The notes under the pieces were generated by a model that was not told where the DNA came from, did no database searches, and saw nothing but the letters and a program-made list of their open reading frames with translations. Made by a program: the position numbers and the translations under genes. Shown here piece by piece: positions 1 through 37,432 of a stretch of 37,432 nucleotides of DNA (positions are counted from its first letter, which is position 1; each line of letters opens with the position of its first letter). The DNA comes from a virus. The stretch is taken from positions 1 to 37,432 of IMG/VR virus record IMGVR_UViG_3300017756_000042; one strand, given 5' to 3'.

Positions 1-123
1 GAAAGTGCCTATGAAGAGGGTGTTATCGACGCTGAGATTGCTGAGATGCACCGCTTGGTTGATACTGTGGAGGTACGAGAAGAAGTAGACTACTTTGCCC
101 CTGACGAGGAGGTGATGGCATGA
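1..123 (+). CDS. 3' end of an unidentified protein (cut by window edge)
   Basis: An open frame enters from the left edge and ends at a TGA at 121-123. The last 40 residues are strongly acidic (many Glu and Asp) and end EEVMA. The next gene starts at 120 inside an ATGA overlap, and GAGGAGGTGATG just before it is a strong Shine-Dalgarno sequence placed inside this gene's final codons. This is the same arrangement as in the genes that follow, so the fragment is very likely a real gene. Its function cannot be judged from the tail alone. Confidence 0.6.
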   Translation, partial: ESAYEEGVIDAEIAEMHRLVDTVEVREEVDYFAPDEEVMA

Positions 124-311
124 GCGACATCTACTGCCCCTACTGCGAGCATGAAGGCGACCATGACTTCTATGACCTCATGGGGAGCCCTGAAATCAGC
201 GATGGACATTGGAGTGTCTATGAAGAGGTCGAATGCGAGGGATGTGGCAAGTACTACGCCATCGAACTCTCAGGTGCGATTCAAACTTTTGTATCGGAGG
301 TGGGACAATGA
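120..311 (+). CDS. Small zinc-ribbon protein, 63 aa
   Basis: A 63-residue protein with CPYC near the N terminus (Cys6 and Cys9) and CEGC near residues 39-42, the spacing of a two-knuckle zinc ribbon. It starts in an ATGA overlap with the preceding gene, behind GGAGGTGAT. It ends in another ATGA overlap with the 35-residue gene at 308. Such mini zinc ribbons in virus accessory blocks often bind nucleic acid or partner proteins. No specific function can be assigned here. Confidence 0.7.
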   Translation: MSDIYCPYCEHEGDHDFYDLMGSPEISDGHWSVYEEVECEGCGKYYAIELSGAIQTFVSEVGQ

Positions 312-415
312 AGCACTACAAGATTGACTGGAAGTACCCAGTCAACGAAACGGAACTCAAGATACTGCTTGAGGAATGGAGTGGATTCTTTACTATCGAG
401 GAGGTGGTAAAATGA
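308..415 (+). CDS. Hypothetical 35-aa protein
   Basis: This very short gene starts at ATG 308, overlapping the upstream stop by 4 nt, with GGAGG at 297-301 as ribosome binding site. It ends at 415 in an ATGA overlap with the next gene. An in-frame start at 233 would lie deep inside the zinc-ribbon gene and is less likely. The peptide has charged and aromatic residues and no recognisable domain. The exact junctions at both ends are the main reason to believe it is translated. Confidence 0.5.
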   Translation: MKHYKIDWKYPVNETELKILLEEWSGFFTIEEVVK

Positions 416-732
416 CGACGATTACCTGCACAGGATGTGGTGGCGAACGCATCATGAATAACGACGAAGACCTGATCGACGTGCCTGAAAACGGCCTGTG
501 CGATTTTGAACTTCACACATGCCCATCCGATCAAGAATTGCTCATGCAAGAGGCGTTTGACGCACTCAAGCGGATAGCGATCTGGTGCGACGATGTAAAA
601 ATGCGCCACAGTGCCCGTGATAAGCACGAGGAACTGACCAAGATGTGGGAGTCGGTGGATATATATACCCCAACCTCCTATCATCAAACAGGCGGGACAA
701 CACCCGCCGAAAACAACAACAAGGAGGAATAG
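412..732 (+). CDS. Hypothetical 106-aa protein with an N-terminal CxxC
   Basis: The start at 412 (ATGA overlap, GAGGAGGTGG upstream) is preferred over an in-frame ATG at 376. CTGCGG sits at the N terminus and two further cysteines (CDFELHTC) near residues 36-43, so a small zinc-binding module is possible. The rest is helical and acidic. The gene's 3' end contains the TATA box and hairpin that precede the next gene, so promoter and coding sequence overlap here. Confidence 0.6.
   Translation: MTTITCTGCGGERIMNNDEDLIDVPENGLCDFELHTCPSDQELLMQEAFDALKRIAIWCDDVKMRHSARDKHEELTKMWESVDIYTPTSYHQTGGTTPAENNNKEE
660..690 (+). promoter_or_regulatory. Promoter copy 1 of a repeated TATA + CAAACA element
   Basis: TATATATA begins at 660 and CAAACA at 685, a spacing of 25 nt, with CTCCTATCAT between them. 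The same arrangement recurs at 2501 and 3399. The position of CAAACA matches where archaeal transcription would begin relative to a TATA box. It serves the gene at 735 and lies inside the end of the preceding gene. Confidence 0.6.
691..708 (+). promoter_or_regulatory. Hairpin in the leader of the 735 gene
   Basis: GGCGGG (691-696) and CCCGCC (703-708) form a perfect 6-bp stem around ACAACA. It lies immediately after the proposed transcription start and about 25 nt before the start codon, with AAGGAGG (721-727) between. The mRNA would therefore begin with a stem-loop, which could affect stability or translation. Confidence 0.45.
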
Positions 733-734
733 AC

Positions 735-1151
735 ATGGACAAAGGACATACACCGAACATAGCACGAGGCGAGGGGCTCATAGCCACTCGAACGAACACC
801 GCCAAACATACCCACGGGGGTACGGGCAAAGTAACACGGGTTACAAACGTACACCTGCACCCTATGGTGCGAACGAAAGCCCACAACGGCGAATCGTACC
901 ACACCTTCCGCAACGGCGACGACCGTGTGCCGATGTGGTGCGAGCAGGGCAAGCCCAAGGAAATTTATGTGGGTCGAATCGAAACTGACAAGGCCCGGAT
1001 TCAATACTTCGTACACATGAACCCACGCCACGAGTCGTTCTACTTGTGGGGCTACGACGAGTGCCCTATCTGTGGACAATCGCTCTATGAGTCGCACTGG
1101 ATGACGTTCAATGCGATTGAAAAGCAAACACCACTGGAGGTGTTACAATGA
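735..1151 (+). CDS. Hypothetical 138-aa protein with CPIC motif
   Basis: The start at 735 follows AAGGAGG at ideal distance, and the in-frame ATG at 645 lies far inside the upstream gene. The first 50 residues are basic and Thr/His-rich. The C-terminal half has an FVHMN segment and CPICGQ near residue 115, a single zinc-knuckle half. It has its own promoter (660-690) and ends in an ATGA overlap with the coiled-coil gene at 1148. I do not recognise the family. Confidence 0.65.
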   Translation: MDKGHTPNIARGEGLIATRTNTAKHTHGGTGKVTRVTNVHLHPMVRTKAHNGESYHTFRNGDDRVPMWCEQGKPKEIYVGRIETDKARIQYFVHMNPRHESFYLWGYDECPICGQSLYESHWMTFNAIEKQTPLEVLQ

Positions 1152-1564
1152 ACGGATTCCGTGACATGGAAGTGTACGATATGGAGCAGGCACTACGCCT
1201 GTTCTGTGACACCTCGACCAGATCGTTCTTGTACGACGTGTGGGGTGCTTACAAGCGAATCGACGAACTCAGCGACCAACTCAACAAGGCGAGCATGGGG
1301 TACGCTAAGCGTGGCGACCTCATCTCCGAACTGAATAACTCGGTACAGTTCTTGGAACGCATGTCTGAGGACAGGCTCAAGTACATCAAGGAACTTGAGG
1401 AACGTGAGGGTATGTTGGAAGACCGTATTCAGGAACTTGAAACGGCCTATGACGAGGTGGACTGGGAGTACAAAGCGACTCTTGAAGCACTCGAATCTGA
1501 GCAGGGCTTGGTGTCTGAACAGGCTGAAATAATTTCCGACCTTCGCAGGGGGGTGGGACAATGA
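1148..1564 (+). CDS. Coiled-coil protein, 138 aa
   Basis: After about 40 N-terminal residues, the chain is a long charged helix with heptad-like spacing of Leu, Ile and Met and many Glu/Lys/Arg (residues about 40-135), so it is probably an elongated coiled-coil dimer. It begins in an ATGA overlap with the gene at 735 (GGAGGTG upstream) and ends in an ATGA overlap with the 38-residue gene at 1561. Function unknown; an oligomerising adaptor or inhibitor is possible but unsupported. Confidence 0.65.
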   Translation: MNGFRDMEVYDMEQALRLFCDTSTRSFLYDVWGAYKRIDELSDQLNKASMGYAKRGDLISELNNSVQFLERMSEDRLKYIKELEEREGMLEDRIQELETAYDEVDWEYKATLEALESEQGLVSEQAEIISDLRRGVGQ

Positions 1565-1677
1565 CGACGATCAAAACCATTGTGCTTAATGTTGAGGACA
1601 TCGCTGACTTTTACGTGTGGCGACTACTGAACCTACTGGGCGAGCATTGGCATGGCCCTGTGGAGGTGGTACAATGA
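1561..1677 (+). CDS. Hypothetical 38-aa protein
   Basis: ATG at 1561 overlaps the upstream stop (ATGA), with AGGGGGGTGGG just before it. The frame stays open to TGA at 1675-1677, which overlaps the ATG of the methyltransferase-like gene at 1674. The peptide is mixed hydrophobic and aromatic, with no motif. The two exact overlaps support translation, if only as a coupling peptide for the next gene. Confidence 0.45.
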   Translation: MTTIKTIVLNVEDIADFYVWRLLNLLGEHWHGPVEVVQ

Positions 1678-2318
1678 GGGTACTGGTAGCCTGTGAGTAT
1701 AGTGGCAAAGTGCGTGAAGCGTTCCGAGCCAAGGGGCATGATGCGTGGTCTTGCGACCTGCTACCTGCTGATGATGACTCACCGTATCACATTCAAGGGG
1801 ATGTGCTTAATGTGCTTGAGCAGGGATGGGATCTGATGGTGGCTCACCCACCATGTACCTACCTCACAGTAGCGGGGGCACGGTGGCTGTATCACCCAGA
1901 TGACAAGCACCTACCTACCAAAGACCGTAGGCCACACCCCAACTACCCTAACCGATTACAACAACGACAGGAGGCCATCGACTTTGTACAGGCTCTCATG
2001 GATGCACCGATACCACGTATTGCCATTGAGAACCCTGTCTCGATGATTTCCTCACTCATTCGACCTGCTGACCAAAAGGTTCAGCCGTACCACTTCGGAC
2101 ATCTTGAGCGCAAGTCTACGTGCTTTTGGCTCAAGGGACTGCCCTTGCTAAAGCATGTGACCGATCTGGAGGCCGAGACGATGGCTCTCCCACCCAAACA
2201 ACGGGACAGGCTTCACTACCTGCCTCCGTCGCCTGATCGATGGAAGTTGCGAAGTGAAACATTTCAAGGGATAGCCGACGCAATGGCTGACCAATGGGGG
2301 GTGTTAGAATGGCTATGA
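1674..2318 (+). CDS. Phage-type DNA cytosine methyltransferase-like protein
   Basis: The 214-residue protein begins MRVLVACEYSG, an AdoMet-binding motif I of the C5-methyltransferase fold. It has HPPC at residues 58-61 in place of the usual PCQ loop and IENP near 118-121 in place of ENV. This matches a compact family common in phages and usually annotated as DNA cytosine methyltransferase. It lacks the long target-recognition region of Dcm enzymes, so its specificity, or whether it methylates DNA at all, is unclear. The start at 1674 uses the ATGA overlap rather than an in-frame start at 1617. Confidence 0.8.
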   Translation: MRVLVACEYSGKVREAFRAKGHDAWSCDLLPADDDSPYHIQGDVLNVLEQGWDLMVAHPPCTYLTVAGARWLYHPDDKHLPTKDRRPHPNYPNRLQQRQEAIDFVQALMDAPIPRIAIENPVSMISSLIRPADQKVQPYHFGHLERKSTCFWLKGLPLLKHVTDLEAETMALPPKQRDRLHYLPPSPDRWKLRSETFQGIADAMADQWGVLEWL

Positions 2319-2470
2319 GTGGATGGGAAGTATATCACTTGGCTCTCGGTGTGCGGTTGCATGTCGATGGAGTCACACCACACCACGTTATCTTGACGAG
2401 GCGTGACAATGGTCGAACATTTGCGGTAGATTACCGCACGTTTGATCTGAACTATCGGAGGCTGGAATGA
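2315..2470 (+). CDS. Hypothetical 51-aa protein
   Basis: A short frame starts at ATG 2315 in an ATGA overlap with the methyltransferase stop, or two codons earlier at 2309. It reads to TGA at 2468-2470. The peptide has alternating hydrophobic and charged residues that could form a small beta sheet, plus basic residues (LTRRDNGR). No family is recognised. It is the last gene of the first accessory operon; the next promoter lies directly downstream. Confidence 0.5.
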   Translation: MSGWEVYHLALGVRLHVDGVTPHHVILTRRDNGRTFAVDYRTFDLNYRRLE

Positions 2471-2500
2471 TGCACCACTTCCGGGTAAGGGGTCGGCACC

Positions 2501-2531
2501 TATAAATAGGGCAACCTCATAGCATCAAACA
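2501..2531 (+). promoter_or_regulatory. Promoter copy 2 of the TATA + CAAACA element
   Basis: TATAAATAGG begins at 2501 and CAAACA at 2526, again 25 nt apart, with CAACCTCATAGCAT between (compare CAACCTCCTATCAT in copy 1). AAGGAGG follows at once and the start codon is at 2545, so the leader would be only about 15-20 nt. It is the most canonical archaeal TATA box in the accessory block. Confidence 0.65.
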
Positions 2532-2544
2532 AGGAGGAATTGAA

Positions 2545-2823
2545 ATGAAAAAATACGAAGATTACCTAAAAGACAAACACGAACCGATGACCGAAGAACA
2601 AATCCGTGACGCTGAGGGGGAGTTTTACGATGCGCTGTATCGCAATCAAGAAGTCGCCAAGCAAATCGTTGATTACCTGATCGCTGAGATTGACTACCTA
2701 CGGAGCATGTATGCCGAAGCCTACTGGTGGATTGGCCGACAAGCCCCACGAGGACAGTCAATCCAAAAGGTGTATCGGAATCTGATGAAAGAGGCCAACC
2801 GAATCAGGGAGGAATTGAAATGA
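2545..2823 (+). CDS. Hypothetical helical 92-aa protein
   Basis: The start at 2545 follows AAGGAGG. The protein is strongly charged and predicted helical throughout, with EEQ/DAEGE and a Tyr/Trp-rich centre (AYWWIGRQ), and no cysteines. It is the first gene of an operon under the promoter at 2501 and ends in an ATGA overlap with the gene at 2820. No known family is recognised. Confidence 0.65.
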   Translation: MKKYEDYLKDKHEPMTEEQIRDAEGEFYDALYRNQEVAKQIVDYLIAEIDYLRSMYAEAYWWIGRQAPRGQSIQKVYRNLMKEANRIREELK

Positions 2824-3053
2824 TGTGGACTTTTGGATCGAAAGCGACTGCTGAGGCCAAGTTCATGACCATGCACGGGCGACTGGGAATGGTCTACAAC
2901 GTGGTGTTCACGTCACGCTCAGTACCGAAGCGTGAACTGGCGAAGCGACTACGTGTCATGCGTAAAAGCGTCGTCGATCAGGGATGGAATGCCAGTGGGA
3001 TTGAGTGGTCGGAATCGACTGACAAGTTGTTCCAGATTTGGAGGAGGGATTGA
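2820..3053 (+). CDS. Hypothetical 77-aa protein
   Basis: ATG 2820 overlaps the upstream stop as ATGATG; an in-frame ATG at 2727 would be buried in the preceding gene. The protein is basic, with a Lys/Arg-rich middle (about residues 35-50), and ends in an aromatic segment WRRD. It could bind nucleic acid, but no motif proves it. The next gene begins 2 nt after its stop, preceded by GGAGGGAT, so the two are likely co-translated. Confidence 0.6.
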   Translation: MMWTFGSKATAEAKFMTMHGRLGMVYNVVFTSRSVPKRELAKRLRVMRKSVVDQGWNASGIEWSESTDKLFQIWRRD

Positions 3054-3054
3054 T

Positions 3055-3405
3055 ATGTCTGTTCAAGGATATGTCTTCGCCTGTTTCTATGTGGAAGAGG
3101 TTGACGAGTGGATTATCGAATCGAATCCGATTGAGATGAAAAGCAAGGAGGGAGTGTACCAGTGGATGAAACACCATTGGCTGGAAGACAAACCTACTGA
3201 ATCTCACATACTACGCACCGACCCTGCCGAAGTTCTGCTCATGACTCACACCGACGAGTCACGTACTAACGACAAGGACAACCCGCATGCAAGTGATGTG
3301 GGGTGGGCTCTAAGCAACACCCTGATCGCTGTACAAGGTAACTGTGCCTTCTTCGCTGAAACTTCCGGGCTCATGCGACAAGTGTTGGAGGCGATGGGTA
3401 TATAG
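3055..3405 (+). CDS. Hypothetical 116-aa protein
   Basis: The start at 3055 lies just after the upstream stop with GAGGAGGGAT as ribosome binding site; the longer in-frame start at 2932 is unlikely. The N-terminal half looks like a small alpha/beta domain (VFACFYVEE) and the C-terminal half contains AVQGNCAFFAETSG. No domain is recognised. Its last codons contain the TATATA of promoter copy 3. Confidence 0.6.
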   Translation: MSVQGYVFACFYVEEVDEWIIESNPIEMKSKEGVYQWMKHHWLEDKPTESHILRTDPAEVLLMTHTDESRTNDKDNPHASDVGWALSNTLIAVQGNCAFFAETSGLMRQVLEAMGI

Positions 3406-3429
3406 GGGTGATACTCCTACCAACAAACA
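3399..3429 (+). promoter_or_regulatory. Promoter copy 3 of the TATA + CAAACA element
   Basis: TATATAGGGG begins at 3399 and CAAACA at 3424, the same 25-nt spacing as copies 1 and 2, with ACTCCTACCAA between. It overlaps the end of the gene at 3055 and precedes the gene at 3472. Confidence 0.6.
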
Positions 3430-3436
3430 GCCCGGA

Positions 3437-3450
3437 GGCACACCTGTGCC
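3437..3450 (+). promoter_or_regulatory. Hairpin in the leader of the 3472 gene
   Basis: GGCAC (3437-3441) and GTGCC (3446-3450) form a 5-bp stem with loop ACCT, inside a perfect inverted repeat. Like the hairpin at 691-708, it lies between the proposed transcription start and the AAGGAGG ribosome binding site. Confidence 0.4.
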
Positions 3451-3471
3451 GACCGCTAAGGAGGAATAAAA

Positions 3472-3663
3472 ATGCAAGACATAAGTGAAAAAATAATGGC
3501 AAGACACGAACTAACACCGATGGGATTCTTGAGGTGGCGAGCCAACCGTGATAACGATGTGATGATGTATCTCGTCGAATCGTTTCTGGCCTTGGCCGAC
3601 TCTCGAGAAGTCACCGACCTACTGACCGAACTGTACCTTGAACTCGGGGAGGGATTGGATTGA
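3472..3663 (+). CDS. Hypothetical helical 63-aa protein
   Basis: The start at 3472 follows AAGGAGGAATAAAA. The protein is all-helical in appearance, with a basic patch (RWRANRD) followed by an amphipathic Leu-rich C-terminal half. No motif is recognised. Its last codons include GGGGAGGGATTGG, the ribosome binding site for the TTG-started zinc protein that overlaps its stop at 3660-3663. Confidence 0.6.
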   Translation: MQDISEKIMARHELTPMGFLRWRANRDNDVMMYLVESFLALADSREVTDLLTELYLELGEGLD

Positions 3664-3788
3664 ACGACTTGGTATGTTGGAAGTGTGATAAGTTGATCGG
3701 AAAAACGACCAGCGACAAGGAGCAGAATGTTTGGTGTACCAAGTGTATGCACAAGCGTGGTATTTCAGGAGCGTGGGCTCTTGAATAG
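3660..3788 (+). CDS. 42-aa zinc-ribbon protein with TTG start
   Basis: The frame from TTG 3660 (TTGA overlap with the upstream stop) to TAG 3786-3788 encodes 42 residues with CWKC near residue 6 and CTKC near residue 26, a compact CxxC-x(16)-CxxC zinc ribbon. GGGGAGGGA sits about 6 nt upstream. There is no ATG alternative that keeps the first knuckle, so the TTG start is well supported. Function unknown. Confidence 0.6.
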   Translation: MNDLVCWKCDKLIGKTTSDKEQNVWCTKCMHKRGISGAWALE

Positions 3789-4056
3789 GGACAGTCGAGG
3801 TAAAGCATACTACAAATCAAAGAAGCCAAAGGGCTACCTGTGGCAGTTTACAATGGCTCAGTGTGACTCGTGTCGCCTGATCGGTATGCTCGAAGGGTCT
3901 GAGCGATTCATCGACAACCCACGTGCATTCGATCTGGTATTCGATAAGCAACCGACTACTATCTATCAACACAAAGGGTTGTGGGGAGTTTCGCCACACA
4001 GTACCTTCTGTATAGATTGTGTAGTCAGCATAGGCATTGGAGGTGAAGAAGAATGA
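3781..4056 (+). CDS. Zinc-binding protein, about 91 aa
   Basis: The frame carries CDSC and, about 60 residues later, CIDC, probably one zinc site. The start is uncertain. TTG 3781 overlaps the preceding gene by 8 nt and has GGAG nearby. ATG 3727 has AAGGAG just upstream but would overlap that gene by 62 nt. The N terminus is basic (KAYYKSKKPKG) and could bind nucleic acid. It ends in an ATGA overlap with a possible small frame at 4053. Confidence 0.6.
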   Translation: MNRDSRGKAYYKSKKPKGYLWQFTMAQCDSCRLIGMLEGSERFIDNPRAFDLVFDKQPTTIYQHKGLWGVSPHSTFCIDCVVSIGIGGEEE

Positions 4057-4217
4057 TTAAGTACTGGAGTGATAAATTGTATAACTGGGGCAGGGAATAC
4101 CGAACACTAAACCTGTTGGGCTCGGTTTCTGTTTTCTGTTGTTTCACCTCCTTGGCACACATCTCATGGTGTTCCCGCCCCACCTTTCATCAGGAGGTAA
4201 TTTCATGCGTAAGATGA
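4053..4217 (+). CDS. Possible small membrane protein, 54 aa (uncertain)
   Basis: ATG 4053 overlaps the upstream stop (ATGA) and GGAGGTGAAGAAG precedes it. The frame runs to 4217 and has a hydrophobic stretch of about 20 residues (LNLLGSVSVFCCF and on) that could be a membrane segment. It overlaps the start of the winged-helix gene at 4205 by 13 nt. The alternative is that this stretch is the long leader of that gene, in which case the frame is spurious. Confidence 0.3.
   Translation: MIKYWSDKLYNWGREYRTLNLLGSVSVFCCFTSLAHISWCSRPTFHQEVISCVR
4146..4198 (+). promoter_or_regulatory. Possible Shine-Dalgarno-sequestering leader of the 4205 gene
   Basis: ACCTCCT at 4146-4152 is perfectly complementary to AGGAGGT at 4192-4198, the ribosome binding site of the gene at 4205. 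Pairing would hide that site in a 7-bp stem with a loop of about 40 nt. A weak TATAAC at 4080 with CACTAAAC 25 nt later could be a degenerate fourth copy of the accessory promoter and would give a leader of about 100 nt. Confidence 0.35.
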
Positions 4218-4495
4218 ATACGCGTATGCTCGAAACCATTGTGGGTATGCTCAGGCAAAACCCCAATGGTCTATCATCGGTCGAGATTTACAACAATCTT
4301 GCCGACTCAGGTAAGTTTTACCGACACTTACCTGCTATGAGCAGTATTGGATCGGTACTCAAGGGCATGAGCCCTGTGGGTATCACAACAAACAGCAGTC
4401 GGTATGAGCGCACCAACACGTCAGGTGCCCGTAAGGTGTCCGTATGGACAATAGACGTGGACAAATATAACCAATGGAGGAATAAAAATGAGTAG
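4205..4495 (+). CDS. Winged-helix DNA-binding protein, 96 aa
   Basis: The start at 4205 follows CAGGAGGTAATTTC. The order of elements fits a winged helix: helix 1 (TRMLETIVGML), NPNGLSSVEIYNNL as helix 2, a recognition-helix-like MSSIGSVLKGM, then a basic Ser/Thr-rich wing and a closing strand (VSVWTIDVD). Similar layouts occur in the proteins at 7416 and 10527. It is probably a transcription regulator or a DNA-targeting adaptor. The gene overlaps the next one by 8 nt. Confidence 0.65.
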   Translation: MRKMNTRMLETIVGMLRQNPNGLSSVEIYNNLADSGKFYRHLPAMSSIGSVLKGMSPVGITTNSSRYERTNTSGARKVSVWTIDVDKYNQWRNKNE

Positions 4496-4946
4496 AAGAA
4501 CGAAGCATAAGATAATTGTACGAACGAAAGACCTGTATCTTGATCAGGCACAGCCCTATTCCAGATCGATGTTGACTGGACAACTGGTGCAACGACCGCA
4601 TATTGTACTACACAAATTGCGTGAGGGCGAAGATGACGCACCATTCACAATCAACAGGCTATCAATGCTGTTTGATTTTGTCCGGGCTTTGGGCGTTAAT
4701 GTGACCGTGCAAAACGGTAGTACTTCGAGTACCACTTACTATGGTGATAGGGAAGTCATACCAGACACCCATCTCAAACCATTCTTTTATGGGTATGAAC
4801 ATGAAGAATTTAGTGGTGATGAGCCCAGCATGTATGCGAAATTAGAACAAGCAATGAGACAAGCAAAGGAGGAATTCTTGATCTTCCACGTCGATCAGTA
4901 CAACATTTTGGTTGATGTGACGACGTTGGATGCATTGATGGAGTGA
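4488..4946 (+). CDS. Hypothetical 152-aa protein
   Basis: The gene starts at 4488 after GGAGGAATAAAA. The N terminus is basic (SRRTKHKIIVRTK) and beta-rich; the middle has FDFVRALGVNVTVQ, and the C-terminal half is acidic and ends with a strand-helix FLIFHVDQYNILVDV. No known domain is recognised. It is the last gene of the accessory block, and the AT-rich spacer begins at its stop codon. Confidence 0.65.
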   Translation: MSRRTKHKIIVRTKDLYLDQAQPYSRSMLTGQLVQRPHIVLHKLREGEDDAPFTINRLSMLFDFVRALGVNVTVQNGSTSSTTYYGDREVIPDTHLKPFFYGYEHEEFSGDEPSMYAKLEQAMRQAKEEFLIFHVDQYNILVDVTTLDALME

Positions 4947-5187
4947 ATTAATTTTATTTCTTTCAGTGTTTCAGACGAAAATAATTCGATTGACTGAGCC
5001 CCTGATCGGGTGAATTAATTTATTTCTTCATAAGGGTTTGAATGTAAGCGGTCTTACTACTATACTGTATTACTACTACTATTATTATTCTTTACAACTC
5101 CTATACGAAATAAACTAATTAGCGTTGATCGATGTACTGCATTGGATTTATTTGCGTTCTGAAAATTGAAAGAATAAAATTAATTCA
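4943..5187. repeat. AT-rich intergenic region with repeats; candidate origin or control region
   Basis: The gap between 4946 and 5226 is the longest non-coding stretch and is visibly AT-rich. GTGAATTAATTTTATTTCTT at 4943-4962 recurs almost exactly at 5010-5028. An inverted copy (AGAATAAAATTAATTCA) lies at 5171-5187 and a degenerate inverted one at 5107-5121. A run of TACTAC/TATTAT triplets lies between, about 5052-5091. The repeats separate the accessory and replication blocks and lie next to the MCM operon, as an origin might. Transcription termination is an alternative reading of the T-rich parts. Confidence 0.45.
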
Positions 5188-5192
5188 GATAC

Positions 5193-5204
5193 CTTGATAT
5201 ACTG
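5193..5204 (+). promoter_or_regulatory. TATA box for the 5226 operon
   Basis: CTTGATATACTG centred near 5200 lies about 26 nt before ATG 5226, so transcription would begin at or very near the start codon. GGTGAT at 5217-5222 lies between. GATATACTG recurs upstream of 11897, and TATATACTGG upstream of 10967 and 19223. Confidence 0.6.
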
Positions 5205-5225
5205 ACGATACGAAATGGTGATAAT

Positions 5226-6092
5226 ATGAAACGAATCAAGCACGACACAATAGACATCTACACCAACAAGGGTGTACAAGCAAAGCACTTTGACGACTTA
5301 CTGAACGTAGTCGTCTTTGCTGAAAACGAATACGGTAATGCGCCAACACTTCTGTTTAGAAGCATCTTCGGTGATTCTAAACCTAGTGCCTACGTTAGTA
5401 GTCACTTGTTGGCGGAACTCGGATTCAACTCAGCACCTAGCATGGATGACATCGGTTGGGAACTATACATACACAAAGTCACAAAGTCTGTATGGGTTAG
5501 GGTCACAGGCTGGCCTACTACCTCTCTCTTCCCTCCAGATCAATCACGTGGCAACTGGATTTACACATACCCAGTTGTTCGTGACTTACTAGAGTGGTTA
5601 AAGAATCCTACTGGCGATAATGTCAACGACTCAATCAAATGTATGTACATCACAAGTAGTACACTACATGATGCTCTCGAGTCTGACGAGTACCCGATAC
5701 TCGATCCTGAAGACATCTACCACTACAACCTTATGACCGATGCTGTTACCAAATATACTGGTGCCACAGGGGGCAAAGGTAAGCGTATGAAGAAGGGTGA
5801 CTTGAGGTTGTTCCTCACACCACCTACGTGGATGTTCCCTAAGTTGGCTCTAATGCAACATTATGTTGCGCCTAGTATAGTAGTGGTGGGACACAAAGAC
5901 GAGCCCATAGACGTTGATGCTGGGGCATCTTTGATGGAATACTTTAGAGGGTATCAACCAGACCCTGCACTCTTCGATGTGGCTGTGATTGAACTGACCG
6001 ACCAGATCGCTAAGCACAAGAAGGCTAAGTCGGACTTCCTACAAGCCATCGAAGACGCTGAACCACAACCAAACAACATGCTATGGGGATGA
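5226..6092 (+). CDS. Unknown 288-aa protein, first gene of the helicase operon
   Basis: A soluble alpha/beta protein of 288 residues without a recognisable nucleotide-binding, nuclease or zinc motif. Residues about 30-115 are beta-rich with several Trp (VWVRVTGWP). A basic segment GGKGKRMKKG lies near 184-193, and the C terminus is helical and charged. It has its own TATA box and lies 4 nt upstream of the MCM-like gene, so a role in replication initiation or helicase loading is plausible by position only. Confidence 0.65.
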   Translation: MKRIKHDTIDIYTNKGVQAKHFDDLLNVVVFAENEYGNAPTLLFRSIFGDSKPSAYVSSHLLAELGFNSAPSMDDIGWELYIHKVTKSVWVRVTGWPTTSLFPPDQSRGNWIYTYPVVRDLLEWLKNPTGDNVNDSIKCMYITSSTLHDALESDEYPILDPEDIYHYNLMTDAVTKYTGATGGKGKRMKKGDLRLFLTPPTWMFPKLALMQHYVAPSIVVVGHKDEPIDVDAGASLMEYFRGYQPDPALFDVAVIELTDQIAKHKKAKSDFLQAIEDAEPQPNNMLWG

Positions 6093-6096
6093 TACT

Positions 6097-7413
6097 ATGT
6101 TGAATATCTTTGACACCATGACGGAGTATGTTCAGAAGAACCACTTCATAGATGTTGAGGATAAAGTGCCTGTGTTCCTGTGTTCTATCGGAACGCACAT
6201 CTTCAACGGACTGAACAAGTGTGGGCTGTGCCCTCACGTACCTATTGATGACAACGAAGAAGCGTTCGCTATCGACAGTTGCATCATGCGTCATGACAAC
6301 CGACCAATCTACACACCGATGTCACACGTTGCTGATACCCGGCTTCACATTCTGATGCGGGGTATGAAGGGATCTGGTAAGTCAGTACTCATCAATCTCT
6401 TCTTAGCACCAAGCACAGGCATACTGTCCGATCCGTCAATGGCGAGTATGGGTATGGCATTTAGGACTGACATAGGTCCGAACTCGATTACCGAGGCTGG
6501 TATGTTTGGTTCGGTCAATGAAGACGGCGAGATCGTGGGCAGACCACTTGCACGTGAAATGTGTGGTGGGTTCCTCGGCTTTGAGGAATTCTCTTCCCTG
6601 ATCGACGCTGGTAAAAAAGACCACAGCATGGACATGACCAATCAACTGCTGACCTCCACTGACAACGGGCGTGTTAAGAAGGTCATGCGTAGCGGTTGGG
6701 TTGAGTATCTTACTCGATACACACTATGGGCGGGCACACAGCCGGGTCGTTTCGAGATGGAGTCAGGTCTTGACCGTCGATTCTTTATCATCGACATCGA
6801 GATGAATCCCAAGAAGGAGGCACAGTTCAAGATGGCACAGGCTAAGCAAGCCAACATGACCAATGAGGACCGTGCCCAACTTGCTGAAATGCTACTACTC
6901 ATGCGTCGATTCATCGCTGAACGTGCTATGGAAGTTATCTATGAACCACCGACTGGTGTCAAGTTTTCAGATGACTTCAACAACTGGTTGTTCCAGCCCG
7001 AGGTGCGAAGCCACGAGGCTGATTTGTTCCGACGCTTAGCGTTGGGGTACGCTGTCATGCAACCACACTACAAGGGCGGTCAAGTCCTCGAAGTACCTCT
7101 CACTGAACAACTAAGGACCATACTTGATCGTTGTCTCGCTATGCGTCGAAACGTGATGGACAGTGACCTGCGACTAATCAAAACTGCGTTTTGGAATACG
7201 CAACTTAGCCGTAGCGCACTGCTCAAGGAGGTTGCCCGCATGATTACAAACGGTGACTACCAAAGTGCTAAGCGTTGGGTCGAGGATAATCTCGTTGGCC
7301 AAGCATGGTACAGCGAGGAACGAAGCAAAGGCGGGGGTCGTGGTCGCAAGGGTGTAGCAGTCCTGATCGGCTACCCTCAAGTAGAACAAGAAATTTTAGT
7401 TACGGAGGAATAA
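6097..7413 (+). CDS. mcm: MCM-like AAA+ replicative helicase
   Basis: A 438-residue ATPase whose core follows the MCM order. Walker A is GMKGSGKS (residues 89-96). Next come a GSVNEDGEIV...PLAREM segment resembling the MCM helix-2 insert region, Walker B GFLGFEEF (158-165), a sensor-1-like WAGTQP (211-216) and LDRRF (225-229) in the place of the MCM arginine-finger motif SRFD. The C-terminal tail has a Gly/Arg-rich loop and could be a winged helix. The N-terminal domain is much shorter than in cellular MCM, with only CGLC hinting at zinc. It probably unwinds viral DNA as a hexamer. A different AAA+ family remains possible. Confidence 0.72.
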   Translation: MLNIFDTMTEYVQKNHFIDVEDKVPVFLCSIGTHIFNGLNKCGLCPHVPIDDNEEAFAIDSCIMRHDNRPIYTPMSHVADTRLHILMRGMKGSGKSVLINLFLAPSTGILSDPSMASMGMAFRTDIGPNSITEAGMFGSVNEDGEIVGRPLAREMCGGFLGFEEFSSLIDAGKKDHSMDMTNQLLTSTDNGRVKKVMRSGWVEYLTRYTLWAGTQPGRFEMESGLDRRFFIIDIEMNPKKEAQFKMAQAKQANMTNEDRAQLAEMLLLMRRFIAERAMEVIYEPPTGVKFSDDFNNWLFQPEVRSHEADLFRRLALGYAVMQPHYKGGQVLEVPLTEQLRTILDRCLAMRRNVMDSDLRLIKTAFWNTQLSRSALLKEVARMITNGDYQSAKRWVEDNLVGQAWYSEERSKGGGRGRKGVAVLIGYPQVEQEILVTEE

Positions 7414-7415
7414 AT

Positions 7416-7670
7416 ATGGGTAAAAAAACAATTATTAGATGGAAAAACTTAGCATACAAGTACCTGCTCGAAAACGGACCATGTACTGCCGAACACTTAC
7501 TAAGCGCAATTCAGCACCGCTTTATGCCTACTGGTGTACAGCAGGTGACACAACAGTTCTTGCGTGATCCTAGATTCAGGCAACAGGACACAACCAAAGG
7601 TTCGTTTCACAGCGGAGCCCACCACTACAAAGTGCTTGAATGGGTAGCAGTCGAGGGGGTGGAGGAATGA
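7416..7670 (+). CDS. Winged-helix protein, 84 aa
   Basis: The start at 7416 lies 2 nt after the helicase stop, with GGAGGAATAAAT before it. The sequence runs LAYKYLLENGPCTAEHLLSAI, then a helix ending in FLRDPRF, then a wing with SFHSG and a closing strand HYKVLEWV. This is the same plan as the protein at 10527 (EHGPCTREEVAAHL, LMSKNPQ). It probably binds DNA; a helicase-loading or regulatory role is inferred from position. The C terminus is acidic, and its stop overlaps the methyltransferase start (ATGA). Confidence 0.65.
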   Translation: MGKKTIIRWKNLAYKYLLENGPCTAEHLLSAIQHRFMPTGVQQVTQQFLRDPRFRQQDTTKGSFHSGAHHYKVLEWVAVEGVEE

Positions 7671-8560
7671 AGATTCGGAACGTGGTAGCGCCTTTTGATG
7701 GTATCTCGTGTGGCCGACTGGCTTTAGAGCGAGCAGGTATCGAGTTCGATAACTACTACTCGTCTGAGATAGACAAGTATGCCATTGAGATTGCTGATAA
7801 AAACTATCCTGACAACATACAGTTGGGTGACATTCTCAACTGGCGTGACTGGGATCTGGAAAATGTCGATTTGATTATGGGTGGATCTCCCTGTCAAGGT
7901 TTTTCCATGGCGGGCCAAAGGCTCAACTTTGATGACCCTCGTAGCCGTCTGTTCTTTGACTTTGTAGACCTTGTGAAACACTACAAGCCGAAGTATTTCT
8001 TATTGGAAAACGTAAGGATGCGAAAGGACATTCAAGATGCCATATCAACCATACTTGGAGTGCAACCTATCCTGATCAATTCAGGTCTGTTGTCAGCACA
8101 AAGCAGGGATAGATTATATTGGACAAACATTCCCAATATCACCCAGCCGAAGGACAAGGGTATCTATCTAAAGGACATCGTTGAAACGGACATAGAGGAT
8201 GTTAGAGGTGGGGACTTGCAGGAATTCTTTAGTCAAAGGGTAGGTGTACTTTCGCCAAGAGGACTGTGCCACATAGGTACAGCCGACCTGAAAGCAATAG
8301 AGTCTTTGAAAAGAGTGTACCACATTGACGGCAAAAGCCCAACACTTACCACGAGTATGGGTGGGCACCGGGAAGCCAAGGTAGCAACAAGTGAAACAGC
8401 GTGGCGAAAACTCACACCACTGGAGTGCGAGCGACTACAAACTCTTCCTGATAACTACACAGAAGGAGTAAGTAACACACGTAGATACAAGGCCATTGGT
8501 AACGGCTGGACTATTGATGTAATATCCCATATCCTCAAGCATATGGAGGTGAGTGAATGA
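7667..8560 (+). CDS. dcm: DNA C5-cytosine methyltransferase
   Basis: A 297-residue enzyme of the Dcm family. Motif I is FDGISCGRLALERAGI (residues 10-25), the catalytic loop GGSPCQGFS has Cys76, ENV is at 114-116 and QSRDRLYW forms motif VIII. A short target-recognition segment follows, then motifs IX and X (RKLTPLECERLQ, then KAIGNGW). All catalytic elements are present, so it should transfer methyl groups from AdoMet to cytosine in duplex DNA. The start at 7667 uses the ATGA overlap. No restriction endonuclease lies next to it, which fits an orphan viral modification enzyme. Confidence 0.92.
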   Translation: MKIRNVVAPFDGISCGRLALERAGIEFDNYYSSEIDKYAIEIADKNYPDNIQLGDILNWRDWDLENVDLIMGGSPCQGFSMAGQRLNFDDPRSRLFFDFVDLVKHYKPKYFLLENVRMRKDIQDAISTILGVQPILINSGLLSAQSRDRLYWTNIPNITQPKDKGIYLKDIVETDIEDVRGGDLQEFFSQRVGVLSPRGLCHIGTADLKAIESLKRVYHIDGKSPTLTTSMGGHREAKVATSETAWRKLTPLECERLQTLPDNYTEGVSNTRRYKAIGNGWTIDVISHILKHMEVSE

Positions 8561-9096
8561 AGTGCCCCATCTGTGAATCTCCAGATCGACGCAACTTTGA
8601 GATGCTGTTGCACACCAACAAGGTGACACCTACGTTTTTGGAAACTAAACATAACTGGCCACGTGGATCTGTGATTACCCACATAGACGAGCATTTGTCC
8701 TATGATCCGATTGAGGCACAGCAAATGGAACGAATGCGACAGGAGTCAATCAGTACGCTCGGCGTGGCTGAGGATCTGGTACAGCGACTTGTGTCATGGG
8801 TAGATGAACTCGAGTATCGTAAGGAATCTGAGGGCTTAACGTCTGAATGGATTGCTGACGCAACAAAGTTGCTCTCGCAAGGTCAAGGGTTCTTGAAGTT
8901 GATAGGCCAGTTGAAGAAGGAGATTGGTGTTGATAGTCAATTGTTACTCGCTGATCGAAAGGTCGATGCGGTCATGGGCATCCTTGTGGAAGTCCTACAA
9001 ACCGAACCAACTTACCTTGATCAAATCCAACTACGCCTTGCTTCTCTTCAAGCACCTTCCCACGTTATTGACGGTGATTTTGAGGTGATTGAGTGA
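8557..9096 (+). CDS. HTH/zinc protein resembling terminase small subunit
   Basis: The 179-residue protein opens with CPICESPDR (Cys3, Cys6) followed by a helix-turn-helix (about residues 15-47, ending HIDEHL). This is the pattern of phage proteins with an N-terminal CxxC and HTH that are often placed as terminase small subunits or regulators. A long helical region follows (70-130, LLSQGQGFLKLIGQLKKEIG). The terminase large subunit is not in the window, so the packaging role is a family-based guess. It overlaps its neighbours on both sides (ATGA and GTGA). Confidence 0.55.
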   Translation: MKCPICESPDRRNFEMLLHTNKVTPTFLETKHNWPRGSVITHIDEHLSYDPIEAQQMERMRQESISTLGVAEDLVQRLVSWVDELEYRKESEGLTSEWIADATKLLSQGQGFLKLIGQLKKEIGVDSQLLLADRKVDAVMGILVEVLQTEPTYLDQIQLRLASLQAPSHVIDGDFEVIE

Positions 9097-9302
9097 ACGT
9101 AGCAACGATGGCATATGAGATGTTTAAGCAGGGGCTGAGGCTCTACATAAATGCCGAAAGGAACACTTATGAGTGGTATCTTGGTCATTACAAAGTCACG
9201 ACAAAATCTTTGCGTGAGGCGTGGGGCATCAACGCTTATCAACTGGCGCAGTTCTATGATTGGTTGCTGACAAATGAAACGGAGTTGATTACATGGGTGT
9301 GA
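9093..9302 (+). CDS. Hypothetical 69-aa protein, GTG start
   Basis: The frame begins at GTG 9093 in a GTGA overlap with the upstream stop; ATG 9108 is an alternative. It is helical and aromatic-rich (MFKQGLRLYI, WYLGHYKV), with a possible HTH in residues 35-62 (TTKSLREAWGINAYQLAQFY). It ends overlapping the gene at 9293 by 10 nt. No family is recognised. Confidence 0.55.
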   Translation: MNVATMAYEMFKQGLRLYINAERNTYEWYLGHYKVTTKSLREAWGINAYQLAQFYDWLLTNETELITWV

Positions 9303-9949
9303 TTATTTTTACTGGTGACGATACCAAATACAAGACGGGCAACTACGTGACAATGTACGGTCGAATGACTATGACTCCGACTGCGCCCGATACTACCTAT
9401 ATTCTCCACACTGACAAGTTCACGAGCAACGACATCTCTTACTGGCACCACTTGGTTTCTTATCGGCTTATCGTTGTATGCGATACGCCACCTAAAGTCA
9501 GTGATGATATAGACAATGTGATTATCGATCAGGCTCTCCGGGTTAGCAAGCCTAACTACTCCAGATCAATACGTGCTGGCTTATGCTGGGCTGATCGTGA
9601 TCGAGCCCATCGAATGCTCACTACTGTCCCTTTGGCATTAGCCAACTCCTTTGTCAAGGCCAACAACAATGATATGCGCCTTGGCCGACTACTTGCTAAG
9701 TGCAAGTATGTCCTTCCTGAATCCTATTCCTATGCCGTTATTGCATACGGCTTGAGCCCAGTGCGAAATTTCGTTTGGCCTAGCAAGGCTAAGCGAAGCA
9801 GTCTTATACTGCCGACTGGTATTAGACAAACAGACAGGTACATGGACATCATCGTCACTGGCGATGTAGTGTCCAACAACCTACGGGACATTGGGCAACT
9901 ACCCGATGGCCTACCAAAACGAAAAAAGGATGTGACAACATGGATATGA
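9293..9949 (+). CDS. Unknown 218-aa protein
   Basis: The protein begins with a strand-rich region (MGVIIFTGDD) that includes LIVVCDTPPKVSDD at about 60-73, a strand-loop like a P-loop-less Rossmann domain. Two helical segments follow (AHRMLTTVPLALAN, RLGRLLAKCKYVLP). The arrangement vaguely resembles clamp-loader delta or T4 gp62-type partners, and it sits four genes upstream of the RFC small subunit, but the similarity is too weak to assign. It overlaps the GGCT-fold gene by 10 nt. Confidence 0.6.
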   Translation: MGVIIFTGDDTKYKTGNYVTMYGRMTMTPTAPDTTYILHTDKFTSNDISYWHHLVSYRLIVVCDTPPKVSDDIDNVIIDQALRVSKPNYSRSIRAGLCWADRDRAHRMLTTVPLALANSFVKANNNDMRLGRLLAKCKYVLPESYSYAVIAYGLSPVRNFVWPSKAKRSSLILPTGIRQTDRYMDIIVTGDVVSNNLRDIGQLPDGLPKRKKDVTTWI

Positions 9950-10320
9950 AAACAGATAGAACAAGGGTGTTCGTTTATGGAACACTAAAACAAGGACAAG
10001 CAAACCACAGCAGATTGCTAAGGCATAATGCCGAGTTTGTAGATTACGCAAAGACTGATGAAGGCTGGGCCCTAATCGATCTTGGCCCTTTCCCGGCTAT
10101 GATTAGGGATGACAATTACGTCTATGGTGAGGTATGGGAAGTAGATATGAAAGCATTACCTGATCTGGATAGACTTGAGGGTGCCCCAGTTCTCTACCGA
10201 CGCTACAAAATCCCAATGAATTATCTCAACACTAGTGACGAGGATAGCGCATGGGTGTACGTTCTCGCTCAACGTGGTGGGCCGTACACACCCGAACAAA
10301 AGATGGGGGTATGGCCTTGA
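9940..10320 (+). CDS. Gamma-glutamylcyclotransferase-fold (AIG2-like) protein
   Basis: The 126-residue protein has the family signature FVYGTLKQGQANHSRLL at residues 11-27 and the catalytic-Glu segment DLDRLEGAP near 76-84, followed by YRRYKIPM. This is the GGCT/AIG2-like fold that cyclises gamma-glutamyl amines or dipeptides. In phages such genes are recurrent but their substrate is unknown. ATG 9946 is an alternative start. It lies among replication genes with a 10-nt overlap on the left and overlaps a small membrane protein on the right. Confidence 0.85.
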   Translation: MDMKTDRTRVFVYGTLKQGQANHSRLLRHNAEFVDYAKTDEGWALIDLGPFPAMIRDDNYVYGEVWEVDMKALPDLDRLEGAPVLYRRYKIPMNYLNTSDEDSAWVYVLAQRGGPYTPEQKMGVWP

Positions 10321-10493
10321 TTGGTTGGTTCGTTTTATTCTGGTTTGTTTTTATACAACTACCGCTAGCCTACTACGAAGTATCTGAGTACTACCCCGAA
10401 ACACATTCGGCTCCTATTTATGCTAGGGTTACTGATGATAAGACAGGCGAGTACATGGTAAAGGCATCTATGTTCTTGAGCATGGATGAATGA
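10311..10493 (+). CDS. Small single-pass membrane protein, 60 aa
   Basis: ATG 10311 overlaps the preceding stop; the longer in-frame start at 10251 lies inside that gene. Residues 2-22 (ALIGWFVLFWFVFIQLPLAY) are hydrophobic and aromatic and should span or anchor in the membrane. The remaining 38 residues are polar. It could be a host-membrane or lysis-related peptide, but no family is recognised. Confidence 0.55.
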   Translation: MALIGWFVLFWFVFIQLPLAYYEVSEYYPETHSAPIYARVTDDKTGEYMVKASMFLSMDE

Positions 10494-10497
10494 GTAT

Positions 10498-10506
10498 CTT
10501 ATAAGG
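10498..10506 (+). promoter_or_regulatory. TATA box for the 10527 gene
   Basis: CTTATAAGG at 10498-10506 lies about 25 nt from ATG 10527. No ribosome binding site is visible between, so the transcript is probably leaderless. Confidence 0.55.
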
Positions 10507-10526
10507 ATAGGGCATATGTCTTATCA

Positions 10527-10934
10527 ATGAGTCGTAATAATAACAACAAGCGCAAGCGACGAGCCATCGTTGAGATCCTCTTCGAGCATGGCCCTTGCAC
10601 TCGTGAAGAAGTAGCGGCTCATCTTAGCAATAGGCGTGGTGTTCGACACGTGCCTTCGCCAAATAGTATCTCGGCACTGATGTCTAAGAACCCACAAACA
10701 ATTATTGTTGGAAAGCAAAAGGTTGAGTCCACAAATGGCGAGAAGTCTTTTCATATGTTATTCGATGTTGATCGGGAAGTAATCAAGGAGATTAGTGATT
10801 TGATACATACTCGCCCTATCTCGATCATGACTCCGAAGGAAAAGAAACTCGCTGTTCAATGTAAGTCCTGTGGATGTACACGCATTATGCCAGATCAGGC
10901 TACTAAATGTCTGACGTGCCAACGTAAATCGTAG
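10527..10934 (+). CDS. Winged-helix protein with C-terminal zinc ribbon, 135 aa
   Basis: A basic N terminus (NNNNKRKRR) leads into a winged helix: AIVEILFEHGPCTREEVAAHL, a recognition helix SPNSISALMSKNP, then a wing and closing strand SFHMLFDVD (about residues 10-95). The C terminus carries CKSCGC and CLTC (about 110-131), a zinc ribbon. It has its own TATA box and stands alone before the RFC gene. A viral transcription factor is the most natural reading, perhaps acting on the compact promoters of this block. Confidence 0.7.
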   Translation: MSRNNNNKRKRRAIVEILFEHGPCTREEVAAHLSNRRGVRHVPSPNSISALMSKNPQTIIVGKQKVESTNGEKSFHMLFDVDREVIKEISDLIHTRPISIMTPKEKKLAVQCKSCGCTRIMPDQATKCLTCQRKS

Positions 10935-10937
10935 GCG

Positions 10938-10948
10938 TTATATACTGG
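10938..10948 (+). promoter_or_regulatory. TATA box for the RFC small subunit gene
   Basis: TTATATACTGG at 10938-10948 is centred about 26 nt before ATG 10967, which favours that start over GTG 10952 and implies a leaderless transcript. Confidence 0.6.
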
Positions 10949-10966
10949 TGTGTGTTATTTTATTGT

Positions 10967-11872
10967 ATGCGTGAAGTATGGGCAGTAAAATACAGACCTA
11001 ACGACCTAACCGAGTTTGTTGGACAGGACTCTATGCGTGATGAGTTCCAACAAATTATTGATGGCAAAGCAAAACCACAGCACTATATCTTCTATTCTCC
11101 CGAGCCGGGAACTGGGAAGACCAGTCTCGCTCACATCTTAGCAAAGAAGTTGGGTTATGTTATTCATCAATACAATGCATCGAGCAAGCATCAGCGAGGT
11201 ATCGAGTTCGTTGAGCAAGACCTTGCGCCTAAGACAAGGCTTGGTCAGTATGAAACCTTCTTCTTCTTAGACGAAGCGGATCAACTGACACCTGCCGCAC
11301 AATCAGCACTCAAGGGTGTCATCGAAGGGGCGCAGGGCTACTTCATCTTGACCTGCAACGACCTAAGCAAAGTCAGCCGATGGCTACAATCCCGGTGCCA
11401 AGTTCGAGTATTCCAACCGCTTGACACCGAGGATGTACTTGTACGACTCCGTGCTGTAGCCAATGCTGAGAACGTGTCCATCGCTGATAGCGGATTGGCA
11501 CTGATCGCTAAGGCGCATGAAGGTGATCTTCGCAACTCAATCAACGCACTACAAGCATACCACACAATGCCCGAAGGCTCAAAGAATAAATTCCTGCTGG
11601 GCTTGGACAAACCTGATCTGGATGCTAAGCGTTTTCTCACTCTATGTATGCGTGAGAAGCAGGTAGAGGATGCAGTCAACATGATACATCCTAATCCCAA
11701 CCTACGTCGAATGATTGATTCAATCTTTGAGTACGGTATCAACTCCCCCGCTAAGGCTGAAAACAAGTTAAAGTTAGTAGAGTCTGCAACACAAGCGCAA
11801 CGTGACCTGATCGATGGTGTCGAGGATCACTATGTTGCTTGGGACTTTTGCAGGCGACTGGCGAAGGCTTGA
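10967..11872 (+). CDS. rfcS: Replication factor C small subunit (clamp loader)
   Basis: The 301-residue protein begins with the RFC-box-like VWAVKYRPNDLTEFVGQ. It has Walker A PEPGTGKTS (residues 45-53), Walker B FFFLDEAD (98-105), sensor 1 TCND (129-132) and the SRC arginine-finger motif (142-144), then a helical collar domain. All catalytic residues of an archaeal RFC small subunit are present. It should load the PCNA-like clamp encoded at 14222. No RFC large subunit is seen, so the virus may form a homomeric loader or borrow the host large subunit. ATG 10967 is preferred because the TATA box is 26 nt upstream. Confidence 0.93.
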   Translation: MREVWAVKYRPNDLTEFVGQDSMRDEFQQIIDGKAKPQHYIFYSPEPGTGKTSLAHILAKKLGYVIHQYNASSKHQRGIEFVEQDLAPKTRLGQYETFFFLDEADQLTPAAQSALKGVIEGAQGYFILTCNDLSKVSRWLQSRCQVRVFQPLDTEDVLVRLRAVANAENVSIADSGLALIAKAHEGDLRNSINALQAYHTMPEGSKNKFLLGLDKPDLDAKRFLTLCMREKQVEDAVNMIHPNPNLRRMIDSIFEYGINSPAKAENKLKLVESATQAQRDLIDGVEDHYVAWDFCRRLAKA

Positions 11873-11880
11873 TATACTGG
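11869..11880 (+). promoter_or_regulatory. TATA box for the ssDNA-binding/clamp operon
   Basis: TTGATATACTGG at 11869-11880 is centred about 24 nt before ATG 11897; AAGGGGTGA lies between. The TATA box overlaps the last codon and stop of the RFC gene. Confidence 0.6.
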
Positions 11881-11896
11881 AAGGGGTGAATGTTAA

Positions 11897-13117
11897 ATGG
11901 AGGCAAAAAATATGCAAGTTAATCAGATGATTGAACGAATAAGCAAGAATATCGGATGCAATGAGGACACCCTACGTTCTCGAATGGACAGTGTACTGTC
12001 CGAACACAAGGGTGTTTGGTTGGATGCGGGAAAGACAGACGAGGACTGTCAGGTAAACGCACTACGAATCGCAGGTCGCCAGATCAAAAGCGAGGGTGAA
12101 AAGTTGAAGCGCAGTGGAGCAACTCTCTTCGAGGGTATGTTCGTCAGCGTTCCACGTTACAAAGACTGGGCTGAGTTGGCTTACAAGAAGGCCGCTACTA
12201 CTATTCTTGGTGGCAATCCTACTGTGGTCGAGGCTCTCATTGAGCAAGGCAACATCACTCTCTATGAGGACAACAACGACGGTACGTTCACAAAGAAGTA
12301 CAACCCCTCACTTTACCAGCGTGTTGAGTTTGAGGAAGGTATGGAAGAGAGCGAACTACAAAGTCTGCCAAAGAACACCTATGACGCAGGTAATGGAATA
12401 CACTTCCATTTGATCTGGGACAAGACAAACTTGACCTTCCCGTCTGGTGATAACAACTTCAAGTATGGTGCGCCACGCCCTCTCTCCGAGAAGGATCGTT
12501 CCTGTTACTTCTTGGGTCGCAAGGCTGGCACTTCTGATGAAGTCAAGTTGTGGTCCTTCCGTTTCAACGGTGCGCTTGCTGAGCAACAACCACCTGCGTT
12601 TGTCGCAGGTAGTATTGCTATGCGCCCTGCCCGTAACGGTGAGGTAGCATACGGCAAGGCCGGGCTCTCTACCTTCAACCATGACGATTCAGTACAGTCC
12701 ATCTTCCCCGATGCGCCTGATGCTCTCGTCGCAGGTCTTGACCAGTTCGCTACTCTTGAGGGCGGGCTACAAGACATTGAAGCATACGTTGGCACACTCG
12801 ATGACAAGCAACGATGGGATGCGCTCAGCGCAGTCATCTGTGAGGCTGTTCACATCGACCCACGTGACAACGGTGGTTTCATTATCACTGTCGGTGATCT
12901 GGACATCATGAGTACTGCGGGAACCGTAGACATCTACGTTCCACATACCCAGTCGAGTCTTGTTGATTTCTCAGTAGGCTCTACACTCATGGTAGTCGGT
13001 TCACCCTACATCAGCCGAGATGGTGAAGGCAAATTGGCCGTCACTGGTTGGTGGTGTGCTGAGTCACTCTCAGCATCCACCCCATCTGAGTCTGATTCCG
13101 AAGGAGGTTGGGACTGA
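11897..13117 (+). CDS. Probable RPA-like single-stranded DNA-binding protein
   Basis: A 406-residue protein. Residues about 60-270 are rich in strands with many Phe/Tyr/Trp, and 310-395 look like a second beta-barrel (FIITVGDLDI, LMVVGSPYI). The last ten residues are acidic and end SDSEGGWD, like the partner-binding tail of SSB proteins. It is cotranscribed with a RecA-like ATPase, clamp and polymerase. Domain assignment is by pattern and context only. ATG 11912 is an alternative start. Its stop overlaps the next start (TGATG). Confidence 0.55.
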   Translation: MEAKNMQVNQMIERISKNIGCNEDTLRSRMDSVLSEHKGVWLDAGKTDEDCQVNALRIAGRQIKSEGEKLKRSGATLFEGMFVSVPRYKDWAELAYKKAATTILGGNPTVVEALIEQGNITLYEDNNDGTFTKKYNPSLYQRVEFEEGMEESELQSLPKNTYDAGNGIHFHLIWDKTNLTFPSGDNNFKYGAPRPLSEKDRSCYFLGRKAGTSDEVKLWSFRFNGALAEQQPPAFVAGSIAMRPARNGEVAYGKAGLSTFNHDDSVQSIFPDAPDALVAGLDQFATLEGGLQDIEAYVGTLDDKQRWDALSAVICEAVHIDPRDNGGFIITVGDLDIMSTAGTVDIYVPHTQSSLVDFSVGSTLMVVGSPYISRDGEGKLAVTGWWCAESLSASTPSESDSEGGWD

Positions 13118-14049
13118 TGGCTTGGGCTAAGCAAGAACAGAAGGTCGAGGTTGCCAAGAAACCTACATTCGGTGTCGAACACTATCGAAACCTGTTTTCG
13201 ATGAAGCGTGAGAACCTTGCACCAATCCGTATGGCGTTGGTCGGTAAAGAAAATACTGCCAAGACTGGGCTTGCTTGTGACATCGCTCTCAAGCACACAG
13301 ACAAAGACGTAGTAGTTATCGACTGTGACAACAGCGCACAGAACACTGTTGATTACTTGGTATCATCTGGAGTAGATGGTGCCGAGCGAATCCGGGTTAT
13401 CCCCATCATTGATGAGTTGGATGATGCTATGTGGAACGATGACAACACAACCAACTGGCCTGCTGTCGTCGCTAAGATTGAATGGTTTGCATCCTTCTTG
13501 GCTGAGGAAAAAGACCAGATCGGTGCCGTCGTTTTCGATGGCGGTTCTACTTTCATGAAGTGGTGTGAGTTTGTCATGACTGACCGACTCGTTAGCCGAG
13601 GCATCATTAACGACCAAAGCGACAACTTCAATCAGAAAGAATGGCGTGAGCGCAACAGCATCTTCCGAGGTGTTCTTGATCGACTTACTGCCCTACCGAT
13701 CCCCTATGTGTTCTTTACCTTCCACTTGAAGGACGAGCAACAGTACGTGGACAATGGATCTGGTCAAAAGGTTCTGATGAAGGTCGGTAGCAAAGTCGAT
13801 TGGGTCAAGGGTACTCAGCGATTCGTCAGCCAACAGGTGTGGCTCACACGCTACACTAAGAAGGGTGATCGAGCCGCAGGTGTCGAGGCCGACAAGTCTC
13901 TCAAAGATGGACAGTTCGTTATTCGAGCGAGCATCGAAGAGATGAAAGGTCGCAACATGGAACACTTGGGCAACACTTACGATGTCCTCTCAGTCAACAG
14001 CGACGACATTTCATGGCAAGGTCTACCAATCTCATGGGGTGATGAATGA
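13117..14049 (+). CDS. RecA/Sak4-like recombination ATPase
   Basis: A 310-residue RecA-fold NTPase with an unusual Walker A (GKENTAKTG, residues 43-51), VVVIDCDNS as the strand after helix 1, and Walker B IGAVVFDGG (135-143). FFTFHLKDEQ lies near 200. The layout fits single-domain phage RecA-like proteins (Sak4 or RadA-derived AAA_24 type) that help anneal or pair single strands. Its place next to the putative SSB fits that. The start at 13117 follows AAGGAGG; a TTG at 13108 is the alternative. Confidence 0.75.
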   Translation: MAWAKQEQKVEVAKKPTFGVEHYRNLFSMKRENLAPIRMALVGKENTAKTGLACDIALKHTDKDVVVIDCDNSAQNTVDYLVSSGVDGAERIRVIPIIDELDDAMWNDDNTTNWPAVVAKIEWFASFLAEEKDQIGAVVFDGGSTFMKWCEFVMTDRLVSRGIINDQSDNFNQKEWRERNSIFRGVLDRLTALPIPYVFFTFHLKDEQQYVDNGSGQKVLMKVGSKVDWVKGTQRFVSQQVWLTRYTKKGDRAAGVEADKSLKDGQFVIRASIEEMKGRNMEHLGNTYDVLSVNSDDISWQGLPISWGDE

Positions 14050-14225
14050 TGCATCGGGCGGAAATCGAACGCTTGAGCAAGCGTGTTACTGAATTAGAGC
14101 GCAGTCTTGATGATTTGTACATTATCATCAACGCTCTCGAAGGTAACAGTGATTTGATTTACCAGATCACTCAGTATATCGCACGTCGAGATGGTGTTTC
14201 TGAATCGGAGGTTGCTTTCAGATGA
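14046..14225 (+). CDS. Small coiled-coil protein, 59 aa
   Basis: ATG 14046 overlaps the RecA-like stop (ATGATG) and the frame ends at 14223-14225, overlapping the clamp start at 14222. The peptide is a charged amphipathic helix (IERLSKRVTELERSLDDLYIIINAL) plus a short helical tail. It is likely a dimerising helper within the recombination-replication operon. No family is recognised. Confidence 0.6.
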   Translation: MMHRAEIERLSKRVTELERSLDDLYIIINALEGNSDLIYQITQYIARRDGVSESEVAFR

Positions 14226-15025
14226 GTGTCTCAATGCCACGCAAGGCTCTTGAAGAGTTGCTCACTGCTACTCTTCGTCCTCAGAATGTCAATGGTAGCA
14301 ACGTCGATCAGGTCGATTCTTGCGTCATTGATACCACTGATAACACTGTCAGTACCCTGTGTATCGTCAAGGACGGCACGACGAGCCTATCGTCGTTCTC
14401 TTTTGCTCACGAGACTACGGGTACAGTCATACCAGTGCCGAACATCAACCGACTTCTCGGTGTGTTGAAATTTCATTCTGATGTTGTCACGCTGGAGGAC
14501 AAGGGCGGTAAAATCGTTGTTAAGTCCAAGGGCAAGCAGACTACATTGCTCGGTGGGTTCGATGCTCTATCCTACGCCAACAGTCAAATGACATTGACTG
14601 AGGCTGATGACAAAGCGCATGAGCGAGCCAGATCCATTGACGACAACACCTACGTGATGGCTGACGGTGAGCGAAGAACACCCTTCGCAGTAGTCAGTTT
14701 GGATGCTAAGGAACTGTATGAGGCTCTACGCTGTGACGCTATCAACGGACAGCGACTTAACCGCTACAAGTTCACAGCAAAACATGGTGAGTTGTTTGTC
14801 ACCGTTGGTGATCCGTTCAAGGGTGAGACTACTACTCTCCTAGAACACGACTTCCCGGTCGAGGATTTTGAGGCTTCCTTTGAGGGAGGATTAGAAAACG
14901 TAATCAAACATTACTCCAAGCATTTGGTTCTCAACTTCTTTGATTTCAGAAACGAAGGTCAAGGAATCCGATTGTTAATCAAATTCAATAACGGAGATTG
15001 GGTATTCCAGTGTGGTGTCTTGTGA
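14222..15025 (+). CDS. pcn: PCNA-like sliding clamp
   Basis: A 267-residue protein with two similar beta-alpha-beta halves. The first contains IPVPNINRLLGVLKFHSDVV and a strand pair VTLEDKGGKIVV. The second begins near FAVVSLDAKELYEAL and ends GIRLLIKFNNGDWVFQCGVL, like the final strands of PCNA. Length and fold order fit a trimeric archaeal clamp, though it is divergent. It lies between the clamp-loader region and PolB, which is the expected company. It starts in an ATGA overlap with the small coiled-coil gene. Confidence 0.75.
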   Translation: MSVSMPRKALEELLTATLRPQNVNGSNVDQVDSCVIDTTDNTVSTLCIVKDGTTSLSSFSFAHETTGTVIPVPNINRLLGVLKFHSDVVTLEDKGGKIVVKSKGKQTTLLGGFDALSYANSQMTLTEADDKAHERARSIDDNTYVMADGERRTPFAVVSLDAKELYEALRCDAINGQRLNRYKFTAKHGELFVTVGDPFKGETTTLLEHDFPVEDFEASFEGGLENVIKHYSKHLVLNFFDFRNEGQGIRLLIKFNNGDWVFQCGVL

Positions 15026-15369
15026 TGCCACGTTTCAGATACCCTTTACCGAAGGGTGTTACTGAGGCTGAGTACGAAGCCGCTCTTGAATACACTGGGT
15101 TAAGACACTGGGTTTTCAAGCGAAAGAAAGGCGTGTTGATCAGGGGGATGCTGATGGTTGCTTTGCTTAGGTACTCTAAGCGAGATGAGAATGAATGGTT
15201 TGATCCGCAGGTCTTATCCGATGAGATAGTACCGATGCAACCTTTGGGTGGCACTCCGCTAATCTCGGTAGCCCGTATCAACTCTCTTATGCGACAAGTA
15301 GTACGCAAGGTTGATCGGTGGGAATATAGACACGGCAAACTGAAAATAGAATACAGAAGGACTAAGTAG
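15025..15369 (+). CDS. Hypothetical basic 114-aa protein
   Basis: ATG 15025 overlaps the clamp stop (TGATG). The protein is basic with a helical middle (LIRGMLMVALLRYSKR) and a C-terminal SLMRQVVRKVDRWEYRHGKLKI, which could be a degenerate winged helix. It sits between clamp and polymerase, so a DNA-binding replication accessory is possible. No family is recognised. Confidence 0.6.
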   Translation: MPRFRYPLPKGVTEAEYEAALEYTGLRHWVFKRKKGVLIRGMLMVALLRYSKRDENEWFDPQVLSDEIVPMQPLGGTPLISVARINSLMRQVVRKVDRWEYRHGKLKIEYRRTK

Positions 15370-15391
15370 TGGATAGGGTAGATGATAGTCT

Positions 15392-17653
15392 ATGATTGTC
15401 AATAACACACGTGGTCGAAAGGTCGTGATTAGATACCGTGACCCCAACACCCTTGAGCGTCAACCCGATCTGGTATTGGAGAAGTACCCGTACTGCTTCG
15501 TACCTACGGCATCGCTTACTGATCGCTACGGCCTAGTCCGTGTCGAGGATGGGTATGAGGGTGTCTATGGTGCAGAACTGTCGAAGGTTTATTTCAGAAC
15601 TGAATATGATAGGCGTGAGTGGTGTAGGTCAAACACTACATGGGAAGGTAACATCCCTTTTACTAATCAAGTCCTGATCGACAGGGTTGTTGAGGGTACC
15701 GAACCTATCCCATACTATGAGCATCGAGTATGGTACATTGACGGTGAATGGAAGAAGGAGTCAGAAGAGATTACAGTCTTGAGTGCCCTTGATTCTTACA
15801 CTGGTAAGATGTACACTTGGGTATGTCACCCTGATGTACAACCCGGTATGGTCAGTAGTCTGCCTTGTAAAGAACATCCCGATGGCCTAAGCGAAGTATG
15901 CTTTGATCCGCCCGCCAAGGCTTTTGCTAATGAGCGACAACTGCTTGCTGACTTTGCCATGCATATGAAAAAGCAAGACCCCGACATCATCACTGGTTGG
16001 TATGTGGTGGATGCTGACGTATCTACGATCAGCACAAGGATGCGTAGGCTTGGACTCAAACCCGAACTCATGTCCCCTCACAACCAACACATCTACAAGT
16101 ACGCTTGGAGTGAAAAGCGATGGACTCAGCCGATACCCGGACGTATGTGTATTGACCTCATGGTTGCGTTCAAGAAGTTATGGACTATCAAGAACGGACA
16201 GTTAGCAGGTCAGAAGTTAGATGATATAGCCGAGTTCGTTCTGAAGGAACGCAAGGTCGAGTTACCTAATGGGCACGATACATACTACACGGACATTGGT
16301 ACATACGTGGACTACAACCGACAAGATGTACGCTTGCTACCTCGCTTAGATGAGGCCGTCAATGCTACTGGTTACTACACCAACCTACAACATCTAGTTC
16401 AGTGTGAGATTGAAACAACACCACTGACCACACTTCCTGCATCCTGTATGTTCCTACAAGATGAAGAGTTCGAGTACCGAATACCAGATCGACCACAGTT
16501 CGCTAAGGTAGACTACACTGGTGCTGATGTGCAAGACGTTGTTCCGGGTCGCTATGAAACGATGGCGATTATGGACATCAAGGCTATGTATCACAGCAAC
16601 GTCAAGTTGCATAACATCTGCTGGACTACCCTGTCCGATCAGGGTCAAGACTGTGGCAACGGCACGAAGTTCACACAGGACAAAGACGGCTTGCTCGGTA
16701 GGACTATGGACAAATTGACTGTCAAGCGTAACGAATACAAGGCTCTCATGAAACAGGCTTTGGCTGACGGCGACATGACGGCCTACAAGAAGTGGGATGG
16801 GGCACAGTTCGCAACGAAGTCTATGGTCGCATCCTTGTACGGTGTAGCAGGTGACTCTAAGTACGGACTGTATCACCCCGAGATAGCATCCTCAATCACA
16901 TTCACATCTCGTCAGACGTTGTTCAGACTACGTGACGAGTGCAACGACAGGGGCTACCCTGTCCACTACGGACACACCGATTCTATTTTCTGTGCCGTAC
17001 CCAGTCCCGAAGAAGGATTGGAACTGGTAGCCAAGATCAACGAAGCCATGTACCCCATCGAGACTGAGTTCGAGAAGTGGTGCGAGTCTATGATTTTGAA
17101 AGCCAAGAATCGCTACGCAGGTAAAGTCACATGGACTGATGGCCGACACCATCTACCCGAGTATTACTACAAGGGGCTGGAGTTGAAACAGGCACGTATG
17201 CCGAAGGCTATGAAGTCCACTATGGATGCGATCCTACGTGGCATACTCGATGGTACTGATAAGACTGAGGTCGATGACATCCTATGCGCCCTGATCAAGA
17301 AAGGCAACAAAGGTGAGATGGCTGAGGACTTGCTTGAGAAGGGCAAGTTGAAGCAGCCCCTGTCCAAGTACAAGGTCTTGAGTGGTGCGTCAGCAGGCGC
17401 GGCATGGGCTAAGGTGAACATGGGTAGGGACTATGAAGTCGATGAGTCCTTCTTGACGGCGATCAACAAGCGTGGTGAATGGATGGGATTCGATAGTCTG
17501 CAATCAATCGAAGGTGTCGCTGAGGTTGATTGGGCAGGGCTGACTGAGAAGTACATTGTCAATAAGGCATGTCACATCTACGATCTGGTAGATTGGGATG
17601 TCCAGCCTTTATGGAACGCTCACTTGGGTAAAGGTGATGTTCAGTGGCTATAA
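15392..17653 (+). CDS. polB: Family B DNA polymerase with proofreading exonuclease
   Basis: A 753-residue enzyme. Exo I is YIDGEW near residues 115-120 (Asp and Glu present), Exo II lies in DIITGWYVVDAD and Exo III is YNRQDV near 310. In the polymerase domain, motif A is MDIKAMYHSN (about 393), motif B TKSMVASLYG (about 475), motif C YGHTDS (about 525) and the thumb motif KNRYAG. The second Asp of motif C, which binds metal, is kept while the first is His. This makes it an active replicative polymerase working with the clamp and loader encoded upstream. Its size is typical of compact archaeal or viral PolB. No clear TATA box is seen before ATG 15392. Confidence 0.95.
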   Translation: MIVNNTRGRKVVIRYRDPNTLERQPDLVLEKYPYCFVPTASLTDRYGLVRVEDGYEGVYGAELSKVYFRTEYDRREWCRSNTTWEGNIPFTNQVLIDRVVEGTEPIPYYEHRVWYIDGEWKKESEEITVLSALDSYTGKMYTWVCHPDVQPGMVSSLPCKEHPDGLSEVCFDPPAKAFANERQLLADFAMHMKKQDPDIITGWYVVDADVSTISTRMRRLGLKPELMSPHNQHIYKYAWSEKRWTQPIPGRMCIDLMVAFKKLWTIKNGQLAGQKLDDIAEFVLKERKVELPNGHDTYYTDIGTYVDYNRQDVRLLPRLDEAVNATGYYTNLQHLVQCEIETTPLTTLPASCMFLQDEEFEYRIPDRPQFAKVDYTGADVQDVVPGRYETMAIMDIKAMYHSNVKLHNICWTTLSDQGQDCGNGTKFTQDKDGLLGRTMDKLTVKRNEYKALMKQALADGDMTAYKKWDGAQFATKSMVASLYGVAGDSKYGLYHPEIASSITFTSRQTLFRLRDECNDRGYPVHYGHTDSIFCAVPSPEEGLELVAKINEAMYPIETEFEKWCESMILKAKNRYAGKVTWTDGRHHLPEYYYKGLELKQARMPKAMKSTMDAILRGILDGTDKTEVDDILCALIKKGNKGEMAEDLLEKGKLKQPLSKYKVLSGASAGAAWAKVNMGRDYEVDESFLTAINKRGEWMGFDSLQSIEGVAEVDWAGLTEKYIVNKACHIYDLVDWDVQPLWNAHLGKGDVQWL

Positions 17654-17655
17654 CC

Positions 17656-17665
17656 TTTTATAGTG
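17656..17665 (+). promoter_or_regulatory. TATA box for the 17685 gene
   Basis: TTTTATAGTGG, centred near 17660, lies 25 nt before ATG 17685, followed by AAGGGGTGATTA. The sequence after the box closely repeats that upstream of 11897. Confidence 0.55.
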
Positions 17666-17684
17666 GAAGGGGTGATTAAGTTTT

Positions 17685-17951
17685 ATGTCGAAGAAACTGA
17701 CAACTAAAGAACTAACAGTGCGAGTAGAAGCACTAACGAGCGCATTCAACAATCTAGGTGCCGCTATCGGTGCTGATATGGCACAAGTCATGGCCGTAAT
17801 ATCAGGACTGCTCAAGCATTTCGACTTACTTGCTGAGATCAAATGCCCCCACTGTGGCACTGAATTATCCTATCCTAACATGGACAATGTTCCCCCGCCT
17901 GCGGATTGCCCTGCATGTGGCGGTACAATTGGCGACGAAGAAGAGGAATGA
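17685..17951 (+). CDS. Helical zinc-ribbon protein, 88 aa
   Basis: Residues 1-50 form a helical segment (LTVRVEALTSAFNNL and on). The C-terminal part has CPHC and CPAC (about 54-77), a clear zinc ribbon, then an acidic tail EEEE. It starts behind its own TATA box. It may contact the polymerase or another replication protein through the ribbon, but only the metal site is visible. Confidence 0.7.
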   Translation: MSKKLTTKELTVRVEALTSAFNNLGAAIGADMAQVMAVISGLLKHFDLLAEIKCPHCGTELSYPNMDNVPPPADCPACGGTIGDEEEE

Positions 17952-17961
17952 TTAAAAAACA
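17951..17961 (+). promoter_or_regulatory. Possible TATA box for the 17981 gene
   Basis: ATTAAAAAAC, centred near 17956, lies 25 nt before ATG 17981, with AGGGTGTGATT between. It is weaker than the others as a TATA sequence but has the same geometry. Confidence 0.4.
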
Positions 17962-17980
17962 AACAGGGTGTGATTGATGT

Positions 17981-18280
17981 ATGACACGAGTTCTTGTAAC
18001 AGTAGAAGATGAAAAGGTAATCGCTGATGCGATAGCCAAATACGGCAAGCGTGATGTCTGCCTTGCTCTCGATGACAGCGTAGCCAACCGATACAAATTG
18101 GAGGCATACGGCTTGGATCGTTACGCACTGGTAGGCTCCGATGCTGACCACTCTCTTTTTGCTGAGGTCATCGGCAAGACCACCCCAAAACCAAAGAAAA
18201 AGGCACCTGTAAAGAAGGATGTCCCAATCGAAGTTGATATTGAGGCGGTAGTTGATGAGCAGTCTAAAAAAGTACAGTAA
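17981..18280 (+). CDS. Hypothetical 99-aa protein with Lys/Pro-rich linker
   Basis: The first 70 residues form a small alpha/beta unit (VLVTVEDEKVIADAI, KRDVCLALDDSV). Next is a basic linker TPKPKKKAPVKK, then an acidic C-terminal segment (VEVDIEAVVDEQ-like). It overlaps the nuclease start at 18255. The split between a domain and a charged tail suggests a partner-binding adaptor. No family is recognised. Confidence 0.6.
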   Translation: MTRVLVTVEDEKVIADAIAKYGKRDVCLALDDSVANRYKLEAYGLDRYALVGSDADHSLFAEVIGKTTPKPKKKAPVKKDVPIEVDIEAVVDEQSKKVQ

Positions 18281-19217
18281 AGAATGGTATGCTGAGCATG
18301 GTCCTAACGAGGGCCATCCTAACCCCATCATCGCTAAAACAAACGACTGGCCGATCAGGTTGTCGAAATCCAAATTCATTACCTATGATTCTTGCCCCCG
18401 CAAGTATTGGTGGGGATCGGTGGCTAACGTATGGGGGCCACGCACACACTTCATGGTACACGGTACCGCAGTCCACACGGCCCTCGAAAACTTTTACGGT
18501 CACTGGGAGCCCGGTATAGACGAAGAGTTGTGGCCTGACCTAATCGAATCTGATTGGGAGGATGGGTCACTACACCGACCGTTCACAGACTGGGAACCAG
18601 ATCAACAAGACACATACCATAGATCGGTTCATGCCCTGCTTGAACTGGAACAGGAACGTCGCATTCGATGGGGTGATCAACACTTCGCACCAGTCGAGTT
18701 TGAGGTCAAGCATGCTGTCCTACACCACAAGTACAACTTCATGTTGGTCGGTATGATCGACGGTGTGCATCGTCATCCTGACGGCGGTCTTGTCATCACT
18801 GAACTCAAGACTGGTAAAGCAACCACAAGCAAATTGTCAAAGACACGCAAGGAACTGTGCTACTATCGCTACATGCTCGCTCGCTTAGGGTGGGATGAAG
18901 CAGTCTATTTCTACTATCTGTTCCCCGAGTGTACGAACTTTGACCTGTACGCTGATCTGGCCTCTAAGAAAAATACTGAGGTGTGGCTTGGTGAGACGCA
19001 GGGTATGGCCGTCTTAGAACGTGTCAATATGCGTAGTGTTAATGCCATGCACAAGGCACTCGACAAAGCCTGTGAGGGTATCGAGAACAGCATGTACCAC
19101 ATGAAGTGGAATGATTACTTCTGTGTGAACTGGTGTGACTTCCACATGAGTTGTGAAACAGAACTGATCGGTATGGATGAAGATGTTACGGCTTTATATA
19201 CTGGAGAGGGATGGTGA
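18255..19217 (+). CDS. Cas4/RecB-like PD-(D/E)XK nuclease with probable Fe-S cluster
   Basis: The 320-residue protein has CPRKYWW (Cys47), HGTAVHTAL (His74), GMIDG (Asp169) and ITELKTGK (Glu183, Lys185). These are the catalytic layout of the RecB/Cas4 exonuclease family. Near the C terminus CVNWCDFHMSC provides three cysteines that, with Cys47, make the four-Cys iron-sulfur site of Cas4/AddB-type nucleases. It probably resects DNA ends in replication or recombination. No cas1/cas2 or CRISPR array is present. ATG 18255 is preferred over TTG 18252. Confidence 0.85.
   Translation: MSSLKKYSKEWYAEHGPNEGHPNPIIAKTNDWPIRLSKSKFITYDSCPRKYWWGSVANVWGPRTHFMVHGTAVHTALENFYGHWEPGIDEELWPDLIESDWEDGSLHRPFTDWEPDQQDTYHRSVHALLELEQERRIRWGDQHFAPVEFEVKHAVLHHKYNFMLVGMIDGVHRHPDGGLVITELKTGKATTSKLSKTRKELCYYRYMLARLGWDEAVYFYYLFPECTNFDLYADLASKKNTEVWLGETQGMAVLERVNMRSVNAMHKALDKACEGIENSMYHMKWNDYFCVNWCDFHMSCETELIGMDEDVTALYTGEGW
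19191..19204 (+). promoter_or_regulatory. TATA box for the 19223 operon
   Basis: GCTTTATATACTGG spans 19191-19204 and is centred 26 nt before ATG 19223; GGTGATTA lies between. It overlaps the end of the nuclease gene. Confidence 0.6.
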
Positions 19218-19222
19218 TTACT

Positions 19223-19375
19223 ATGAACAAAATACTATGCCCTGAGTGCGAACACGATGCCTTTGATACAGATGCCATGATGCTTGTGACAGGACAAGTA
19301 GGCGGCCCTCATGAAAAGATGATGGTAGTCCACACCTGTCATGCGTGTGGTCACAAGTGGAGGGGTCAGGCTTGA
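19223..19375 (+). CDS. TFIIS-like zinc ribbon, 50 aa
   Basis: The frame from ATG 19223 to TGA 19373-19375 encodes 50 residues with CPEC at 6-9 and CHACGHKW near 40-47. This is the CxxC-x(30)-CxxCGxxW layout of TFIIS and RNA polymerase subunit M-type ribbons. It has its own TATA box 26 nt upstream. It could interact with RNA polymerase, though no catalytic acidic hairpin can be confirmed. The next gene starts at TTG 19372, overlapping the stop. Confidence 0.65.
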   Translation: MNKILCPECEHDAFDTDAMMLVTGQVGGPHEKMMVVHTCHACGHKWRGQA

Positions 19376-19941
19376 ACGTAGGCTTCAAGAAAGACGGTAC
19401 CCCTCGACTATCAAAAGCAATAGACAAAGCCGTGATGAGTCATGCGTCTGTTGAGTGGGGTACTCCCCCAGATCTCTTTGAGGCAATCAGCGAATCTGTT
19501 GGTGGTTTTGATCTGGATGCCGCGGCTAGCGACAAGAAGCACGTGTGTGATAACTACTTCACGGCTGAGTCCGATGCCCTGTCGCAAGAGTGGCACGGTA
19601 AAGTGTGGCTCAACCCCCCGTTCGGTCACGGTGTAGAGCAGTGGTTCGAGAAGGTGGTGAACGAGGTTCACACCAACGCTGATTCTGTACACGTATTGAT
19701 CCCTGCGAGGACTGATACTCGATGGTTCCACGAGTGGGTTATGCCATTCGCTACTGAAATTTACTTCTTCAAAGGGCGATTGTACTACGTGAACGAAAAC
19801 GGTGAGAACAAAAACCCTGCGGCATTCCCGTCTATGCTGTGTGTATTCAAGAAAAAGACAGGCGCATGTGGTGATGTCCCAACAATCAAAGCATCCCCAC
19901 GTGATGGAAGTGCGTTCAAGGAGGCGGTGGAGTGGCTTTAG
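19372..19941 (+). CDS. dam: Dam-type DNA N6-adenine methyltransferase
   Basis: About 189 residues from TTG 19372. The key motifs are EWGTPPDLFEAI, FDLDAAAS (AdoMet-side acidic motif) and the catalytic LNPPFG, plus FFKGRLYYV. This is the phage Dam family that methylates adenine N6, often at GATC. TTG 19372 lies in a TTGA overlap with GGAGGGG upstream. GTG 19345 and ATG 19435 are alternatives; the latter still keeps the whole domain. No partner restriction gene is near. AAGGAGG at its 3' end is the ribosome binding site of the primase. Confidence 0.88.
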   Translation: MNVGFKKDGTPRLSKAIDKAVMSHASVEWGTPPDLFEAISESVGGFDLDAAASDKKHVCDNYFTAESDALSQEWHGKVWLNPPFGHGVEQWFEKVVNEVHTNADSVHVLIPARTDTRWFHEWVMPFATEIYFFKGRLYYVNENGENKNPAAFPSMLCVFKKKTGACGDVPTIKASPRDGSAFKEAVEWL

Positions 19942-20963
19942 AGTTCCCACGTGAAATAGGTCTTAAACGAGCATTGTGTAAAAGCAGGTGGCAATATGAT
20001 GACTATGTTGATAAGTTGGGCCGTCTGTCGTCATGCTACACGAGTTTATACTCGTTTGAATCACTCAATGAAGAAGGAAAGGCTGACTATCGACAGGCAG
20101 TAATTGACAGGGCATGGTGGGATTTTGACACAGGAGAGCGAGGCGGGATCGAGCAAGTTAAAAAAGACGTTGCGGAACTCATCAGGCGACTGGTGGGAGA
20201 CGTTAGACTGGTCGCAACTGGCCGTGGCTTCCACGTCCACCAACTCTTCTCAGAACCAGTCGTCGGACACCACTACAGACAACCCTTAGAAGCGTACCAA
20301 CGACGTAAAGCACGTGGTCTTGTGACGCTTGATGGCGTAGGGTTTCATGAAAAATTGACTCGCATACCCGGAACCTACAATCCTAAGCGGAAGCGGTGGG
20401 CTGTGGTTATTGATGCTCGAGCGTTTGCCAAGGACCCCGATAACTACCAGATCCCAAAGATTCCAATTGAAAAATACAAAATTCTTGACCCATTTGTAGG
20501 CAAACCTGTGCATGATGGGTTTGACTTTTCCAATTGGTGTTTCTCCTACTCTCCAGAGCAACAAGATATTGAGCATCTGGAGGCCATAGAATTAGACGAG
20601 AATACTCTTAGTGCGGGTACAGTACCACTGATGCCTTGCTTGGCTCGTGGGGTGCGTCAGGAGAAGCCAAATCACCATGTTCGAGTAGCATTGGTGCAAC
20701 ATATGGCCGATACCCTCCGAGACTTTGCCGATCCGCAGTCATTATCACCAGATCAACGTCGTCAAATCGAGGATGAAATCTTTGATTTTATCAAGGGGTT
20801 GGGTTGGAAAAACTGGAACCCCACACTGTCCCGTAAAGGTATCAAAACCAACATGAATTACCGTAGAGTACCGTCATGTGCTTGGTTTGCGGCACGTAGT
20901 ATGTGTACTGGCAAGTGTTGGAGATATGATGGCACCGTTGATTTGGAAGTCAAATGCGAATGA
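19932..20963 (+). CDS. Archaeal-type primase, PriS-like domain fused to PriL-like C-terminal domain
   Basis: A 343-residue protein from GTG 19932, behind AAGGAGG. The N-terminal half has the archaeo-eukaryotic primase catalytic WWDFDTG (Asp64, Asp66), GRGFHVH (97-103) and LTRIPGTYN. The C-terminal half has MPCLARG (Cys236), NHHVRVALVQHM, then VPSCAWFAARSMCTGKC (Cys316, 325, 329). This is the order of the four cysteines of the PriL iron-sulfur domain. It should therefore both start primers and carry the initiation domain in one chain. It lacks most of PriL's N-terminal helices. Adjacent to Dam and ERCC4 genes. Confidence 0.8.
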   Translation: MALEFPREIGLKRALCKSRWQYDDYVDKLGRLSSCYTSLYSFESLNEEGKADYRQAVIDRAWWDFDTGERGGIEQVKKDVAELIRRLVGDVRLVATGRGFHVHQLFSEPVVGHHYRQPLEAYQRRKARGLVTLDGVGFHEKLTRIPGTYNPKRKRWAVVIDARAFAKDPDNYQIPKIPIEKYKILDPFVGKPVHDGFDFSNWCFSYSPEQQDIEHLEAIELDENTLSAGTVPLMPCLARGVRQEKPNHHVRVALVQHMADTLRDFADPQSLSPDQRRQIEDEIFDFIKGLGWKNWNPTLSRKGIKTNMNYRRVPSCAWFAARSMCTGKCWRYDGTVDLEVKCE

Positions 20964-20965
20964 GT

Positions 20966-20975
20966 ATGATAAACC
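20966..20975 (+). promoter_or_regulatory. Weak TATA box for the ERCC4 nuclease gene
   Basis: TATGATAAAC near 20966-20975 is centred about 26 nt before ATG 20996. The sequence is a poor TATA match, but the geometry equals that of the other promoters. Confidence 0.35.
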
Positions 20976-20995
20976 ACAGACACATATCATAAACA

Positions 20996-21721
20996 ATGCT
21001 CGTGGTAGACGACCGTGAAAATGACGTAATTAAACACAAAATCATAGCCCAAATGGGCGAATATGCCAGCGGTGGCATTGTCAAGATCAAACGACTAAAA
21101 TCAGCCGACTACATCATTGGCGACATAGGCATAGAAGCCAAAGAAATTAACGACTTATACCACAGTATTTTGGGTCATGGTCGATCTCGTACCATAGTTG
21201 GGCAACTTTATGATTTGGTAGAGAACTTTGAACGTCCTATGCTGGTCGTTTATGGTACAAAATTGAAGCCGTTTATAGTAGGCAACCGCAGACCAAGCAG
21301 ACAAGAGTTGGCTATCGAAATGAAGCGCATGCAAGCAGTCATAAGGAAGTTCAAACAACATCTGTTTGTAAAATTTCCCACAATCCAGTTCATGCAACTA
21401 GGGACAATGGATGAAATGGTTGACTGGCTTCACAGTATGCACGACAATATGCGTGTTCGACGCATCAACACCAGTGAGCCAAAGGAGTATGCCCGGAAGA
21501 ACGTGACTACTGATCCGAGAGTTGCGGCATTATCGGCTCTCGAAGGCGTATCTGAACGTGCGGCGCATGATTTACTTACCGAGTTCGGATCGTTACCAAG
21601 AATACTGCGGTCAAGGACTAGCCAGCGTCAATTGATGGAGATTGATGGCATTGGTCGCAAGCGAGCAAAGACCATCCTCCGCCTAAGAGAACGCTATCCA
21701 GATCAACCTGAACGATCTTAG
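20996..21721 (+). CDS. ERCC4/XPF-family structure-specific nuclease with HhH domain
   Basis: A 241-residue protein with VVDDRE at residues 3-8 and GIEAKEINDL at about 45-54, the ERCC4 active-site strand where the usual ERK reads EAK. A helical region with SRTIVGQLYDL follows. A tandem helix-hairpin-helix domain occupies about 165-235 (LEGVSERAAHDLLTEFG, IDGIGRKRAKTIL). This is the core of archaeal XPF/Hef nucleases, cutting branched or flapped DNA. It is the last gene of the plus-strand block and its stop is interleaved with that of the hub gene. Confidence 0.88.
   Translation: MLVVDDRENDVIKHKIIAQMGEYASGGIVKIKRLKSADYIIGDIGIEAKEINDLYHSILGHGRSRTIVGQLYDLVENFERPMLVVYGTKLKPFIVGNRRPSRQELAIEMKRMQAVIRKFKQHLFVKFPTIQFMQLGTMDEMVDWLHSMHDNMRVRRINTSEPKEYARKNVTTDPRVAALSALEGVSERAAHDLLTEFGSLPRILRSRTSQRQLMEIDGIGRKRAKTILRLRERYPDQPERS
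21718..21721. other. Interleaved stop codons of the two convergent blocks
   Basis: TTAG at 21718-21721 contains TAG on the plus strand (21719-21721, end of the ERCC4 nuclease gene) and TAA on the minus strand (21720-21718, end of the hub gene). There is no intergenic space, so any terminator of either block must lie inside the opposite gene. Confidence 0.9.
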
Positions 21722-24700
21722 TAAGATAAAGACCCTGATTGGGATGAACCAGCCACGGAACTTTTATCGCTCGATACTTGGATATTGTTGAGGACTACAC
21801 TACCGTATTGGGCGGTGTCACCGTCAGTACCAGCAGTTCTTTCGAGAGTCACAATCAATGTGTTACCCCCTACCTCAGCGCCGTCTAACGAACCACTGAA
21901 TAAGATAACATTCTTGTCATCTCCAGATGTCAGCGTCACTGTTCTTTCATCGAAAGCACCAGTGTTTGGGCACTCAACAGTAACATACAGAATAGAATCC
22001 CCTGTTGTCGCTTTCATAGTTGCTCTTGCAGTAACACTGACTTCTTTGCTTGTAACCCGATCAGGGACGCGACTGTTTATTGTAAATTTGCTGTGAGGTG
22101 ATGAGTTATCAACAGCACCCGGAAACACCATTCCGTCACTACTCATGATTGCATCTCCAGACGAAGGCGCAATGTGTGAGTCAAGCCCATCCAACCCAGC
22201 AGTATCTCTTGGTTTAGCCGAAGGTTTTGTTTGACCAAGCACACCGAACGCCCCTCCAGTGACACTATCATTATTGAAATTCATAACGCCCTTCAATCTG
22301 TTATTTATTCCGTTTGACAATTGATTTGACCCTGCTAACACTGAGCGATTTTCTGATTGTGTGGTTTGATCTGGGATGAATGACGAAGTTCTGTTGATCG
22401 GCACTAAACTATCACCAAGCACTAAGCCGGGTTGTGTATCTCCGAATCCTACTTGATTAGCCCAAGCACCATCGGAGGGACTGTTGCTTTGTTTGGTGTA
22501 TGCTTGACTTGACTTTTGAGAACCAGCACTTGTATGTGTTCCGGGTTGCCTTCTACTAACACCTCCCTTACTAGTAGTGGGAATAATGTAAGACGCAAAG
22601 TCCTTAGCGGCTCTCGATACATCTCTTTCGAGTGTAAAAGTAACCTTCTCCACATTTCTGCCGTCTATACTCCAACCGATCCTCTTTACTACCAGTGGTT
22701 CATTTGTCATAGCGAAGTTAGTATCAGTATAACTAACAGTGGTGGAAGGAATAAAGTTGATGTCATCGGTGATGTGCAGACGTGGCGCAAACCACTCAGC
22801 AAGCCGTGTCCAGTAAGCGTTTTCCAAATTGTAGGTAGTGCCACCCTTACCAAACTTTCGACATCCCAACGGGAATATACTGTCATCGTTGGTAGTGCCC
22901 CATGTAGTTACACCTGTGATGTCTCCAGAAGAATACCCTAAGTTGGATGAACCACAGCGGTTTCGACGCAGGGCTAGCAAGTAATCATAATTAACAGATA
23001 TGGTAATCATCTCGCTACCAGTTTGATCGGGCCAGTATGAAATCGGTATTGCTATTTCATAGAAGCCGTTGCCGTCAATCTCACAAGATGTAGATCCATC
23101 GGTAGCCAAAGTAGGAGTGAATATAGCACCGTTCGGGGCAACTCCAAATGATACGTTGAAATCATAATCAGCAAGGTACACAACGAAGCGTTGTGTGGAC
23201 TCCTGTGCGTGTGCGCCCTGATCGGCTAGGTCCACAAAGACTCTCAACTTACCATCCCCAAGAGTATTGTTGCTGGCAGGACTTCTGTTAGCAGTCTTGG
23301 GCATACCTTTTGGTATATGGACTACTTGGACAGCATAACTGATGGAGTTGGCACCATAGAACCCGTAATAATCGTCATAGGTATCTGTACCTGCGGAAGC
23401 GTTAGGTGTATCAGCACCAGTTTCAGAACCATCAAGGGCGTTGACTCTACCCGGAAACAGATTGCCTCCATGTAGCCCTGTCCAAGCGTAACCTAGTGTT
23501 GCGCTGTGAGTACTTTCAGTAACGGTTCTTGAAACGTCAGCGATGTAGCCGTAGCGAGCATCATCAAGCATGACTCCTTTGTCACCGTAGAAGTTGTGTG
23601 CGTCAGAAAAACGTGTGACCTCAGCCGTGATTGACAGTGGCGCTGACTTCAACTTCTCATATTCGGCTTTGGCCACAGCCAGTGCTTCGGATTGACTGGT
23701 AATATCAGGCATGTTGATAATCTCCCACCGAGGGCTAGAGTCAAGAGAGACAGTAGGGTAATCTACAAATGTAGATGAGCCACCGTAAAACACTCTTACA
23801 TTGGTGATTTGATCGGAGGACTGTGTTGATAGCGATGAAGTCCTAAGATTGTTGCTGTTGAAAACAAAACCACTGCCGTATGTAGGTCGATACGAAGGCA
23901 TAGAATCTCGACCCATAAGCCATGAGAATGAAGAACGAACTGAGTAATCTTCTCCTATTCCGCTAGAAGCCTCGGTTGTGGAGAATATGTTGGCGATAGT
24001 AGTGTTTCGGCAATCGTTTATTGATCCGTAGGAATCAAGTCGATTTACTGCTCGATATGAACCCAACGTAGATCCAGATGCATTAAATCCACTGAACGCA
24101 AACTGTATTGAATCTATGGCAGGGGTGGCTGTAATTGTAACAGTTACCTCAGAATTAGCAACATTTAACTTGGCGCTTGATTTGATAGTGATTTGCTGCC
24201 CTATCACAAGATGATGATTACTAGCATAGGTTTCTGCTGTAACAGTTCCACTTGATTCAGTCATGGTTTTGAAATCCCCAGCCTGACCCGGAAGTGAAGC
24301 ACTTTGAGGGTTAGTTGACATATTCTCAGACACTGGGATTGTGTTGATGTCCCACATACCATACAGTTTTGTTTGTTTGAGCCATGTTTCAGTCAAACAA
24401 TCCATCCAAGATACACGGAACTTGTCATGATCAAAGAAGGTTAGGCTGCCTTTATTCTTAACAAAGCCGTTAATTTCCATAAGCAAACGCATAGGGAAAA
24501 TGTTAGCCAGCCCAAAGTGTACTCGAGCATCAGGGTATGTATTCTGAGCATCAGACTGAGTAGTGTCTATAGTGACTTCTGAAAACACTCTACCCTTTGC
24601 TTGCATCAATGTTTCGGCACTGTTAGCACCACCATATCCAGATCCATCCCACTCACCTGAAGCACCACCAAATTCATTTGGGTTGCCTAAGAATGATAAG

Positions 24701-27700
24701 GCCTCAACCCTAAACCCATTTGGTATTTTGATATTGATGGCCCCAGCCGTAGTAACAGCGTCAGTACTGTCCTCCAAATTGATAACAAAATAAGAATAAG
24801 TACCAGCAATCGGAGAAGAAGAAGAGATTGTTCCGTGTTTGATAATGGTGTATTCTCCGTCAAAAGAAGCACCACTGCTCATTGTTGGCGGTGCTGCTGT
24901 CCTAGCCTCGATCTCAATAGTTTGCCCTGTTCGGAGAGTAGCGAAGTATCTCATATCGTCATAGGGGAGAATGTTCTGTACTTTGATCATCATCTGACCT
25001 GTTGCGGTTACTTCCCCTGTTGACGTAAAGTCAGAATTGACTTGAGCAAAGAACCCATTGTTTGATGCATGAGCATAATCTGTAAAACTTTGTAACTCAT
25101 CACTAACCACATTGAGGTGCCAAATCTTTTTCTTTTCGTTCGATATGATCTGGCCTACTACACCTGCTGTGCCTGTGCCTATCCCAGTCGTTACTGCTAC
25201 TATACTTGGATCGTCTAAGTAGACGATGCCGTCGCCTACCTGAATATCAGTCAGAAGTCCACTATTCTTACTGTGTAAGGATTTGTAGTTTGCATTCCAA
25301 GAAGCCGACTCGTCTAAGTTGTATGGGGACGTGGAAGCCCTGTCCCAGTAGTTGTCGATCAAGACTGGGAACCCTTCGGTTTCTACCAAGTAGTCCCCGA
25401 TTTCCTTGCGACCACCGCTTGTTTGACCTGCTTGACCACCGTTGCTTTGTGTGTTCAAGTTAAAGAATCTCGATCCGTCTACAATAACAAATGCCCCTGC
25501 TTTGTCTTCCCAATTGTGGTATTTGCTGTTGGACTCGCTGTTCGATCCACCACTGACCGCACTCCAAGCGTTACCTGTTATTGGATCAGTGTTGCCCATT
25601 TCCCAAAAGTTGACATCTTCTCCTATCGCTAAATCAGTAAAGATTTGCCTTTCTTGAGAGTTAGAGATATTTTCATCCGCATAAGACAAACTTAGTTCAT
25701 AGTTCCCTGCATATGGCGCAAGCAAACCATACTCTTGTTTTCGATACCCAGCGTCAGCGTTTGCTGTGCCATCGTTGCGAGCATCAGCCCATAGAATCCA
25801 AACGTGTTTGAAGTCGTTGTCTAATTCTCGAATATGAACTAAGCGGTCAGCAAGGGTGCCAGTCAAGTGGTTCTGTTGGAAGAAGTTAGTGGCAGGTAGT
25901 GTAATTGTAGTGTTGCCATACTGCATGACACCCGGATAAACACCTGCTATGGTTTGTTTTTTTGTTCCGTTGACAGCGATACCGCCATCAGGAATGCCAG
26001 TTTGTCCCATAACATCATCATAGAATGAAAAGCCTATTCTTCTTTGGGACAATGTTTTTCGACTAAAGGCACCTGTGACAATACTTGACTCGGTGGTTCT
26101 TGCGCTTGTCCTCACACTAGGAGCAACATATTCTTTAAACCTAACACGGGCAGTGTAAGTAGTCGTTCCATTCGCAAGGGATCTTTGTTCTTTAGTACCC
26201 AACTCGAACTTCCAACAAGCGATGCCGCTCACAGTACTACTTGTGACGTTGACAGCGCAGTATCGACCGTTTAGATTGGGAAACCTTGTTGACTTTAGTC
26301 TAAAGTTTTCGGCGTAGGCGTTTGCGATACCAGTCTTTGGTATGTGGGCTACGAAGTAGTAGTAGCCTCCTTCGGGATTAGTCACTGGTATAAGAGTCGA
26401 ACCTTGACTTGTTCTAAAATACTTTGCCACGTACTTAGTCTCTAACTTGAGAATGTTGGCTGAACTTGCTACGGATGCACCAGTGGCAATACCACTGTCT
26501 ACAAATCCATCAGTCGCTCTAAATTCAAGACCAAAGATACTGGATGTGTCGAAGACTTCATGGATTCCTTGCACCACCATACTTGTGTCCCCAACGGTGA
26601 AGTTGGAAGCCAACTGCATGCTGTGATCCGTTGGTTTAATTCGTGCGAACATATAGTTGAACCACGCTGACTTCGGTAGGTCTTGCATCCATCGGCTGTG
26701 TAGTGAGCGATGTTGAGCATCGCTTGTAGCGTGACCTGCTGTGATAGCGTCATCCCAGTCATCATATGCGTCATTTGGGCCGATAGTATCTTCGTCGTTG
26801 TAGACTTGAATAGCATGCGATGTTCTGTTTCGCATTCGAGAATCAAGATGCTTGGTGAATGTGCCAGATCCATCTACAACTTCGTTGAATCCAAGCGTAG
26901 CGTTTGCCCTTTGGTTGCGTGTAGCACCCATATAATAGACATCTAACTTGCGCTGCGATTCACTGCGGTTGTAGGCAATCTGCGATGTCTGCGTTCCTTC
27001 GTCGGAAGTACCCATCTCCCAAGTAGGCAGTTGTCTATCTAAATTGGAAAAATAATCACTGGCTTGTATTGAAATTGTAGGGGTTCTATTTGTAGCGTCC
27101 AATTTGTAATTCATACCCGTAACAGAACCTCGCCAGATCGGGCGGTCACAGGCGTTTCTAAACAACAACAAAGACCAGTTGGCGTAGGAGTTTTGATTAA
27201 ACATAGGCATCAGTGTCAACTGTTGATCGTCATCAATCACGTCTATATTAAGAGTCGAAACTGAATTTGAACCAGACTGATATGACATCTTGACGGCGGG
27301 AGGCATATCTACCCCGCTCGGGTGATCGTTGAGAGGTCGGATCATACCTACGCGGTCGATAAGGACTGCGATTTTCTTTTGTGCGCCTTTGGCTTGTAGT
27401 TCCCATCCGTACATATCAGCGGCCTCAAATTGATTGCCGTCAGCCTTGTTTCCTATCGCACCCGCAGTTACAATCTTTGTGCCGTTTTTGTAAAGGTCAT
27501 AAGTACCGTTGGTGTAATCAAAAACAAAGTCATAGTCGATCCACACATCAGACATACTTGGTTGAACATAAGCACCAAGATTACCAGTGGTGACAGTAGT
27601 AACCGTGTTTTGAATAAAGTCAGCAGGTGCAATCTCCAACTCTACTGCAGCAGCACTGTAACTTGTGTCACCACTACTGGTGCTTGTCCACGCTGTACCC

Positions 27701-28542
27701 TCACAACCAACACGTAACTTGAGGTATGGGGTAGTAGTAGTAGCAAGTTCAAGAGGGGCAATCCTGATCGTAAAGATGTCATTATCACCTTTGCTGTTGA
27801 GCGTTCCGTTGTAAGCAAGCATAGGCTTGTATGTACTACTGTTGTGGTAAATCTCTTGTACTAAAAACGGTTGACCGCTTGGCGATTCAATAGGGTACAA
27901 ATAACCACTAACACCAGTGGTACTTGTGTGGGTCTTGATACCCGCATAAGTCCCCGCTGTATGAGTTCTAACCATAGTGGTCGGGGTACTCGCAGTAGTT
28001 GGCAAACCCGCACTGTTGTCCAACGCACCCGAGTTGTTTTTGGCAGGGTAGTTCATAGTGTCTCGGCCAAATGTAGAGTCAGTAGAACCTGTTGCCGCGT
28101 AGTATGTGCATGATGTGTCATGGGCGTAGGTAAATCGAAGATAACCTTCGTGTGAATCTGTAGTAGTAGCGGCATTATACCGCTGTCTGTTGGCATTTGT
28201 TAGTGAATCTGGGTATTGGGGGATTGCCAACCCCTCATACTTGTTTCCTCCAGATCGTCGGTTCTGATCGTAGCCAAGCCATTCGTTTAGCCCGGAGTTG
28301 AATTTACCCCCTTCTTCCGTCGTCAGTGCGTTGTTGGCTAATTGCGCTCGTTCTACCATAGCGTATGCGTAGCGAGGGTTTAGGTTAGCCCACCCGTTGA
28401 TCGGGTTTCCTTGGTGAGACTTGTAATTGTAGTAGGTAGCAGTTGGTGTGTTGAGATCGTCGGGGACTGTGCGAGCCCCCATGAAGTCGTCGTAATACCC
28501 TGCCATCCACACTGTCAATTTTCTATCTACTGTCCTCGTCAT
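21718..28542 (-). CDS. Giant tail hub / host-recognition protein, 2274 aa
   Basis: This follows the tape measure gene, where siphoviruses carry distal-tail and hub proteins. Residues about 225-410 resemble a concanavalin/LamG lectin domain (YDFVFDYTNGTYDLYKNG). At 415-520 is a hub-like beta domain (LNIDVIDDD, IWRGSVTG). Another hub-like part near 1540-1720 has SEALAVAKAEYEKLKSAP and GDKGVMLDDARYGYIADVS. The roughly 1000 residues between are beta-rich and may be inserted adhesion domains. A Ser/Gly/Asn-rich linker covers 1990-2140, then a terminal beta-sandwich. It should form the tail tip, bind the host surface and close the tube. Start 28542 follows AGGTGAG. Confidence 0.75.
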   Translation of the reverse strand: MTRTVDRKLTVWMAGYYDDFMGARTVPDDLNTPTATYYNYKSHQGNPINGWANLNPRYAYAMVERAQLANNALTTEEGGKFNSGLNEWLGYDQNRRSGGNKYEGLAIPQYPDSLTNANRQRYNAATTTDSHEGYLRFTYAHDTSCTYYAATGSTDSTFGRDTMNYPAKNNSGALDNSAGLPTTASTPTTMVRTHTAGTYAGIKTHTSTTGVSGYLYPIESPSGQPFLVQEIYHNSSTYKPMLAYNGTLNSKGDNDIFTIRIAPLELATTTTPYLKLRVGCEGTAWTSTSSGDTSYSAAAVELEIAPADFIQNTVTTVTTGNLGAYVQPSMSDVWIDYDFVFDYTNGTYDLYKNGTKIVTAGAIGNKADGNQFEAADMYGWELQAKGAQKKIAVLIDRVGMIRPLNDHPSGVDMPPAVKMSYQSGSNSVSTLNIDVIDDDQQLTLMPMFNQNSYANWSLLLFRNACDRPIWRGSVTGMNYKLDATNRTPTISIQASDYFSNLDRQLPTWEMGTSDEGTQTSQIAYNRSESQRKLDVYYMGATRNQRANATLGFNEVVDGSGTFTKHLDSRMRNRTSHAIQVYNDEDTIGPNDAYDDWDDAITAGHATSDAQHRSLHSRWMQDLPKSAWFNYMFARIKPTDHSMQLASNFTVGDTSMVVQGIHEVFDTSSIFGLEFRATDGFVDSGIATGASVASSANILKLETKYVAKYFRTSQGSTLIPVTNPEGGYYYFVAHIPKTGIANAYAENFRLKSTRFPNLNGRYCAVNVTSSTVSGIACWKFELGTKEQRSLANGTTTYTARVRFKEYVAPSVRTSARTTESSIVTGAFSRKTLSQRRIGFSFYDDVMGQTGIPDGGIAVNGTKKQTIAGVYPGVMQYGNTTITLPATNFFQQNHLTGTLADRLVHIRELDNDFKHVWILWADARNDGTANADAGYRKQEYGLLAPYAGNYELSLSYADENISNSQERQIFTDLAIGEDVNFWEMGNTDPITGNAWSAVSGGSNSESNSKYHNWEDKAGAFVIVDGSRFFNLNTQSNGGQAGQTSGGRKEIGDYLVETEGFPVLIDNYWDRASTSPYNLDESASWNANYKSLHSKNSGLLTDIQVGDGIVYLDDPSIVAVTTGIGTGTAGVVGQIISNEKKKIWHLNVVSDELQSFTDYAHASNNGFFAQVNSDFTSTGEVTATGQMMIKVQNILPYDDMRYFATLRTGQTIEIEARTAAPPTMSSGASFDGEYTIIKHGTISSSSPIAGTYSYFVINLEDSTDAVTTAGAINIKIPNGFRVEALSFLGNPNEFGGASGEWDGSGYGGANSAETLMQAKGRVFSEVTIDTTQSDAQNTYPDARVHFGLANIFPMRLLMEINGFVKNKGSLTFFDHDKFRVSWMDCLTETWLKQTKLYGMWDINTIPVSENMSTNPQSASLPGQAGDFKTMTESSGTVTAETYASNHHLVIGQQITIKSSAKLNVANSEVTVTITATPAIDSIQFAFSGFNASGSTLGSYRAVNRLDSYGSINDCRNTTIANIFSTTEASSGIGEDYSVRSSFSWLMGRDSMPSYRPTYGSGFVFNSNNLRTSSLSTQSSDQITNVRVFYGGSSTFVDYPTVSLDSSPRWEIINMPDITSQSEALAVAKAEYEKLKSAPLSITAEVTRFSDAHNFYGDKGVMLDDARYGYIADVSRTVTESTHSATLGYAWTGLHGGNLFPGRVNALDGSETGADTPNASAGTDTYDDYYGFYGANSISYAVQVVHIPKGMPKTANRSPASNNTLGDGKLRVFVDLADQGAHAQESTQRFVVYLADYDFNVSFGVAPNGAIFTPTLATDGSTSCEIDGNGFYEIAIPISYWPDQTGSEMITISVNYDYLLALRRNRCGSSNLGYSSGDITGVTTWGTTNDDSIFPLGCRKFGKGGTTYNLENAYWTRLAEWFAPRLHITDDINFIPSTTVSYTDTNFAMTNEPLVVKRIGWSIDGRNVEKVTFTLERDVSRAAKDFASYIIPTTSKGGVSRRQPGTHTSAGSQKSSQAYTKQSNSPSDGAWANQVGFGDTQPGLVLGDSLVPINRTSSFIPDQTTQSENRSVLAGSNQLSNGINNRLKGVMNFNNDSVTGGAFGVLGQTKPSAKPRDTAGLDGLDSHIAPSSGDAIMSSDGMVFPGAVDNSSPHSKFTINSRVPDRVTSKEVSVTARATMKATTGDSILYVTVECPNTGAFDERTVTLTSGDDKNVILFSGSLDGAEVGGNTLIVTLERTAGTDGDTAQYGSVVLNNIQVSSDKSSVAGSSQSGSLSY

Positions 28543-28553
28543 TCTATACTCAC

Positions 28554-31500
28554 CTATGCTGTGTTGAGGTGCTGGGTCACAATGCTTATGATTTTATCAG
28601 CCGCCTCTTGCTCATTGAAGAACCCGTGGAAGTTGTTGCTGACAATTACTTCGTTCTTGTTGTAAAGAGTACCTACACCTTGCGTAACAACCTGTTTGTA
28701 CAGCGATCCCGTGACGTTGCCGTACTTACCACCAAAGAATAACTCTTCCCTTGCGCCTGAAAACTGGTATATCTCTTCTGTTAGATTCTGTATGTCGTCA
28801 GCCGTCTGACCAATTGTAACGGAGGTGTTGTCTATTGCCATCTCAAAATTTCTTTGAGCAAGTTCAGCGTCTGATGTACTGATAACCATGCTGTTAAGAA
28901 CTTCGACATACCTAATGAATTCCTCATTGTGACCATATAGTATCCTGAGGGAATCCATAAATCCCTTGTCTAATTTTTTGCCTGATCTAATCTGTTTTTC
29001 GATAGCCAACTGTATATCAGTTGCTTTTGCCATTCGCTGACCACCCAAAACATACTGATCTCCTCGTAGCCCCTGTTCTTCTATCAAATCAAACATATCG
29101 TCGTTTGCTTCCTTTACGTCTTTGCTTGCCGCGTTTATTCTCAAAAGTGTTCGATCTAACGCTTCTCCAAACATGCTTCTTGACATTTGTGAGCCCTGTT
29201 GACTGATGAAAGAATTTATCATCATCGTGTTCATTCCGTCTGATACACTTGATATAGCATGCGAAAGTTTCAGTGCTTCATCTACTGAGGCCCCCATTTC
29301 ACCACTGAAGTCACCTTGGGCCGCAGTCAATTTTTGAATCACCTCAAGTCTTCTTTGTTCATCGTTATACAATTCTCTTAGCGTAATGCTGTTGAGCCCT
29401 AACTGTTCATTGAGTGCTTTATTTTGAATAAGTTGCTGATCGACATCACCATATAACCTATCATTCACATTAATAAAAGTGGCTGACGCGTCATTTATTT
29501 CTTTCATCAATTCGACTTCTTTTTCTCTTTGCTTATTCATGGCAGATATGAATATGATAGCCAAACCATAAGCGGCAACCATACCACCTAGAGTTAGAGC
29601 GCCTCTCGTCATGAACCAATTGGTTTGTTTTTGTAATTTCATCATAGTCATTTGGTTCTTAATGTACTCTTGTACCGATTTACCTACTGTAACAAACGCT
29701 GGGGCTAGCATCATAACTGACGATGTTGCCGCAGCCATAGAACCAGTAAGTCCAAACATACCTGATCCGCTTACTATGGTGACAAGTGAACTTGTCGCCA
29801 TCATCATTTTATTCGTGGCTTGGGCAGCCAACTCCTTCTCTCTTCTGTAATCCTGATCGACCTTTACTAATTTCTTAGTTTGATCTGAAAGTGAATCTAA
29901 ACCACCTTCTAAAGCGTACATGATTTCCTGTTTGATTTTTTCAGCGTCAACACGATCCTTTACCGCTTTGTTTATTTTTTCTTGTAACTTAGCATATGCT
30001 TCTTCATCTTTAAGTAAAGGGTCCATAATAGTTTGCAGTTTGTTCATGTCTACTAACTTTTCTTGCTGTAACTCGTTTAAGGTTTTTTCTATGGCAGTCC
30101 TTCTTCTAGTGACCTCTTCCATGTCCATCTCTTTGAGAGTAGCAGTTTCGAGGATTTTTGTCCTACTCATCAACTCTCCGTTGATTTGTGTGATCACACC
30201 TGTGACATAACCAGCACCCTGTTTGCCCAAATCAAAGGGGGTGATTGGGATTGGACCATCTTTATTGTTTATATTGGCATTCATTTCTTGCATAGCCAAC
30301 TGAGTTTTTTCCATTACCTCCTGAATGACTTTTGCTTGCGCTGCAGCCCTCGCTCGGGCTGTGACTTCTTTTTCTGTGTCTCCCGCATTTTTTAATATGA
30401 GAGCGTTCTGAACTTCCAGATCGCGATTCATTAGATTATATGCTTTTGCTAAATCATTTACGTTGAATGATACTTCTTTTGAAAGGCGCACTTGGTCTTC
30501 GTCTAAACCACGTTGATTGCTTCTTAATTGATACGCTACTTGGTTTTCGGATTGAAGCATTTGCATGACCGCGCGCTGGTCCTTGAGTGCCGCTACTGTT
30601 GCGTACTGATCCTGTAATTGTTCTTCGCTAAGACCATTGGCCGCCTGCATATTGGTTAGCATTTGAGAGGCATATGATTGTTCTTTGATACTAGCATCGA
30701 ATTGGCCTTGCCTAATCTGATGAAACGTAGTAGCCATTTCTTTGGCAAAGTCTCTATCCTGTGCTATGATCCTGTTAATTTTAGTTGCGTCATTGAGCCT
30801 GCCATCACCGAGGGTTTTGAGTCGATACGCTATATTCTCTCGTTGTTTATCAGTCTCTTCTATTTGCTCGCTTTTTTCAGCAATTGTGGCAGTAAGATCC
30901 TTTTCCATTTGTAATGCTGGTAGTCTTCTAAGGTCTATTGCCATCTGTTCATGTTTAGCAAAGCGAATAGATTCTTGGTGGGTATTGACTAATTGCGCTT
31001 GATAACGAATACGGTTCATCATAGCATTCTGATCTTTAGATGCTTGTACTCCGTATTCTAAGTGAGTCGCTTGTTTACTGTGTAGGTTTTCGTTAGCGAT
31101 CAGGATTCCGTGCAGGCTACGCTGAACACTGTCCATCATCTCAAAACCGATGGCCATACTTTGTAGGCCAATGCTGAATCGGAGGAAGCCTTCAAACTGC
31201 TCAAACGAACCAACTAAACGACCAAGTATGTTACCAAACGTAGGCATAACATCCATGAGTTCAACATAAGCCTCTTTCATAGAGTTGGATGCTTGCAGTT
31301 GTCCAATCATAAACGGTGTCATTTTTTGACCAAGAGCAGCGTCAAGATTTTCTTGAATAGCCCGTTGCTTTTCAAGTTGCATTGTTAGGCTTTGCATCGC
31401 TTTGTCAGCCTGTGCTGTGGCTGAATCATACCCTTCCATACCATCAGCGGCTAACTGTACTATTCGGTTGTGGTTTTCCATCAACTTAATGAAACGAACG

Positions 31501-32447
31501 TAGTGTCTGTTTCCAGAGACAATTTGTGCTATGTTTTGCTTTTGCTCAGAATTGAGTTCCCTGTAACCACCGTCAATCAACCCTTGCATAAAGTCTTCCA
31601 TATTCAAGAGTTCACCGTTTGCATCCTTAGTAGCAATCCCCATAGCCTCAAGTTTATCTCGAGTACCGCTAATGTTACCACCAAGTCGAGCATACATCAT
31701 ACGCAGGGCACGACCCGAAGCACCTTGTTCTTCACCTGCTTCCAGCAGGGTCGCAGATGCTGCCGCCATAAAGTGGAAGGACTCGCCTACTAAGTCACCC
31801 TGCGCAGCAAAGTTTGCTAGCGTCTTAACCAAGTCACCTTCCATAGCAACCGAACGGTTAGCAATAGTGTTGAGTGTGTCAAGCATGACACCGCTTTGCT
31901 CTATGAGTAAGTTACGTTGTTCTAATACCGAGAGGGATTTGAATTGAGCCGAAGTCATATTGGCCGTTAGCAACCCGGTTTGCTGTTGCAGTTGGATCAT
32001 ACCACGCTGGGCTTCCTCAGCATTTAGATCGGAGATTGCCGATAGGATGTTTGCTTGTTTGACCAATATATCGACGTTTTGTTGCCCGATCAGGTTTGCT
32101 ACCTGCGCGGCACGAGAGCCCGCGTCAAGTGCTTCTGAACCAACGATTGCATACGCTTCACCGATTTCAATTAAAGCCTCAGCAGTAGCATCCAAGTTAT
32201 CTGAGCCAAAAAACTTTTCAAACTCAACCTTTGCTTTTCCCAGTTCTTGTGATGCTTCTGATAACTCAGCAGTCATCATGTTGAGATTGTTTGTGAAGTC
32301 GTCAACTGGTTTTAGCATCGCCTCGAAAGAGTCAAGGACAACCGCCTTCATGATTGTCATTTGGGTTTTAGCATCACTAACCATCTTGTCAGCATTCCAC
32401 TGAGCAACGACGTTAAAGAAAACTTGTGATGCACCGATTCGAGTCAT
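28554..32447 (-). CDS. Tail tape measure protein, 1297 aa
   Basis: A long, mostly helical protein with the TP901-type tape-measure core at about residues 100-330 (GEAYAIVGSEALDAGSRAAQ, ALRMMYARLGGNISGTRDKL). Extended coiled-coil regions follow, and then hydrophobic segments near 890-925 and 945-970 that could insert in the host membrane during DNA entry. The length predicts a tail near 190 nm at about 0.15 nm per residue, a general rule for siphoviruses. A TATA box 27 nt upstream of its start may give it its own transcript. It lies between the frameshifted chaperone and the hub, as expected. Confidence 0.9.
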   Translation of the reverse strand: MTRIGASQVFFNVVAQWNADKMVSDAKTQMTIMKAVVLDSFEAMLKPVDDFTNNLNMMTAELSEASQELGKAKVEFEKFFGSDNLDATAEALIEIGEAYAIVGSEALDAGSRAAQVANLIGQQNVDILVKQANILSAISDLNAEEAQRGMIQLQQQTGLLTANMTSAQFKSLSVLEQRNLLIEQSGVMLDTLNTIANRSVAMEGDLVKTLANFAAQGDLVGESFHFMAAASATLLEAGEEQGASGRALRMMYARLGGNISGTRDKLEAMGIATKDANGELLNMEDFMQGLIDGGYRELNSEQKQNIAQIVSGNRHYVRFIKLMENHNRIVQLAADGMEGYDSATAQADKAMQSLTMQLEKQRAIQENLDAALGQKMTPFMIGQLQASNSMKEAYVELMDVMPTFGNILGRLVGSFEQFEGFLRFSIGLQSMAIGFEMMDSVQRSLHGILIANENLHSKQATHLEYGVQASKDQNAMMNRIRYQAQLVNTHQESIRFAKHEQMAIDLRRLPALQMEKDLTATIAEKSEQIEETDKQRENIAYRLKTLGDGRLNDATKINRIIAQDRDFAKEMATTFHQIRQGQFDASIKEQSYASQMLTNMQAANGLSEEQLQDQYATVAALKDQRAVMQMLQSENQVAYQLRSNQRGLDEDQVRLSKEVSFNVNDLAKAYNLMNRDLEVQNALILKNAGDTEKEVTARARAAAQAKVIQEVMEKTQLAMQEMNANINNKDGPIPITPFDLGKQGAGYVTGVITQINGELMSRTKILETATLKEMDMEEVTRRRTAIEKTLNELQQEKLVDMNKLQTIMDPLLKDEEAYAKLQEKINKAVKDRVDAEKIKQEIMYALEGGLDSLSDQTKKLVKVDQDYRREKELAAQATNKMMMATSSLVTIVSGSGMFGLTGSMAAATSSVMMLAPAFVTVGKSVQEYIKNQMTMMKLQKQTNWFMTRGALTLGGMVAAYGLAIIFISAMNKQREKEVELMKEINDASATFINVNDRLYGDVDQQLIQNKALNEQLGLNSITLRELYNDEQRRLEVIQKLTAAQGDFSGEMGASVDEALKLSHAISSVSDGMNTMMINSFISQQGSQMSRSMFGEALDRTLLRINAASKDVKEANDDMFDLIEEQGLRGDQYVLGGQRMAKATDIQLAIEKQIRSGKKLDKGFMDSLRILYGHNEEFIRYVEVLNSMVISTSDAELAQRNFEMAIDNTSVTIGQTADDIQNLTEEIYQFSGAREELFFGGKYGNVTGSLYKQVVTQGVGTLYNKNEVIVSNNFHGFFNEQEAADKIISIVTQHLNTA

Positions 32448-32468
32448 GCTAACCGCCCCTGTAATGTA

Positions 32469-32720
32469 TCATATAAAGCCACGACTCTTCAATAATTCGA
32501 CGGCTTCCGAATCACTTAACTCTTGCTTCTGTGCGGATCGACGTTGTTTGTTGCGGGCCATCATGGCCGCCCCATCCTTACCGTCGCCTTTTGCTTCTAC
32601 GATCTGGTCTTGTATTTCATTCAATACTGCCAGATCATATTCAAGTTGATTCATTCCCCCCTCTACTGTGTATTTTTCTAACAAATCACTTGGCATAACA
32701 CCTTTGAAAGAGGAACACAT
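32469..32720 (-). CDS. Tail assembly chaperone, second (T) part, probably reached by -1 frameshift
   Basis: An 83-residue frame if read from its own ATG at 32720, but open upstream through 32747, where the slippery site of the preceding gene lies. A short acidic/polar helix (EYDLAVLNEIQDQIVEAKGDG), an Ala/Arg-rich segment and a C-terminal LKSRGFI follow. Position directly before the tape measure gene, small size and the frame relation all match the T part of gpG-T. It should be made mainly as a C-terminal extension of the 113-residue protein. There is no good ribosome binding site at 32720. Confidence 0.7.
   Translation of the reverse strand: MCSSFKGVMPSDLLEKYTVEGGMNQLEYDLAVLNEIQDQIVEAKGDGKDGAAMMARNKQRRSAQKQELSDSEAVELLKSRGFI
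32471..32478 (-). promoter_or_regulatory. TATA box for the tape measure gene
   Basis: On the minus strand CTTTATAT at 32478-32471 is centred about 27 nt before the start codon at 32447, followed by GGGGCGGTTAGC. It lies within the last codons of the chaperone GT frame and resembles CTTTATATACTGG upstream of 19223. Confidence 0.5.
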
Positions 32721-32740
32721 AGCAGGGGCAACTTTGGCGA

Positions 32741-33082
32741 CTAATCCAAAGGGACTGAACCCTCAGCATCTCCGCCTCTAATGAAGTCGAAGATTAGCAT
32801 TAGATCCATGCTGTCGATTAGGTTTATGTCCAAGTCGTCAATCAAACATGGAGGAACAAGTGTTCTGATTTGTTGATCCATACCTGCGCCAGCGTCGTCA
32901 AGAGCATCCATGAATTCTTCTTGTTGCTCATCAGTCCATTCAGTTTGGTTTGCACCAAAATGCTTGAACTTTCTAAATGTTTTTGCTAGGATGGTTTCAA
33001 ATCTCAACCGTTCCATTCCAGATGCTTGACGCACCCATACCTTTTTGCTTCCGATTTCAAACTGTTTTTTCAGTATCGCCAT
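32741..33082 (-). CDS. Tail assembly chaperone, G part, 113 aa
   Basis: The protein starts at 33082, overlapping the end of the Lys/Pro-rich gene by 26 nt. It has a beta-rich N terminus (KQFEIGSKKVWVRQ), then helices (MERLRFETILAKTFRKF) and an acidic helical C-terminal half with LVPPCLIDDLD and SMDLMLIFDFIRGG. This layout is typical of small siphovirus tail chaperones that precede the tape measure gene. It ends at TAG 32743-32741, right after the slippery heptamer. The major product should be this protein, with a minority extended into the T frame. Confidence 0.75.
   Translation of the reverse strand: MAILKKQFEIGSKKVWVRQASGMERLRFETILAKTFRKFKHFGANQTEWTDEQQEEFMDALDDAGAGMDQQIRTLVPPCLIDDLDINLIDSMDLMLIFDFIRGGDAEGSVPLD
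32747..32753 (-). other. Programmed -1 frameshift site CCCTTTG
   Basis: On the minus strand the zero-frame codons GTC CCT TTG GAT TAG contain the heptamer C CCT TTG, a canonical X XXY YYZ slippery site, two codons before the stop. After a -1 slip reading continues GGA TTA GTC and is open through the ATG at 32720 to the stop at 32469. The fusion would be about 203 residues. Confidence 0.75.
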
Positions 33083-33266
33083 TCTTTTTCACACTCTTCT
33101 TTGCTTTGCTTTTCTTTGCTTTGGTTGGCTTAGCCTTTGGCTTAGCCTTTGGAACCGCTTCTACTACGGGTTCCACTACTGGTTCTGGTACTGGTTCGGG
33201 TTCTGACCCGATCAGGCCCAGTCGAATGCTTTTCTTGCTTGGTTTTGATCCCTTAACTCTCTTCAT
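33057..33266 (-). CDS. Low-complexity Pro/Glu/Lys-rich protein, 69 aa
   Basis: The sequence is almost entirely low complexity: a basic start (MKRVKGSKPSKKS), an EPEPVPEPVVEPVVEAV stretch and a KAKPKAKPTKAKKSKAKKS stretch. The DNA shows matching short direct repeats (GGCTTAGCCTTT around 33126-33150). GAGGTGATTAA lies directly before its ATG at 33266, with an ATTATTT about 26 nt upstream. It could be a disordered tail or DNA-contacting protein. It overlaps the chaperone start by 26 nt. Confidence 0.6.
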   Translation of the reverse strand: MKRVKGSKPSKKSIRLGLIGSEPEPVPEPVVEPVVEAVPKAKPKAKPTKAKKSKAKKSVKKNGDTEKTV

Positions 33267-33275
33267 TTAATCACC

Positions 33276-33467
33276 TCATTGGTCCTCAAATAATATGTAT
33301 GCTGTTATGCGATCAGGATTCTGACTGTTGCGAACATACTCTACCCCATACAACTCATCAGCGGCGGCAAGATTAGCACGAAGCCACGCTTGCACAGTAG
33401 CGCCGATAGTACCTACGGCACCATCTAGGGTGTGTACCGTTAGTTTTGTTGGATTATTGACTGGCAA
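33276..33467 (-). CDS. Hypothetical 63-aa protein, TTG start
   Basis: The frame begins at TTG 33467, directly behind GAGGTGATTTAG, whose first part also contains the tail-tube stop. The protein looks like a small alpha/beta unit (KLTVHTLDGAVG, AWLRANLAAADELYGV, ITAYILFEDQ). It sits between tail tube and tail chaperone, so it is probably a tail accessory. No family is recognised. Confidence 0.6.
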   Translation of the reverse strand: MPVNNPTKLTVHTLDGAVGTIGATVQAWLRANLAAADELYGVEYVRNSQNPDRITAYILFEDQ

Positions 33468-33477
33468 CTAAATCACC

Positions 33478-34566
33478 TCAAAGAGTTGAGTAGCGACCTG
33501 CTGATCCTTGGTTATCAATCTTGAAAGAGACGTTAGACATGGTAAGGTTGGTTGCGTCAATAAGGGCAACGAAGTTGAGGCTCATGGTTGATTGGTCACG
33601 GCCCGAGACGTTCATTGATGGTGCTTCCCATCGAACCTTGTGGATTTCAATAGCAAGTTCATCGTCAGCCGATGCGCCTGTGAACACCAACTTGATAGCC
33701 GGGTTGGTTGCGTTGCCGTCGTACAATTTACCACCAGTAGCGGTGATGTCAGAATACGCAGGTTCGCCCGATGTACCACCGTCTGTGGTGAATGTGCGGG
33801 AGAACTCAACGGTTCCTGTGATTTCACGCATTTGCATAGCAGGTTGGCGAACGTAGGTTCGGTCGCCAATTGAGCAAGCACTGTCGGTGTCAAGGTTGAT
33901 GTTGTACTCCAAAGAGATGCTCTTAATTTGTGTGCTTGCAGTAGTGGTTGTTCCGTCATAGAAAGTAACTGTTCCGTTAGCGAAGTGGAATCCATCGACA
34001 CCTGCTCCTGCAAATGTAGGGGCGATAAGTGCGCTTGTTGCGCTCTCAGCCTTGCCGTTGAAGTCAGCACTAATTGTGACGTATTCACCTGCACTTGCGG
34101 AGATACCGAGTCGAGACAAACACATACCCGTGTAGGTGTGTTCTTTTTCTTCTCGACCAATCTCAAGTGTAAAGGATGGGAGGAGACTGGTAGCCCCTTC
34201 TGTCCATGTGTGGATGTCGGGATCAGTACCACCGCTACCTGCGTTGAATGTGTATGCGCCTGAGTCAGCGGTTGCGTTGTCACCGTAGACACCGTACAAA
34301 AGCATACCCAAGAAGTCGTCTGGTTGAGCGACGAGGTTGAGTCCACCTTCGGAGTATTCTTTGCCGTTGAGGGACTTCTTTGCCGCATAGCGAGACATAT
34401 CGCTACGGGTCATGAGATCGAACATATGGCTAACGCTTTCATCGTCTACCTCGCCTGCAATATCCGCACTTGCGCCTGCTGACTTTATTCCATAGGAACG
34501 AATGCCATGCGTTGTGGTATGTTCAGGCGTGATAATAACGTATCTGTTTGTAAAATTGGATGACAT
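33478..34566 (-). CDS. Major tail tube protein, 362 aa
   Basis: A beta-rich protein with a long central strand region (PSFTLEIGREEKEHTYTGMCLSRL, ISADFNGKAES) and a second similar unit (VEFSRTFTTDGG). This resembles siphovirus tail tube proteins that stack as hexamers. It lies after the neck and terminator genes and before chaperone and tape measure, the standard position. Gly/Thr/Ser-rich loops suggest an added surface domain, and the length is above the usual 150-250 residues. ATG 34566 is preceded by AAGGTGAAAG. The 48-nt gap before it holds no clear TATA box. Confidence 0.72.
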   Translation of the reverse strand: MSSNFTNRYVIITPEHTTTHGIRSYGIKSAGASADIAGEVDDESVSHMFDLMTRSDMSRYAAKKSLNGKEYSEGGLNLVAQPDDFLGMLLYGVYGDNATADSGAYTFNAGSGGTDPDIHTWTEGATSLLPSFTLEIGREEKEHTYTGMCLSRLGISASAGEYVTISADFNGKAESATSALIAPTFAGAGVDGFHFANGTVTFYDGTTTTASTQIKSISLEYNINLDTDSACSIGDRTYVRQPAMQMREITGTVEFSRTFTTDGGTSGEPAYSDITATGGKLYDGNATNPAIKLVFTGASADDELAIEIHKVRWEAPSMNVSGRDQSTMSLNFVALIDATNLTMSNVSFKIDNQGSAGRYSTL

Positions 34567-34614
34567 TTACTTTCACCTTGATAGGTTCTACCGATGATGT
34601 GGTATTTGAACATT

Positions 34615-35700
34615 TCATCTGTGAAGCATTGACAATTGGCGCATATAAGTCAATTCCATGCGGTGAACACACACCACTTCATCATCATCCATCTTGGTGT
34701 CCAAAGACAGGATGTAGTTGGTCAGACTGTCAGTTGTCCCGAGCAGCCCTGTGGTTGTGTACAGTTCATCGAATGCATCACCAGCAATCTCAATACCTGT
34801 GCGGTATGCGTTTTTGTAATCTGTACCCCGAGTTGTAATAAAAAGAATGACTGTGAAATTTTGTTCGATTCTCGATCCGCCTAATGCTAGAAACGCAGGT
34901 GAGTCTAACTGTTTGAGAATGACGTGAATACTTGGTGGGGCAATCCGTGAAATCATTTGTGATGAGATGTCATACCCGTAGATAATTGACGAGTTATCAA
35001 CGAAGTTCTTAAGGTAAAATCGTCGGCTATCTTTCAAGCGATTGACGATAGACAAACCTATGCGTAGTAGTGAATCACTGACGAACGGGGATGTCGATAG
35101 TTCGTCGGGGCTGAAAGCACCCTTCGTTGTGACGTAGACGTTGTGCCATGTGATCTGGCCATCAGTGTTGCCCCATGATATGCTTTTACCAGATCCACTT
35201 GCGCCAGTAACCGATAGGTAGTTGACTGCGCCATTATCATCTTCGACAATTTCACGCATGTATAGACGAGCGTTGCCTGATGCGTCGAGTGTGAGTCGAA
35301 GCATAACAGGGACTGGTTCAAAACTATCAGCCTGTTTTAGATCCAACTCTCTTGTCTCTATGCTGGTAGCGCCAACCAATCTTAGTGTTTGGTCGTTGCC
35401 TGTAGACTCAACGTGTACTTTGTGTGTGCCGTTATCAAGCGTCATAAGGACTGTGTTATCAGCGGGTGCTGTGTTGTACTTGAAGCATGTGACCATAGTG
35501 TAATCATTTGTAGCAGGTGTGATTGACCACGTTTGACCACTACCCACACTTGAGATACGCCAAGAGGATTGGACTTCTGCGCCGTCGCTACCTGTGCCAG
35601 CCAAGGTAAAGGATTCATTGTCCTGTCCTTGTGTCAAGGCTGACGGATCTTCACCGTTCATACGGCTTGTCCAGTATTCATTTACTGTCGCTATTGCCAT
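34615..35700 (-). CDS. Lectin-like (LamG/ConA) domain fused to probable tail terminator, 361 aa
   Basis: The start at 35700 lies in a TGATG overlap with the upstream gene; ATG 35715 is the alternative. Residues about 1-215 show a jelly-roll lectin pattern: TMVTCFKYN, LMLRLTLDASGNARLYMRE, ITWHNVYVTTKGAFSPDEL. Residues about 215-361 contain a segment with SIHVILKQLDSPAFL, FTVILFITTRG, GIEIAGDAFDELYTT and LSLDTKMDDDEVVCVHRMELTYMR, fitting a tail-terminator fold. Its position between the gp10-like neck protein and the tail tube supports that. A glycan-binding domain on the terminator would be exposed at the neck. Confidence 0.6.
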   Translation of the reverse strand: MAIATVNEYWTSRMNGEDPSALTQGQDNESFTLAGTGSDGAEVQSSWRISSVGSGQTWSITPATNDYTMVTCFKYNTAPADNTVLMTLDNGTHKVHVESTGNDQTLRLVGATSIETRELDLKQADSFEPVPVMLRLTLDASGNARLYMREIVEDDNGAVNYLSVTGASGSGKSISWGNTDGQITWHNVYVTTKGAFSPDELSTSPFVSDSLLRIGLSIVNRLKDSRRFYLKNFVDNSSIIYGYDISSQMISRIAPPSIHVILKQLDSPAFLALGGSRIEQNFTVILFITTRGTDYKNAYRTGIEIAGDAFDELYTTTGLLGTTDSLTNYILSLDTKMDDDEVVCVHRMELTYMRQLSMLHR

Positions 35701-36260
35701 CACATACCACCCCATTCGCGGTTAAGAGCGGAGACAATAGCCTCTTCAAATTTAGGTTCTGCTCGTTCAAGAGTACCACTAAGCCAGCCCATAGGTTTTA
35801 TGCCGGGGTGTCTCATATTGCGACCAGTCTTAGCGTTGATAAAGCCACCGCTCGGGCCCCAAGATTTGGCGTTTGTAATAGTCTTAAATGTCCACGGGTA
35901 TTCAAACGAAGCCATACCATACTCAAGATACTGTGCTAACTTACCACCTCGAGAACCCTCAACACCACCCTGTTCTATGGGATCGCTACCAAACCTAACA
36001 ACTGCCCTGCCTCCTTCATCTTCACCGAGTTCTATGACTAAAGAGTCAGCAACCTTTCTTGCCATGAATCGGTGACGTACATCAGCACCACTGTTTAATT
36101 CTCTTTGTGTAACAGGCAATTCAACACGCAATACGTCTTTAATTGCTTCGGCCATAATAGCACCTGCGGTTCTATCCATCTCAGCAAACTTGCTATACAT
36201 ACGCTGATCGTCATAAGTTACACGAACAGCGACTGCGCCATCTTTGCTTATATTGTACAT
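35700..36260 (-). CDS. HK97 gp10-like neck / tail completion protein, 186 aa
   Basis: The C terminus HPGIKPMGWLSGTLERAEPKFEEAIVSAL resembles the conserved end of HK97 gp10-type proteins, which join head and tail. The N-terminal half has VRVTYDDQRM and a helix rich in Met/Ala (AGAIMAEAIKDVLRV). Length and position between connector and terminator are as expected. ATG 36260 follows GGTGGTTAA. The stop overlaps the next start (TGATG). Confidence 0.72.
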   Translation of the reverse strand: MYNISKDGAVAVRVTYDDQRMYSKFAEMDRTAGAIMAEAIKDVLRVELPVTQRELNSGADVRHRFMARKVADSLVIELGEDEGGRAVVRFGSDPIEQGGVEGSRGGKLAQYLEYGMASFEYPWTFKTITNAKSWGPSGGFINAKTGRNMRHPGIKPMGWLSGTLERAEPKFEEAIVSALNREWGGM

Positions 36261-36268
36261 TTAACCAC

Positions 36269-36802
36269 CTAGTCTACTGATCCAAGATGAGCCAAGCGTG
36301 TTAGGGACATCTCAGCCCTTGCTCTCAATACGTTTGAGCGTACTGGGTCGGCACCTGCTGAGTGAAATGCTGCTTCGTCTTCAAGGTAAATTGATGCTGC
36401 CAAATCAGCGGCGATCTCACGGAGAACGTGAGCCATCTCGCCTTCTTGAACCGTAACACCCGAAGCATGACTGAAAGAGATACCTGTTACGCCTGTCAAA
36501 TCGTTGGAGGATTTGCCTGTCCACTTGAAAGAGTCACCATCGACATTTCCGTTACCTGCTGTCGAGAACCCTGTGCCACTCGTCAATGTAATCGTTGTAG
36601 CACCTGCGCTGATAGCACCGTTAAGTGTGGTTTCAGCGATGTGGTCGCTCGGAACATCACGGCCATAATCACGGAAGGTTTGGTCGATGTCGATTGTAGC
36701 CCTGCGGATTGCACTTGTGAGCCTTGTTGATGCCCTGCTACGCTGTCCACTATCAAGACCCATACGGGATGCTACATCGCTCGTGGTGCAGTAGTAAGTC
36801 AT
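36269..36802 (-). CDS. gp6-like head-tail connector, 177 aa
   Basis: The protein begins YYCTTSDVASRMGL, then helices SAIRRATIDIDQTFRDYG. This resembles the start of gp6-like connector (head completion) proteins, which bind under the portal. A Thr/Gly-rich beta insert (about 55-115, TTLNGAISAGATTITLTSGTG) precedes C-terminal helices (LREIAADLAASIYL). The insert is unusual for the family and may be a surface domain. ATG 36802 overlaps the upstream small zinc gene (ATGA); the in-frame start at 36841 is less likely. Confidence 0.6.
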   Translation of the reverse strand: MTYYCTTSDVASRMGLDSGQRSRASTRLTSAIRRATIDIDQTFRDYGRDVPSDHIAETTLNGAISAGATTITLTSGTGFSTAGNGNVDGDSFKWTGKSSNDLTGVTGISFSHASGVTVQEGEMAHVLREIAADLAASIYLEDEAAFHSAGADPVRSNVLRARAEMSLTRLAHLGSVD

Positions 36803-36915
36803 GCTTCCACCGCCATTGGTTTGCCATGCCCTTCCCAACAATCATCACAAAACCCGAAGGGTTTGTCGGCATCAGCCGAGTAACAATGGCCGCAATAAGT
36901 AAAATCGTGCGACAT
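36799..36915 (-). CDS. 38-aa zinc-ribbon protein
   Basis: On the minus strand ATG 36915 overlaps the TAA of the holin-like gene (TAATG). The frame ends at 36801-36799 in an ATGA overlap with the connector start. The 38 residues contain CGHC at 8-11 and CDDC at 23-26, a compact zinc ribbon. Exact overlaps at both ends and the double knuckle argue for a real gene. Role unknown; it lies between lysis-like and connector genes. Confidence 0.6.
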   Translation of the reverse strand: MSHDFTYCGHCYSADADKPFGFCDDCWEGHGKPMAVEA

Positions 36916-37163
36916 TACAACATCACCTGTCCACCGAGAATAGCCGCTATCAAAGCCGAACCAACACCCATCATCCATGTCAAGATTTTCTTTCCGATGT
37001 CGTTCATAAGAGCCTGTGTGCTTTGTTGTGTTTCAGCGAGAACTGTAAACTGTTCGTCGGTTCTAACCTGTGACTCAATCAACTTAGCAAGCATTTCGTC
37101 ATGCTTGTCGAGCCTTCGCTCAATTGTGTCAAGTCTGTGATTTTGAACCGCATCATCAGTCAT
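36915..37163 (-). CDS. Holin/XhlA-like coiled-coil membrane protein, 82 aa
   Basis: Residues 5-55 form a charged coiled coil (LDTIERRLDKHDEML, VLAETQQST). The C-terminal 25 residues (ILTWMMGVGSALIAAILGG) form one membrane segment. This cytoplasmic coiled coil plus C-terminal anchor resembles the XhlA/hemolysin-type phage lysis accessory proteins. A role in releasing virus from an archaeal cell is inferred. It starts in an ATGA overlap with the SAP-domain gene. Confidence 0.6.
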   Translation of the reverse strand: MTDDAVQNHRLDTIERRLDKHDEMLAKLIESQVRTDEQFTVLAETQQSTQALMNDIGKKILTWMMGVGSALIAAILGGQVML

Positions 37164-37429
37164 CCCAATACACCCTCAAGTCGTTCGATAAGGTCTGCTT
37201 TAACGCCATCAGCGTCAAGACCGTGTTCTTCACAAAGAGCGACTAAATCAGCCTTCTTCATCTTCTTTACTTCTGATAGGGATGGTAGTTCTTTGACCAT
37301 ATCAACGGCTTCCATAACTTCGTCGAGGGTAATTTTACCATCGGCCATTACTTTCTTGAAAAAGCGACGTGCGCCTTCAAGTGCTACCATACCGATACCT
37401 GCTATCAACAATGCCTGTTCTGTGTCCAT
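37160..37429 (-). CDS. SAP/HeH-domain protein, 89 aa (start near window edge)
   Basis: The N terminus (LLIAGIGMVALEGARRFFKK) is a possible membrane or amphipathic helix. The middle holds KITLDEVMEAVDMV, and the C-terminal 33 residues (MKKADLVALCEEHGLDADG then LIERLEGVL) match the SAP/HeH helix-extended loop-helix that binds DNA. The ATG at 37429 is 3 nt from the right edge and the frame is open beyond it, so an upstream start is possible. It neighbours the holin-like gene; the combination is common in structural blocks of tailed viruses. Confidence 0.6.
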   Translation of the reverse strand: MDTEQALLIAGIGMVALEGARRFFKKVMADGKITLDEVMEAVDMVKELPSLSEVKKMKKADLVALCEEHGLDADGVKADLIERLEGVLG

Positions 37430-37432
37430 TTC

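Follow-up and report, generated by a model that had tools for sequence, protein, structure and literature searches.

A sequence pattern that recurs ahead of small genes in an uncultured marine virus raises the question of whether it represents ordinary archaeal promoters or a distinct class of promoters whose genes would be expressed together. We addressed this in a 37.4-kb IMG/VR virus record, referred to here in its full length as the window; the record is a fragment, and further copies are possibly missing at its left end. The pattern TATAWA-N19-CAAACA occurs exactly three times in the window, at 660-690, 2501-2531, and 3399-3429, always on the plus strand and confined to 0.66-3.4 kb, against 0.02 occurrences expected from dinucleotide shuffles (0/100 shuffles reached three). 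The three exact copies named in a preliminary description of this DNA, together with their spacing, are therefore borne out. Because the hexamer and its spacing had been picked post hoc, we used a control that admitted every hexamer and every offset between 10 and 40 nt from TATAWA; one of 200 shuffles then contained three sites with a common offset and hexamer.

The likeness of the copies extends between the two boxes. Their inner tracts (CTCCTATCA, CTCATAGCA, and CTCCTACCA in copies 1-3) begin 15 nt past the first T of the TATA box, and CTCNTANCA is common to all three at an identical offset, such that the tract earlier described as partly shared does exist but was understated. Even with three mismatches allowed, TATAWA-N9-CTCNTANCA-N-CAAACA matches only these three sites in the window, and the weak fourth copy suggested at 4080 (TATAACTGGGGCAGG...) has to be discarded; this site is without CTCNTANCA or CAAACA and lies inside an open reading frame (ORF), about 125 nt from the next Shine-Dalgarno site and ATG. 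All three copies run into AAGGAGGAAT followed by an ATG, and of the four occurrences of AAGGAGGAAT in the window three are the ribosome sites of these leaders. The offset from the first T to the C-A of CAAACA is 25-26 nt in every copy, matching the spacing between an archaeal TATA box and a Y-R start. The ORF upstream of copy 1 (413-732, plus strand) reads on through promoter and leader to a stop codon just past the ribosome site, and the gene upstream of copy 3 (3055-3405, plus strand) terminates at a stop codon located where that copy's TATA box ends.

Table 1 Positions in the window of the promoter copies, their leaders and first genes, and the promoters of the replication genes.
Feature	Position	Strand	Remark
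TATA box, copy 1 (TATATATA)	660..667	+	
CTCCTATCA-T-CAAACA, copy 1	675..690	+	predicted start ~686, first A of CAAACA
Leader hairpin, copy 1 (GGCGGG-ACAACA-CCCGCC)	691..708	+	-12.8 kcal/mol, z = -5.9
Shine-Dalgarno site AAGGAGGAAT, copy 1	721..730	+	
Operon 1, first gene	735..1151	+	138 aa, no family
Operon 1, remaining genes	1148-1564, 1561-1677, 1674-2318	+	last is DNA methyltransferase
TATA box, copy 2 (TATAAATA)	2501..2508	+	
CTCATAGCA-T-CAAACA, copy 2	2516..2531	+	predicted start ~2527
Shine-Dalgarno site AAGGAGGAAT, copy 2	2531..2540	+	
Operon 2, first gene	2545..2823	+	92 aa, helical protein
TATA box, copy 3 (TATATA)	3399..3404	+	
CTCCTACCA-A-CAAACA, copy 3	3414..3429	+	predicted start ~3425
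Leader hairpin, copy 3 (CGG-A-GGCAC-ACCT-GTGCC-GA-CCG)	3433..3455	+	-12.1 kcal/mol, z = -2.2
Shine-Dalgarno site AAGGAGGAAT, copy 3	3458..3467	+	
Operon 3, first gene	3472..3663	+	63 aa, no family
Class B promoter (TGATATACTGACG...)	5195..5228	+	opens replication module; predicted leaderless ATG 5226; 24.3 bits
Weaker class B promoter	10938		before RFC small-subunit gene
Class B promoter	11870..11893	+	before 11897-13117
Class B-like promoter	15362..15394	+	before PolB (15392-17653)
Further class B-like site	17656		before 17685
Further class B-like site	19194		before next gene

The three copies head operons of small accessory genes, as had been proposed. Family searches with the first genes of all three operons gave no match, and for those of operons 1 and 2 a direct scan of viral contigs recovered no close relatives. 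In the relatives G003/G018 the C-terminal 53 aa of the operon 1 protein find a match at 43%, and tblastn against fetched records placed orthologues of the 92-aa gene of operon 2 in the accessory blocks of 12 related records, with a promoter of its own directly upstream in G005 and G003/G018 and a position deeper within the block in the remainder. A regulatory role for the 92-aa protein was considered and set aside, as a structure search returned weak helical-bundle matches only (CstR, Z 6.2; FrmR, 4.9; T4 Vs.4, 4.2), with scores in the range expected for unrelated helical proteins. The DNA methyltransferase of operon 1 matches phrog_757 and is compatible with restriction evasion. This one virus encodes three DNA methyltransferases of different PHROG families (1674-2318, 7667-8560, and 19345-19941, plus strand), and for the first and last of these a homologue was found in none of the related records searched.

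Elsewhere in the window, a plus-strand replication module encodes a family B DNA polymerase (PolB), an RFC small-subunit-like clamp loader, a PCNA-like processivity factor, a Sak4-like protein, an exonuclease, and an XPF-like protein, and a minus-strand block holds a minor tail protein and very long ORFs. Viral contigs yielded 65 relatives of the window PolB, at roughly 45-75% identity, and its nearest GenBank homologs belong to haloarchaeal tailed viruses at ~23% identity; no related PolB was recovered from archaeal genome contigs, and a single distant match (28%) came from a bacterial MAG. From the replication genes and the promoter type we infer an archaeal host. Rfam and tRNA scans of the window yielded nothing, and we found no literature joining magroviruses with promoters. 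A 135-aa protein encoded at 10527-10934 (plus strand) is conserved in 37 related records and is predicted, at pLDDT 90, to fold as a winged helix with a Cys4 zinc site at the C terminus. Its nearest folds are 2od5, a marine nucleic-acid-binding protein (Z 11.4), and further winged-helix regulators; it is a candidate viral transcription factor, and nothing links it to the promoters of the accessory genes.

The replication genes of these same viruses carry a promoter of another kind, TATATA-[G/C]TGGCG, which we call class B, in agreement with the earlier suggestion that the accessory promoters are distinct from those of replication. Class B gave 82 matches in the near group and 1 among distant records (shuffles, ~1.2 and ~2). 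In most cases in relatives the first ATG follows the TATA box by 26-28 nt, and since such an ATG lies only ~27 nt from the TATA box, class B transcripts should be leaderless. Between the accessory block and the first class B promoter of the window lies an AT-rich non-coding stretch (4947-5194) that holds GAATTAATT-like repeats; similar AT-rich stretches occur near the same place in relatives, and a replication origin here is possible.

These distances also bear on where transcription of the accessory genes should begin. In the tailed archaeal virus HF2 the TATA box begins at -26, and by analogy with this spacing and with the class B start codons the predicted start site should fall inside CAAACA, which agrees with the start position claimed for the hexamer in the preliminary description.

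We then compared the three copies with promoters of near relatives (PolB 67-76% identical; 22 near records), in which the block upstream of the replication module is again composed of small genes. This syntenic accessory block contains 2-7 copies per genome (6 in G002, 7 in G017, 5 in G014, 5-6 in G042, 4 in G005, and 2 in G003) of an element, class A, with a TATA box, usually GGGG-N3-CCCC, an AT-rich stretch, AAACA/AAATG at the expected point of transcription start, a leader, a Shine-Dalgarno site, and an ATG; window copy 2, TATAAATAGGGCAACCTCATAGCATCAAACAAGGAGG, may be set beside a G006 copy, TATAAATAGGGGCAACCCCTATATCAAATCGGAG, as an example of the likeness. When 11 class A copies were compiled into a matrix, it gave 33 matches in the 22 near records and 1 in distant records (local shuffles, ~0.4 and ~0.6), including matches in G010, G011, and G041, records outside its training set. 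The window copies are divergent and escape this matrix, and we assign them to class A by position, architecture, and partial likeness. More distant relatives lack class A as well as class B.

Within class A, likeness falls to background less than 10 nt upstream of the TATA box; as similarity is confined to the element, the copies are not just recent duplications. At offsets 10-24, identity among copies of the same genome exceeds identity between genomes, and the promoter is retained by six orthologous locus pairs drawn from different genomes. The median first gene over 31 class A copies is 75 aa. The GGGG-N3-CCCC symmetry, ~13 nt after the TATA box in relatives, was reached in 0/1000 shuffles and would be in keeping with repressor binding immediately past the TATA box. 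This G/C dyad is poor in the window copies, of which only copy 3 is fairly symmetric, and a perfect-dyad operator was accordingly rejected for them. Other repeated elements were seen in the relatives. The G003 record (L110) carries a further repeated promoter type, TTTATATCC[TG]ATG, before small genes at 9199, 12746, and 14030, and outside the accessory block TATAGTCTTA recurs in G002 (L123; 20515 and 21038, with GAGAGAG tracts following) and in G016 (L141; 20893 and 21024), possibly as a third promoter class.

The hexamer itself proved to be private to this genome. As a conserved element CAAACA is not supported, the exact TATAWA-N19-CAAACA being absent from 50 related records. The outcome in relatives is thus mixed, in that the hexamer has been lost but promoter position, TATA-to-start spacing, and leader layout are kept before related gene blocks. 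In IMG/VR at large the CAAACA promoter pattern has 39 matches; only two of these carry any match to a window protein (RFC-like in L077 and a 35-aa match in L101), and nothing similar to the window inner tract was found among the 39 matches. Outside this record, the near-complete motif is matched just once in IMG/VR, by chance, in an unrelated contig where neither a Shine-Dalgarno site nor a start codon follows.

Class A leaders are of two kinds. In the short kind, represented by window copy 2, CAAACA passes straight into the Shine-Dalgarno site and there is no hairpin; in the long kind, represented by copies 1 and 3, a GC-rich hairpin precedes a stretch rich in A and C, with A+C making up 90% of the 12 nt ahead of the Shine-Dalgarno site in long class A leaders. 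Long class A leaders had a mean folding z of -2.67 (n = 18) versus -0.46 for other Shine-Dalgarno leaders of the same genomes (n = 46; p = 6e-6, which is optimistic because some leaders come from closely related records). Many class A copies in relatives have no hairpin yet retain the promoter. Where present, the hairpin would probably protect the 5' end and leave the ribosome site open.

Several explanations may be weighed against these observations. One may postulate that the sites are ordinary unregulated archaeal promoters, combining a TATA box with an initiator preference and a favoured leader and carrying no regulatory meaning; the TATA box, Y-R initiator, and Shine-Dalgarno site are indeed generic archaeal features, and the core spacing, which fits the HF2 distance, would fit any archaeal promoter. 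We regard this as unlikely, however, because the common tract between TATA box and start lies outside the core promoter, because one virus group has two classes with distinct inner sequences that its distant relatives lack, and because the inner positions resemble each other more within a genome than between genomes. A signal acting primarily in translation, with hairpin and Shine-Dalgarno site serving as a translational operator or as an mRNA stabiliser and the resemblance of the promoters of secondary importance, would account for the strong structure of long leaders and the stable hairpins in two of the three window copies. It is nonetheless an improbable account, given that copy 2 and the many hairpin-free copies of relatives keep the promoter, and that conservation is strongest ahead of the predicted start, in sequence that would not be transcribed.

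The remaining alternative is that a promoter cassette was recently duplicated inside this genome and has yet to diverge, without any common role. The copies do lie within 2.8 kb of one another, and their CAAACA version occurs in none of the 50 related records; however, flanks and downstream genes are unrelated, similarity ends at the element edges, and in relatives the corresponding block carries distinct versions of the element ahead of conserved genes, which makes such an origin very improbable.

We consider it likely that the three sites are complete promoter and leader units of one expression class, and the shared inner tract, common Shine-Dalgarno site, and homologous elements in relatives support the promoter class first put forward in the preliminary description. 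Host TBP and TFB would bind the TATA box and RNA polymerase would start in CAAACA, with C at -1 and A at +1, to produce an mRNA whose leader is short or, alternatively, long with a hairpin, and is completed by a strong Shine-Dalgarno site before a small accessory gene. The TATA-to-start sequence would be read by a regulator that the virus encodes; a repressor is the likeliest form, and it may shut the accessory genes down after early infection. A virus-encoded regulator would be well suited because this sequence is similar within a genome and divergent between genomes, a pattern that fits an inner sequence co-evolving with a virus factor in a shared regulatory class. As relatives have their own version on the same gene block, the element appears to mark one coordinated gene class, which would be kept apart from class B as the source of leaderless replication mRNAs. 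More tentatively, promoter class may be coupled to translation mode, with accessory mRNAs leadered by hairpin and Shine-Dalgarno site and replication mRNAs leaderless, and with a lineage-specific, fast-changing operator by which each virus would silence only its own accessory class; we hold this extension to be possible but doubtful.

Comparison with better-known viruses is consistent with two expression classes, and under this reading early expression and control by the virus are probable for class A. In HF2, repeat promoters fall into two classes associated with gene blocks (PMC8707807); the likeness drawn here is one of layout, and the polymerases are distantly related (~23% identity). In both cases a tailed archaeal virus places two promoter classes on different gene blocks, with several copies sharing their TATA-to-start sequence and a position kept among relatives, and virus-encoded factors have been proposed. 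HF2 class I, however, covers early-middle genes including replication and class II covers late genes, whereas here class A precedes accessory genes and class B replication genes; the HF2 repeats were moreover tested in a reporter, and a hairpin is not mentioned in the HF2 text. In Sulfolobales viruses, SIRV2 and SIFV among them, a virus-specific early promoter stands before small, often anti-defence genes (PMC11065993). Like class A, theirs is a virus-specific consensus around a strong promoter before many small genes of one block, with a common core, surroundings that vary by virus, and some inverted repeats taken as repressor sites. Those promoters mostly serve single genes in viruses of Sulfolobales hosts, with early timing measured and some anti-defence roles proven, whereas here operons are served in marine viruses known from sequence, and the leader hairpin accompanies a Shine-Dalgarno site. 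By this analogy, early timing of class A is plausible, and some of its genes may act against host defences.

What is added here is an uncultured marine virus clade with an accessory and a replication promoter class, each with its own inner sequence and leader kind. A promoter signature of one co-expressed block would permit candidate early, host-takeover, and anti-defence genes to be chosen from sequence alone, an approach used before for Sulfolobales viruses. No member of this clade is in culture, and the greater part of the accessory genes have no match. If true, the presence in one virus of hairpin-leadered mRNAs with Shine-Dalgarno sites versus leaderless mRNAs would bear on the timing of translation in archaeal viruses.
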